From NCBI GenBank assembly GCA_030847615.1, contig JAUMIR010000003.1, positions 72,116,001-72,180,000 of the forward strand: 64,000 nucleotides of DNA, in the 5' to 3' direction. Of this stretch, positions 1-64,000 are shown in pieces. The number at the start of each line of letters is the position of its first letter. The stretch's first letter is position 1. The notes beneath the pieces were generated by a model. That model had not been told where the DNA came from. It was given only the letters and a program-made list of their open reading frames with translations, and did no database searches. The translations under genes and the position numbers were made by a program. This stretch comes from Gambelia wislizenii. Taxonomy: Eukaryota; Chordata; Lepidosauria; Squamata; Crotaphytidae.

Positions 1-2920
1 GATGCACAGGTTGTCATCTTGTCTCTTCTGCTAGTTGAAGGGCATGGTCCAGGAAGGAAAAGGAAAATAGCCAACGTAAACAACTGGCTCCATAGATGGT
101 GTCACCAAGAATGATTTGGATTCTTGGATCATGGGCTGTGCTTCCATGAGGGGGGACTTCTGGCAATAGATGGGGTTCATCTGACAACAGTTGGCAGAAA
201 CATTTTTGCCTACAGTTTCAAGAATTTGATCAGGAGGGCTTTAAACTGAGTCATATGGGGGAGGGAGACAGTATTCTGGAAGGCAAAAGGGCTGGAGAAA
301 ATAGTCAAACTGTCATAGAGGGAACAAGGCAAACAGCGCAAGAACCCAACAGTGGGAGGCAAAAAACCTTGCACAGGCAGCAAGTAAAGGGAACACAAGG
401 TCTTAGATGTCTCTACACAAATGCACAGAGCATGGGAAATAAGCAAGATGAACTCAAACTCCCAGCACTACAAAACAAATATGATATAATAGGCATTACT
501 GAAACCTGGTGGAATGTAGGATTGGTATGTAGGAATAGCGGGGTATAACCTTTATAAGAGAAACAGGCCAAACAGGAAAGGAGGAGGAATAGCATTATAT
601 GTCAGGGATATTTATACCAATGAAGAGATCCATGACATCAATACTGGGAGCCAGGTTGAGAGCATCTGGATAAAAATTAAAAGGGAGGGAAACAACAGGG
701 ATGTTATTGTGGGACTCTACTACAGACGCCCAAGTCAGACGGACGAATTGGATGATGCCTTTCTGGAACAGATGACCACAGACACAGAAAGGAGAGATGT
801 AGTAGTGATGGGTGACTTCAACTATCCTGATATTTGCTCGAAATCTAACTCAACCAAAACTTCAAGGTCTAGCAAATTCCTTACCTGCCTGGAAGACAAT
901 TTCATGGTCCAAAAGGTGGAAGAGGCAACAAGGGGGTCAGCTATTTTAGATCTGATCCTAACCAACAGGGATGACCTGGTTAATGGGGTGCAAATGGTGG
1001 GATCCTTAGGTGAGAGTGATCATGTTCTCCTGGAGTTTATTATACAATGGAAAGGAGAAGCCAGGCATAGTCAGGCATGCATTCTCGACTTTAGGAGAGA
1101 TGATTTCAATAAACTCAGGGAAATACTGGGGGTGATTCCATGGTCAGGAATATTAAAAGAGAAGAGACCTCAAGATAGATGGGACTTTCTCAAAAGGGAG
1201 ATACTGAAAGCACAATTTCAAACAGTACCATTGAGGAAGAAAAATGGGAGGTGTCTCAAGAAACCAGGATGGATGACTAAAGAACTTTCAACAGAGCTAA
1301 GTTTTAAACGGAACATGTATAGGAAATGGAAAAAGGGGGAAATCACCAAAGAAGAATTCAAACAGATAGCGAACACGTGTAGGAGTAAAGTCAGAAAAGC
1401 TAAAGTGCAGAATGAGCTCAGGCTTGCTAGAGAGGATAAGAACAATAAAAAGTTTTTTGGGGGGTATGTCCGCAGCAAAAGGAGGAAGAAGGAAATGGTA
1501 GGGCCACTTCGTGGAGAAGATGGCAAAATGCTAACAGGGACAGAGAAAAGGCAGAATTACTCAACACCTTCTTTGCCTCAGTGTTTTCAGAAAAGGAAAA
1601 GGGTGACCAATCTGAGGAGAATGGAACAGAGGACCCAATAGGGGAAATCCAGCACAGAATAAGCAAAGAGGTAGTACAGGAATACCTTATTAATCTAAAT
1701 GAATTTAAATCTCACGGACCAGATGAATACATCCAAGAGTATTACAAGAGCTGGCAAATGTAATCTCAGAGCCATTGGCAACAATCTTTGAGAACTCTTG
1801 GAGAACAGGAGAAGTCCCAGCAGACTGGAGGAGGGCAAATGTTGTCCCCATTTTCAAAAAGGGGGAAAAGGAGGATCCCAACAATTATCGTCCAGTTAGT
1901 CTGACATCAATACCATTAAACAGAGAGTCTGTGAACATTTAGAAGGCAATGCCATAATCACAAAAAGTCAACATGGGTTTCAGAGAAACAAGTCATGCCA
2001 GACTAATCTGATCTCTTTTTTTGATAAAATTACAAGCTTGGTAGATGAAGGGAACGCTGTGGATATCGCATACCTTGATTTCAGTAAGGCCTTTGACAAG
2101 GTTCCCCATGATATTCTTGCAAACAAGCTTGTAAAATGTGGGGTAGAGAAGTTAACTGTTCAATGGATTTGTAACTGGTTGACCGATCAAACCCAAAGGG
2201 TTCTCAGCAGTGGCTCCTCTTCTTCTTGGAAAAATGTGACCAGTGGGGTGCCACAGGGTTCTGTCCTGGGCCCAGTGCTATTCAACATCTTTATCAATGA
2301 CTTGGATGACAGAATTAGGGGCATACTTACCAAATTTGCAGATGACACCAAATTAGGAGGAGTAGCTAATATCCTAGAGGACAGGATCAAAATTCAAAAT
2401 GACCTGGATAGACTGGAGAGCTGGGCCAAAGCTAACAAAATAAAATTCAACACGGAGAAATGTAGGGTACTGCACTTAGGGCGAACAAATGAAATGCATA
2501 GATATAGGACGGGGGAGACCTGGCTGAATGAGACTACGTGAGAAAGGGATCTAGGAGTCCTAGTAGACCACAAGTTGAACATGAGTCAATAGTGTGATGC
2601 GGCAGCTAAAAAGGCCAATGCGATTTTGGGCTGCATCAATAGAAGTATAGTGTCTAGATCAAGGGAAGTAATAGTGCCACTCTATTCTGCCTTGGTCAGA
2701 CCTCACCTGGAATACTGTGTCCAGTTCTGGACACCACAATTCAAAAAGGATATTGACAAATTGGTGGGATCTCCTTCCTTGGGGGTCTTTAAACAGAGGC
2801 TGGATTGCCATCTGTAGGGGATGCTTTGATCATGATTTCCTGCATGGCAGGGGGTTGGACTAGATGGCCCTCATGGTCTCTTCCAACTCTGCAATTTTAT
2901 GATTCTATGATTGTTATGAT
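1..2920 (+). mobile_element. CR1 LINE, 5' end outside window, internally deleted
   Basis: This non-LTR retrotransposon of the CR1 clade begins inside the 3' end of ORF1 (bases 1-150 match the segment at 20,228-20,370), continues through ORF2 (endonuclease then reverse transcriptase) and ends in the CR1 3' tail with ATTCTATGA-type repeats at about 2,900-2,920. About 330 bases are missing near 2,760: the text passes from the block reading NIDK/DIDK to the block reading [14 protein letters not shown], whereas the copies at 22,980-23,340 and 40,470-40,840 carry the intervening sequence. Frameshifts and stops make it inactive. The L1 fragment starts directly at its tail. Confidence 0.93.
255..2817 (+). 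pseudogene. CR1 ORF2 (endonuclease-reverse transcriptase), broken
   Basis: Decayed CR1 ORF2, which in live elements encodes an AP-type endonuclease that nicks the target and a reverse transcriptase that primes cDNA there. The endonuclease part (about 399-1,080) shows NAQSMGNKQDEL, ITETWW, the metal/DNA-binding MGDFNYPDI and an intact SDHVLLEF near its end. The RT part (about 1,840-2,500) shows AFDKVPHDIL, SGVPQGSVLGP and an intact catalytic FADD at about 2,336-2,347. The frame moves from frame 3 (255-548) to frame 1 (709-1,641), back to frame 3 (1,581-1,763), then frame 1 (2,038-2,541). A TGA lies at 2,539-2,541 just before [12 protein letters not shown], and the same stop occurs in the copy at 41,039. 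The C-terminal part is shortened by the deletion near 2,760. Confidence 0.92.
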
Positions 2921-2922
2921 TG

Positions 2923-3540
2923 CATGGGCCCGAGCCTGCAAAAATCAAATACCATTAGAAGATTGGAAGACCGCATGGACAAAAAACATTGTATTTACAA
3001 GAAGTAATGGTCTAAAGGAGAATTTCTATAAATCCATCTTCAGATGGTATCTTACACTGGTTAAAATAGCAAAAATATATAAAAACTCTTCAAATATCTG
3101 TTGGAAGTGTAGTAAAGCAGTGGGCATATATTTTCATGTCTGGTGGAATTTTAAAAGTGCTAGGAGGTTTTGAAAAAGAATCCTTAAAAATATTTGTAAA
3201 TATCTGAAGGTGGACTTGCCATGTAAGCCAGAGATATATTTGTTAAATATTTTGCAAGGTATAAATAGACAAGATCTAAAAAAAATTAGAGATCATTTTA
3301 TATATGATAACGGCGGCTAGAATAGTATTCGCAAAAAACTGGAGAAATGCAGAAATCCCAAAATTGGAAGAGTGGATATACAAACCTTTCAAGATGTATG
3401 AAATGGACAAATTAACAATAATTTTAGATGAAAACAAAACATTGAAAGACTGCAAGGTCTGGAAGAATCTGATACCCTTATGAAAAGAAATAGGGGGAGA
3501 AAAAGTAGTGATAAGCATAGAATAACAAATTACAGATACA
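2923..3540 (+). pseudogene. L1 ORF2 C-terminal relic
   Basis: Conceptual translation from 2,925 resembles the L1 ORF2 C-terminal domain: LKENFYKSIFRWYLT followed by a zinc-knuckle-like ICWKCSKAVGIYFHVWW (Cys-x2-Cys, then His). A stop after SARRF (3,171-3,173) and a frame change near 3,300 break it. After the shift the reading resumes with ITAARIVFAKNWRN and KLEEWIYKPFKMYEMDKL, again L1-like. This domain helps bind L1 RNA in live elements; here it is non-functional. It covers only about the last 180 codons of a protein usually over 1,200 residues long. Confidence 0.83.
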
Positions 3541-3790
3541 TTCAAAGAAAGGAAACAGAGACTACATAAAGAAACCAAGGGAAGGGAAGAGAGGAAACAT
3601 GAAACAATACACTTGACAAAGAAGAAAATTAAGAAAGTTTAATTTATTTGTTTGTCTAGATAGATGAATAGATGTATATATATTGGTCTGTTATTTGTGT
3701 TTGTTTGTCATATATGTTGTATGCTAATTATTTTATATATTACATGTATTTTATGTATGAAACTTGCAAATAAAAATATATAAAAAAATA
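2923..3790 (+). mobile_element. L1 LINE 3' fragment, 5'-truncated
   Basis: The 3' end of an L1-type LINE. It enters in the C-terminal part of ORF2, continues through a short A+T-rich 3' UTR, and ends in an A-rich tail containing AATAAA near 3,769. The left end is a typical 5' truncation lying immediately after the CR1 tail, so it either inserted at that tail or the two were joined by deletion. I could not see clear target-site duplications. Confidence 0.85.
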
Positions 3791-4239
3791 TATCCCTCAT
3801 TCCATTCCTGCCACGGATATTCCTGTGAGTGAAAAGGTGCCCCTTTATGCTGGCAAGATCCCAGCATCAATGGGAGGTCCCTGCCAGAACACTTCCAGGT
3901 GAGATCAGGACATCCAGGTAAGCTACCCTATTTTTGGTACACTCCCTGGGTTATTTGTAATGTTTTTAGTGTGTTTAGGTGCTTGGTGTTCCTTTTTTGT
4001 GTTTATTTATATTTTTGAATTTCCCGTGCTCATGTCTTCTCGCAAGTATCCTCAGGATTTCAATCCAGGAAGTGAAGGGAGCTCTTTTAGAGCTCCGTTC
4101 ACTCCTGGGCTGCCAGAATGACAGGAAAGGAGGTAAGTGTGATGGTAAGGATGATTGTGGCAGGTCAGGGACGGGACAGGGGCGGGAGTGGAGATTGTAG
4201 GACAGGAACACTTTTTTTCGTTCCTGTCTGATAATCTCT
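3791..4239 (+). mobile_element. MITE with GGAGATTATC-type ends, 5'-truncated copy
   Basis: The right-hand part of the repeat also present at 33,147-33,722 and 44,631-45,187 (+) and 35,066-35,667 (-). Shared blocks include 'ggtgagatcaggacatccagg', the 'tttttgaatttccc' block and a GGAGCTC..GAGCTCC hairpin at about 4,078-4,100. It ends in GTCTGATAATCTCT at 4,239 followed by TAA. The left terminus is absent because the L1 3' end starts the copy. No coding capacity; mobilisation would need a transposase supplied in trans. Confidence 0.75.
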
Positions 4240-4571
4240 TAAATCTTTTGTGCTACTCAAACACATGTGTAAGAGACATGCAGTCTTCCCCGTAGGCCTC
4301 AGTAAGCATTTGAAAAGATTCAGTTGGTGTTTTGTTCAATTTTACTAAAAAATTAAATTGATATGTTGCTTGACTTTTAAACTTAACATTTTTTTGGCAC
4401 ACAACAGACAACACGGCTGCTTTAAATTATGACTGACAATTAACTGAACTGCGGAGAGTGTTGATGTTTGTCATGCAGGTTCAGACATGTTCAAGGTCAC
4501 CATTCAAGTGTTTAGAATCAGTTCTCCTTGATTTGTTTGAAAGGTAGAGATACAGTCTCATTATTTAATAG
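4240..4571. other. Unassigned A+T-rich interval
   Basis: I see no coding frame, palindrome or recognised repeat between the MITE end and the next CR1 fragment. Confidence 0.5.
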
Positions 4572-4882
4572 ACCTTGTAGCCATGTTTTAAATATTTGAA
4601 GGGATGTCATAGTGAAGAATGAACAAGCTTGTTTTCTGATGCTCCAGAGACTACGACACAGAGCAAGGAAGACATTCCACTTAAACATTAGGAAGAACTT
4701 CCTGATGGTAAGATCTGTTCGGCAGTGGAATGCACTGCCTCAGAGTGTGGTGGAGTCTCTTGGATGGCCATCTGCTGGGAATGCTTTGATTGTGTATTCC
4801 TGCATAGCAGGGGGTTGGTCTGGATGGCCCTTGTGGTCTCTTCCAACTATGATTCTATGATTCTATGATTTTAATTCTATGA
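4572..4882 (+). mobile_element. CR1 LINE 3' fragment
   Basis: Aligns by eye with the last 300 bases of the CR1 copies at 23,120-23,461 and 40,361-40,680 (-). It carries the coding remnant HLNIRKNFLMVRSVRQWNAL and the terminal 'ggatggccc..tggtctcttccaact' block, then several ATTCTATGA-like repeats. Part of the KQRLDGHL segment is deleted near 4,762. Inactive 5'-truncated copy. Confidence 0.9.
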
Positions 4883-5550
4883 AGAGAGTGTGAGGTGGTC
4901 CATGCACTGTCAGTTCTGGCTCTTTGCATCATGATTTTGATGTTGCCCACTTTGATTTTGATTCTCCTTACTGCTGGCATGAGGCTTACAAAATGTTATC
5001 CACAAGGGACTGTGGCCTGCAGACTGTTCTAGCTTCAGGGTTACAAACAACTATAAAAAGAATCAAAATGGTTGTTTAGAGTCATGATATTTATGATGCC
5101 CAAATGAAGCAGATTGTGATACAAGAGCTATGCTGCAATGTGGCAAAGGTGTCTGGGGTAAAAATCATGGACTGTGTGCATTCCTGTGATCAAAAAATTG
5201 TATCTCAGCATACTTTCTGCGTGGATCTTGGGGACATGGTGCACCTCATGGACAATGTTTTACAGCTGTGTGAGATAGCAAAATTCTTTGGACCAGGCTT
5301 ATTTCAAACTAATCAAGATAAGTGTTACCAAAGTGAAAACTCTGCAGTCTTTTAAAAAAACATTCTCTGGCATCTGTCCAGGAAAGGTCTATTAATTCCC
5401 CCCCCCCCTACAAGACAGTAAAACTGAGTTTTTGATTTCCCACTGACATCCTCTACAGCTGTGGATAAAGAAATATTACCACATTCCAGCCAACAAAAGC
5501 AGCACCTCCACTATAGAAAAATGCCTTACCTGCTATTCAGTTCCAGTCTT
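4883..5550. other. Unassigned interval with a poly-C run
   Basis: No recognised repeat or gene. An 83-codon open frame at 5,104-5,355 (+) has no family resemblance I can name and no splice or start context, so I do not call it. A run of ten or so C residues lies at about 5,399-5,409. Confidence 0.4.
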
Positions 5551-5626
5551 CCAAAGAAAATCTTCTGAAATTCATGGGGTCACCATAAGTGGACAGACAA
5601 CTAGAATGCACATACACACACACACT
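5551..5626 (+). mobile_element. tRNA-derived SINE, 3' end only
   Basis: Contains 'tgaaattcatggggtcaccataagtgg..caact..aatgcacatacacacaca', the 3' end of the SINE family also seen at 7,201-7,270 and 49,678-49,794. The promoter half is missing, so this copy is dead. Confidence 0.65.
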
Positions 5627-5879
5627 AATCAAGTATCATGGGTCACTTCTTCATTGGCCATCTATAGCCCTAAGGAGAAACAACAAGCCCACTGCCAGAT
5701 GCATCATGGGTACTCAGTCAATAATTAATAGGTGTTACAGTTATGAACCCAGACTCCAAATGAGCCTACCGTTTCTGTTTATAACTTTTGTATTGTGGTA
5801 GGAAAAACATACCCTCTCAAAGCCATTTGCAGCTCTTAGCTTTCTTGTAATATTTAAGCCTAGTGTTTAAAAAAGGAAA

Positions 5880-7090
5880 AAGAAAAACGGTAAATGCGAA
5901 GGGAAGGAAGACGGAGGGAATGGGCAGCCACCAAGTCAAACTGCGGGATTCGCCCCTCACTTCCACCTTCCAGGAAGGTGGACGAAAGGGGCGAAAATAT
6001 CCAGTTTGCCTCGTCCGCCCCCCTTCCCCCATCTTCATTCCCTTTGGAAGGGAATGAAGACGTGGGGAATGGGCAGCGGCCATGGCAAACCACAAGATTC
6101 GCCCCTTTCTTCCACCTTCTAAGAAGGTGGACAAAAGGGACGAATGTACCTGGTGTGCCTCGGCTGCTGTAAGGGTGGCTCAAGGGGGGGATTTCCACCC
6201 ACCCACCCACCCCCTCCCTGAGGCCTCGATCGGGAGCCCGATCGTGGCTTCGGGGAGGGTGGAAGGGTGGCTCAAGGGAGGGATTTCTAGCCAACCCACC
6301 CCATCCCCGAGGCCATGATCGGGAGCCCGATCATAGCTTTGGGGAGGATGGAAGGGTGGCTCGAAGGGGGTCTTTCTAGCCAACCCACCCCTCCCCAAGG
6401 CTGCAATCAGGAGCCTGATCGTACCTTCGAGGAGGGTGGAAGTGTGGCTCGAGGGGGGGCTTTCCAGCCACCCACACCCTCCCCAAGGTTGTCATCGGGA
6501 GCCTGATCGTGGCTTCAGGGAGGGTGGAAGGGTGGCTCAAGGGGGACTTTCCAGCCACCCACCCACTCCCCGAGGTCACGATCAGTACCACAATTGTGCC
6601 TTTGGGGAGAGTGGAAGGATGGCTCAAGGGGGGGACTTTCCAGCCAACCCATCCCCTCTCCAAGGCCACGATCAGGAGCCTGATTGCAGCTTTGGGGAGG
6701 GTGGAAGGGTGGCTCAAGATACTAAGACAGAGGGAATGGGCAGTGGCCATTGCAAACCGCGAGATTCCCCCCTTTCTTCCATTTTACAGGAATGTGGAAG
6801 AAAGGAGCAAACGTACCCGGTTTGCCTCGGCTGCCGCTCGATTTCCTATGTGTTTGTTCCCTTTGGGGAGCAAACACACAGGAGATCCAGTGGCGGCAAA
6901 CCGCAACAGTCGCCCCCCTCATCTGTCTTTGGTTCTTCCCCAAAGGGGGAGAAGGCAGAGGAGGGGGGCAAATTAACCGGTAAACACTTTTTCTCACACA
7001 CACCCCGCCCGATCTCCTGCCTCTTCGCTCCATTTGTGAAGGGAGTGAAGAGGCAGGAGATCGGACGGCGGGTGAAGCAAAGTGTATCTG
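5880..7090. repeat. Array of palindromes (hairpin-dense block)
   Basis: A conspicuously G+C-rich block in A+T-rich surroundings, built almost wholly of imperfect palindromes in series. Hairpins of about 100 bp (type A) occur at about 5,921-6,020, 6,069-6,172 and 6,737-6,838, each beginning with a 'gggaatgggcag' segment and having a TTCCACCTTC..GAAGGTGGA-like apex. Shorter ones (type B) lie at about 6,021-6,064, 6,839-6,888 and 7,004-7,071, and another long one at about 6,889-6,990. The centre (6,173-6,717) is an array of 88-bp units, each itself a palindrome. No terminal repeat pair or target duplication was found for the whole block. Overlapping open frames of up to 221 codons on both strands are by-products of the symmetric sequence. 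Confidence 0.85.
6173..6717. repeat. 88-bp palindromic minisatellite, about six units
   Basis: Unit boundaries marked by GATCGGGAGCCCGATC or variants begin at 6,228, 6,317, 6,405, 6,493, 6,580 and 6,670, so spacing is 87-90 bp. The DNA between successive markers is self-complementary: an arm like 'gatcgtggcttcggggaggg' returns as its reverse complement at the end of the same unit, and GGGTGGCT pairs with AGCCACCC around a G-rich apex. Each unit is thus a hairpin, and the marker is a second short palindrome. Units differ by scattered substitutions. Confidence 0.9.
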
Positions 7091-7200
7091 GCATATCCTA
7101 ATCCTCCATGAATTTGTCCAGTTCCTATTTAAAGTTGTCCAAGCTGGCCACTATCACTCCCCCAGTTCATGTTTATTTGACAGCCACTATCATTCCTTGG
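7091..7200 (-). mobile_element. Possible CR1-like LINE 3' scrap
   Basis: 'aatttgtccagttcctatttaaagttgtccaagctggccactatcac' resembles the C-terminal coding end of a diverged CR1/L3-type LINE read on the minus strand, as at 46,175-46,340. It is short and eroded. Confidence 0.4.
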
Positions 7201-7270
7201 CTAAGAAAACCTAATGAAATTCATAGGGTCGCCATAAGTTGACAGGTGACTTGAAGGCACATAAACACAT
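7201..7270 (+). mobile_element. tRNA-derived SINE, 3' end only
   Basis: Carries 'ctaagaaaacc', 'ttcatagggtcgccataagt' and 'gacttgaaggcac', followed by a short ACAT tail: the 3' part of the squamate tRNA-SINE group. No A or B box remains. Confidence 0.7.
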
Positions 7271-7649
7271 ATCATTAAGACATCAAAGTTCATCTTCTCT
7301 GCCAGCATATATCTCTTTTTCACTCTGTTGTTTCACATGGACATTTCTCCTTCTGACTTCTCTGTCCACAAATTAAACCCAATAATTGTTGATCCCACAT
7401 CAATGCCCTGTATGTAATGTTTCTGTTCTTTAATAAATTGTGTACATCTCAAGAGTTTCCCCATTCATGTGCCCATTCCCTGCTGTTTTGCATTCTGACA
7501 TTTGGTTAAAGATTCTATCACACATCAAGTGGATGAATGTGCACGCAAGTGCACATGTTAATGAAGACATGTGATAATAAGTGGGATGACTCACTGAATA
7601 CTCAGAAGAAAGGGGAAAGAGGATTTAAGATCATGGAATGCTGTCCATA
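7271..7649. other. Unassigned interval
   Basis: A+T-rich sequence with no recognised gene or repeat. Confidence 0.4.
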
Positions 7650-7862
7650 AAATGTCATTTCTAGCTATAATTCTGAGCTTTGATGAATTAAGAAAATTCA
7701 GATAATTGCCAAATTTCCATATTGATAGGAAGATGGCACGTATGGGAATACAATAACTTAAATGGGAATGCAAGCTTTCCATTAAAATGGAAATTGGGCA
7801 ATTATCTGAATTATCTTTAATTCATCAAGTGCTGAATTACTGATAGAAATGACTTTTTTTTA
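7650..7862. mobile_element. Fold-back MITE, about 210 bp
   Basis: Two inverted arms, about 7,655-7,720 and 7,785-7,858. The left arm reads 'gtcatttctagctataattc' then 'ttgatgaattaag'; the right arm returns the complement ('taattcatcaagtgctgaat', then 'gatagaaatgac'). The middle contains a second pair around ATTTCCAT/ATGGAAAT. The arms differ at several sites, so it is old. Confidence 0.7.
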
Positions 7863-9640
7863 AAAAAAAGTATATAGAAATGTTAAGATCTTAAAATGTA
7901 CCATCCATTTCATTTTGAACAAGCTGGCTCATTGTCAAGTGTTGCTTTAGACCATTTAGCCTTTGCTCATTACCAGTCACATTCACCCACTTTATTCACA
8001 GAAGGAGTTGTGCTTGCAAGTGAAGCAGAAAGAAGTTAAAACTATCCCTGTTGTAGGTGGCATTACATTAAGGGATCATTCACACAAGAAATTTTCCATT
8101 TAGCAACTCAGCAAGTAACCCGCAATCAAGTGGTGATTGCTTTCCTAGGCTATATTTCGCAAATAACGAGACCATTTTTCAGGTCAATGCTAGCAGTGAG
8201 ACTGTAGAACCAAGGTAGGAATGCCTTCTATAAGCTTTGTTTGCCTGTGGACTCAGGAATAGAGAGTTCAGACAAAGGTTGACCCAGGAAGGGCCAGAAC
8301 TTTATGGATAGCTTAAAGGATTTTCAATGAGCTAACTTTTATGAACTAATTCTTAAATCCCAGATCCCCAGGGTGGGTATAACTACTTGAGTTGGAAAAA
8401 AGCAAATGCTACATTATCTCCTGTCTTCAAACCAGCCGAGTCCAGTCTTATCTGGAGCCAAGTGTATGAGAATATCTCAGTTTTATTTTGTTCCACATTT
8501 GATTTTTTTTAAAGTCCAGGTTTTTCTTGTTCTAAATGTGGATAGACTTCTGAATGCTGATTAAATCTTTAAAAATGAACTGAAACAAATGTCTTTGCAA
8601 TTTTGCACCAGACCAATTCAATGGGCACATCTATTCCCAGTGTGGCGGGAATAGCTGTACTTGCTTGTCATATACATATTAAAGAAGATGGACCTTTCAG
8701 AAAAAAAGGAGGTGGCAGCTCAGCACTAGCTTGGTTGAATATGCAGGGATTCAACCCCAGGATTTAAGAGTTAAGTAATCAGAACCCTGGGCCTGGATGA
8801 ATGATTCTGTGGGAATTTAGATGGGCAAATTGTTGCATTTCAAGGGGTAGTCCATGGACAGGTCACACTTTATTATTTAGAATTCAAGTGACACACATCA
8901 TCTTCCAAACAATCCAGTCACCTTCCTGACATTAGCAGAAGATGTTTTTTTCATTATGTATCTACTCCAAAAAAATAAAACTACTGTATTTTGATGTTCA
9001 TTTTCTCTGAAGGTTTTCCCATACCTCAAACTGTTTTCATCATAGTTGTGTTGCTTCTTGGGTAGCAAGGACAGAGTGTCCTCCAAGAACCATCCTCTCT
9101 CCAGTATCTCCCTACTCCACTCCCCACATTTGCTCAAATTAATTTCTGGTCATCTAACAGGAAAGAGTGACACCTGTGGGAAGAGAACTTGAGAGTGGTG
9201 TGGTGTGATGTTATGTGGTGCACAAACAGAAAAAGGGCATAGATTTTCCATCATGTTCTTAAAAAAACATTTGTTCATGTGAGTGCCCAGCCACATTTCT
9301 TTCTTAATTTAGTAGGAAATGCACTCCCCTGGCATGTGGAGCAGCAAGCTATAAAGGAGGGGGAGGGATGGTTTGATGGCCTCTGTGAAGAGAGGCCAGA
9401 ATCCCAGACACTTGGGGTTGGGTGCAAAGCCTAAGGCACATTGACAGAGCAGAGTCAAAGTGGATTTAAGGCTCTGCCTCCCCTTCACATGCCCCCTCTT
9501 GCTTGTCTTGCTTTGACCCATGCAGCCCCCTCAGTGCAGTGTGAGCAAAGCTGGTCACTTTAGTGGGGATGGGAATGAATTCATACCCCCTTTTTTTTTT
9601 AACCAGGCAGTTTTTTGCCTACCCCATACTGTATCTGATG
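7863..9640. other. Unassigned interval
   Basis: No recognised coding sequence, RNA gene or transposon. It contains homopolymer-rich patches (T/A runs at about 7,854-7,869) and open frames of at most 79 codons without family resemblance. Confidence 0.4.
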
Positions 9641-10106
9641 GGACTCAGATTTTGGGTGGCATCTTAAATAGGCATCCACTTGGCAGGTAATGGTGGGAGG
9701 GAGAAGTTAAGAGATTGGTGTACACCTTGACAGCCTTTTGGTAAAGGGTTGGGCTGTGGACCTGCCTTTTTGAGTTGTGGGACCTGGGGGAATGGAGAAG
9801 GAGTCTGCCTGTGGGGCCAACCTGGAGGTTTACTCTGTCTTCTAAAGTTCTGGGATTTGGGGGAAAGCCCCCTGGGTTTGCCTTCCAGTAAATGGCTGTT
9901 CGGGTAATAACCAATGGTTTTTGATTGCGCTCAGGGTCTAGTGTTTCACTCAAGAGAAGGCTGAGAAAGCTGGTCACAGGTTGACTCCTGGGCCTTGTTA
10001 CCCTAAGAAGTGTGTGGGGGTGTTGTGTATCCTTAAAGTATGGGGGAATTATTAGCTCAGAAGGAAGCCTGTGAGATGAGGGTAACTTCGGGGAACTCTT
10101 CACCTA
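9641..10106. other. Unassigned interval with a 152-codon minus-strand open frame
   Basis: The frame at 9,645-10,103 (-) translates to a Pro/Ser/Arg-rich sequence with no motif I recognise. Its left neighbour is unassigned and its right neighbour is a possible LTR, so it could be transposon-internal sequence. I do not call it a gene. Confidence 0.35.
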
Positions 10107-10721
10107 TGTATACCAGTACTAACAGTAGAGAGCACTCTGGTTAAAGTCAAACAAAGTATTTTTATTGGAATTAACACAGGGGATATGCTAAGATACAAGA
10201 ACATACACTCTTGAGAACCATACCAGACTACTGGAAAGTAAGGAGTGAAGTGTTGGATAGAAAAAAGTCAGAGGTGGACGGTAATAGTTATCAGTCTTAG
10301 AGAAAGAGGTCTGCACAGCTGAGGGTCTCAGGCAGCATCTGAGGGTGGCACAGAGGAGTCTGACAGAATGGAGGGATCTGTCTAGGGTCTAATATTTATA
10401 CCCTATTTCATATTCTGAAGGATTACTCTGATTAGGACACCTGGATGGCTTTCCCACCAGAGACAAAGTGAACAAAACTCAACTGATTGCTTTGGTTCCA
10501 GAAAGACAAAACATTGACAGTTCTGCAGCAACCTCTTAATGTTTGGTCAGTTAGGGGGTATAGGAGAGGTATGGGTTGAGGAAAGATCACTTGTGTGCAT
10601 GATTGAATTATTGCTTGAAACACCAAAAGCTGGAAGAAAGGATTAGCACATACCTCTTTAACAACTATGCTTACTAGGGGTTTTTCAGAATAATCCTAAC
10701 TTGGGCTTTCCCACCATTACA
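10107..10721 (-). mobile_element. Possible solo LTR
   Basis: On the minus strand the interval would begin TGTAATGGTG and end GGTATACA, with a CCAATAAAAATAC polyadenylation-like signal about 60 bases before that end (TTTTTATTGG at about 10,162-10,172 on the plus strand). I found no matching 5-bp flanks, so the boundaries are guesses. Confidence 0.3.
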
Positions 10722-11329
10722 TTTCTCAACCTCCCAGCCAAAGTGACTCTGAAAAGTGTCTAATATTTCCAGTTATAGAATATTGTGGGGAGGAGATAAT
10801 ACCATACTGAGTACTACATACTACCCATCTTCCCTGACAAACAAATCCATGGTGTCCAGTAGGAGCTCACTTCCAAGTATGCAGTCCAGCTTTATAGTGC
10901 AGTCCTATGTTTACTCAGAAGTAAAACATTCCAGCATACTGTTCACACAATGGCCAACCAGAGGCTTATGGAAGCCCATGAGCAGGATATGAATGCAACT
11001 GTGACCTCCATCTTGTATTCCCCAGCAACTGCTATAAAGAGGCATACTGGAGGTGATATTTAGACCATCTTCATTCATAGCCATTGATGCTCCTAATTCC
11101 CATTATCTGAGCACCTTTAAAGCTATCCAAGTTGACGCCCAGCAATACATCTTATGGTAGCAAATACCAGTTTCACATTGTGCTGTGGAGGCAGATTACC
11201 CCTGATGGATTACAATTTCTAGAAGAAAAAGAAAGAGGGAAAAAACCAATCAGTTAATAAGGAGTCCAGAAGGCCAATTCCCCTTAGAAGCCTGACTGAT
11301 ACCAACATTAGTGTCCTGGGGTACCAAGT
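10722..11329. other. Mostly unassigned interval
   Basis: A short stretch at about 10,890-10,935 ('gcagtcctatgtttactcagaagtaa') matches in inverse orientation a repeat seen at 23,618-23,700. Otherwise nothing recognised. Confidence 0.4.
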
Positions 11330-11580
11330 AAAAACATGGCTCTTTACTAAAGGTTTGGTGGCCTGATTGATTCCATCCAAATTTGCATGTGTGAGTAGCT
11401 TTAAATCATTATAAACTGTTTAATTGGTTATAAACTATCTTGTTTTAAATGTTAAATGGTTTAATATGATTTTAGTCTTTTAATTTATTCTTACTGTTTA
11501 AAAATGTTTAAATTGATTTTATAGTATGCCACATTTAGATCTTCAGATATAGGATAGGGTATAAAATTTTTAATAAATAA
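11330..11580 (+). mobile_element. L2-like LINE 3' end
   Basis: 'aaaacatggctctttactaa' followed by a T-rich 3' UTR and 'ataggatagggtataaaattttta ataaataa', the arrangement of vertebrate L2-type 3' ends and similar to 60,130-60,300. No RT motif remains. Confidence 0.5.
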
Positions 11581-12068
11581 CAAAAACAATGACACATAAT
11601 AGGAAAAAAGAAATTCCCCACCCTGCACTAAAAATCTGAACTAATTTGTTAGCCATTCCCAATCTTCACAGACTCTCGAGAAGGGTTCTCCAACCTTCTT
11701 TTGCTTTTAAATATGAGATTCATTTTGAAATAAAGTTACAAATACAGAACAAAAAGGGGGAAAACATGCACATAACAATACAAGAAGATCATTAATTAAG
11801 GGGAAAATGAAACACTCATTGCACTACTTGGAAAGGTTATGGATAAATAGCTTAAGGAGAAATTTGCTAACTACTGTGGGGGTTTTAATTGTGTAAGATT
11901 TATGTCAAATCATAGCCAGGGGAAAAAAAATATGCAAACCTCTGTAATTGACTGGAAGAGGAGCAGACACTTGGAAGGGCTGGAGATCAAGAGAAATCAT
12001 GGCACTAGAACATCATTTGTAAAATTAGTACTCCTTGTGTCTTACCCCTGCATGGTAAGTTTGCAAAT
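11581..12068. other. Unassigned interval
   Basis: A-rich sequence with no recognised gene or repeat; it ends in the target duplication of the next insertion. Confidence 0.4.
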
Positions 12069-12082
12069 AATCATGGGTCTTT

Positions 12083-12297
12083 AGATTTTCCTTTTTTTTT
12101 TTCCGGGCTGTGAGGCTGTGTTCTGGAATAGTTTCTTTCTGATGTTTCGCCTGCATCTGTGGCTGTCTCTCTGAAGATGTGAGCCGGAGATGCAGACAAA
12201 TATGTCAAAAAGAAACTCTTCCAGAATACGGCCTCACAGCCCAGGAAAAAAACAAGGAAAATCTATGCATGCCATCCGTGAAAGCCTTTGATTTCAC
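12083..12297. mobile_element. 215-bp hairpin insertion with 14-bp target duplication
   Basis: Exact 14-bp direct repeats AATCATGGGTCTTT flank the insertion (12,069-12,082 and 12,298-12,311). Most of the insert is an inverted repeat: 'ccgggctgtgaggctgtgttc' at about 12,103 returns as its complement near 12,240, centred near 12,170, and GATTTTCC/GGAAAATC extends the arms. The 'gatgtttcgcctgcatctgtggctg' core resembles a very common squamate repeat. A 14-bp duplication is long for a cut-and-paste element and fits target-primed insertion better. Confidence 0.8.
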
Positions 12298-12311
12298 AAT
12301 CATGGGTCTTT

Positions 12312-12520
12312 TTCACACTACGCAATTATAGCAATTTGATACCACTTTGCCATTGCTCCATCTTACTGAATCCTAGAATTTGTAGTGTGATGAAGCACTA
12401 AAGCTGTTGGGCTGAGAACTCTAAATATCTCATAAAATTACTGATCCCAGGATTCCATAGGATGGAGCCATGGGCACTGAAGTGGTTATCAAGTGCTAGG
12501 TGTTATCATCCCACTGCTAT
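12312..12520. mobile_element. Palindromic MITE, CACACTACA..ATTATAG family
   Basis: Begins near 'ttcacactacgcaattatag' and contains the inverted pair 'ccattgctccatcttactgaatcctaga' / 'aggattccataggatggagccatggg'. The same family is at 32,130-32,295, 36,812-36,925, 46,439-46,656 and 49,956-50,148. Non-coding. Confidence 0.65.
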
Positions 12521-13219
12521 TTAGAAGGTCGCTTGGGAGATTTCCAACTATATGTTGTTAACAACTTCACTGCCACATGGAATTGCTTGAAGATGTCTGT
12601 ATGTAGAAATCCAGGGTCAATATCTTGAAGAAGTGTATTTGTTGGAGTTACTTCTTACATGATTCACTTCTGAGTGATGTTGCATCAAATGACCCTGTAA
12701 TGAGTAATCTAGAACTTTTGTAGTGTTGGCTGCTTCCATCAATGGGAAAAGTACGATCCAATCTATCCAAATCATTTCCCAACAAAACTGACTCTAATCC
12801 TTTCACAACTAAGAACTGGTAACAGATTATTTTTAAGCCCCTCATCAATTGACAATTCCCAGAATTCTCTAAGGGAAGCCATGGCAATTACGGTAAAGGA
12901 GTATGATGAAACCCACTGAGTTTGTAATGTGGGTAAGGCCCTAAGTGAATAATATTGAACTGGCAGTTATGTTGCCCTTGTTAAAATTTGATCTTACTTC
13001 AAAATCAAAGTGGCATTGTTCATGCTGTTTGATGTTCTTATATTTCCTGTCTTTGACTTGCCAAAAAATGCCAACAGATGGTGAAAAATTAATGGAAAAA
13101 AGCACTAATTTCACTCTTTATTATGCTCCACTGTTGATGGCAGTTAAGTGCTTTGTTCCTCTTTCTCCCTTCTCTTCTCCCTCCTTCCTGCTAATGAAAC
13201 CTAAAGAGAATGACCTGAA
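12521..13219. other. Unassigned interval
   Basis: A 96-codon plus-strand frame at 12,945-13,235 has no recognisable domain. Nothing else is supported. Confidence 0.4.
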
Positions 13220-13560
13220 ATTAACACTGGGATAACCCTGCAGTGTCATCCACACCATTTATAATATTGATCCGCCAAGCCCTCTAAATTCTTCAGGTTA
13301 AAGACAGGCTCTGACAAGTTGAATTACTATGCTGAGAATCCTGTTGGGCTCGCTTAATTCATGAATGCTGCTTTTTCAGCTTAGCACAGTTTCCTAAAAA
13401 CTGCAAGGAGCAAAATAGCAAGTTTGGCAGTAAGTAGCCTTCACAAGTTTTAAAAACAGCAATGAAAAAGAAACACATACCAGACAGCTGGGCTAATGTG
13501 AATTACAGTGAATTGATTCTCTCTGCTCCTCTCTTTTCTCCCTGCTTAGTTTTCAGAAAG
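13220..13560. other. Possible conserved noncoding element
   Basis: Non-repetitive, moderately A+T-rich sequence lacking the decayed look of the surrounding repeats, with homeodomain-like TTAATT cores ('cgcttaattcatgaatgctg') and balanced composition. Conservation cannot be judged from one sequence, so this is only a candidate. Confidence 0.2.
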
Positions 13561-13930
13561 TACATATACTGTAGGATTTTTTTTAAAGGAAGGGACAATA
13601 AAAACAGGTCTCAAGAAATGAATATGTAACAGACAATTCACTTCAGGCATCATTATTACTACACAAGGTTTGATTTGTTTCAGTAGAATCCCCATGAAAC
13701 TATGCACTAACCACACCTAGAAAATGGGACATTACTGAAAGCATGGGAGACAATTTGGTACTAAGTTCTCCTGAATATAAACTGGACAATGTGAATAGAA
13801 ACTGGACAGGAGCAGTATTGTGTTTTTGTGATGGTCCATCAGTTTCACTGAAGCTTGTGCACTTCACTATGGCTTCTTCAGTCTTCCCATTGGATTGTGG
13901 CAGTGCTGACAGATGTGGCTGGCAGCTCCC

Positions 13931-13962
<32 letters not shown>

Positions 13963-14010
13963 ATGTTTATTTATATCCCGCCTCTCCCATGAGGACCATG
14001 TTGGTGGGGT
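13931..14010. repeat. (ATG)n microsatellite plus repeat tail
   Basis: About ten ATG/GAT trinucleotides at 13,931-13,962, followed by 'tgtttatttatatcccgcctctccc', a sequence that ends many reptile LINE 3' regions. Confidence 0.8.
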
Positions 14011-14495
14011 GGTGAATCTACTTTGGGTTTTCTTTGACCTTTAAAGATTCTATCAAAGGTCTGAACCTATACTGTATTGGGGAATAGAGTTCAGTAAATT
14101 GGATAGCTCCTGTATAGACTAAATCCTTGAATACTTCACAAATCCAATGAAAGGGAAGCCACCAGCTCCCAATGAATGGTGATGACCATCACATTCTGAT
14201 TCCTTTTTGGCCAACCTAATTCAATGTTGATTGGTAAATGGAAAGGTCACTGTGAGATAGGGAATAAAATTTATTGCACAATTAGTTGATTTCTTTCTTT
14301 ATCAGGGCCATTATATCAGGGCAAAGCTGAGGCAATGCAAATGAACAAGGATTTTGGGGAAATAAAAAATAGCCAATTTGGGTCACTCCAGTGATTCATC
14401 CATCTCAGTTTCATTAACTGGGGTAGCAGAGAAAGTATACAGTGGATCAATACTAGTCATGAATGCTTTAGAATAGGTCAGAGTATCTTGTAGTG
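14011..14495. other. Unassigned interval
   Basis: No recognised gene or repeat. Confidence 0.4.
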
Positions 14496-14735
14496 CTCCA
14501 GATGTTATTGTGCTACAATTCTCCTCCCTATTGGCTACATTGGTTTAGGGCTAATGGGAGTTGCAACCCAACAACATCCAACAACAAGATGCTCATCCTT
14601 GTTTTAGATTCTAGGGATATATAACACAGGAATGGGGAAAGTGCAGACATCCAGATGATATTGAATGGCAATTCCCATTAGCCCAAGGCAGCACAGTCCA
14701 TGGCGAGGAATGTTGAGAGTTAAAAATCTGACAGC
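14496..14735. mobile_element. Two adjacent short palindromic MITEs
   Basis: Two copies of the squamate repeat with a 'gatgttgttgga..actcccat' core: one at about 14,500-14,605 ('aatgggagttgcaacccaac'), one at about 14,648-14,735 ('ccagatgatattgaatggca'). Related copies lie at 24,938, 29,990, 31,965, 40,077 and 45,350. Non-coding. Confidence 0.55.
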
Positions 14736-15484
14736 ATCTGCATGTAACAGAACTAATGTAATATCCAGGCCCAATTAATTTTTCCTAAGCTTTTTAAAGT
14801 GAACCCTTGTTATTACAGTAAGAAATAATTTCTTATGATAAACATGAATGTAAGGATTGAATAAAGCATGCTGAAAAATGAATTTATGTTGGAGGGACAC
14901 ATCAGTGATGTGCTGGAAAATTTAGCAAATGTGGCTTTTAAAGATCATGCATCTCCCACAATCTTATGGAAATTACAACTTTTTTCAAACAGATATTGTT
15001 CATCAGCTTCAACCTATTTCCCACACGCCTCTCAAGAGTATTCCTCAGTGTTTAGTTGGATGATTTCTTAACAAAAAGCAGAAAGAAATTAATGGGGTTG
15101 GAGGTGGGGTGATAATGCATTGAAATCCATGGGAGTCATTTCATGCAGCCAATGTATGCCCATCACATTTGATTGTGCATTTGGTTGTGCATTCCTTTGG
15201 ACATTAATGTATACATTCCATTGTGCAACACTGCAATTCAACACAAGAGTTGCATAGCACAATTAATGTAGAGCTCTGTGTGCAGAGATTTACACTATGC
15301 CTCCATGTTGTAGCACCTCATCCCTGCTGTGCTGGCAGAGATTGTGGTGGCAGCAGTTATTTAAGAGCTGAGACCTCACTTCAAGTTGAGAGGTTCATCA
15401 ACAACAATGAAAAAATGGTAAGACAAAGCCTGCTGCTGGTTCAGACATCCATCTAGCTCAGTATACTATTGCTAAAGCCTGGGA
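14736..15484. other. Unassigned interval
   Basis: Open frames at 14,868-15,071 and 15,223-15,456 (+) show no domain. No repeat recognised. Confidence 0.35.
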
Positions 15485-15573
15485 AAAGTTACTTCTTTCA
15501 GCTATAGCTCCCAGAATCCCCTAGTCAGCATGGCCACTAGCCAGGGAAGTTGCCAGCCAAAGAAGTAACTTTC
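15485..15573. mobile_element. Short MITE with 14-bp inverted ends
   Basis: AAAGTTACTTCTTT at the left returns as AAAGAAGTAACTTT at the right, enclosing 'agctcccagaatcccctagtcagcatggccac', which resembles the palindromic MITE family at 14,496-14,735. Total about 88 bp. Confidence 0.7.
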
Positions 15574-16199
15574 CAAGCTATCATTTGAAGACTTCTCAGA
15601 GGACAGCCCTCTGTTAGAAAACTTCTGTTTGAAGGGGTATCCACCCCACTTTAAAGATATAAAACATTAGAAGATAAAGGGGGGGTGCGCTTTGAATTTG
15701 CTTATCAGAAAATTGACCCCTCCATACCAGTCTAGGAAGTACACACAAGTCACCTGGTCATATTCTCCCTTAGTATTATTACTATTAAATTATAGCAATT
15801 ATTATTAAATTTGCATCTATACATATACATTAGCATACACTCATTTGATAAGATCTCCATCCACTTTTGTCCTCTTTTTCATTATGCAACTTATCTTTTT
15901 TCATTATTCCTAGGAGCCCACTCTAAACAGGTATGTCTTCTTTCCATCTGTAAAATGTTGGAGGGAGTGATGGTCTGGACCCTACCTTAAGACATGATGT
16001 TTAAGTGGCCAGCTTTCCATAATGGTTTTCTTGCTGCTACCACTACTGACTGATCTGAGGCAATAATTTCACGATCTATATACAAAGGACCTTCTATTGG
16101 CTCCAGATAAATATTATAATAAGAACCTATAAAAATTAATGTGCAAAATCACCAAATCCATCAAAAACCTGCTGCTCTAATTCTAAATGTAAATGAGTT
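15574..16199. other. Unassigned interval
   Basis: No gene or repeat recognised. Confidence 0.35.
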
Positions 16200-16490
16200 T
16201 GGAAGATGAAAGGCCTTAAAGACTGTAGCCATCAACATTTCCACTTCTCCAAGCTCATTTGCACACTCTTATAGCCTTGTTCATGGTGATTTGCATATCC
16301 TTTTGTATAACATGCTTGGGTGAAACTATCAACTCTCCTTCCAGAGTGCATGAAATCAAGCCTTAAAGATCCCATCCCTAGCGCAAGGACCCTTGGGAAA
16401 TCATTCTTGCAGTATTTATCAGCTTCCTGTCACCATGGCTCCCTCTCCTTGACTCTAAAATAAGCGATGACATTCAATTAGCATGCTAAC
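16200..16490. other. Possible conserved noncoding element
   Basis: Non-repetitive stretch containing an octamer-like GATTTGCATAT at about 16,289-16,299 and CAATTAGCATGC near 16,475-16,486. Such motifs are common in developmental enhancers but also occur by chance; this is a weak candidate. Confidence 0.2.
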
Positions 16491-17469
16491 TTGCTCTGTA
16501 GCTTACATAGATCTACTGGATCAAATTGTTCAACAGGGTGTATTTGAGGATGAAATCCATGGGAGTCACTTGGCATACCCATTGCATTTGATTGTGCAGT
16601 TGATTGTGCATTCCTTTGTACATTTTAAAGGTTTTGGTTTACAATTTGTTTTTTGCTTCCCACTGAGTCTCAGCTGAACATTTCAAAGAAGATAAAACAG
16701 TTCCCACTGGGCAAAGATCTACAACAGGAGTGAGATGTTTTTGATTACGGGCCCCCTTAACCCTTTTCATGCTGAGTGGTGCTGATAGTTGTCAGCCAAA
16801 CATCTGAAAAGCCAAAGCTGCTTCATCCCAGTCTATGGAGTGGACCTGCAGCTTTTTCCTTTAGCTGGCAATGAAATTTTTGCTCTGGGCCATGCCATGG
16901 ATAAGCTTTCATGAGAAATGATAAAAATGTGTATAACTGAGTAGCACTGCAGGCTTGTTGTCTCCATTTTTTGGGGGAGGGGGTAACTCTAAGAATATTT
17001 GAAAATATGTGAAAAATGGAAGAAAAATAGGGTTCCTGAGTGGGTTGGGTTTTTTTTTGCCAAACATGCATGTGAGTTTTTCTTGTGAAGAAAAGAGACA
17101 GCCCCAGACTTACCTGGAGGCCATTTAGCAGTCTGTTGTAGGGAGCAAAAGGTGGAGGCTTGGAACTATATCTCCCTTTCCCAGGATCCCATGCAGTTTT
17201 GGGCAGGCTTCCTGTAGCAGCAGGAAAACCTGCCAATTAGATTTGGTGCAGTTCCCCATGGGTGGGTCTTCAGCAAGTGAAGGCAAACTTTTCACTTTGG
17301 GATGGCAGGAGTGCATAAAAGTGTGGTTACTGCTGAACAGGCCTCAGTCAAGTTTTGTTCCTTGTCCCACCATCCCTTCCCATAACAATTGTAAAAAACA
17401 TATCTCACAACCTTGGCAGTTTAGCATGGTATCATATCCAGTTTTGTGGGCAGATTAGGCCTGGGTACC
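16491..17469. other. Unassigned interval
   Basis: Contains overlapping minus-strand frames (137 codons at 16,823-17,236) without recognisable motifs and an internal T run near 17,049. It may be older LTR-type sequence but I cannot show it. Confidence 0.3.
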
Positions 17470-17731
17470 TGTCATACTCAATGGGTCATGCCCAATCTGG
17501 GGTGGCAGGAGACACAGCTTCACACCCAGGTGAGGAGTGAGCCATACCGAGGTTTGCACCCACATAGCATCCTACTTGCCATCTTTCCAGTGGTTACCAG
17601 CATTTCAGCTGGGTGAGTGGTTCACTGAGCAACAGTCAGGTTGGCAATGCAGGGATCCAATCCCATCTGGGCCAAGCCTTCTACAGCTGTAACTAATAAA
17701 AGTTGTAATCTTTCTCTTTCCAAATTTACAA
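17470..17731 (+). mobile_element. Possible LTR fragment
   Basis: Runs from TGTCATACTC to AATTTACA and has a polyadenylation-like AATAAAAG at about 17,697 followed by a T-rich stretch, as in an R-U5 junction. No target duplication or primer-binding site found. Confidence 0.25.
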
Positions 17732-17814
17732 GGGTCTGTGCATTATTTGCTGAAGCATCACCCCTCATGATTTTGCTGCTGAGCACTGCAACAGTGTTTT
17801 TTTGGAAAGAAAAC

Positions 17815-17915
17815 CAGTTTCCTGCACAGAAAGCAGAAAAATAGCATTTCTTCACACATAGTTCTGTGCAGGAAACTTGTTTCCTGCACAGAAAATGCTA
17901 TTTTCTGCACCAAAA
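17815..17915. repeat. Short palindrome cluster
   Basis: TTCTGTGCAGGAAAC tt GTTTCCTGCACAGAA is a perfect 15-bp inverted repeat at about 17,863-17,894. A third copy of the arm lies at about 17,818-17,831 and an AATGCTATTTTCTGC block pairs with GCAGAAAAATAGCATT upstream, so the whole 100 bp can fold. Confidence 0.8.
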
Positions 17916-18739
17916 CTTCCCATGTGCCTTTTTTTTTGTTATTTGAACAGAAGAAATCCCAAAGTGTGAATAGTCTTTGAAAATTGCACAGTTTTTGATG
18001 ACTTTCTTACAAAGAGGGAAAAAGATGGTAAAATTATTCATTCTTGCCTGCAAGAATGAAATTTATGTAGATTTACATTCCCACTTTCCCTCTAGTGCAT
18101 GCAAACTTCTGTTCCTATTAAGGTTATACACATGGAGAGTGAGACTTGCATTTGTTCAAAGCTCAGTCAAACACCTTGCCATGTAGAACCTCAGACACAC
18201 ATGCTGTACTCTATGTGAACTGTCAAATAGGAAAAAGGCAGGAGGGAAATGGTACTGGAGAGGAAACACACAGAGAGCAGAACAAGGAAAAGAAGGCTTC
18301 AAAGTGAGGCTGCAAAGGCCACACATAGGGGTAGTCCAGATGGTGAAATAAATCCTCATGGAATCCCAATTTGTCCAAATGGGATCCCACAGTGTTCCGT
18401 CCTTTTTGGAGAGAGGGGGAGCAAAAGTCGGGGGAAGGTCTGTGGCAAAATGCTCTGGGACTTTGCCTGAGTTTTTTGACAACTGTGGGAGAAATGCACA
18501 CTCCCGCATGTTAGGACAACCAAATTGCAACACAGTGCATTATTGAAGAGGACAGCTGATTGGTTGGACATGCGCAGGGGGCAGAGCTTGCTAACAGGTC
18601 AGATCCCAGAACCACAATGTTGGATTGTGCACCGTAGTGATTGTGCACTCCAGTGATGAAACAGCCTTTCCTTCCTTCATTTTTTTCATTATTTCAGCCA
18701 AAGATTGCTCTTCTGCACCTTGGAATTAGTTTTTTAAAA
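17916..18739. other. Unassigned interval
   Basis: Open frames on both strands around 18,156-18,571 overlap one another and have no family resemblance. No repeat recognised. Confidence 0.35.
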
Positions 18740-18761
18740 AATACCGCCTAGCAGGGGCAAT

Positions 18762-20391
18762 TTGGGGAGTAAAGAACTGGGAGATTCACTGGCATGCCTC
18801 TGTGTGAACAGCAAACATGGAGAGCTTTGCACACCAGTGACCTTGCAAAAAAAAAAAAAATTGTTGAGACAGATTACAGCTGCTGTGAATTGGTGTATGT
18901 GTGCACCAATCCACATTTGGAAGATAAGACAACTTGAGGCCCGATTAGCTACTATACAGCATATTAGGGAGCAGGAGGTTTTCTTAGACAGAGTGAAGCA
19001 GAAGGTCCTGGTTCAGGAACATGCATGGGATGTCTCTCTGGAAGAAGTTAGTAACGATACACAGGAGGTTGGTGTTTGGAAGAATGTGACTTGTAGAAGG
19101 AGAAGGGACAGGAGCCATTCTATGAGTTTGGCACTACAGAACTGGTTTGAAGCTCTTTCCCTTGTCAGTGATGACAAGGACCAGGAAGGAGAGCAGCACA
19201 GCCAGGCCTCAGAGAAGGTGCATGAGACCTTGGATGGTTCAGCACACAGATTGGCCTCTGCCAATCCTTGGAGGAGGCATATGATGGTGGTAAGAGACTC
19301 TTTGCTGAGGGGTACAGAATCAGTAGTTTGTAGGCCTGATAAGATGTCTCGAGAGGTGTGCTGTCTCCCAGGTGCAAAAATCTGAAATGTAACGGACAGG
19401 CTCGAGATTCATGATGCCTACTGACCATTATCCCTTCCTTTTGGTCCACTTGGGAACCAATGATACTGCAAGTGTAGGGGTGTATGAGTCTAAAATTAAA
19501 ATTTTATTAAAGATTCCAGGGATCTAGCCCCTTTTAAAAAATATCTTCTTTAAAAAGTTAAAAAAAAAAACTTCCTTCCAAAGTAAGCAGAGTAAAGGCA
19601 TCGGAATGCAGAAACCAGCTCAATAAGCATTTATATGTGTGCTCTGATCACCCATTCAATTAGACTCATTAAACAACAAAGACATCTGTTTAAAAATGCA
19701 TATCAAAAGTTTACTGAGAGTATATCAATCTTAATCTACATATACAAAACAAATCTAAAGGTCCTTAACTAATTAAAAGGATTAGGTTAGGATAGTAACT
19801 CACCCAGTCTTGGGAGCTTTTACTCTTTTCTTCATGCCTGTAAGTTAGATGTATGCAATGAATGCAAGAAAGGGGAAAAGTGAGGGCAGCATCATGTTGA
19901 AGCTGCAAGAGGGTAAAAGGGTAAAAGCAAGACTAAAGATGGCTACAGCCACATGGAGACAAACTTAAAAGGGAACTTACACAAAGTGTAATAAAGTATT
20001 TAAATTAGGAGGTCATGTGATGAATGACCCATTGCTCCTGTTGGCTGAAGTTGCCTAGGGAAAGAAGAAAGGGGAGTGGAAAAAACTCATGCATGCAGGG
20101 AAATTCCTAAACTGAACTTAACATGGGATACACAAGATTGTATTGCATTATAATTTCCCCACAGCAAGGCATAACCTTCAGAATAGCAAAAGAGATTATG
20201 AGGCTCTGGGTAGGAGACTGAGGGACTTGGATACACAGGTAGTCATTTTGTCTGTCCTTTCAGTGGAAGGGCATGGCCCAGGAAGGGAGAGAGGTGAACA
20301 ACTGGCTGCACAGGTGGTGCTGCCAGGAATGATTTGGCTTCCTGGACCATGGGATGTGGTTTCATGGAGGTGGACTTCTGGAAAGGGATAG
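18762..20391 (+). pseudogene. CR1 ORF1 (SGNH-esterase type), split and decayed
   Basis: ORF1 of CR1 elements encodes a nucleic-acid-binding protein with an SGNH/GDSL-like esterase domain. The N-terminal part shows IRQLEARLATIQHIREQEVF, a coiled-coil-like segment. The esterase core begins VVRDSLLRGTE (block I; the usual Gly before Asp-Ser-Leu is Arg here) and continues CRPDKMSREVCCLPGA. Block III, HLGTNDTAS, lies at about 19,449-19,475, right where the LTR enters. After the LTR the frame resumes as RDYEALGRRLRDLDTQVV. A stop at 19,385 and further changes kill the frame, independently of the insertion. Confidence 0.85.
19473..20163 (-). mobile_element. Solo LTR, 691 bp, 5-bp target duplication
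   Basis: On the plus strand it starts TGTAGGGG and ends TTCCCCACA, so the ends form the TG..CA inverted pair of LTRs with a longer TGTRGGGG match. GCAAG precedes it (19,468-19,472) and follows it (20,164-20,168), an exact 5-bp duplication inside CR1 ORF1. On the minus strand AATAAA (19,503-19,508) lies about 30 bases before the 3' end, which sets the orientation. No internal region is present: recombination between paired LTRs would leave this. The length and duplication fit an endogenous-retrovirus or Ty3-type element; the family is not determined. Confidence 0.92.
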
Positions 20392-20600
20392 GTTGCACCC
20401 CACAGCAGTTGGCAGGAATGTTTTTTCTAAGAGGATCAACAATCTGATCAGGTGGGCTGAGTTGTGTGGGGTAGGGAGATAGTATTAATGAGGACAGGAG
20501 TTCATCAAGTGCTGGAGATAATAGCCCAAATGTTATAAAGACAACAAGGCAATTAGTACAAGAACTCAACAGTGGGAGGAATAAAACCTTTAAAAGGCAG

Positions 20601-23369
<2,769 letters not shown>

Positions 23370-23461
23370 ATACTTTGATTGTTAATTCCTGCATGGCAGG
23401 GGGTTGGACTGGATGGCCCTTGTGGTCTCTTCCAACTCTACAATACTATGATTCTATGATT

Positions 23462-24020
23462 TTATTCCCTCTTCTAGACTGGCTCTGAGTGAGCTGCTTA
23501 TGTTCTCTTAGAACAGAGCCCATGAGAATCCCTTGAACATGGAGGACAGGACATTTCTAAAACACTTAACAAATATTAGTGCTCTCAAATAATATTGCTG
23601 CCTGAAAACACAAAATGAAGGCTGCAATCTTATGCCCACTTACCTCTGGAAGCAAGCCCCATTGAGCACAGTGGGACTGACTTCTAAATAAACATTTTCT
23701 GGACTGGCCTGCACTTCAAAGAGCTATTTTTATGAGGGAAAAAAAGCCAGTGCTATGAATATAATTTGCAGTTGAGACATCAATGTGTTTAAGATGGCTG
23801 CTTTACTGGGGGTTAGGATGTAATCACTGTCTTGCTGTGTAGGTGTGTATCAGATGCTCACTGACAAATATAGAATTAACAACAGACAGATTAGCTCTAT
23901 TATAAATGTTGTACACCAAACCCGTGAAGAGGGAAGGATGGTAGCCTCATCCTATTCTCTGTCTTTAGCTCCATTGCCCTCTATGCATGGAGGGTAGCAG
24001 ATCTGAAGAGAAGAGCCTCC
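23462..24020. other. Mostly unassigned, with an old repeat fragment
   Basis: About 23,618-23,700 holds 'gcaatcttatgcccacttacctctgg..gtgggactgacttct', a repeat frequent in squamates, of uncertain class. The rest is unassigned. Confidence 0.4.
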
Positions 24021-24100
24021 ACTACCTGTGGGAGGATCTCCATGTGATGTAAAAGGTTGTTTTTTCAGAATTCACATGGAGAACTCCTGCAGATAATGGA
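24021..24100. repeat. Short inverted repeat
   Basis: 'gggaggatctccatgtga' and 'tcacatggagaactcctgcag' form a hairpin with a 25-base loop shortly upstream of the large fold-back. Confidence 0.6.
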
Positions 24101-24174
24101 CCTGTTACCCTCTATGTATAGGAAGGTGGCAAAAGTGACAACTGATGGAGGCGGCACTAGTGTACTGCCCCTTC

Positions 24175-24503
24175 GGACTTTTTCGGATAAGCTAATTGTA
24201 GCGCTAGCAGCCTCGCCATGTTGCGAGGCTGCAGCGCTGCAGGGCGTACCTTTTGGATGATGCCCATCCCTGCCGGTACTGTTGCGGTACCACAGGGACA
24301 TTTGACTGGAATATTTTGGAGATTTTTACTCACGATCAACTTTCGTGAGTAAAAATCTCCAAAATATTCCAGTCAAATGTCCCTGCGGTACCGCAACAGT
24401 ACCGGCAGGGACGGGCGTCATCCGAAAGGGACGCCCTGCAGCGCTGCAGCCTCGCAATGTGGCGAGGCTGCTAGCGCTACAATTAGCTTGTCCGAAAAAG
24501 TCC
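24175..24503. mobile_element. Fold-back element, 329 bp, nested palindromes
   Basis: Two arms of about 160 bp, roughly 93% identical by eye, meet at ACTCACGA tcaactt TCGTGAGT (centre about 24,339). The ends are GGACTTTTTCGGA and TCCGAAAAAGTCC and TTC stands on both sides (24,172-24,174 and 24,504-24,506), a 3-bp duplication. Each arm contains its own palindromes: GCAGCCTCGC..GCGAGGCTGC, TAGCGCTA and GCAGCGCTGC. It has no coding capacity and would need a transposase in trans. The GGA tip and 3-bp duplication match the MITE family at 26,704 and 35,066. Confidence 0.92.
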
Positions 24504-26700
24504 TTCATGTGTGTTTGGTATACGTATTTTGTAACACCCAAACAGGGCTATTGTCTAATAAAGACACAATGAAAACAAATTGACAATAAACTGATTAGAA
24601 CTAGTAATTCTTCTAGACTCATTCCATTTAACTATTTTCCTATTTCCTCTACCATCTCCCTTTCTCTAGTCCAACTGTGGACCAAAATTTTCAGTACGTC
24701 CTTCTTTGTCATGCTTCTTCAGCTTCCAAACCCATTTATTTTAAAATTCTACACTCAAAATGATCTCTTTTCTCACCTATCCAAACACAAATCTCTATTC
24801 TGATTCATCATGATATAATATCGTGACTGGCCCTGGTCATAGACTGGCTACAATGTGCTTTTTCTATTTGGAACAGCCATCAGGTCTGTGGAGTTTGACT
24901 GACTGTTCCATGAGGGGATCTTTGGCTTTCGAAAGAAAGATGATGTTTTGGACTCCAGCTCCTCACAGTCCTGACCAACAGGGATAATGGTAAGGGATTG
25001 TGAGTGCTGTAGTCCAAAGCTTCTGAGGGTGCAAAGTTCACTGCAAGGAGGAGGAAGCCAGGAAGAATGGTTTGCTAGAAAATTATTACTAGAAGCTGTA
25101 AAAAAGAAGATAAGCCCCAGCTGCTATACAATGATATACACTTTCATACTACTTCCCCACCATTATTTCAAACATCTGGCCTCCAGTCCAGTGTACAGTC
25201 ACTTGCATTTATGTCCTGTTGAAATAATGAGCATTGCATGCTTAAGACTGAAATCCTGGGGCAAATGTGTCAGGAGTGGTATATATTGCTGCCATTCTCA
25301 GAGCTGTTTTTTAAAATATCCAAATGACATGGAAGGGCACATTTTCTTCTCCCTGAGACATATATATATACATATACATGTGCATGTACATTAGTGCTAT
25401 AATGTAAAAGAGCGATTGTTGGGATTTGCCAGAAAAAAGTCCAGGACACTAAGGCTAGTGTCACCCCTTCCCACAACAGTGTCACCTGGTGCCCTTTGGC
25501 CTCTCCACACACACCCAGTGCTGCTGCTGCCAGAATGATAAAAACATAATTTGGATATTATTATTTTTTGCAAACCCAAAACAACAGCAACAAATATTGC
25601 TGCCTCCCAACACAATTGCCCCAGAGAACAAAAATGTGGAGGAAACCCTGAATCCAACATACTCCACATCTAGGTAAAATAGCCTGGAATGCCCCAAATC
25701 TGGGACATGTGACATGTGGCTGGATTGCCCCAGATTCGGGGGAAAGGCCATGCGACATGTAGCCTGATTGCCACATTTGGGGTTATTTGCAGGTGGACTC
25801 AGGGTTTTTAATAGCTAGACAAGCCCTTCGTTCTCTCTGAAGTTGCCACCCTCACAACAGCTGGAGGGAATTTCTTGCCAGCAACAACATATTTTTTTAT
25901 GAACTATCCTTTTAGGATAGTATAGGGTAATGTTGAAGGGCCAATTAAGACCTGTCTACTTTTTTAAAAAAAATCTCCTGTTTTCCTGGTGAAGATGAAA
26001 ACTGTTAGAACCAGTGTGCTGATATGGATCAACACAGCTCCCTCTATTTTTGAATTATGTTTGAGGGGGCATGGCTATGGGGACTCTTGTGATGAACACA
26101 TGCAGTTCAAAATGTACTCCTGTTCCCATTGACTGCACCTGTGCTAGACTGCAACTATGCAATTTATCTAGGAATAAGCACTTTTGTTAGCCTAACTTGT
26201 CACACGAAAAAGGAAGTATTGCTGCAGTTGTAATGTGGATCCTACGCTGATGAGGATCCACATGATGCCATCTTTCAAATAACAGTGCATCAAAATATCA
26301 AACACACAACCTTTCCAAGCTTCTGTCTCCTGGGCTCTGTATTGTGGACACTTTGGAATTTGTGGACATTGTGGACACTTTGGAATTTGCATCCCACATG
26401 TTCATATACATAAGGACTTGATTATGTGTGTGTAAAAATGTATATGTACTTATGTATTAGTTGCATGTGACATTTTGGTATAATATATGCACTAAAATTA
26501 ATTTCATTTGAATAATTATATACACTGGAGATTCATAGAAAATTAATTCTTTATTATTGAGTTTGAAGATAATACAGTAATATTTCCTCTGTAACCATTT
26601 TGCACTGTTCACAGTGAAACCTCCCCTGTACTTTAGTAGTCCTGGGCTCTGTAGACATGCATGCAATTTACTTTTCCACTGTTGACTTTGTTAGTGATTC
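24504..26700. other. Mostly unassigned interval with small repeats
   Basis: A palindromic MITE copy lies at about 24,938-25,025 ('gttttggactccagctcc..gagtgctgtagtccaaagc'). A roughly 45-bp motif is repeated twice at about 25,692-25,775 ('ccccaaatctgggacatgt' / 'ccccagattcgggggaaagg'), and GTGGACACTTTGGAATTTG is repeated at 26,343-26,390. An AT/TATA run lies at 25,361-25,385. Overlapping frames at 25,270-25,776 are not recognisable. Confidence 0.45.
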
Positions 26701-26703
26701 TTA

Positions 26704-27199
26704 GGACTTTATCACACCACCCCCCAAAAGCCCATTCTTTTGCTGGCATAAGAATTTTTATGCCGGCAAAAGAATTCCCCATGCTGCACTTACCATGCCT
26801 CCTGCCCAAAGGCTTCCTGGCAATGAAAGAGAAAGTGAATGGAGCTCTGTCCACCTCCTTGTTTGAAATCCCATGGATTCTCATAAGAAGATGCTCACGT
26901 GGGAAATTAAAAAACAAACAAACCAACAACAACACTCAAAAGGTTTTAAAAGCACATACACAGACTTAAAAACTTACAAGTAACCTAGGGAGGGTCATAA
27001 TAAAGATCACGCTGCATTCATGTGAGTACAATGGTGCGAGGTTTCACACTCTGACAATTGATGGCTTCAGCCCTCGCTAAAAAAGTACAGGTTTTGGCCA
27101 GTACATAAATGCGAAAGGGCAACACCATCAGATATGCACACCCTTTCGCTTTTATGTGGCATTGTTATGATGCCATATTTAGTGCATCTGATAAAGTCC
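26704..27199 (-). mobile_element. MITE, 496 bp, TTA target duplication
   Basis: Inverted ends GGACTTTATCAC and TGATAAAGTCC with TTA on both sides (26,701-26,703; 27,200-27,202). The interior matches, on the minus strand, the family at 33,147 and 44,631 (GGGAAATT block, 'aggaagtgaa'-type hairpin, 'ggagggtcataa' block). A GCGAAAGGG..CCCTTTCGC hairpin lies at about 27,111-27,150. TWA duplications are characteristic of PIF/Harbinger elements, so a Harbinger-like non-autonomous element is likely. Confidence 0.82.
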
Positions 27200-27202
27200 T
27201 TA

Positions 27203-28616
27203 GTGGTGATGCCTATGTCAGTGGGAGAGGTGAATCTGCTCTGGATTGTAGTTTAAACTTTAAAGGGGTGATCCATTGCTCTGAACTTATTTGGAAGATA
27301 GGTGTTAGAACCTTGGATAGCTTCTCTAAAGGTTTGGACTCAAACCTGGAGTGGATTCACACCCCCACTGACATGGGAGTCCCTAGCCACTACTGGTATT
27401 TTCTTAATTACTAAGCAATTCCTCTCCAAAAGGAAAGTAATTGAGAGGTATGCCTATGGGTATGTGTTGAAATTATGGCATTGTTCCTCCAAATATGAAT
27501 TCTGCCCTGCCAAATAAAGCCTTCTTCATTCCCCAAATTTCTAGCGTTGCAGAGAATGAGAGATTGAAAATAATTCACACATTCAAACTCTTATATTTTT
27601 TTGTATCTTTATTCCCTTGGAAACTTTGTCCCTTTTCTTTGGATGTCTACGTTTTATTTTGAAAGGCTCAGCTGTACTTGCAAATTAATGCATGCTAGAA
27701 GTTTGGGGACTGCAACAAAAATTTTATTGGGAGGGCAGAATTTCTATGGGGGGGGGGATATTGTCATTTTGCCCCTTCCATAGCTATATCCCTGAATTGT
27801 CCACATTCCATGCCCTAGAGTATCTGCCTTTCTATGTCAGAAGGCGTACAGGCAGTGGCCAATCTCTTCTACACAACTTTGTTCTGGAAAATTACCCTGA
27901 GGCCACCCAAAGTGATTTTAAAGGTTGCAGTTGGTCTGCAGTTATTGATTTTTCCTCCCTGGTTTCTGTCTCACAGGATCCTTGCAGAGGAGTGAAGTTG
28001 AAATATTATGCATGCTTGCTTGCTAGAGACCAGCTGCTCACAGCATACAGTGTGACTGAATTAGCTGAACTGTTACAGTGATGGCAGGTCAGCAAAGTGG
28101 GGAAGGGGGGATGTTTCCAAGTTTATTTTTAGATCACATCTATCAAAAGCAGTAAAGGTACTAGATTCATTGTTTTGCTTCTTGCACTTCTTTAGGTACT
28201 AGATTTGCCCTGCTTGCATCACAATATGGAGTGGAGGTAGGCTTATAATGGGGATTTTTACGGGCCACAGGAGTTATCAACTATTTAAACATGGTTATGA
28301 AGGATGCCCACCATAGCAAAGAAGAGGTGAAAGCCTCAGATTATACCAGGCCCATATTTTAAGACTTGGTTGAGTAACAGTGCAGCTTTCAACCATGTCA
28401 TTTCCGTCACAGGACTGGGGACAAAGGGGAGGGGGTAGGAATGACAGCAGTTGGGGTGGAGGCAGGGCTAATGTTTGAGATGGAGCTTATGGAGATGGAA
28501 CTTATAAGTGGAGGCTTACCATTTTATGTGGCAGCCACCTCCCTCCCCCAAATGTTCTGGGACAATGCTACCATATTTAGGTCACTTTGGAGAAAGTGGC
28601 TGCTGCTAAATGGTGA
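27203..28616. other. Unassigned interval
   Basis: No recognised repeat. Frames of 101 codons (27,109-27,414) and 129 codons (27,692-28,081) have no domain I can name and no clear splice context. A run of nine G lies at about 27,750. Confidence 0.35.
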
Positions 28617-28834
28617 CCCTGGTAACGCAGTGGTTAAATGCCAGTACTGCAGCCACAACATTGTGAATTCAATCCTGCAGGGTTTCAGGTTGACTCAGCC
28701 TTCCATCCTTCCGAGGTCAGTAAAATGAGTACCCAGCTTGTTGGGGGCAATTAGCTAATGCACATTGGAAACCGCTTAGAGAGTGCTTAGCAGTATAAAG
28801 CAGTATACAAGCACACGTGCTATTGCTATTGCTT
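28617..28834 (+). mobile_element. tRNA-derived SINE with CTATTG tail
   Basis: Starts 'accctggtaacgcagtggttaaatg' (A-box-like), has a B-box-like 'gtgaattcaatcctg' at about 28,662-28,676, the body 'ttgactcagccttccatccttccgaggt' and 'aaccgcttagagag', and ends in GCTATTGCTATTGCTT. This organisation is that of the widespread squamate tRNA SINE with a hexanucleotide tail. Pol III boxes are degraded. Confidence 0.85.
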
Positions 28835-29187
28835 GAAATCAACGTCTGTCTCCTTTTGTTGTGTAACTAAAAAGAGGGTCTGGGTTCTTTTTTATGTATA
28901 AAAAAAGGTTTATCTTCTATCCAACAAATGGAATGAGAGTCTTGGCTCTAGAAATTTCTGCAGTTAGATTTCATATTGTACTTGAAGAAGGCCATTGAAA
29001 TATGTAGAGGCCAAAACATGTTGGGCTGTTTCCAAAATAAAAACAGCCATCCACTGAGCGCTTGGAGACATGTCCCCTTTTTTTCTTGTGGATTCCATTG
29101 CTCTCCTGTTGTTGTTGCTTCTGCTTCTGGTTTTTCTTCCTATTCCAAAAAAAGAGGCAGCAAGGAAGACCCCCTCCCTTACTGTTA
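28835..29187. other. Unassigned interval
   Basis: Includes 'gaagaaggccattgaaatatgtagaggccaaaacatgttggg', which resembles a common vertebrate repeat end but which I cannot place. Confidence 0.3.
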
Positions 29188-29309
29188 TTTTGTTGTTGTG
29201 TGCCTTTAAGCCATTTCCAATTTGTGGTGACCCTATCATAGGGTCTTCGTGGAAAGATTTGTTCAGAAGGGGATGGCAATTGTCTTCCTCTAAGACTGAG
29301 AGAGTGTGG
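29188..29309 (-). mobile_element. tRNA-derived SINE, 3' two-thirds
   Basis: Read on the minus strand it contains 'ctctctcagtcttagagg', 'aaatctttcca', 'cctatgatagggtcaccac' and 'ggcttaaaggcacacaacaacaa', the same family as 60,306-60,544. The A and B boxes are missing. Confidence 0.8.
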
Positions 29310-29690
29310 TATTACAAATTAAAATGATTAAATATAGTTTAAAACACACAAAATGTCAACATTAAATTTATAATATTAAAAAAAAAGATTACAAGCAGTT
29401 TACAGCACAATTTAAAACAATACTCTTATGAGCCCTTTGCTTAGAAACCTTTGATACTAAAAGCTTGGAGGGAGTTCCAGAGCCTAGGGGCAGACACTGA
29501 GAAGGCCCTATCTCATGTTTCCACCAACTGTACCTGGGACAGTGGTGGAATTAAAGGGCCTCTCCTGAGAATCCCAGGGTCCAGAAAGGCTGATACAGGA
29601 AGGCAGAGTCTGTCAGGTAGCCTGAACCGCAGGGATTTAGAAGCCATAACCAGCACTTTAAATAGTGCCTGGAAATAGACCCAGGGTAAA
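29310..29690 (+). repeat. Unclassified squamate-type interspersed repeat
   Basis: 'ttggagggagttccagagcctaggggcagacactgagaaggccct' and 'agccataaccagcactttaaatagtgcctggaaatag' match a very common reptile repeat, with related starts at 34,180 and 62,690. I cannot assign the class; a LINE 3' region is possible. Confidence 0.5.
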
Positions 29691-29987
29691 ATCCTGTTGA
29701 TTAGGCACACCTAGAGCAAACCCATTGGGCCACTTGTTGAATGTTGAGTCAACACATAGCTAAATCCCATTGATTTCATTGGTTTACTGTAGTTAGAACT
29801 AATAACAGGAGACAGACCCCTGAGAGTTAGTTTCATAATAACTCTGCAAAGTAGGTTAGGTTGAGACCAAAAGACTGGCTCAGACTCATCCAGTCAGTAT
29901 GATAGCCTAATGGAGATATGAACCTGGTCTAACACTGTACCATCCAAAACACATTTTTTCTGGAAGCTTCCCACTCTCTAATTAGAA
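29691..29987. other. Unassigned interval
   Basis: Nothing recognised beyond a short 'aaatcccattgatttcattgg' resembling the fragment at 23,618. Confidence 0.35.
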
Positions 29988-30105
29988 CAGGGCTGGAAAT
30001 TGTGCAGCCCTCCAGGTGCTGTTGAATTGCAGCTACAAGCGTTCCTCACTATTGACTATGGCTGCTGGAACCTGTAGTCCAACAACATCCAAACATCCAC
30101 ACAGT
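29988..30105. mobile_element. Short palindromic MITE
   Basis: 'gtgcagccctccaggtgctgttgaattgcagc' pairs in part with 'ctggaacctgtagtccaacaacatcc'; same family as 14,496-14,735. Confidence 0.6.
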
Positions 30106-30620
30106 CCCCATCTCAGAGTCAGAACACTAACCTATGGATACAAAGCTTACATATATATGTGTGTGCTTCCTATCTTGTCTTCTTGGCCTGAAATTCACTG
30201 CTGATTTTATTCCTATTGGTTGTTTTGGTTATCTTCACAGTAGATTTATCAGACATTCACCACCTTCTCCAGGCTGACCCATTTGGAGACTTAGGTGAAG
30301 CCAGAGACTGATATACTTATATCTTATAGGCAGGCAAACCATAATAGGCAGAACACTGAAAAGAACCACTGGTCATGTTGGCTGGGGGATTCTGGGAGTT
30401 CTAGTCCAATGAATAACTTTTTCTTAGCTGAATTCACTTACCGTATGCTTCTCCATCTTAAAGACCTGGGCTGGAATTCAGTATGGAACTTATGTCTACG
30501 TAAGTGGACTTATTTCTGCGGGAAAGAGAACTGAGCAGTTTTGCAAAGTTGTATTCAGAAAGGGCCTGTTGTGATGTTACTGCATAGGGAAGCCAGCAAA
30601 GTGACAGTTGCAGATTGGGA
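30106..30620. other. Unassigned interval
   Basis: No recognised gene or repeat. Confidence 0.35.
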
Positions 30621-30728
30621 CCAATGTGCATCAGGACAGCGGCTAGGGACTGCTGATGCACATCAGTAGAGCCTAATGTGTATTGGGACAGTGGCTAGGT
30701 AGGGAGTGCTCATGCACATCAATAGAGA
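30621..30728. repeat. Tandem duplication, about 53-bp unit
   Basis: 'ccaatgtgcatcaggacagcggctaggga..tgcacatcagtagag' (30,621-30,670) is followed by 'cctaatgtgtattgggacagtggctaggt..tgcacatcaatagag' (30,671-30,726). Confidence 0.85.
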
Positions 30729-31964
30729 CACTTGCTGGTGCCCTGATAGGTATCTTCACAATTCTCTAGGAGAATTCCTTAATGCCTCTACTACATAGTT
30801 GGTATGCATAAAGTTACACAACATGAATCACGTTGCAGCTTTAGTGCTCATTTCATCTTTTTGATGATGAAACAATTGCTGGAAGAAGGCACTGGAAGAC
30901 AACTAAGCTCCTGCCTTCCTTGGAAACAATTACTTACCATGTTGTTCATGCCAATAAAATGTTCACAGCCAACATAGTTTCAGTTTGCTTGCCTTCAAAT
31001 AACTGTGCTTCTGACATCTTGTAAGCTTATTTTTGTCCTTACTGGCAATCTGAAGATGCTGGAATTTGGAAGCAGCTTGCACGCCCTCAGTTTTGCCTGT
31101 CTAGGCACTGATCTCTAGCATTTTCCTAAGCTGTTTCTTTCAGAGATCACCTAAGGATATGTTCTCAATAGTCTCACATTTCTTTCCAAGGAATGTTCCC
31201 CTAAAGCTTTTTTGAGACCTCTTTCAATTCAATCTTCCATATAATTGGTGAGAATTTCCCCAATGATGTCAGAGAACTCTGGCTTGAGTTGATAATGTTG
31301 ACTCCAAGTCATCTGCTCTTGCAAGCCTATAATACAATACTTCAGAAGTAGATTAAAAGTTGGCTTGTGTATGTGTAAATTTACTCTACAGGGCTGAAAA
31401 TCATTATCATCAACAGCAACAACAAATGTACACTGGACACAAGCTTCCCAAACAGTGTTTACATGTCAGCTTAGACTGGGGTGAAACATATTTGGTTCTC
31501 ATTTTAATATAAACCAATCTAATTCATCTTTCCTCAGTTAATATGCAAAGTAGAATACAATTATCTTTCAGTTACAATTATCTTTCACTTATCTTTCCAT
31601 TTTTACACAATTCTTTAAGTACTTTTGAGTAAAAATGCATAACATTAAGAAAAATAGCATACAAAAAGGTATGTGTCTGAGGGGAAATGTATATTGTATA
31701 TTGTACAACAAAAATGTGTATATTGTGGGGAAATGCATACAAAATACATATGGGTTTTAATGTAGCCTTTAAAAAATAATAAACTAATGAATGCATAAAT
31801 AGAATGAAACAAACATTTGTTGAAAAAATGCAAACATTATGGAAAGCAAAATAGACATTCATCCTTTCCTATTCACAATTCCTCCTTCAATGGCTAATAT
31901 GACATTCTCCAGAGTCAGCCTATCAGGGCTTTGTAGATCCATTTGACCAGTAGAGCACTAGCAA
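30729..31964. other. Unassigned interval
   Basis: A+T-rich, with short imperfect repeats such as 'tacaattatctttca' (31,558-31,590) and 'tgtatattgta' (31,688-31,725). Minus-strand frame 31,578-31,862 is low-complexity. No gene recognised. Confidence 0.35.
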
Positions 31965-32295
31965 AAGATGATGGGAGTTGTGGCCCAATACATCTGTTGG
32001 GGGGGGGCAGAATGGGAAAGGCTGCCATATGCAATCACAGTGGTCTGGTTCATACATGAACAGCAACCTCTCTTTCTACAGTGGACTCCAATGAAAAAGC
32101 AATTGTATACTGCTTGGAGAACCATTTAATGTTCAAACTGTTACCAAAGCATCCTATAGAATCCTGGGATTTATAGTTTAGTGAGGCACTAGAGCTCTTT
32201 GGCTGAGAATTCTAAATGCCCCTCCCTAAACTGCAAATCCCAGCATTTCCCTAGGGTAGAATCATGGCTATTACTGGGTAGTGTGAAAGGGCCCA
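31965..32295. mobile_element. Two short MITE copies
   Basis: About 31,965-32,030 is a copy of the 'atgatgggagttgt' MITE. About 32,130-32,295 belongs to the family at 12,312: 'atagaatcctgggatttatagtttagtgagg' and 'aaactgcaaatcccagcatttccctagggtag' form inverted arms, and it ends 'tgggtagtgtgaaaggg'. Confidence 0.65.
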
Positions 32296-33146
32296 TCTTT
32301 CCCTCCAAAGAGACACTGATCACAGTGAGGATAATGTGTATGGAAAGGAAGCCAAAAAGGTAGACTGTAGGTGGGCAAATGCCAGGTTTTCTCCTTTTTT
32401 AGCATTGTGGCTCACTTTTCTTTGCGTTGGTCATTGCTACCTTCCTCTGTCAGGACCATGAAATGTCTGAGATTAAATTTCCTAAAGTCTTTATTTAAAA
32501 AAACCCTAAAACTAAAAGCAGCCACAGCAGGCTTCCATTTTTATAGGAGCTGTGGAATTGGAAGACAGGTAATACATACTGTATAAAAATTAAAAGAAGG
32601 GCAAAGCTTCAACCAGGTACTCAAAAATGGAAGTGTAATTTGATGTCCACAAAATATGTTCAACATACAATCTTCCCCAGACTGTGTTTCAGAGAATGTT
32701 TTTCAGATACTAAAAAATATGTTGTGGGGGGGAAATGATCCGAGAGATGCTATGTACTGTAATTGCTGTTGTAGAAGACAAAGGATTAAGATTCTATAGT
32801 GTTTCCAGGCCCCCCCCTCACCCCCCCCCCACAAATCCTGCTTTACCAGGCAGTAGTCACTGCAAACAACAGAGGTCTGTTCTCCTGTTGATTGGGGCAC
32901 AAATTACTGATGTTTCCACCCTCTCCTGCCAGTGATCTTCTGTGTGACAATCAGAACCAGGATCCCTCTTGCAATTTCTCCTCCAACCAGAGACTGCTGG
33001 CAGAAGGGTTATTTATGCTGTGCCTCAATTGACAGGAGAACAGACCTTCATTGGTAACAGTGGCTACAGCCTGATAAGAAAGAAGTGAGGGTTATTTATT
33101 ATCCCTGTGTATTCCCTATGCTATTGCCACAATCGTGAATGCATTG
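32296..33146. other. Unassigned interval with a poly-C tract
   Basis: A C-rich tract lies at about 32,809-32,831. No gene or repeat recognised. Confidence 0.4.
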
Positions 33147-33722
33147 GGAGATTATCAGACATAGCTAATGTGGCACCAGCAGAATGCCAGCAGAACTCAA
33201 AAAGGATGCTAATATCAGATGACGTCCTTTTACATTCTGCTGGTGTTAGGCTGGCATTTCTTCTTATTGACAGTTGAAGCCGTCAATAGATCCCCCAGTT
33301 CTGTTTTGGTGCCAGCATTGCCAGTGTGTGAAAACTCGGGCCATTTAACTCTTGTGAATGTAGCAAGAATGGCTGGTCCGGCATGAACATTTCCAGGTGA
33401 GATCAGGACATCCAGGTAAATTTGGCTTTTTATGACCCTCTCTGGATTACTTGGGACTTTTAAATTGTGTTTTTGTGCTTGGTGTAACTTTTTGTTTTTA
33501 TTTTTATTTTTGAATTTCCCATGCTCACATCTTCTCATGAGAACAGGCAGGATTTCAATCCAGGAAGTGAACGGAGCTCTGTTAGAGCTCTGTTCATTCC
33601 TGGGCTGTGTTCTCCATGGGAGAGAAGGTAAGTGTGATGAGGAGGGTTATTGTGCTGGGACAGCGGCGGGATTGGAGATTGTGGGACAGGAACGCTTTTT
33701 GTGTTGCTGTCTGATAATCTCC
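33147..33722 (+). mobile_element. MITE, 576 bp, GGAGATTATCAGA ends
   Basis: Inverted ends GGAGATTATCAGAC (33,147) and GTCTGATAATCTCC (to 33,722). The interior shares 'ggtgagatcaggacatccagg', 'tttttgaatttcccatgctc' and a GGAGCTCTgttAGAGCTC hairpin with copies at 3,791, 35,066 and 44,631. Flanks are TTG and ATA, so no duplication is retained here. Non-coding. Confidence 0.82.
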
Positions 33723-33766
33723 ATAGGGTTTGGGAATATGAATCAGTTACAGATGTGTAACTCTAA

Positions 33767-34116
33767 GGAGATTTTCACATGGGCAATATATTCCAAGGAG
33801 TGATCGGGGCAGAAAAGGGGCTGTTCCTGAAGCAGCACCCCGTTTCGCATGCCCCCTGTCTTCTCTCGATCTCCTGTCGTCTTCGTTCTGTGCAGCTTCC
33901 AGTTTCCTCCTGGTATCTTCCATCATTTTTTAATAACGAAGGTTCCTCGTTATTAAAAAATGACGGAAGATACCGGGAGGAAACTGGAAGCTGCACAGAA
34001 TGAAGACAATGCGAGATCGAGAGAAGGCAGGGGCGTGCAAAATGGGGTGCTGCTTCAGGAACAGCCCCGTTTCTGCCCTGATCGCTCCTTGGAATTTATT
34101 GCCCGTGTGAAAATCC
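33767..34116. mobile_element. Fold-back element, 350 bp
   Basis: Arms of about 170 bp, roughly 90% identical by eye, meet at TTAATAACGA..TCGTTATTAA (centre about 33,942). Ends are GGAGATTTTCACA and TGTGAAAATCC (two bases lost at the right tip). It starts only 44 bp after the MITE at 33,722. The copy at 55,336-55,679 has the same tips, the same 'gaaacggggctgttcc' block and the same style of centre. Overlapping frames on both strands are by-products of the palindrome. Confidence 0.92.
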
Positions 34117-34154
34117 ACATTTGTAACTGCAATTGTGAATTTCATCCACCATTG

Positions 34155-34330
34155 ATTGATTAATTAATTAAATTAATACCCTGTCTTTCTCCTGGCATGG
34201 GATCCAAGACAACTTAAAACAAGGCTAAAACAAGACACAGTTAAAAACGTGATGATAAAAAAGTTAAAAGATAAAAAGATGTCATTGAAATGGCTTTAAT
34301 TTTAAAAGATGTAAACCTTTAAAACAGCTG
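34155..34330 (+). repeat. Interspersed repeat 3'-type fragment
   Basis: 'attaataccctgtctttctcc..gatccaagacaacttaaaacaag' belongs to the group with 'atcccgcctttct' and 'ggcttacaataaaa' blocks, as at 62,641. Preceded by a short (ATTA)n-like run. Confidence 0.5.
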
Positions 34331-35065
34331 GCACAAACCATGAAAAGACTTCCTGTGCAACCACGTAACCATCAAACACTTGTTTAAATACAGATGTCTT
34401 TGCTTTCTGGCAAAAGGAGAGCATCCTTTTCTGCTTTTGCAGCATGTTGAAATGTGCAAGGTGCATTGTATATCGTAACACATTTCTGTCTTTTTCTTCT
34501 TTTGGTCTGAGTGCCAGCTTGAGGCTTTGCCTTTAAAAAAAGTGTGTGTGCTTTTGCATGTTTGCTCTTTGGTGCCTCTCCTCTTTTCTTCCTGGAGATG
34601 TTTAATCCTTTCCAATATTCTACTCCCATAATCCAAAATATGCATTTATTTTTGTGCATTTTAAGACCACTTTTTATTTTTTTTTAAGATCCCAGACTGA
34701 TTTTCAATAAAAATAAATGCAATAAAAACAAACGTCATTTTATTACAAATAATAAATCAAGAACAACAGCAAAATAATCTATTTAGAACAATTCATTAGA
34801 AACTAGAGGGAACTGACAATACTACTGATATCAGGAAAGAGGAAATTTAGGCTGTTGGCCTGTTAATGTGTTACATTGTGTACATTGGCTATGTGCCAAG
34901 AGTAAAGGTTATAATGGTGCTGACCACAGGGAAACTGAAGTGGTAGTTCCAGTGAGCATGTGTGGGATTGTAGCCAATCAAAAATTGCCAGCTCGGCTTT
35001 AAGGAACCAATCAGACAGTGAATCCATGTTAGCTGGGAGCTTAAATACATATTGTAAATGTTTAA
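34331..35065. other. Unassigned interval
   Basis: A+T-rich, with T run near 34,672. Minus-strand frames at 34,319-34,659 and 34,863-35,222 lack recognisable domains. Confidence 0.35.
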
Positions 35066-35667
35066 GGAGATTATCAGACGGGAACCAATAAAGCATTCCC
35101 ATCTCGCAATCTCCTCTGCCGCTCCTCTCTCCCATTCCTGCAATGGGAAAAAAAGTTTTCAGACCTACCTTAATTGCATGTCGTTCCCTTGGCAGGGCAG
35201 CCCAGGAGTGAATGTTGCTCAAACAGAGCTCCTTTCACTTCCTGGTTTCAAATCCTGGCTGTTCTCACAAGAAGATGAGAGCGCGGGAAATTCAAACATA
35301 AACAGTAAAATAAAAGACAAAAAGTTACACCAAGCATCTAAACATACTTAAAACATAACAAGTAACCCAGGGAGGGTACAAAAAAGTGTGTCACTTACAT
35401 TGATGTCCCGATCTCACCCGGAAGTGTTCTGGCACGGACCTCCCATTGATGCTGGCATCGTGCCAGCATAACAGGGCACCTTTTCAGATGCAAGACATTC
35501 CATTACAGAAATGGAACGGGGGATCTATTGATGGCTTAACCCATCAATAAAAAGCAGTGCTGGCAACGATGGATGATGAGATGAGAACAACGTCATCTGA
35601 AAAGGAAGCCCTTTAGTGATCTCTCGACGTCGTGATAACACAATATTTAGTGCATCCGATAATCTCC
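35066..35667 (-). mobile_element. MITE, 602 bp, TAA target duplication
   Basis: Longest copy of the family: GGAGATTATCAGACG at the left, CCGATAATCTCC at the right, and TAA on both sides (35,063-35,065; 35,668-35,670). It reads on the minus strand relative to 33,147 and 44,631. The distal half, with 'atgatgagatgagaacaacgtcatctgaaaagg' and 'caatagatccccc'-type blocks, is shared with 44,690-44,800. A Harbinger-like origin is inferred from the duplication. Confidence 0.88.
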
Positions 35668-35670
35668 TAA

Positions 35671-36811
35671 GTGTGTGCTTGCTTTGCAAATGGTTGCCAA
35701 GTACCTCTTTCTGTGTAGAACATGAATAAAAGGTTGTGGTACCCTCTATTGTTGTGTACTTCATTGGCTAAAGTGCACCAGGCAATGGACCCAGTACCCT
35801 TTTTGAAAACATCATTACCAATCCTATAATCAAGAAAACACCTGGGCAAACAAATTACAGAAACATCCAATGCTGAAGCTCTACTTAATTGCAGTAAGGA
35901 AATAATTCCACAGGGAGGATGTAGGCTTGGCAGAGATCTCAGAGGCTGGCCCTGAGTCTCCATTTTTAGTGGGTCATCTCTAAGTGGGAGAGGAGAGTAC
36001 AAATTCTTCAGTTTAGTGAGCTTAGCTCTGTGCGAGAAGAAAGATTTGGGTGCAAATCTCCAGCTCTGGTATTAGAGCAGTGACTTGCAAGGATTTGCCA
36101 GAATTAATTGATTTGTTGCTGCAACTTGCAAAAATTCTCAAGGGAGTCTATGTATTTACTTAGTTAGCTTCTTCTTCCTCTCCCAGTTGTTGTGGCACCA
36201 GGGTTCACCCTCTACTCAGGTCTGCATCTACCTTTTGGCTAGAAGCAAGTAAAATAGATTAAATGTTCCTTATCCCATCTCTCTAAGTACATGAAAAGGA
36301 ATAATCTGCCCATTTCACCTTGATCTGGGAATGGCCACTTTAGGTGAGATTTCTCCCTTAATTTCCAAACAAGAAAATATGTTCTGTGGTTTGTGTGTGT
36401 GTGTTTGAATGACAAGCTGTGAGCAACTGTGGTTGGTACTTAATACATAATGCTTAATTACATCACCAGTGGCTGTCCATAGGTCTCAGGTTTTGGACCA
36501 GAAACCTCAGGGCCTAGGACAAACATAAACTGGTAATCCTAGGAGGAGAGCACTACACAGAAGTCTTCCTTTCAATCTAATGAAGCTCACTGGGCCATGG
36601 TACTGTAAGCCAAGCTGCCCGCATTGCTCTACAGTCCCTGCAAAATTACAACTCATGCATCTAGAACTATGGAATCTGCATGCCCTCCATCCCTCAGAGG
36701 AGAACTTTATGTGAGCTGGGTGATTCAATCACTGACCTCTAATGTTTCCTCTGTCTGTATATAAAAAAACACCCAGAAGCATATACCAAAGAATAACATG
36801 AAAAGAAGAAC
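35671..36811. other. Unassigned interval
   Basis: Apart from a short GT run (36,392-36,404) nothing is recognised. Minus-strand frames at 35,525-36,002 have no clear domain. Confidence 0.35.
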
Positions 36812-36925
36812 AGGGGTGTATCTACATCACACAATTACAGAACTTTAAAACCAGTGTCATGGCTCCAATGTGTGGAATCTGGGATTTGTAGTTTTGTGAA
36901 GGAATTACCCAGGGATTCTGGGAAC
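36812..36925. mobile_element. Palindromic MITE fragment
   Basis: 'tctacatcacacaattacag' and 'ggaatctgggatttgtagttttgtgaag' mark the family at 12,312; the right terminus is missing. Confidence 0.55.
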
Positions 36926-36949
36926 TGAAGTCCAAAACAAAGGTTGAGA

Positions 36950-37880
36950 ATGACTGTCCTAGAGACCCATTACAGAGGAAGAAATAAACTTCTTCATTCA
37001 GCCCCTGGGGGATCATCAAAGCTTTCGGTCTGAATATCCACCTAATATCCCTTCTTAGTAAAAACTTTTCATTACAAGTATCTATTATATCAGTTGTCCA
37101 GAATTTTACATTTGATGCTGTGTATCCTTTCTCCATAAAGTGTTGTACCAATGGAACCTCTGATTTCCCCCTTCTTTCTGATATTGTAAAGGCATTCTCT
37201 GATCCTCTTCTTAAGAAGCCTAGATGTTTTCCCAATATAAAATTTCTGTACAACATATGCCACATAGCTGGTACAATATGTGGTAAAATGTGTCAAGACA
37301 GCATATTCCTTGAGCTCTGTCATTTTACTAGCATATTTGAACACATTTTCTGCTAGGATAATGTCCCATATTGGAGGCTGTGGCAGAGTGTGAAGACATG
37401 CAGATGTTTTTACACTGAGATCATAATGACTAGTATCCCTCTTAAGTTCCTGGTTCTTTTAAAGGAAATTGGGGTGTGGTTTTTTTTGACAGCCTGGTAT
37501 GCCTTGTAAAATGCATTACAAGTCCCCTAAGCTTTTTCTTCAAGTTTTTGGCCACATAATTGAATGCTAGACCACATTTAACACAGTTGGCTAATGCCTT
37601 AAGAAATCAGGATAGTGGTCAAGCCTTGCACGAACTGTCTGCCACTACTTTTTATGAGAATATCTTCTCTCAATCATTTGTTTGATGTATGAGATTTATT
37701 TAGAAAGCTGTTAATTGTTGTATAATTGTGCCTTGCTCTCAAAAGCTGAATAGGGATCTCATGTTCATAGGTCTTAAGAAACCTTTTCCCCTTATGACTA
37801 TTTATGAAATCTGTAGACTCCCATATGTAAGACAATATTAGTGGTACAAATGGATTTAGGAAATAATCTACAGGCATACC
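36950..37880 (-). pseudogene. Penelope-like element relic with GIY-YIG endonuclease
   Basis: Minus-strand reading gives a decayed retroelement C-terminus. Around 37,677-37,740 is RARHNYTTINSFLNKSHTSNK, like the region before the endonuclease. A Cys-containing segment (GHYPSRKCVQIC) precedes YVAYVVQKFYIGKTSR and LLKKRIRECLYNIRKKGE (37,150-37,265), which matches the GIY-YIG core: paired Tyr, then YIGKT and the Arg of the helix. After a frame change come PLVQHFMEKGY, then EKFLLRRDIRWIF and PQGLNEEVYF, which match the usual C-terminal LLxREaxWIyxL..PxGLNEE pattern. Several stops and frameshifts. GIY-YIG with an upstream RT remnant is known from Penelope-like elements; a different GIY-YIG retroelement is possible. 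Confidence 0.72.
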
Positions 37881-38213
37881 TCAATTAACTAACACAGTTA
37901 TACCCTCTGCCATATCCTGGTTTCTGATCTGGCCTGCCCTGCCCCTGTTGCCTGGAGAAAATGGGCCAAAGTCCAAACAGAACGCTGGCCTATTGATGCA
38001 GCTGCAACCGCCATGTTCCCTGCTGACGTGGAAGCCAGGAAGGAGGACCGCAACACGTGACTGAAGGCACCCTTCATGCCTTGGTCATGTGTTGAGAGAC
38101 CCCCCACCTGGCTTCTGGAACAGCCAGGGATCTGGCAGTGGCAGCAAGGTACGGCATGCAGGGACAGGATCCTGTGGACACATTGGGCCCAATCCAGGGG
38201 GGGCAGATTAAAC
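37881..38213. other. Unassigned interval
   Basis: More G+C-rich than its surroundings. No repeat recognised. The minus-strand frame 37,898-38,329 (143 codons) lacks known motifs and crosses into the next repeat. Confidence 0.35.
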
Positions 38214-38325
38214 TGAGCATCTATATATAATTCTCTTGGATATGTTGCCTTTGCTAGTGTGCTGATTGGCTGCTCAGGAAACACACCAAACCAATCATCA
38301 CCCACATGCAAATTCCCTCTCCACC
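38214..38325 (+). repeat. Repeat with CTGATTGGCTGCTCAGG core
   Basis: 'tataattctcttggatatg' and 'gtgctgattggctgctcagg' with a second 'aaaccaatca' CCAAT-like block. The same sequence recurs inverted at 54,590-54,690 and partially at 53,520-53,580. Class unknown. Confidence 0.65.
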
Positions 38326-38339
38326 TCACAATCCACTCC

Positions 38340-38870
38340 TGTCACTCAATCTGTGGCCCAGATTAGGACCCAGACAGTCAACTGGTGGTGGCGGTGGGCT
38401 GCCTGCAACAGGACCCAGTGTAATAGACAGCCAGGAAGCCAATGAGGACCTGGTACTCCAGGAGCCAATCCTCTGTGAGGAGGTGGAAGGAGGAGGGGCT
38501 TCTGGAGGAGATAAATGGGGAGTGAGTGAGGAAAGTGTTCAGTTTAAGTTGGGCTTCCAGTTTGAAGAGTTGAGATAAGGCTTTGAGTGATCCAAGACAA
38601 CGAGAGGCTTAGAGAAAGAGCAAATGTTTGTGCAGGCCCAATAACTTGATTATACAGTTACATGGTTTATTCGTTTGACAATGAACGTTCTTTTGTTAAC
38701 AAGAAACATTCAGTGAGTGATTCTCAGGGAAAGAGACACAGCCAGGAATAAATAGCAACACCGGAGTGCTTGTGCTATACCATTGGGAGACGTAGTTTGG
38801 CTGTGACGTGGAGGTCGGGTGTCACAAAGTGATGACAGGGCGGGAGGTGGAAATCCCCCCTTGCTTCACA
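38340..38870 (+). mobile_element. Long terminal repeat (531 bp) of an LTR retroelement
   Basis: Starts TGTCACTC and ends GCTTCACA. AATAAA lies at 38,747-38,752, about 120 bases before the end. Immediately after it stands a strong primer-binding site, which makes this a 5' LTR rather than a chance TG..CA interval. The left boundary is my best guess, because no target duplication or second LTR could be compared. Confidence 0.65.
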
Positions 38871-38873
38871 ATG

Positions 38874-38891
38874 TGGTGGCAGCAGTGGGAT
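38874..38891 (+). other. Primer-binding site, tRNA-Leu type
   Basis: TGGTGGCAGCAGTGGGAT is the reverse complement of a tRNA 3' end finishing in CCA; it matches the acceptor end of common vertebrate tRNA-Leu species (..ATCCCACCGCTGCCA plus CCA) at all but one position. It sits four bases after the LTR end, the expected place for minus-strand DNA priming. Confidence 0.7.
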
Positions 38892-38955
38892 AGGAAAGGC
38901 CCCCGTGCCACTAGGAGGACACCTGGCATCACACCCAGGTAGTCAACTGGTGACG
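38892..38955 (+). mobile_element. LTR element internal remnant
   Basis: About 60 bases of untranslated leader-like sequence after the primer site. No gag, pol or env frame follows; the element is truncated here. Confidence 0.45.
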
Positions 38956-39148
38956 GAAAAGGTGCCACTTTGATTGACAGAAATTTTTCGTCCATAAAAG
39001 CGACTCCTTTCTTATCCCTCCAGCATGGAAGGAGACTGAACGAAGGAAGGGAGGAGGATGGCATCATGCGAAACCGATTGCTGGAAGCGGGACAGTGCCA
39101 TCCTCCTCCCGTCACTCTGCAGGGTTTTTTAGCCCGTCTGAAAAAGTC
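38956..39148. mobile_element. Probable fragment of a GGACTTTTTC-tipped element
   Basis: Ends CCCGTCTGAAAAAGTCC at about 39,147, the same tip as the right end of the fold-back at 24,503. An internal inverted pair, GGGAGGAGGATGGC / GCCATCCTCCTCCC, lies at about 39,050-39,110. The left tip is missing. Confidence 0.45.
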
Positions 39149-40360
39149 CTTTCAGTGTTGGATTTCAGCAGTGTGCCTATAGTAAACAATGCAGTAATGC
39201 TTGATCTGAAAAAGAATGGGATTCTCTTCTAGCGGATCCTTCTGTAGCCATGTGTGCTTGTCTACAACAGGCATGGTACATAAAGAGCAGCTGTCTCCAG
39301 AATCCCTTACTGAGCATGCGTGAACACCAAACCAGAAGCTAAAAGGGAATGCAAATAAGCTTTTCTTGCCATCTACCTCCAACATGTTTTAAAAAGGTAT
39401 AGATTAATAGTTTTTTTTCCACCAACATTGAAATCACAAGAAAAGTGGAGACTGGTGAAAGAAAGAAAAATCATCTCTGGACGAATTTCAGAAGCTTACA
39501 ACTGGTCTCTTGTTTGTTTGTTTGTTTGTTACTTATGTAAGGCTTAGCTGACTTTATTTAATTTCACATGTACATATTGTTAGTTTTGGATAAAATGTTT
39601 GCTGAAACTCTTGAACTGATCTTTTTTTTTTGTGATGTAGAAACCTATCTCTCTTCTTTCCATGATATTTCTGGACCAAATTGTCTGTTAAAGAAGTAAT
39701 GCCCACTAACACACCTAATTTGTCAATTGAGGTATACGTACCTGTACAAAGTTTGCACAAAGGTCTAGGATTATCACTATCCAAAACAGTAATACAATAA
39801 TATATGGAACAGGAAAAACATCACAATGTATGTGAGAAGGAATACAAGAACAAGCTACCTTCATTGTCAGCCTTGCTTCCTGTTCACTGTTCTCTTAGTT
39901 TCACAGCCTGTTTCTGTGTCACTTATTCCTTCAGGGGAAAGGTATAACTGAATGGAAGAGGATGTGCTTTGTATTTAGGACATCTCAGTTTCAGTTCCTG
40001 CTGCCCCAAGCAGGGCTGAAAAAAGACTTTTGTCTGAATCCTTGGAGACCTGCAGCCAGTTAGTGGAGAAAGTGAAGCCCTCCAGATGTTGGACTGCATT
40101 TTTTCCCCCATGATTTTGGACCTTTGGCTATGGTGGCTAGGGCTGATGGGACGAGTTGCCCTCTGTCACCCCAATGTTCAGCTGCTTTTGAAATGTCCCA
40201 GTTTCTCTCTCTTCTTCCCACTTCCCCCTTTGTCCTCACAGTTGCTTCAGTTGATGCAAACTGAGTTCAAAGTGCAAAAGTACTGTGGTTTGAACTCATT
40301 TAACTCAATAGGGGGGAGAAGGGGAAAATGAGGGGGGAAATTTGCCCTTCCCAGATGGCT
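39149..40360. other. Mostly unassigned interval
   Basis: A (TTTG)n run lies at 39,511-39,530 and a T run at 39,622. A palindromic MITE fragment lies at about 40,077-40,150 ('ccctccagatgttggactgc..ggctagggctgatggg'). Nothing else is recognised. Confidence 0.45.
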
Positions 40361-41092
40361 CATAGAATCATAGAATTGTAGAGTTGGAAGAGACTACAAG
40401 GGCCATCCAGTCCAACCCCCTGCCACGCAGGAATCACGATCAAAGCATCCCTGACAGACGGCCATCCAGCCTCTGTTTGAAGACCTCCAAGGAAGGAGAC
40501 CCCACCGCGCTCCGAGGGAGTGTGTTCCACTGCCAAACAGTTCTTACTGTCAGAAAGTTCCTCCTAATGGTGAGGTAGAATCTCTGTTCCTGGAGTTTGC
40601 ATCCATTGTTCTGTGTTCTAGTCTCTGGAGCAGCAGAAAACAAGCTTGCTCCATCCTCAATGTGACACCCCTTCAAATACTTAAACAGGGCTATCATACC
40701 ACCCCTTAACCGTCTTTTTTCCAAGCTAAACATATCCAGCTCCCTAAGTCTTTCTTCATAAGGCGTGGTTTCCTGACCTTTCACCATTTTAGTCGCCTTC
40801 CTCTGGACACGCTCCGATTTGTCAATATTCTTTTTGAATTGTGGTGCCCAGAACTGGACACAGTATTCTAGGTGAGGCCTGAGCAAGGCAGAATAGAGGG
40901 GCACTATTACTTCCCTTGATCTGGACACTATACTTCTATTGATGCAGCCCAAAATCGCATTGGCCTTTTTAGCTGCCGCATCACATTGTTGACTCATGTT
41001 CAACTTGTGGTCTACTAAGACTCCTAGATCCCTTTCTCACATAGTCTCGTTCAGCCAGGTCTCCCCCATCCTGTATCTATACATTTCTTTTT
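40361..41092 (-). mobile_element. CR1 LINE, 5'-truncated
   Basis: Reverse-strand CR1 copy of about 730 bp: starts within the RT C-terminal coding region (GETWLNET) and ends in the TCATAGAATCATAGAAT tail at 40,361. It is close to the copy at 1-2,920 but keeps the segment that copy lost. It is the best-preserved coding stretch of any CR1 here. Confidence 0.95.
40440..41036 (-). pseudogene. CR1 ORF2 C-terminal fragment, open for about 199 codons
   Basis: After a TGA (41,037-41,039 on the minus strand) the frame is open to 40,440 and includes a Met at 41,003. It reads [66 protein letters not shown] and [19 protein letters not shown]. This lies downstream of the RT catalytic domain, so alone it has no enzymatic role. 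The openness probably reflects recent insertion rather than selection. Confidence 0.9.
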
Positions 41093-41911
41093 TGCTCAGG
41101 CAAAAGCAAACTGCTGCAGCCTGTCCTAGCTTGTTTGTTCTTCATTATTAATCACTTTTGCCATCTTGACCATAATCGGATGTTGTTCGGCCACATATAT
41201 CTCAGTTTTCATCTGTGAAATGTTGGAGAGTATGCCATCTTAAACCTTCCTCCTTCCATAGGGGGAGAGATAGAGATGTGTGAGCATGTGCACGCATGTG
41301 CATTCATGGGTGTGTGTGTGTATGCTAGCTTTGAATAACAGCCTGATCTTCTAAAATGACTAGGCCTCCTGGCTGGTTGTGGGATCAATGAAGGGTGGTG
41401 CTAGGCTGATGGGGGAATGTTTCTTCTTGTTGCCTTTGGGTCACTAGCACCTAAGCTTCTCCACTCCTGTATATTTTAAATGACGAGAGTGACAAAAACA
41501 GGGAAGATAGTACTTGAAAAGAGATTACATCGTTGACTTTGCTAATTTGCAGTTTTCTGTGTACTACAGCCTTCAATGTGTTAAGTTTATTCTCTATGTA
41601 AATCTGGCCACATGCATAAATCTCCACTTCAAGATGGGAGGTCAGGATGGCTTTAATAAACCCTTTGATGGAACTGGAGTGTGGTTTGTGACTTAACACT
41701 TCCAAAATCCACACTACTGCATGGAAACAGACTGATAAACTACCCCATTGTGTTAGCCAGGAGGTAAGTTAAGCATGCTTCTGGAACCAAAGAAAACCTA
41801 AATCATAATTAAAACTCCATAGTAAAATCACTTTGTACCAGAACCGTGGGTCCTTAGAATGTAAAGGGAAGCAGTGAAATCAAAACCCAATGCAACTTTC
41901 CCATAAAGAGG
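41093..41911. other. Unassigned interval
   Basis: A GT-rich run lies at 41,309-41,322. No gene or repeat recognised. Confidence 0.35.
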
Positions 41912-43336
41912 CCTGGGTGCCAGTTAGATGGTAGTTTTTGTTGTGGGGCATCCCAGGACTTCTTGATCCCGTATTCGTCCCTCCCTTTTACATGATTTTT
42001 GTCTCTGAACTGGATATCCTGGGAGATCCCGGGATCATTGTTTACATGGCATCCTGCCCCGTGACATATATCTTCTCCCACTATATACTACCCCGTGTTT
42101 TGTTGTTGTTGTTTACACGAGTTTACGGTCCCAGGATTTATTTATTTTTAGCTGTCTATTAAGGATACAATTACTCATTTTTTCACAACCTCAATGACAT
42201 ACTTCCTTTAGAGTTCCATGCCACGAGCGATGCTATTGGCTGGCTGAAATGTTTGTTCAAGCTTCTGTGTTGGGGATGAGGAGATGAATGAGTGTTGCAT
42301 TGGAAATGAGGGGATGAGGGGATGAGGGGAGGAATGAGCAATCTGTGACCTAACGTGGGGAAGAAGGAGCGATCAGTGGCTAAACCCTGTGCTTTCCTTT
42401 CAAATTGAAAGAACACCATTTAAAGCAAGATAAACTGGGGAGGAAGGAGCTATCAGTTGGTGCTGGGGAGTGTAAGAGAGGTCAAAAGCAGAGCGGACTG
42501 GAGCTCTGGCACGCACGCGCACACACAAGCCCAAGCCAGTATGCTTTCAGCCAGGAAGCAAGTGCAGGGGCCCAAAGGCATGCAGTTGTCCTGTCTCTTT
42601 AAAATGTTAACCCTTTAAGCAGAGGCAGCTGTGGAGTGAAGTTTTCAAGCCAGTGCAGGGGATCATAAGGGGAGGATACACAAGGCATTTTAAAAGACAT
42701 ACCTGGGTGCCCAGACACTGGCATTTTTTACTGTGCCTTGGCGGGTGTGGTGGTGGATGAATGTGTGATCATCCGCTCAGACGCTGGCATTTTTTACTGT
42801 GCCTTTAAACCCATGGAGGGGGATGCAGGCAGGGGATGAATGGGTGATCCTCCGCCCACGATCTCTTTATAATTTACTCTCTCTTTAAAATTTAAACCAG
42901 CATGCAGGGTAGGGACAGGTTAAAGCTGAAGGGTTTGCAGTGTAGAAATCCATTGAACAGGCTGATGAAGTGCAGACACACACACACACACACCTACATG
43001 CAGCTGGAAGCGATGCCTTTGTTTTCAGCTGGTGAGGCTGAATCTATTGAATGGGTGACTGACCCCCTCCTTTTCTGGTCTCTGAACTCTCAGCCTGCTC
43101 CCAGTCACCATTTCTGGTCATTACCTAGTACCGAGATATCTTGTCCCCGGCTGTTTACATCTCCTGTGACTTTTTAAAAAACCACACAAACCACGGGACT
43201 GGAAGTCCCACAGGTTGTGGGATAAAAGGTGGCCCCCCTTCCGAAAATCACATGTCCGATCTGATGTATGTGTAAACAACCAGGGTTCGACACGAATTCT
43301 TCCCACTACTTTTTCATCGTGTAAACGGCACCCAGG
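41912..43336. mobile_element. Candidate TIR-bounded element, 1.4 kb
   Basis: CCTGGGTGCC at 41,912-41,921 returns as GGCACCCAGG at 43,327-43,336, and the right end continues inward as CGTTTACACGATGAAAAAG on the minus strand. A related right end, 'tttacacgagtttacggtcccagg', lies at 42,112-42,135, and another CCTGGGTGCC at 42,702. It may be one long element or two or three short related ones. No ORF or clear target duplication. Internal features include a tandem duplication (42,712-42,856) and a (CA)n run at 42,974-42,993. Confidence 0.5.
42712..42856. repeat. Tandem duplication, about 67-78 bp
   Basis: 'cagacactggcattttttactgtgcctt' at 42,712 recurs as 'cagacgctggcattttttactgtgccttt' at 42,778, and 'gatgaatgtgtgatcatccgc' recurs as 'gatgaatgggtgatcctccgc'. 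Confidence 0.85.
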
Positions 43337-44630
43337 AGCATCTATGACAATTTCCTGTAGACATCAAATAAAAACCCTGATCTGGAGAAGGGATGTCAAA
43401 ATATGATGGAGAACTCTCTGCAGCTCTCCAGTAGTATAGCAACATTACCATGTCTTAGTTGTTTCTATGCCCAAATTAGATTTCCAGTCTGCCAAAAAAG
43501 GATTGATTATTGCATCCCATAGTAAGCACCATGCTCTAGGGTAAATGCATAGAGCTCAAAAATGGTATGCCAGACCTTCAGCAGCACTTTCCATGCCTCT
43601 TCAACCCATTTGTCTTTTCATTCATATATGCATTTTGAATGTGGTCTAATGTAGCTTCAAGAATCTCATTGAATGTGGAGCTCCACATGGTGCAATTGTT
43701 CCTATAGTAATGGGCTAGCAGTGGAAGGAGCCACAACTAGGGGGAATCTCCTTTTCTATTTGACTCATAGGGCAAGGGTAAGCAACACAGGAAACCACAT
43801 GCACATCCCTGTGTCTGCACCCCCAAGCTCCACTCTCTTCCTTTCTTCTCTCTTTCTTCTCTTTTCTTTCTTGCCTTCCCATTTGGTTTAAACACAAGGA
43901 ATTGCATTCCAAGAAGCAAAATAGAATAGAAAAAAGAAGCTGGGTTTAGCCTTAGTCTGTCTCTCTCTGGCTATTCTGTACTATTCATACAACGTGTGTG
44001 TGTTAGATTCAGGGATCCACATTGCTTCCAGGAGATGACAAACTTTTTGAGTCTCTTTGCAAGATACAGTTTGTGTCAGGAGTAAGAAATTGAACTCCTT
44101 AGAAAATGGCCAAACAACTGCTAAGTCATGCTGCTTCACTACATGTTGTTTTCTGTAACATCCCATATGGTAGAATCTTCCATTTACATAGTAAGACACA
44201 TTGATTTGGAGAGATTTTCCAAAGCTGTCCATTTTGAAAGCTCCCCACTTCTTATCACCCAACCGTTCTGAAACTGCCTTCTGACTTGCGATATTGCTGT
44301 GTGGTAAAGCATTTCAGAGATGCAAACCTGTCAACAGTCCTCAAAATTTTCCATTTACTGCCTGCTGTGCAACATGTTAGCTAATGGACTGCTAAAGAAA
44401 GCTCCAAGTGCAAAAGAATTCAAAGATGTCTTAAGTAGTTTTTGAAATGTTCATTAAGACAAATGACAAACCTATGCATCTTGGTAGCCAATGAACAATG
44501 TTTTGACATTTGTACAAATTCATACATACCAACACAGAAGCCATTGCCAGCTCTTTGGAAAACTAATGTACATTTCCCCTTAGTGTAAGGGCTGCCTTGC
44601 TGGAGCAGAAGAAAAAGCCTCTCAGTCTAG
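43337..44630. other. Unassigned interval
   Basis: A pyrimidine-rich tract lies at 43,833-43,880. No gene or repeat recognised. Confidence 0.35.
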
Positions 44631-45187
44631 GGAGATTATCAGACATGTTAAAAGTGATGTTACATGAATGCCAGGAGATCGCAAAAGGGCTTCCTTTTCA
44701 GACAATGTCATTCTCCTCTCGTTATGCACACATTCTGCTGCCGTTCCACTGGTGCTGCTTTTTAATGATGGGATAAGCCATCAATAGATCCCCCATTCTG
44801 TTTCTGTCACAGATGTTGCTGCGGGTGAAAAGATGCCCCGTTATTCTGGCAAGATCCTAGCGTCAATGGGCGGTCCCTTCCAGAACACGTCTGGTTGAGA
44901 TCGGGACATCTAGCTAAGTGATACACTTTTTATGACCCTCCCCGAGTTACTTCTACCTTTGAAAGAGCGTTTTTGTGCTCTCTGTAATTTTTTTCATGGT
45001 CTTTTTATTTTTATTTTTGAATTTCCCATGCTCCGTTAGAGCTCCATTCACTCCTGGGCTGCTGGAATGACAGGAGAGGAGGTAAGTGTGGTGGGGAGGG
45101 TGATTGTGGCATGACAGGGACAGGACAGGGGTAGGAGTGGAGATTGTGGGACAGGAACATGTTTTTCATCCTTGTCTGATAATCTCC
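44631..45187 (+). mobile_element. MITE, 557 bp, TAG target duplication
   Basis: GGAGATTATCAGACATG at the left and TGTCTGATAATCTCC at the right, with TAG on both sides (44,628-44,630; 45,188-45,190). Interior co-linear with 33,147-33,722 and, in reverse, 35,066-35,667. The palindromic GAGCTC hairpin is half deleted in this copy ('atgctccgttagagctccattc'). Confidence 0.85.
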
Positions 45188-46174
45188 TAGGAATTGGCAC
45201 TTCATCTGTGGAAAGACAGGTCACTCTGGAAACCCACAAGCAGGGCACAATAGAGACCACCTTCCCTTAGCATTCAGTGGTCAAAGGAGCATCAAACATG
45301 GAGATTATTTTGCTTCTTGCTCTCTAACAGGAGAGGTAACTCCTCAGCCTTCTGAATGTTTTGGACTGCAGCTTGCCTCAGCCAGTATAGCCAGTGGTAT
45401 GAGACTGTGGGAATTATAGTCTAAAACATCTCCAGCACTTACCCAACCTTGCTTTATAGATATGTCATTGTCAAACCTTCTCCACATGAATCCACTCCTC
45501 AGTTTTAAAAATAACACAATTCACTTTTCTGTCTCTTACTGGCAGTCTGCTACCACTATAAAATATTTCTTTCCTTGCTGCTTTGATAGCTAGTCCACAT
45601 CAACAGGCATGGCTCAACAAACACCATTGATTAGACAGTATGTATAAATAAATGAGTCAACTCAAAGCATGTTCATGTTAACTTGTGTCAACAGATCTCC
45701 AGTTATAGGAGCTAAATCCTTGCCTACTTTACCCATCACATTTTCTTGGAGAACGTGGTGTGCTGCGGTCTCTTGATGTCTTAGAGGCCCATCTGCCTTT
45801 ACCACACTTCAAAATTCTATTACACTCACCTCTCCCTGCTCACACACCATACCTTATTTACTGTAAAATACAAACTGATAATACACCTTACCATAATCAC
45901 TCTAAAATACAACCCTGTGCAAACCTACCAAATAGTCAAGCATCTCAGTCATCAACTGTTTTTGTCTGATCCATCTTAAAGCTATTCAAACAGGTGTCAG
46001 AGTCAGAATGCCTTTGCACACCAGTCACTAGTGAACAGGGGCCCTTTGATACTACACAATTATAGTGCTTAAAATGCACTTTACTGGAATCACTTATAAT
46101 GTACCTTATCATAATCACTCTAAAATACAAACTCTACAGACCTGTCAAATAGTCAAGTATCCCAGTTGTCAGTA
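45188..46174. other. Mostly unassigned interval
   Basis: A palindromic MITE copy lies at about 45,350-45,452 ('ttttggactgcagcttgcc' and 'ggaattatagtctaaaacatc'). Short repeated text 'accttaccataatcactctaaaatacaa' occurs at 45,886-45,912 and again at 46,103-46,130. Confidence 0.45.
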
Positions 46175-46345
46175 GATTCGTCTAATCCTTCTTAAAGCCA
46201 TCCAAATAGGTGCTATTATCACATCATGTGCTGATGAATCCCATATTATATTATCCATTAATAAATGCTTTCTGGTGTTTGTTTTGAAGCTATTGCTAAT
46301 AATATTCATGTATGGCCCCAAATTCTGTTCTTTTGGCAGCTTTCT
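46175..46345 (-). mobile_element. CR1/L3-like LINE C-terminal fragment
   Basis: 'gtctaatccttcttaaagccatccaaataggtgctattatcacatc' and what follows correspond on the minus strand to the C-terminal end of a diverged CR1-group LINE. Heavily eroded. Confidence 0.45.
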
Positions 46346-46438
46346 TCTACTGTTTCTTTCTGCACTCTTTTTTTCTGTTCAGCACCTATAATCTGCAGTG
46401 TTTCAGTACCTTCTTAGGCTGAAATCCCATATCTATGA

Positions 46439-46656
46439 GCCCTTTTACATAGCACGGTTATCTTGCTGTGATTCCACTTTAACTGCCATGACAATGTCCT
46501 ACAGAATCCCATATTTGCAGTTTAGGGAAGGCTATTTGGAATTCTTAGCTAGAGACCTCTATGGCCAACAAACTACAAACCCCAGGATTCCATAGAATGT
46601 TGCCATGGTAGTTAAAGTGGAATTATAGTGTGGTAATTGTGTAGTGTGAAAGTGGC
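46439..46656. mobile_element. Palindromic MITE, complete
   Basis: Arms 'gtgattccactttaactgccatgacaat' and 'attgccatggtagttaaagtggaattatag' (by complement) enclose the family core 'cagaatcccatatttgcagtttaggg' / 'ctacaaaccccaggattccatagaat'. Outer tips 'agcccttttacat' and 'gtgtgaaagtggct'. About 218 bp. Confidence 0.8.
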
Positions 46657-47867
46657 TTACTTAAATAAATGAATTAAATAAATAAATCCAAGCTGTATAA
46701 AATATGTGGGATGAATTTCTAAGAGGTGTACAAAAAAACTGCATGAGTAATCTCCTTTTTTCTGGATTACTACGAAGCTCAAAAAGTTAAAGACTTTCTC
46801 CATAAGGCTGTGCTCCAACTCTGGTTCAGGTTTGAGTTATTCTCCCCAAAGTCATCTACAATGAAGGCAGATTCTGAGTTCATTTCTCCTGTGTGCAGTT
46901 TAGGCACTTGATGTATTATATGGCAAAGCAATTAGAGACCATATCAAACCGACATATGACAACAGAATTAAGGTTCTGTATGTGAGCCTCTACTGAATCA
47001 AGTTCCACTGAGCACATATCTTACTAATTGACAGAAAACACAGAGAAGGTAACTACAGAATGTCAGTCTCTGCATCATAATGGGAACTGGAAGAGAAATG
47101 TTTAAATCCTTAAGATCCAATTCAATCCAATTTCCCCTCTCTTCACTTTTTTGCTTATACGGTATCTGTCCAAATAAGCAAATTATATGCTCTGCTGGAG
47201 CTGACCCATTTTATACACACCTATCCATTGTTTCCTTAAAACTACTCATGTTCTAAATGGTAACTTTTTTGGACTCATCCTATTTTAAAAGGACTGGTTC
47301 AGTAACTTTAATTGCACTTAATTTGCATTTTTGGTTTCCGCAAAAAGAGAAGCACTTTGTTTCTACACCCATGGCACACACAACACGGGCTCACTTTTCA
47401 ACCAATCTTATTGGGAAGAATAGTTCATCACAATGGGAATTGACCTAGAGTGTCAGCATTACCAATCAACACTTCTGTGAAGCTCCCATGAGATATCTTC
47501 TGGAGCTTTGCATTTGGGATGCAGAATCATGTTGAAAACAACTACATTTTACCTAACGCAGTTTGGAAGTAGCTAATAGAAAATCTCCTCTGAATAAATC
47601 TTGCCAAGAAAACATGATAATACAGGCAAGTTACTTGTAATTAACTTCTTTTTGCAAGAACAAAAGTATAATATTATAGGCTGAGCCGATAAATATTGCC
47701 AACTGCAGACTCTGATTATATATTGCAAAAAAGGGTTAATGTAAAAGTAATTGTACACTAGGTCAATGAATAGTAACTTCATAGAGTTAAGATGGTTCTA
47801 TAGAAAAAAGTATAGCAAAAAAACCCACATCCAAAACTGCATCAGAAGAACACGATGAGAACAGAAA
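46657..47867. other. Unassigned interval
   Basis: Starts with a short (AAATA)n run at 46,662-46,688. No gene or repeat recognised. Confidence 0.35.
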
Positions 47868-48099
47868 GGGCTACATTATTAGACACCTGCATCCTCAGCC
47901 ATTCCCAGGGTGTAGCACTGCCACAGACAAGGCTTTACTTTTGGATTGATGAGGCTAAGCCACCAATACAAAGGTACACCTTATTCACTCCTGCACTATG
48001 CCCCCAGAACACTGAAGGAGGATGACATCTGGTAATGTCGCCCGTTTCTGTTTTTGTCACAATCTTCTGGCATAGTTTTTGCCACTTCTGATAATCTCC
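47868..48099. mobile_element. Possible short MITE with GATAATCTCC end
   Basis: The right end TTCTGATAATCTCC is followed by TTA (48,100-48,102), as in the 26,704 copy. The left end 'gggctacattattagacacc' is a poor match to the expected tip, so the left boundary is uncertain. Confidence 0.4.
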
Positions 48100-48102
48100 T
48101 TA

Positions 48103-48472
48103 GTTATGCTTGATGGCAGATAGACATGTGAAGCTTTCTGTGAAAATTCCCCATGTAAATTCACCTCTGATTGGTAGAAGTAAGATCAGCAGATACTCTG
48201 TCAGGAAGCCAGATCCTAATTCTAGTAAAATTATTGGTTGGAAAATGTCAACAGTCTGGTTGGAAGATAGATAAAGCCAGGTGGAGGTGAGTAGCTATTG
48301 CCTCCAACAGCATCATGTGTGCTGTTGACACTGTTCCTAGGCTGGTAATCATACCATACCACTTCGTCTCTAGATAGATAACTGGACTGTATAAGGTATA
48401 TTTCATATATGATATGACAGATTACAAAATATATTGCTTGACACTATACATCATTTATAAGAATGTGAGATG
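48103..48472. other. Unassigned interval
   Basis: No recognised gene or repeat. Confidence 0.35.
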
Positions 48473-48474
48473 TA

Positions 48475-48704
48475 CAGTGGGCCCTTGGTATCCACTGGGG
48501 TTTGGTTCCAGGACCCCCCTGTGGTTACCAACATCTGTGGATGCTCAAGTCCCATTATATACAATGGCATAGTAAAATGATGTCCCTTATGTAAAATGGC
48601 AAAATCAAGGCTTGCTTTTTTGGAATTTTTTCCCATGGAATATTTTCAAGCCATGGATGGTTAAATGTGTGGATGCAGAATCCGTGGATACGGAGGACCG
48701 ACTA
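48475..48704 (+). mobile_element. Tigger-like (Tc1/mariner) MITE, 230 bp
   Basis: Starts CAGTGGGCCCTTGGTATCC and ends with its inverted counterpart GGATACGGAGGACCGACTA, flanked by TA on both sides. 'tttggttccaggacccccc' and 'atggcaaaatcaagg' are shared with 53,259-53,486. TA duplication and CAGT tips are those of pogo/Tigger elements. Non-autonomous. Confidence 0.88.
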
Positions 48705-48706
48705 TA

Positions 48707-49570
48707 TTATGCATTATATGAGAGCCAGTGTGGTGTAATGGTGTCTATGTTGGATCACATGGTTCAAGTGTTGCATTTTGCTGTGTTGTGGGTTTTAAGG
48801 CATTTTTTGTATCATGAACTTGCAGAATTCAGGTGCTTTTCAGTTGTCATTTCTAAGAAATGAAAAAGTAGAAAAGCATTTCCATAAGGTATCAATTATA
48901 ATAGTAATTAATAAAAAAAAAATCTTTTCAAATACTGATCTAAACATCCAAGAATAGTTGTCCCAGCCCTAAACTTATACATGGACATTATGAATGGGAT
49001 TAAACAACTAGAGTTAAATGTAGACAACAAAGATCAAGCTAGACCTCACATTGGTCTAAGAAAGCTTGTTGCCTAAGAGAGGGGTATGTTACCTGACAAC
49101 AGGCAAAATATTTTTGTCACCTAAAATCTTGCAAGCATATCGTCTCCTCCAGTTACAGCAGTAGTGACTGTAGTAGTATTAAGGCAACAAATACCAACTT
49201 GTTGCCTTTTGTGATATCCAAAATCAGTAGCCTTGAGCACTTATCTCACTATGTCTAATGCTGGGATTCTTCTTTGCTGTTGGTTAATCCCAATGCTCTT
49301 GGGGGTGTTCTGCCTGCTTCAGCTGCTCACTGCATCAGATAAAGTTCTGAACACTGGAGTTTTTCCTAGAACCTGCTTTGCTCCTGGAAAAAGTTGTTGT
49401 GGAGCAGAGTATGTTTAAGTAATAGTTACGGTATATGTCCAAATGGACATCCAGTCCTGGCTTTTGGATACCCAATGAAGACAAACAGGTATGTGTCAGT
49501 GAACCTCATGATTCCTACTCCTTTCTCAATGCCTTCTGCAAGTTACTGTGAATCTAGAGCAGAAATAATC
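48707..49570. other. Unassigned interval
   Basis: 'gagccagtgtggtgtaatgg' at 48,721 resembles the start of the tRNA SINE at 60,306 but continues differently. Nothing else recognised. Confidence 0.35.
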
Positions 49571-49593
49571 TGTGTGTGTGTGTGTGTGTGTGT
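49571..49593. repeat. (TG)n microsatellite
   Basis: Eleven TG dinucleotides followed by TATA. Confidence 0.95.
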
Positions 49594-49677
49594 ATACCTC
49601 TCGGATCAGTTGTGTTTTTAACCATTTTATTCCTAAGCTTTGGCCAACAAATATCAGGTGTTGTAGGTTATATTTCA

Positions 49678-49794
49678 GAGGAAGGAACTGGCAAAAACCA
49701 CTTCTAAGGATTACTTGTGTAAGAAAACCCTGTGGAATTCATATGGTTGCTATAAGTGAACAGGTGGCTTGAAAGTGCATGCACACACACACAC
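49678..49794 (+). mobile_element. tRNA-derived SINE, 3' half
   Basis: 'gaggaaggaactggcaaaaacc', 'taagaaaaccctgtgg', 'ttgctataagtgaacaggtggcttgaaagtgcat' and a (CA)n tail define this SINE 3' half, the same subtype as 7,201-7,270. Confidence 0.8.
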
Positions 49795-49955
49795 TGACTT
49801 CCTCCTTTAAAAAAAAAAACTTTCAACACAATCTGAATGAACACAGTCTGAAGGAGTGTATGTAGGAGAGACTCTTCCACTCATGACCCTTTTGAATGGG
49901 GAGAACAGATACCCAGTGCCAGTTTCTTAAAAATGCTTTGGGTAGCAATAACCAG

Positions 49956-50148
49956 GAGCCTTGTCACACTACAGAATTATAGCTTTATGATTCCACTTTA
50001 ACTGCTATGTTTCCATCCTGGGGTTTAGAGTTTAGAGAGGGACATTTAGAATTCCCAGTGCTTCACCAAACTACAAACCCCATAGGATGTTATCATGGCA
50101 GTAGAAGTGGAATCATTGCACTACCATTATGTAGTGTGAAAAGACCTC
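49956..50148. mobile_element. Palindromic MITE, complete
   Basis: 'cttgtcacactacagaattatag' at the left and 'attatgtagtgtgaaaagacc' at the right are inverted, with 'gattccactttaactgctatg' / 'catggcagtagaagtggaatc' as inner arms. About 193 bp; same family as 46,439. Confidence 0.82.
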
Positions 50149-52469
50149 AACGGTTCCTCCTGAAAACGCCTCTTACCCTTTTAGGGGTAGAAAAATCAGA
50201 CCATACCTTCCCACAACGTTGCAATCTCAACAATAGACTACTGTAGGCTGCCTCAGAAGATGATTGTAGTAGATAAAGAATGACTATGGAAAGCTGAAAA
50301 TATATTCATCCAGCATTGTAGCAAAAGTTCTTGCTGCCTATGACCTGAAAGGCTTGTGGTCTGTAAGCAACACATTTGAGAGACAACCTCTCTTATAAGA
50401 GGCTTCATGCCCACAACATCTTCTGCTCAGACTCTTTTGTGAACCTCCATTTTATGAGGTAATAATCTCATCAGCTTTTGGGAGCAGAACCTTTACAACA
50501 ATTGACACAACGCTATGGAATGGTGATCAGAATTTGCTCCTTGTGTTAGGGGTTAAGGGTAGCCACATGAAAAACAGGCATGACTCCAGCCATCCTTGGC
50601 AGCAGAGGAAATTTTCAGCACACGTTGTGTGTCATACAAGCTTTGCCTGCTGAGATCCCCTGTCCCATGCACCAGTTAAAACAAAGGTGGGTGAAGTATA
50701 GCCGTGGGGTGCTGCATGTACCACCCCAAGGCTATTTTTGTACCTGTCAAACCCTCCAGATACCCTGCTATGTTCTTTTTCTGGCAAAAGAAGAAGTTAA
50801 TTGCCCCTGCTGAAAGCCTGGGAGGGGGATTCATTTATTTTTTTAAAAAAATGCCTGTTTTTCAAAATGAGAAGTCGACTTCCATCTTGTCTCTGCAGTC
50901 TCCGGAGGCCTTCGGGGGCAGAATTGTCCACCCTGTACTAAAGGTATATAATACTTGTCATGTGGTTATCCTAGGTGGGCAATAGCACCTGCCATGTTTG
51001 GGGCAGTCACCCATAGCCCAGCACTTGGCGGGGGGATACTGATGTTTGAGCTGGGCCCTTAGCTTACCCACATTCCTTGGTTCAGATTAATCCAAAGGAA
51101 ACAGAACCTGGGGGACATCCAATGGAATCCACAGATGAAATTACACACATCTCAAAATGCTCAAAACATGTTTTATTTTTATTTTTTAAAGCGTGACACA
51201 TTTTGGCCTATGCATACTGCCAAGGTCTTCCTTGGGGAGCATTTAAAAGCAACACTCAAAAATTTCTGGACCATTTACCGGAGAAGTGAAAACAACCTTA
51301 TCCAAGTAGCAATGGAAAATGATGCCATATCAGGACATTGCAGATGTGTTACAATATTGCCTACCCTGATAGACCCCCATCTTGGAATATTGCATAACTG
51401 GCAATATTCAATAATTTGGCTTGATGTGTCCTTCCATGTAGTTAGCAGGTATACCAGGGACCCCCAGACACCAAGGTTGGGGTCACGTATAACCAAGGGA
51501 GGGGCTTTCGGAAGTTTGCCAAGCAAGTAATACTCAGGTCAGAATTAACACCTGGAGATGAGTCATCCACTAATCCACTCAAAGATAGCAGAGTCCTTGA
51601 TGCTTGCAAAATGGGTTCTTTCTCTTCCCTTCCCCACCAACAATAAACCTTGCCTGCTCCTATTCAGTACTAAATACATCGTCCATTAATGATCATTAAC
51701 TCTTCTGGAGCACCCTTTGTTTAGTTCTGGGAAACTCAGAGAAACATTGTATTCCACTTAAAATCCCATCCCTTCAGGGGAATTATCACATATAAATATC
51801 ACCTTAAAACACCAACAAAATGTCCACAGTTCCTCCTCCTATATCCATGCTGCCAGTTTGCTGTGACATCCTCAGAATACATCTCTGAGAATCATCTGCA
51901 CAAATCTCTGCTCCTCTGATAGTTATTGTATCAGCCATCCTCCCCTTACTCTATTCCTCTGTCATAACCCATGACATCCTCTATACAAATACTTCCTGCT
52001 TTCTTTGATAGTCTTGTGTGATTGCTTGAGGCCTGAGTGTTTGCGTGAATGCTGTTAAGATTATTTCCAGTAAAGACCATTTAACTGTCCATTTTGGCTT
52101 GGAGTCTCCTCAGCGATTACCAGTATACATAGGTCAAAAGAGCCTGGCGTTACATGGCCTCTCACTGCCATTTTGAGCTAATTAAATATTCCTCAAATTA
52201 ATATTCGGACATTAGAGGGTCCCTAAGGACCCCATGCAATTCGGGTAACAATAGTGTCTGGTGGGCTTATATGTTCTTGCCATAGATCATGTCAGTGTTT
52301 ATGCCAGCGCAGGTGGCCCTGCCAATATGCCCACTAGGTAAGGGAAAAGCCTGGGCCTGAGAGACCAATGGGTGGCAGTATTGACCTTGCTACCTCCCCT
52401 GTCATGGTTTTCTGAAAGGCAGTGCCAAGATCTACATCATCTGGGGGCTGTTGGAGCCTGACTAATTCT
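50149..52469. other. Mostly unassigned interval
   Basis: Frames up to 131 codons (51,135-51,530) have no domain I recognise. About 52,050-52,155 ('cagtaaagaccatttaactgtcc..gagcctggcgttaca') has an LTR-U5-like look, but I found neither the other boundary nor a primer site. Confidence 0.35.
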
Positions 52470-52621
52470 TATTTGTATTAATATGGCAGCTGGGTCTGCT
52501 GTTTTGTTGAACAGTTGTTATTATTTATTGTGAATGATTGGCTTTTATTATGCTATTGCATATGTATGTAAATGAGTTCAAGCCTGGGAAAGGCAGTATG
52601 TAAATCATTTCAATAAAAGCT
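52470..52621 (+). mobile_element. L2-like LINE 3' tail
   Basis: 'gcttttattatgctattgc' then 'gagttcaagcctgggaaaggcagtatgtaaatcatttcaataaaagc', the usual 3' UTR style of L2-group elements. Confidence 0.45.
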
Positions 52622-53218
52622 GAATATATCGATGCATAACACAATCAATGGGATGCCCACAACAAACATAGGGTTGGATCCAGGTGTCTGTGGATGAACT
52701 TGGTAGGGATGCAGTGCCATGAAAATGTTCTGCAACCAGAAGAACTGGGGCACAACATAGATTATATGACACTGTGCCCGAGACCAACACTTGCAGAGCC
52801 TGGTGTGCAGGACTAGGATCATTGCTTTATGGAAGAACATTGCAGAAAAGTAAATAAATAAATAAAAATGACTGGCATTATGCAACACACCTTCTGATGC
52901 TGAAGAACAGACTCTAGCATCCGACCAATGCCTGCAAATTTGAATATGTTTTCACACCTTGTTAATTAAATGGTTTAATAGATTTTGAATATATAGGTCT
53001 TGTTGCATTCCTGGGGAGGGGAGGGGGATACTTGAATTCAGCCTGTGGTGGCTTCCATAGCTGAGACTACATAGGACTGGATGTTTTTACTGGAACTTAT
53101 TGAACAATGTTCTTGTAAATTCAAAAAGACAGTTCTTCTGAACAAATTCTGGTTGAATTGATCACACGGATTAAAATCTTCGTGCAGAAAGGAAAGCAGA
53201 AAGGAGAAATATTTAGGT
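52622..53218. other. Unassigned interval
   Basis: No recognised gene or repeat. Confidence 0.35.
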
Positions 53219-53631
53219 ACTAGCTATACCTGGTGTAACGTACACCATTATCTACATACAGTTCTCCCTTCATATTCCCTGGAGTTTGGTTCCAGGACCC
53301 CCGTGGATACCAAAATCCATGAATAGTCAAGTCCTATTAATATGCAATGGCATAGCAAAATGGTGTCCTTTATATAAGATGGCAAAATCAAGGTTTGCTT
53401 TTTGGATTATTATTTTTTTTAATATTTTCAAGCTGTGAATACTTAAATCCATGGATACCAAATCCATGGATACGGAGAGACAACTGTATATAAAATGCTT
53501 CAGTATGTTTCCATCCCCATTCTGATTGGCTGCTTAGGAAATATGTCAAGAGTATGATCATTTGATGCATTAATATATAACCTTTCAAATCAACTATAAT
53601 GGCGTATATTACGCTGGGTACCGCTAGTTTC
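53219..53631. mobile_element. TIR element (413 bp) holding a Tigger-like MITE
   Basis: 'actagctatacctggtgtaacgtacaccattat' at the left returns as the complement of 'ataatggcgtatattacgctgggtaccgctagt' at the right, about 33-bp inverted ends with some mismatches. The sequence resembles the widespread reptile 'actagctgtacccgg' repeat. Between the ends are the Tigger-like MITE (53,259-53,486) and the CTGATTGGCTGC repeat (53,520-53,580). Confidence 0.65.
53259..53486 (+). mobile_element. Tigger-like (Tc1/mariner) MITE, 228 bp
   Basis: CAGTTCTCCCTTCATATTCC at the left, GGATACGGAGAGACAACTG at the right, TA on both sides. Interior closely follows 48,475-48,704. Confidence 0.9.
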
Positions 53632-53639
53632 ATACTGAG

Positions 53640-54330
53640 AGCCACTATGCCACCGCCATGCAATCGCGTGTACATACACACACAATGCTACACACACACA
53701 ATGCGTGCCAGGACATGAGGACTCCTCTGCATCCACCATGCAACCATGTGTACACACACATACCACTCTACACACTCACCCCATGTGTGCCAGGACATGA
53801 GAGCCCCTTCGCCTCCACCATGAAATTGCACATACATAACACACTCCATGCTACACCCCCACACTACACCCCCTGCTACACTCCCCCTGCTACACAAACA
53901 TACCACACTACACCCCACACACTATGCACACATCCCACGCTACTCTCCCACACTACATCCCCATGTTATATCCCCACGCTACACACATCCCCATGCTACA
54001 CACACACTACACCCCCATGCTACATACAGACATGCTACGCACACACAACACTACACACACATCTCCCATGCTACACCCCCACACTATATCCCCATGCTAC
54101 ACACACAACCCACATGACAACCCCCCATGCTACACACACACAAACACTACACTACACCCCATGCTACACACACACCTCACACTACACCTCTGCACTACAG
54201 ACACCTCCCCACCCTACCCTCCATGGTACACATATATCCCACACTACATGCACACCCATGCTATACTGCCCGCACACTACACACACACACAACATGCACA
54301 CCATGATGCGAGCGCTCCTCCACCACCACC
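53640..54330. repeat. CA-rich minisatellite
   Basis: The left part has two or three copies of a roughly 100-bp unit ('gtgccaggacatgag..cctccaccatg' then a CA-rich stretch) at about 53,640-53,860. The rest is a degenerate array of 'cacactacaccccatgcta'-like 15-30-bp units. The plus-strand frame of 226 codons (53,658-54,338) is a His/Thr/Pro-rich translation of the repeat, not a protein gene. Confidence 0.88.
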
Positions 54331-54350
54331 ATGTTTAGAAAGGACAGCAT

Positions 54351-54566
54351 CATAGAATCAGAATCATAGAGTTTGAAGACACCTCAAAGGCCATCCAGTC
54401 CAACCCCCTGCCATGCAGGAATACACAGTCAAATAATTCCTGACAGATATCCATCCAGCCTCTGTTTAAAAACCTCCAAAGAAGGAGACTCTCCACCACA
54501 CTCTGAGGCAGTATATTCTACTTCTGAACAGCTTTTACTGTCAGGAAGCTTTTCCTAATATTTAGA
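54351..54566 (-). mobile_element. CR1 LINE 3' fragment
   Basis: Reverse-strand CR1 tail and terminal coding region (CATAGAATCAGAATCATAGAG, 'ggccatccagtccaacccc', 'gcctctgtttaaaaacctcc'), matching 40,361-40,570. Confidence 0.93.
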
Positions 54567-54584
54567 TGTTTCCACCTCCAGCCT

Positions 54585-54700
54585 GCTGATTGGCTGCCCC
54601 CCCAACAGAGAGCTTTGATTGGTCGGTAAGTTTCCTAAGCAGCCAATCAGCACACTGGGAATGGCAATATACCCAAGAGAATTATCAGAAAACTGATCAC
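54585..54700 (-). repeat. Repeat with CTGATTGGCTGC core, inverted pair
   Basis: 'gctgattggctgcccc' at 54,586 and 'aagcagccaatcagcacac' at 54,638 are opposite copies of the core seen at 38,258; the right part continues 'atatacccaagagaattatc', matching 38,225-38,245 inverted. Confidence 0.6.
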
Positions 54701-54900
54701 CTGTTATTATATAATAACAGATTATCAGTTTTCAGAGAAGTAGCCATGTTAGTCTTTTGCAGCAGAAAAAGGAGGATTAGAGCATTAAAAGGAGGAAGGG
54801 AGAAAGGAATGTAGCAGCACCGTTAAGACTAACTGGTTTTTATTTTAAAATAACTAGTTAGTCTTAACAGTGCTGCTACATTCCTTTCCCCCTCTCCCCC
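54690..54900. mobile_element. Hairpin pair of the 'AGACTAAC..GCTGCTACATTCC' repeat
   Basis: GGAATGTAGCAGCACCGTTA and the following AGACTAACT (54,808-54,836) return as AGTTAGTCTTAACAGTGC and TGCTACATTCC (54,855-54,884). An A+T-rich hairpin, ATCAGTTTTC/GAAAACTGAT with TTATTATATAATAA at its centre, lies at 54,687-54,739. Related sequence is at both ends of the insertion at 55,088-56,530. Confidence 0.65.
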
Positions 54901-55087
54901 TCTCTTCTTCCTTTTTATATAGGTGTAATCAGTTTCAGGAGAGGAGAGTCTGAGTGTTGGACAAGGTCTCCAGGAGACTAGGGTTTGAATCCCTGCTCAG
55001 CCATGGGAACCCACTGGGCAACCTTGCACAAGTCCCTCAGCCTCAGAGGAAGGCAATGGCAAACTTCTTCTGAGTAAGTATGCAAAG

Positions 55088-56532
55088 GGATATTATGGCA
55101 CCTTTGAGACTGAGAGAGAAAAAGTTTGTAGCATAAGTTTTTATAGACTACCTCATCAGACACATGGAGTAAAGTGCCTATTGACAGACATTCATACCCA
55201 TGAATGAGCACGTGGTGTGTGTGAATAGTCATAGAAATGCAAAGCCTGTGGGTATGGTGATGGGGTGATAAGTTCAGTTTTAATTATGATCATTGAGGGA
55301 TGAGTGTGAGGAAAGATATTGCCTAACGCCAAGATGGAGATTTTCACACAGTGGAAATAACCCCCAGGGAGATTGGGAGAGAAACAGGGCTGTTCTGGTT
55401 GCAGCGCTCCGTTTCGCACGCCCCCTTCCTTCTCCTGATTTCCTGTCGTTCTCCCTCCGTTCTGCTTCCATTTCCCTTCCGCTATTTTTTACTAATGAAA
55501 GTTTTTCGTTAGTAAAAAAAAATAGCTGAACATAGCAGGAGGGAAATGGAAGTAGGATGGAGGGAGGATGACAGGAGATCGGGAGAAGGAAGGAGCGCTG
55601 CAAAATGGAGCGCTGCAACCGGAACAGCCCTGTTTCTCTCCTGATCTCCCCAGGGGTTATTTCCCCCGTGTGAGTCTCCGAATAGATAGCCATATGAATG
55701 CTAAGAGGGAGTTCTTAGAATATAATGTTGCTGGCTGGGAACCAGAAAGGAGACGTGATAAAATGGGCAAGAGAGCCCTCATGAAGTTGAAGTTGAGTTC
55801 TAATATGTGTAGTGTGCCAAGAAGCCATTATCTCTCTCAATCCACTGTTGATGGACTGGAGTTTGTGGATACACCCCAACTTTGCTGTTTCTCTTTCCAG
55901 TCTCCCAAATTCCGAATTCAATCTTTATGTTTTTTCGTTCAAGGATTGTTTTTTTGAGGTCCAAGATGGATTGTCCAGGATGACTGAAGTGTTCTGCACC
56001 TGATATATGTGTATTCCCATTCCTAAGGTATGATTTATGTCCATTTATCCTCTGCCAGAGACTGGCCAGTTTGCCCAATGTAGAGTGCTAAAGAGCATTG
56101 TTGACAGAGGATAGCATATATCATTTTAGAGGATGAGTAAGTGAAAGCACCTCTAATATTGTGAGTGATGTGATTAAGTCCTGTGATGACATTTCCCAAG
56201 TAGATGGGTGGGCAATGTTGTCATCTGAGATTGTGGCAAGGACCCAGCCACTCCCTCTGCCATTCATACAGGGATGTACTCATCTTGGCTTCAGGGAATA
56301 TCTCTCCTCCCACCTCTATCCCTCAACGACCATCATTAAAACTGAACTTGTCACCCCATCACCATAGCCATACACAACTTGCTCATTCAGGGGTATAGAT
56401 GTCTGTCCATAGGTACTTCACTCCATGCAACTGATAAAATAAACCCAGCCTACAAAGTTAGTCTCTACGGTGCTACAATACCCCTTTGCATACCAATCCA
56501 GACAAACAAAGCTATGTCTTTGAACAATCTTA
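55088..56532. mobile_element. Insertion with long inverted ends
   Basis: The left 250 bases ('tattatggcacctttgagact', 'catgaatgagcacgtggtgt', 'ggtatggtgatggggtgataag', 'attgagggatgagtgtgagg') return inverted at 56,270-56,492 ('tctatccctcaacgacc', 'ttgtcaccccatcaccatagcc', 'cttgctcattcagggg', 'ggtgctacaatacccc'). Its 'gtctctacggtgctac' motif is that of the repeat at 54,690-54,900. The fold-back at 55,336-55,679 lies in the interior next to the left arm. No ORF recognised. Confidence 0.75.
55336..55679. mobile_element. Fold-back element, 344 bp
   Basis: Arms of about 165 bp centred near 55,508 (TTTTTTACTAATGAAAg / cGTTAGTAAAAAA). Tips GGAGATTTTCACACAG and GTGTGAGTCTCC. Blocks 'ggctgttctggttgcagcgctccgtttcgcacgccc' in the left arm parallel the element at 33,767-34,116. 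Flanks GAT and GAA, so no exact duplication remains. Non-coding. Confidence 0.88.
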
Positions 56533-56625
56533 GAATAAATTATGCAAAGAAAACCTCATGACAGGTTCACCTTAGGGTAAGCTGAAAATGACTTGAAGGC
56601 ATCCCACCACCACAACACAACAAAT

Positions 56626-57059
56626 CAGTGTCATGTGCCCAAGGGTATCTGGGGAACCTTTTGAACAGCTAGGCCATAGCAAACACATTTTGAAATTGAG
56701 GGAAATTGCTAAAACAGATTGTGAAAGGGGCAAAGGGTCTTGTTATTCAAAGGGTGGAAAGGTCATAGACCGCTAAACATATTTAAACTGTTGAGTGTGT
56801 GTAAAGAAGAATCTCTTTCCATTCACATTTAAAAGTAGTCCCTGGCTGGTGCACCCCTTCCCATTTTTTTCTGTTCCTATGTGAAGCTAGAAATCTTTGA
56901 CTGTGTTATGTGCTATACATGAAACATCAAGGAAGATGTTGCCAGTTGGAGGGGCTTGGATGTTATTTTTTATTTTTTTTCTTTCCCCCCTCCCCAACTT
57001 TTTTTTTTTTTTGGAGGAAGCTGGCAAGATGTCAAAATTAAAAATTAAACGCACTGGAC
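56626..57059. other. Unassigned interval
   Basis: T-rich run at 56,965-57,012. No gene or repeat recognised. Confidence 0.35.
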
Positions 57060-57245
57060 ACATTGGTCTTGTCACCTCCAATTCAGCCTAATTATTAATC
57101 TGCTATGTAGACAGCAATGCTTTATTAATTGCATCAGTAGCTGGTGATCAATGTGGCAAGTCAAGTAAAAGAGCACTGTTATTCATCAGAGTTGTCAAAG
57201 GATAATTGTCCTCATATGCATTAGGATAAGACAGAGAAAGAAGTA
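57060..57245. other. Possible conserved noncoding element
   Basis: Non-repetitive stretch with several homeodomain-type cores: CCTAATTATTAATC, TTATTAATTGC, and TCATATGCATTAGG. It lacks the look of any transposon here. The claim of conservation is unsupported without comparison. Confidence 0.25.
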
Positions 57246-57531
57246 GAATGAATGAACTCCTCTTATCATATTTGGGTTTGGCCCTGTAGGTGTCAACACA
57301 ATTAAAAATTAGGAAGGGTACCAAGTGACGCAAAAAATTTTATATTCTGCTATTCATTTATGTCAGCACAAAGTAACACAGAAGTGAAATGTACACTTCA
57401 AAGATTCCCTTAAGTTCTTTCAACTAAATTTTTGTAGATAAAGAATTGCATCACCAAAGAAACACAATAGAAAAGGAAATACTCAACAAATAGAGAGGAA
57501 AACCTCTAGCAATCTTGCCTGCAACTATATA

Positions 57532-57750
57532 CAGTGGGCCCTCCTGATCCACAGGCTCCAGATCCGTGATTTCAAGTGACCACAGATTGTCACATTCTAT
57601 ACTTAAAATGGCGACAAGATGAACATGGACTTGCTGAAGCATTCACGTGCATGTTGCTGCCATTTAATAATATGGGATGCAATCATTCATGTTTTTGGTC
57701 ATCTGCAGGGTGTCCCAGAACCAAACCCACACGTTCTAGATGGCTTACTG
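57532..57750 (+). mobile_element. Tigger-like (Tc1/mariner) MITE, 219 bp
   Basis: Starts CAGTGGGCCCTCCTGATCC and ends TAGATGGCTTACTG with TA on both sides. Near the right end 'ctgcagggtgtcccagaacc' is the inverted form of the 'ggttccaggaccccc' block of 48,475. The 101-codon frame at 57,619-57,924 starts inside it and is not called. Confidence 0.8.
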
Positions 57751-58489
57751 TATATACCTGGACAGAAAGACCAAAATACTGTGCTCTGCTGTGACATTTT
57801 TGAGCTTCTGGAAACACACATACAGTACACACTAGACTCACAATACACTCTTATTCCAAAGGACAACATTGACTTGATCCTGAATGCATTGACAAAACAG
57901 CAGGGACAGATATACAGGCTTTAAAGCTTTTAAAATGGGGGTTGGATTGACATAAGTCCTAGATTGTCTGGCACTATACATTAAATTATTATCTCTTAAA
58001 ATATCTCTGAGAATGTTCATCCAGGGAGTTGGACCAAAATTGTATACCATGTTTTGACCTATGGTCTTTCTCCGTTTTTTTCTTTTCAGTTGTCTCTTTC
58101 ACTTTTTCACTCTACTTATTTTCCTTCTAATGTTGTATCTTTTGCTTCAGCCCCAAAGGGTTCCATAAGCCAGATATTTTATCTCATAACATTAGACAAG
58201 ACATTATTAGTGAATTTTTGGAAATCGGAGATAGTACAGATTATTTTAATATTTTAATATCAGGTTGGATCCAAAGGAGCACTAGAAGAAATTCACTCAT
58301 TAGTGCTGTTATACAAACTGTGCTAAAGGAACCCTTCTGGGGTATGCTATGGTGTGCAAAGTTATTTTTCATTTATTTATTTATTTATTTATATCCCACC
58401 TTTCTCCTTGTATAGGATACACATTGGAACACTTTTGAAAGTAGGCACTTAATTTAAAGAGCATGGCTTTTTAAAACCCTTAAGCCAGC
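57751..58489. other. Mostly unassigned interval
   Basis: An (ATTT)n run at 58,368-58,392 precedes 'atatcccacctttctcc', a LINE-3'-like tail. Nothing else recognised. Confidence 0.4.
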
Positions 58490-58600
58490 ATTTCTCAACC
58501 GGGGTTTTGCAGAACCCTAAGGTTCTGTGAGACATTGCTAGGGGTTCTGTGAGAAATATTAATGAGACTTGCTGGACTTTAGGACCCAGCTCTGTCCCAG
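58490..58600 (+). mobile_element. hAT-like element end
   Basis: 'agcatttctcaaccggggttttgcagaaccctaaggttctgtgag' carries the TTCTCAACC tip and repeated 'ggttctgtgag' of hAT-type repeats, as at 59,462. The other end may be the 'ggggttctgtatgg' block near 58,867. Confidence 0.55.
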
Positions 58601-59286
58601 CTGCCTCCACCAGCTCCCCAGAACTCCTTTCTGCGCCCAGCGCCAGCTCAACTCGGCTTTTCCCCTCCCCTTCCTATCGCAGGAGGGGCAGAAGATGGGG
58701 GACCACAAGAGGGAGGAAAGGAGGTGCAGACTGAAAAGTGGGGGGGGGGGGAGAAAAGAAGATATATTGGGGGAGGAGGGGGGTTGCATGAAGTTGCGCA
58801 GCCTGCAATGCCACCCCACAGAATCAGGATTTAACTGTGCATGTGTTTAAAGTGAGTTAAATCTGTGGGGTTCTGTATGGAGCCTTCCAGCCTTTTAGGA
58901 CATGGTTATATGGAGCCTCCAGTACTAGAAGCAGTGTGTCTCTGTGTGTGTCTGTGTCTGTGTATGTAGGGGTGATGAAGAGCAAGGTGCAATTAATTCT
59001 ATCACCTGAGTTTCCCTGCAAGGTTTGGCTGGTCACTGTTGAATGGAATGCTTGGATCCTTTTATGGACTCTTTCCGTCTAATAATACATCAAGGCCATT
59101 CTTATCAGAGTCCATCCTGACACACATCCTGTTCCACAAGGAAAACAAGGGAGATAAAGCAGGTGGTCCTTTAGAAAGAGGAAGCATTCACTGCCAGGTC
59201 TGACTGGGATTGTGGGTGGAGTTGGAGGAGACAGTGCTTTCTTAAGCAAGGAATGTTCAGAGGTGGATTGCTTCTGAAATGCAGCC
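58601..59286. other. Unassigned, G-rich and GT-rich
   Basis: A G/A-rich tract with eleven consecutive G at about 58,741-58,751, and a GT-rich run at 58,937-58,967. Opposing frames of 86 and 93 codons at 58,559-58,850 are by-products of composition. Confidence 0.4.
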
Positions 59287-59400
59287 TATAGCACCTGGAA
59301 ACCATTCATTTCTATAGGGTTTGCTATTATGCATGGTTTTGCATACCCACAGTAAGTCTGGGAATGTACCCCCCCATGGATATGGGGGGGGGACAAACTG
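59287..59400 (-). mobile_element. Mariner/Tigger-like fragment
   Basis: Ends GGGGGGGGACAAACTG followed by TA; 'aagtctgggaatgtaccccccc' and 'attcatttctatagggtttgc' match the interior style of Tigger-related repeats. The left end is missing. Confidence 0.5.
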
Positions 59401-59461
59401 TATTTCCAGACAGAAATTCAGTAGTATCAGCAGACACAAAGTGTCTTGAGGTCTGTACAGC

Positions 59462-59640
59462 AGGGTTTATCAATGAGGCTTCGCTGGAACCCCAGGGTTC
59501 CACGAGAGATTGTGATTGAAAAAAATAATCATTTTTTTTTTAAAAAAACTATAGATATAATATTTTCAATACAGGTGTTCCCTGAGACCTGAAAAATCAC
59601 TTGAAGTGTTCCTCCAGGGTAAAAAGGTTGAGAAAGGCTA
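59462..59640 (+). mobile_element. hAT-like MITE
   Basis: 'cagggtttatcaatgaggc' at the left is roughly inverted in 'aaggttgagaaaggcta' at the right; 'ggaaccccagggttccacgagagattg' is a hAT-type internal block. T/A runs occupy the middle. Confidence 0.6.
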
Positions 59641-59869
59641 CCTTAAGCCTTAGCTAAAGCTGTTCTGACTTTCCAGTGGGGAACTATGCACTCTGCTCAT
59701 TACAGCTCATTTTGTTTGAAGACATTTGCAAAGTTCTGCCAAGTACAAATATAATAGAAGATCTTCCCACGTAGCCTCATTTATATCAGAAGTGAACACT
59801 AAATCACCCTAGCTTTTCAAAAATTGTCTGTTGCAAGTACAGTGGTATTAGAGGTAGTGACCTTAGCAT
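59641..59869. other. Unassigned interval
   Basis: Nothing recognised. Confidence 0.35.
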
Positions 59870-60305
59870 CTCTGTATTCAGCTGCCAATACATCTCTGGT
59901 CTGAATTCAAGGTGCTTGTGATGACCTTTAAGTCCTTAAATGTCTTGAGACCTTGATACTTGAGGGAGACCATCTGCCCAAGGATCAAGGTCTGTATTCC
60001 TTCTCTGTGACCCACCAGTGAAGCCAACACACTGTGTGAGGACATGGGAGATGGCCTTCTTACCTGTGACACCCCAATTGTAGATTGTCGTCTCTTTGGA
60101 GGCCCAACCGGTGCCAACACTTGGCATTTAAGTGCCAAGTAAAACATGGCTATTTACCAAAGCTTCACCAATTTATTTCAAAATGTTTTTAAATCTGTTT
60201 TAACTTGTGAATTGTATTTGTTTTAGTGTATTTAAATTATTTGTATCATTTTAAACTGTTTGCATTGGATTTACTTGTACACCAACCTGAGATTTTTCAA
60301 TATAG
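59870..60305 (+). mobile_element. L2-like LINE 3' end
   Basis: 'tctgaattcaaggtgcttgtgatgacctttaagtcc' and 'aaaacatggctatttaccaaagc' mark the degenerate C-terminal coding end, followed by a T-rich 3' UTR. The SINE at 60,306 sits in its tail, with 'gtaaataaataaata' resuming after it. Confidence 0.6.
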
Positions 60306-60544
60306 GGCAGCCAGCATGGTGTAGTGGTTTGGGTGTTGGGCTAGGATCCTGGAGACTAGGGTTTGAATCCGTGCTTGGCCATGGAAACCCATTGGATGAC
60401 CTTAGGCAAGTCTTACTCTTTCTCAGCCTCAGGGGAAGGCAATGGTAAAAACCCCTCTGAACAAACATTGTCAAGAAAACCCTGTGATAGGTTTGCCTTG
60501 GATTTGCCATAAGTTGAAAATGATTTGAAGGCACACAACAACAA
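60306..60544 (+). mobile_element. tRNA-derived SINE, full length
   Basis: Best SINE copy of the window: 'gcagccagcatggtgtagtgg' with an A-box-like GTGTAGTGGTTTGGG, B-box-like AGGGTTTGAATCC (60,358-60,370), 'cagcctcaggggaaggcaatgg', 'aagaaaaccctgtgatagg', and the 3' end 'ttgccataagttgaaaatgatttgaaggcac' with an ACAACAACA tail. The tRNA-like head shows Pol III origin; it is not a tRNA gene. Confidence 0.92.
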
Positions 60545-62640
60545 GATGGTAATATGTAAATAAATAAATATTTGCTAAGAGTTTGTTGGTTTTATCACAC
60601 ACTCTGTCTTTCTGCATTAGCTGATCTGCAATTAGTCTGAGTTTGTTCATCTTCCACTTTGTAATTTGCAGTTCTCCCTGTCTTTCCTCCCTGGTTGAAT
60701 AGCATGAGTTACAGAGCCTCACATCATGAGAAGTAATAAAACTTGTAGTATTCATAAGTAAAGCTACTGCATATGTTTTCACAAAGAAGAGTAAGCCTGC
60801 TTTAATCTACTGTTTGGTGGTGGCGGTGTGACACTGGTTCTTGTTCACCTTCTGCTTGTAAATACAAATTACTCTGCTTACTATTTCTCACATTCCTCAA
60901 CAAGTGACAGTAGGGCATTTTATGGCACTGGATTTTTACTGTTTCAAAGGGGCATCGTTCTCATGATGCCAGACTGCCTTGTCATTACAGAATATATGGA
61001 TGGGTGAAAAGGATCTGCTGCCCTTGAAATTTATGGAGGTATTTACATATATGCCTGTGCAATTTTTGAAAGTGAGGGAGATTATGAAAGAGATACAAAA
61101 CAAAACAAAAACAAAAAGAGAGGAGCAACACCTTTTCACATATGCAAATACATATAAATGGCTATATATTAGTATGCCTTGTAGAAAAATATATATTATT
61201 TTATGTATTATTTCCTGATCCAAATCCACTAGCATGGAGGGAAATCAAGAAAGAGTTCTTCTGTGAATAACAGGATGGATGAGATCTGCTAAAACACATG
61301 TGGATGGATTGTGTCTAATTTTACCACACCAATCTTAGGTATACTGTACTTGTCCCTTGTGAAAGATGAATGGATGAGGCAGATGTGTAATGTAGTTCCC
61401 TTGGCAACAGCTCATATTCAGTCCCAAAATAAGTGTTCTGTGTGCATGCCTTACAGCATTTCATAGATGAAAACTGGGATACATGTGGACAAGCATCATC
61501 AGGATGTGGTCAATATGGCAAAAATGAGGACGAACACACAAAATAGGAAATGCTACTGCATTTTGCTTTTGCCAGAGTCTCCTGTGAAGGGCAGGATTCT
61601 GCCTGTTTCTTTCCTCTTCTCCCTGCTGTGCTAATTGGGTGCAAACTACTTTTACATTTGGAACCCAGTTTATATCAACTGAGGTGAACAGAGAGAAACT
61701 GGGACATTTTAAAATCAGATGAAAAAATGGGAGGACAGAGGATTAATTAGGACTGTCCCTGCCAGTTGGGACAGTTGGACAGTATATATGTCCATCTGGA
61801 AGTTATCACATTCAACAAGAAAAAGTGAACTATTTTAAAGAGATATTTACCACAATCCAAGGGATCTGGGTGTTTTAAAGTCCGTTGGTCTCATGTGGCT
61901 TAAATTTGCTGGATTGTGGACATAACCATATGTCATACTCACAGACCATATCTAGCAATTACTGTATTTAAAGGCCATTTTTACTGCATATTTGGTTTCC
62001 ACTACTTCTTATGCAATGTAGATTTTCTGTATGGATTTAAAAATAAAATTATCAGACAGATGTGCTATAGAGATGCCACCCCATGTCAAAAATTTCCAGA
62101 GAACAGACAAAGTTAAATGCATGCTCTGGATTGTTCATTTATCATTCTCCAAAATAGTTATTTTGTGAGCAGGCTCTGAGGGAATCTGCCTAATATATTT
62201 AAATGTGTACTAAATTTACCAAATAACAAAAGACCAATAGGCTAGGGGAACTATTGGATAAAGTAGACATTTTATGTACCATAAATTATTAAGCTCACAA
62301 GCCAAAAAGGTGCATTAGAATTAGGGGTGAATGAATCTGCCAGTTTGGGTGTCTCTCGTGTTTCATTCCTTTTAGAACTCTCACATTCCCTTTACCTTGT
62401 TTATAAGGACATTTACAAATTTTGGAAAGCTTTTAATTGAAAACTAACCCTCAGTGTAATTCTTCCCCATCTCATTGGCCAAATTTGCTTGGCACAGCTA
62501 TTCCTAGCAAGAAAAGCACCATGTGATAGTTGCCTGCCATTTCACATTTAACAATGTGGAACTTTTCAGGAGAAGAAAAAGGATATAGCAATCCCAAAAA
62601 TGGGGTGAACTTTTTGCACTTGGAACTATACATTCAGACT
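60545..62640. other. Unassigned interval
   Basis: A+T-rich; no gene or repeat recognised. Frames are short and unremarkable. Confidence 0.4.
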
Positions 62641-62870
62641 TTGATTGATTGATGCATTGATTAAAATATTTATATTGTGCCCTGTATCATATGACCTGTG
62701 GGTGGCTTACAATAAAATCAGTTTAAACAGTTTAAAATTTTAAATAATATATGTTTCTGAATCTAAAAATAATATTATGCAAATTAACAGTTTTAAAAAG
62801 TTAAAATAATCTAAACACACATATACAGATCTGAATGAAATCATTAGCCCCCCCCCCCCCAAAATATATT
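62641..62870 (+). repeat. LINE-3'-like fragment and poly-C run
   Basis: 'ttgattgattgatgcattg', 'atattgtgccctgtatcat' and 'gtgggtggcttacaataaaatcag' belong to the repeat group at 34,155. A run of 13 C lies at about 62,848-62,860. Confidence 0.5.
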
Positions 62871-63029
62871 TATTTATTACAATAAACTTCTAGGATCCAA
62901 GCCTGCCAAGCCTTCTGCCCAGAGGAATTAATCTCTCAGTTTTTAAAAATCTCACATTCTCTCCATTTGATATAGGAAGTAGCTTGTAGATTTTTATAAA
63001 CCTTTATTTCTCTGCAAGCAAAACAAACA

Positions 63030-63905
63030 AACATTCCTAGTTGTTGGAACAGGGAATAGACTGCCTCAAAGCTTGGTGGACTCTCCTTTGGAGGTCTAAA
63101 CAGAGGTTGGATGGGCATCTTCCAGGAGTGCTTTAACTGTTGTCTATACGAGGCAACAACAACAACAACAAAAAATGTGGATTGCTCCTCAGTAAGGGCA
63201 ATTCACAGCAGCCTTTTTTTTTTCTTAATGTGTTTTTTGGCAGATCACAGGCATGCAAAGCTATTTGCATTTGGGGTGCAAACAGGCATGTCTGTGTATC
63301 AAGAAGGCAGCCACGAGTGAATTACTCGTATTTTTACTTATCTCAATTTGCTGCCACCTGACAGTATTTTTTAAAAACCATATCCAAGGTGTGAAAGAGT
63401 GACCTTTTGCTTTAACAACACCAACAACAAAACCCACTTAACCCCATTTTATCGCCTTAGCGCTTGCTTGCTAAGGCAAAATCTAAAATGGCGGCTCTGG
63501 GCCCTTGCCTTGTTAGCAAGCTCCCCACACACGCACACATCTGACCAATCAGCTTTCAACTTTCACTTATAGTAAATATATAGGGAAAGCGAATCAAACT
63601 GAATCACTTGTCCCAACAAGCAGGAATGTGCACCCCCCCCTGCTGTTTTTTAAAAAACTTCTGGAAAAGCTGTGACGGCTTTTTCCGCACAGTATATGGT
63701 AGTTTTGGTCCCCCTCCTTTCCTGTACATCAAAATGATGCAGAATCCATTTGGACAGATCATATTTTCCTCACATTCTGTGAATGGCATTTTTGCCATTT
63801 AGACAACCCCCCAAGTTATGTATTCCTGCATGACAGGAATACTAGAAAGCCTAGACTAGATGGACTAGATAGCCCTTCTGGTCTCTTCCAACTTTATGAT
63901 TCGAT
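63030..63905 (+). mobile_element. CR1 LINE 3' end split by about 680 bp
   Basis: The left piece (63,030-63,140) has 'gaatagactgcctcaaagc', 'ctcctttggaggtctaaacagagg', 'tggatgggcatc' and 'ggagtgctttaactgt'. The right piece (63,817-63,905) resumes 'tgtattcctgcatgacagg', then 'gactagatagcccttctggtctcttccaact' and TTATGATTCGATGA. Other copies run straight from one to the other. Confidence 0.82.
63141..63816. other. Sequence interrupting the CR1 end
   Basis: Holds an (AAC)n run at 63,152-63,172, an inverted pair GCTTGCTTGCTAAGGCAA / CTTGCCTTGTTAGCAAGC at about 63,462-63,522, and a poly-C tract. No ORF of note and no recognised family or target duplication. Confidence 0.45.
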
Positions 63906-64000
63906 GACCTTGGGCCAATAGCTGTCTTGCATGCCAATCTATCTTCTTCCCCCAAGCATGTAGTTGGGTACTACCTTCAACTCCTAGGAAGAAAGACAAA

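What the first reader, a model, noticed from the sequence alone, without database searches (positions are those of the whole stretch)
6173..6717. Tandem array whose every 88-bp unit is itself a palindrome
Minisatellites are normally not self-complementary. Here each unit between GATC(G/A)GGAGCC(C/T)GATC markers is an imperfect hairpin with an arm of more than 30 bp, repeated about six times at 87-90-bp spacing. Single strands would form a row of hairpins; such DNA is expected to be hard to replicate and easily rearranged, yet six units persist with independent substitutions.
Basis: seen in the sequence. Interest (0 to 1): 0.75.

Follow-up and report, generated by a model that had tools for sequence, protein, structure and literature searches.

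The report
Transposon carrying tandem palindromic hairpin repeats
The row of six self-complementary 88-base repeats is part of an old, end-trimmed copy of a jumping DNA element that spread through a lizard-like genome carrying such hairpin arrays with it, and recently active relatives of that element carry another array of hairpin repeats of their own.

Summary
In detail: six units (6169-6702), spaced 87-92 bp, each a near-complete imperfect palindrome. The family consensus folds into one 32-bp stem.

It is neither a local event nor, in the loci examined, a free satellite. In the window's own 2.47-Gb, lizard-like genome the array was scored at 40 loci (lower bound), each inside a bounded repeat. 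The window copy (5895-7096) lacks both ends. The 25 copies with both tips are 1.3-2.6 kb, have 28-bp terminal inverted repeats tipped by TA, and carry no transposase: a non-autonomous DNA transposon with 6-26 units. A likely autonomous partner was found: a pogo/Tigger-type element (450-aa DDE_1 transposase) sharing its ends and flanking hairpins. Two of its copies differ at 1 of 1850 bases. Its 5' leader carries another tandem array of palindromic 147/130-bp units.

In 347 of the 88-bp units there is no excess of compensatory change and stems are not conserved, so inserted copies drift. Between source lineages the A-type hairpin did change on both arms together (small, hand-chosen sample), suggesting template switching or selection in active elements.

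Verdict: new variant of a known kind (MITE carrying a tandem array), unusual because the repeated modules are palindromes.

The parts
5895..7096 (.). Copy of the non-autonomous element, lacking both ends. In MITE orientation as written on the + strand, its left side corresponds to the 3' end of the autonomous element, so a transposase would be read on the - strand
   Evidence: 26-39 of 39 other loci align between 5900 and 7050 and 0 at 5850 and 7100; no TIR found near it
6169..6702 (.). Array of six palindromic units of 87-92 bp (6169-6260, 6261-6349, 6350-6437, 6438-6525, 6526-6612, 6613-6702), followed by the start of a seventh to 6717
5900..6018 (.). A-type hairpin 1
   Evidence: 119-nt repeat family D2; fold
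6015..6075 (.). B-type hairpin 1
   Evidence: fold; similar to B3, 0 of 200 shuffles as high
6049..6167 (.). A-type hairpin 2 (repeat unit; the hairpin itself about 6072-6166), directly left of the array
6716..6836 (.). A-type hairpin 3, directly right of the array
6827..6900 (.). B-type hairpin 2
   Evidence: fold; similar to B3, 0 of 200 shuffles as high
6887..6984 (.). Diverged A-type hairpin 4
   Evidence: similar to A2 and A3, 0 of 200 shuffles as high in each case
6971..7096 (.). B-type hairpin 3; in complete copies the right terminal repeat follows about 70 bp further on

Best explanation
5895-7096 is an old copy, lacking both ends, of a non-autonomous pogo/Tigger-type DNA transposon (a MITE derived from an autonomous element of the same genome). 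The 88-bp palindromic array arose and was re-amplified inside source copies of the element, next to older double-hairpin repeats of about 147-bp period, by replication slippage or unequal exchange. It was then carried to many places as cargo when the transposase moved the element. Once inserted, units decay neutrally. The hairpin arms were most likely made, and in active source elements re-made, by hairpin-templated copying (template switching) rather than kept by selection. SHOWN: dispersed bounded element, terminal repeats, ends shared with a pogo-type autonomous element, array variants inherited with element subfamilies, no sign of pairing constraint on inserted copies. INFERRED: that this transposase moves the MITE, that TA is the duplicated target, slippage or exchange as amplifier, template switching as the source of the arms.
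For: Dispersal: 40 loci scored of 1780 first-look candidates. Bounded homology. TIR TACCGTATATTCCGGCGTATAAGACGAC at both ends; 25 of 40 sequences with both tips, TA at 20 of 25 first and 17 of 25 last tips, no outer direct repeat of 4 or more in 14 full-tip copies. No transposase by tblastn in the 39 loci, the window-copy flanks or the whole window. Autonomous partner: 450-aa frame with DDE_1, BrkDBD and HTH_Tnp_Tc5; the first 103-106 bp of two complete MITE copies match its 3' end at 83-90% in three copies; one copy (C44) is complete from TIR to TIR, 4.18 kb, and its 5' end carries B3-, A4- and A-like hairpins. Co-inheritance: left junction of the array shared by 34 of 40 and right by 27 of 40, window included; 10 of 11 diagnostic alleles sort by locus beyond every one of 200 shuffles; all 11 loci with left-end variant v2 carry all or part of the same nested insertion. 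Neutral decay: 160 pair-keeping double changes against 163.5 +/- 9.9 shuffled in 347 units; non-CpG divergence 0.0875 in stems, 0.0751 outside; CpG sites 0.318. Arm co-change between source lineages.
Against: No empty site was compared, so TA duplication is inferred, and the TA tips were found with a TIR query that itself holds TA. The 88-bp unit was not found in the three autonomous copies examined, so where it arose is unknown. 6 of 40 sequences lack the window's left array junction and 13 of 40 the right one. Within-array re-amplification after insertion also occurs (112 of 347 nearest neighbours local). Template switching rests on few lineages: of 15 hairpin comparisons five show no overlap or P above 0.1, the six hairpins were chosen by me from those listed, and the search pattern there demanded a paired apex. 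A 130-bp unit that lost part of one hairpin still reached about 30 copies, so pairing is not needed for amplification. Only the 40 best places were scored.
Confidence: 0.85

Rival explanations
1. The hairpin arrays are a selected working module of the active element: transcribed they form long hairpin RNAs (as at Drosophila hp-CG4068), or as DNA they bind transposase or host factors or set chromatin. Inserted MITE copies are debris of that module.
For: The autonomous copies also carry tandem palindromic units in their leader. Between the V hairpin of C44 and the MITE A consensus 8 positions differ in each arm, 7 of them the same, 6 still Watson-Crick (P 0.00018). Recent activity: two copies differ at 1 of 1850 bases.
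Against: No excess of compensatory change in 347 of the 88-bp units or in 59 A-type hairpins of inserted copies. Four of six frequent stem alleles of the 88-bp unit break a pair without compensation. The 130-bp unit amplified after losing part of a hairpin. No RNA data were available.
Confidence: 0.15
2. A palindromic satellite family exists independently and was captured by the transposon one or more times.
For: The 88-bp unit shows no detectable relation to the A or B hairpins or to the units of the autonomous copies. Capture of a pre-existing tandem repeat has been proposed for the Xenopus MITE miDNA4 (passages of PMC12628747).
Against: Each of the 39 other loci holds the array within a bounded repeat, and 34 of 40 sequences share the left junction, as for a single origin inside the element. 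Free arrays were not searched for exhaustively.
Confidence: 0.2
3. A local tandem duplication of a palindrome at this locus only.
For: Within the 64-kb window the cluster has no second copy.
Against: 39 other loci in the same genome.
Confidence: 0.01
4. A known structured RNA gene or a coding repeat.
For: Stable folding.
Against: No Rfam family at gathering threshold in 5895-7096; two reading frames over the array and its right side had no homologue at E up to 1; no stem conservation.
Confidence: 0.02

Closest known systems
miDNA4, a Tc1/mariner MITE of Xenopus with a satellite inside (Scalvenzi and Pollet 2014; known to me here only from passages of the review PMC12628747)
   Same: MITE of the same broad superfamily with an internal tandem array of variable copy number, dispersed by transposition
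   Different: Nothing in the passages says that its monomer is palindromic; here the repeated modules are palindromes and the autonomous relative also carries palindromic arrays
Xmix / Xstir of Xenopus (Hikosaka and Kawahara 2004, title and review passages only: PMC9659126 table, PMC12628747, PMC2872659 reference list)
   Same: Tandem repeats riding on a MITE; a stem-loop was proposed in their amplification
   Different: Repeats there are described as derived from internal MITE sequence; the 88-bp unit here has no detectable source in the rest of the element
Tetris foldback transposon of Drosophila virilis (PMC4079207: abstract, outline and passages)
   Same: Non-autonomous DNA transposon with internal tandem repeats, variable forms
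   Different: Its 220-bp repeats lie within long TIRs and seed kb-size satellites; the words palindrom- and hairpin do not occur in the main text. Here TIRs are about 28 bp and the repeats are internal palindromes
hp-CG4068 tandem hairpin-RNA locus of Drosophila (PMC10317233, passages)
   Same: Tandem hairpin units with fast copy-number change (20 in D. melanogaster, 9 in D. simulans)
   Different: A transcribed siRNA locus, not described there as a mobile element; no transcription data here and no pairing constraint in inserted copies
TmSat2 of Tribolium madens (PMC13081366, passages)
   Same: A satellite monomer that is largely one palindrome, and arrays that flip orientation (compare)
   Different: Megabase pericentromeric satellite with 704-bp monomers and ~300-bp arms; here small arrays inside dispersed transposons
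pogo/Tigger transposons (group knowledge recalled)
   Same: Transposase domains and TA-tipped TIRs
   Different: A leader of 2.3 kb (C44) or at least 5.4 kb (C33) rich in tandem palindromic units is not a feature I recall for the group; not searched exhaustively

Membership tests
Non-autonomous DNA transposon (MITE-like) | Terminal inverted repeats at both ends of a bounded, dispersed repeat | tested here: met
   25 of 40 sequences have both tips, the others one or none; bounded homology in 39 of 39 other loci. The window copy itself has neither tip
Non-autonomous DNA transposon (MITE-like) | No transposase gene of its own | tested here: met
   tblastn of the 450-aa transposase: no match in 39 loci, window-copy flanks or whole window
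Non-autonomous DNA transposon (MITE-like) | Target-site duplication | tested here: inconclusive
   TA at 20 of 25 left and 17 of 25 right tips, no longer direct repeat in 14 full-tip copies; no empty site compared
Non-autonomous DNA transposon (MITE-like) | Small size, usually under about 600 bp (recalled) | tested here: not met
   1286-2634 bp in 25 copies. 'MITE' is used here in the wide sense of a deletion derivative
pogo/Tigger (Tc1/mariner superfamily) | DDE_1 transposase with HTH_Tnp_Tc5/CENPB-type DNA-binding domain in the autonomous partner (group assignment recalled) | tested here: met
   DDE_1 E 1e-30, BrkDBD 4.2e-12, HTH_Tnp_Tc5 1.3e-10
pogo/Tigger (Tc1/mariner superfamily) | The MITE shares both ends with that autonomous element | tested here: met
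   3' end: 103-106 bp at 83-90% in three copies. 5' end: TIR in C44 (28 nt) and cut at the fetch edge in C33, followed by B3-, A4-, A-like hairpins. C1 5' end not reached; L049 shows the subterminal part only; L050, a fifth DDE_1 locus, shows no such end
pogo/Tigger (Tc1/mariner superfamily) | Mobilisation of the MITE by that transposase | not testable with these tools
   needs an excision assay
Satellite DNA | Long arrays, independent of transposon ends, often heterochromatic | tested here: not met
   In the 40 sequences examined arrays have 6-26 units within bounded repeats; the whole genome was not searched for free arrays
Hairpin-RNA (hpRNA/esiRNA) locus | Stem complementarity kept by compensatory change | tested here: not met
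   347 units: 160 pair-keeping double changes against 163.5 shuffled; six window units: 4 cells against 4.3 shuffled. Met only in comparisons between source lineages of the A-type hairpin
Hairpin-RNA (hpRNA/esiRNA) locus | Transcript and Dicer-dependent small RNAs | not testable with these tools
   no RNA data
Foldback (FB/Tetris-like) element | Long TIRs, often with tandem repeats inside them | tested here: not met
   TIR identity ends after about 28 nt (consensus of both ends); repeats are internal
Rfam RNA families | Match at gathering score over the array | tested here: not met
   the only window matches are at 54803-54887

The most novel reading that the evidence does not exclude
A recently active pogo/Tigger lineage in a lizard carries, between its 5' end and its transposase gene, a leader of 2.3 to more than 5 kb rich in tandem palindromic units, and its lineage has made such arrays more than once from different sequences (88 bp; 147/130 bp), with arms that stay complementary while the sequence turns over in source elements. 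The palindromic arrays would then be a working module of the transposon (hairpin RNA, nuclease or chromatin decoy, or transposase docking), or the visible product of a hairpin-copying process in which template switching keeps rebuilding both arms.
Probability: 0.2. Interest if true: 0.75.

Novelty: new variant of a known kind. Interest (0 to 1): 0.55.

Why it matters
Transposons are a recognised cradle of tandem repeats, and long palindromes are expected to be hostile to replication. Here one transposon family has spread hundreds of hairpin units (347 kept from 40 sequences), and near-identical, recently active relatives still hold amplified palindromic arrays (28.6-30 copies of a 130-bp unit at 96-97% match), which flip orientation once in each of the three copies seen. 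One genome thus offers a series from young to strongly decayed copies for testing how palindromic arrays arise, whether arm complementarity is restored by template switching or by selection, and how it decays once the element is dead.

Tried and rejected
Rejected readings: single local event (refuted); free satellite, for the loci examined; coding sequence: two frames over the array and its right side had no homologue at E up to 1; known RNA; phage or plasmid origin: no blastn match, and 0 exact pattern hits in viral contigs. These collections hold no reptile genomes, so they only exclude those sources. Similarity of the 88-bp unit to the A or B hairpins or to the other palindromic repeats of the window was not detected; weak similarity of some A/B hairpins to those other palindromes (for example B3 with 55336-55673, 0 of 200 shuffles as high) was seen there and left unexplained. 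A search for terminal repeats between the window copy's own flanks gave nothing, as expected for a copy without ends. An apparent covariation in 84 A-type hairpins (0 of 200 shuffles as high) disappeared when 25 copies with poorly matching (probably shifted) arms were set aside (59 kept). Of 365 unit hits 18 incomplete ones were dropped (347 kept). The script stopped with an error after printing its table; redid the step. The output was cut.

Literature: ten searches (listings and starts of abstracts seen) listed no report that I recognised as a pogo/Tigger element with arrays of palindromic units in a squamate; this covers only the open-licence library and those terms, and pogo or Tigger was not itself a search term. 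Paper PMC3879986 was not held.

Full report
WHAT IS THERE. The array is real: TRF 6171-6718, period 88, 6.2 copies; ungapped copies spaced 89, 88, 88, 87, 90. Units begin at 6169, 6261, 6350, 6438, 6526 and 6613; pairwise identities are 72-87%. Each unit pairs its two halves over 32 named positions, 22-27 of them Watson-Crick. Folding of the array exceeds shuffles by z -9.75. The family consensus unit folds into a single hairpin (-37.8 kcal/mol, z -7.55, 0 of 200 shuffles as low).

SURROUNDINGS. The array lies among further hairpins: A-type (5900-6018, 6049-6167, 6716-6836, a diverged one at 6887-6984) alternating with B-type (6015-6075, 6827-6900, 6971-7096). Successive A-type copies are spaced 149, 667 and 144 bp, so the 88-bp array takes the place of the second B. 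CpG observed/expected is 0.47 around the cluster and 0.18 in the window. The host looks like a squamate: the best hits of the CR1-like frame at 709-1638 are proteins of the lizard Zootoca vivipara, 64% identical.

A DISPERSED ELEMENT. The genome holding the window (G000, 2.47 Gb, 68 contigs; window = C22:72116001-72180000) matches the array at 40 loci; 1780 candidates were seen and 40 scored, so this is a lower bound. I fetched the 39 others. Against window 4000-9000 homology is seen in 26-39 of 39 loci between 5900 and 7050 and in none at 5850 or 7100; a few loci also match a CR1-like stretch near 4600-4850. All-against-all comparison shows a bounded repeat in each locus, in four of them (L015, L028, L029, L031) in two pieces. 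Complete copies begin with TACCGTATATTCCGGCGTATAAGACGAC and end with its reverse complement. Of 40 sequences 25 have both tips; 20 of 25 begin and 17 of 25 end with TA; length 1286-2634 bp, the longest being a copy with an insertion. The window copy has no recognisable TIR. Elements are more self-paired than their flanks (0.64 against 0.49 of bases, 14 copies).

THE ARRAY TRAVELS WITH THE ELEMENT. Complete units per sequence: 6-26. The left junction of the window array is found in 34 of 40 sequences and the right junction in 27 of 40, the window counted in both. Among 347 units 112 have their nearest neighbour in the same locus (9.5 expected); mean distance is 0.174 within and 0.199 between loci, so arrays were already diverse when inserted, with some later local amplification. 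Position within the array is hardly conserved. Of 11 diagnostic alleles 10 sort by locus beyond all 200 shuffles (between-locus share 0.24-0.73; the eleventh 0.12, shuffled mean 0.11), and they go with the left-end variant: 58C averages 0.57 in 26 v1 loci and 0.05 in 11 v2 loci, 50A 0.11 and 0.69. All 11 v2 loci carry all or part of one nested insertion (133-371 bp aligned) at the left side of the element; the only other match (L015) lies outside its element. Source lineages thus homogenised their arrays and passed them on by transposition.

THE ENGINE. DDE_1 (PF03184) gave 151 matches in the genome (150 of 248 candidates scored). I fetched five of these places. The 450-aa frame at C1:185.15 Mb has DDE_1, BrkDBD and HTH_Tnp_Tc5, the make-up of pogo/Tigger transposases (recalled). 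Three copies (C1, C33, C44) end in the same TIR; a fourth (L049) shows the subterminal part only; the fifth (L050) shows none. The first 103-106 bp of two complete MITE copies match the 3' end of the three copies at 83-90%. C44 runs from TIR to TIR over 4.18 kb, and its 5' end carries B3-, A4- and A-like hairpins. C1 and C33 differ at 1 of 1850 bases and lie in different flanks; C44 is 98.5% identical: recent activity.

A SECOND PALINDROMIC ARRAY. Between the 5' hairpins and the gene the autonomous copies hold tandem units of 146-147 bp (C44) or 130 bp (C33: 28.6-30 copies, 96-97% match; C1: at least 12, cut by the fetch). The 146-147-bp units fold at -40 to -48 kcal/mol; the main 130-bp form, which lost part of one hairpin, at -20 to -24. 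Orientation changes once in each: 4 plus then 5 minus in C44, 30 then 4 in C33, 12 then 4 in C1. The unit resembles the A hairpins of the MITE (ten best nhmmer hits E 3.5e-7 to 1.6e-5, one at window 5963-6074) and has nearly the A+B period, so A/B are probably its older relatives. The 88-bp unit has no hit in the three autonomous copies and no detectable relation to A or B.

IS PAIRING MAINTAINED? In the 88-bp unit, no. Main helix, 347 units: 160 pair-keeping double changes against 163.5 +/- 9.9 shuffled; all double changes 325 against 309 +/- 12 (18 of 200 shuffles as high); cells paired 0.8116 against 0.8095 +/- 0.0015 (19 of 200). Second helix: 6 against 4.5 +/- 2.0. Non-CpG divergence is 0.0875 in stems and 0.0751 outside, CpG sites 0.318. 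In the window, arms of one unit are no more alike (0.63) than arms of different units (0.63; 353 of 720 permutations as good), and 3 pairs with double changes compare with 2.9 shuffled. Of six frequent stem alleles, four (58C, 75C, 30C, 72C) break a pair and two (50A, 73C) turn a G-T into a Watson-Crick pair. In A hairpins of inserted MITEs, no (59 copies: 9 against 7.2 +/- 2.2). Between source lineages of the A-type hairpin, yes in part: V of C44 and the MITE A consensus differ at 8 positions in each arm, 7 of them the same positions, 6 still Watson-Crick (P 0.00018); of 15 comparisons among six hairpins that I chose, five show no overlap or P above 0.1. The apex pattern used to find them demanded pairing next to the loop.

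MECHANISM. Best supported: palindromic units arise and multiply in source elements and are dispersed by pogo transposition; dead copies drift. Joint arm changes fit template switching, which can create hairpin stems and mend their pairing in one event (PMC8794818, abstract and start of introduction); selection on active elements is not excluded. Loss of part of a hairpin did not stop amplification.

NOVELTY. MITEs that carry or seed tandem repeats are known (miDNA4, Xmix/Xstir, Tetris), as are palindromic satellite monomers and tandem hairpin-RNA loci. The combination here (pogo element, repeated modules all palindromic, two palindromic arrays without detectable relation in one lineage, autonomous relative in the same genome) is a new variant of a known kind.

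Noticed in passing
window 24175-24503: Near-perfect palindrome, 161-nt arms, 95% complementary, 7 nt between; looks like another foldback/MITE repeat.
   Followed up: partly
window 33767-34110 and 55336-55673: Two copies (71% identical) of another fully palindromic repeat of about 340 bp; family not identified.
   Followed up: partly
window 54803-54887: Rfam reports mir-16 on both strands (41 and 40.3 bits, cut-off 36.5). The place is a palindrome with 45-nt arms (54797-54893), so it is probably a false match to a palindromic repeat; not tested further.
   Followed up: partly
window 17863-17896: Short near-perfect palindrome TTCTGTGCAGGAAAC..GTTTCCTGCACAGAA (fold).
   Followed up: no
window 255-2541 and 40443-41036: CR1-like LINE reading frames; the frame at 709-1638 is nearest to Zootoca vivipara proteins.
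   Followed up: partly
window 53841-54187: Cluster of short tandem repeats with C-rich and ACAC units.
   Followed up: no
L047 2255-2618 and ten other v2 loci: Nested insertion of about 360 bp beginning TAGTTGTCCC and ending GGGACAACT, at the left side of the element in all 11 v2 loci, complete or in part; resembles Tigger-type MITEs (recalled).
   Followed up: partly
L048+L051, L052+L054, L053+L055: Near-identical pogo-type elements with open 450-aa frames: a recently active DNA transposon in this genome.
   Followed up: partly
L052 3297-3562: A MITE end of the same family lies 12 bp beyond the 3' tip of the autonomous copy, tail to tail, with further units of about 147-bp period behind it.
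   Followed up: no
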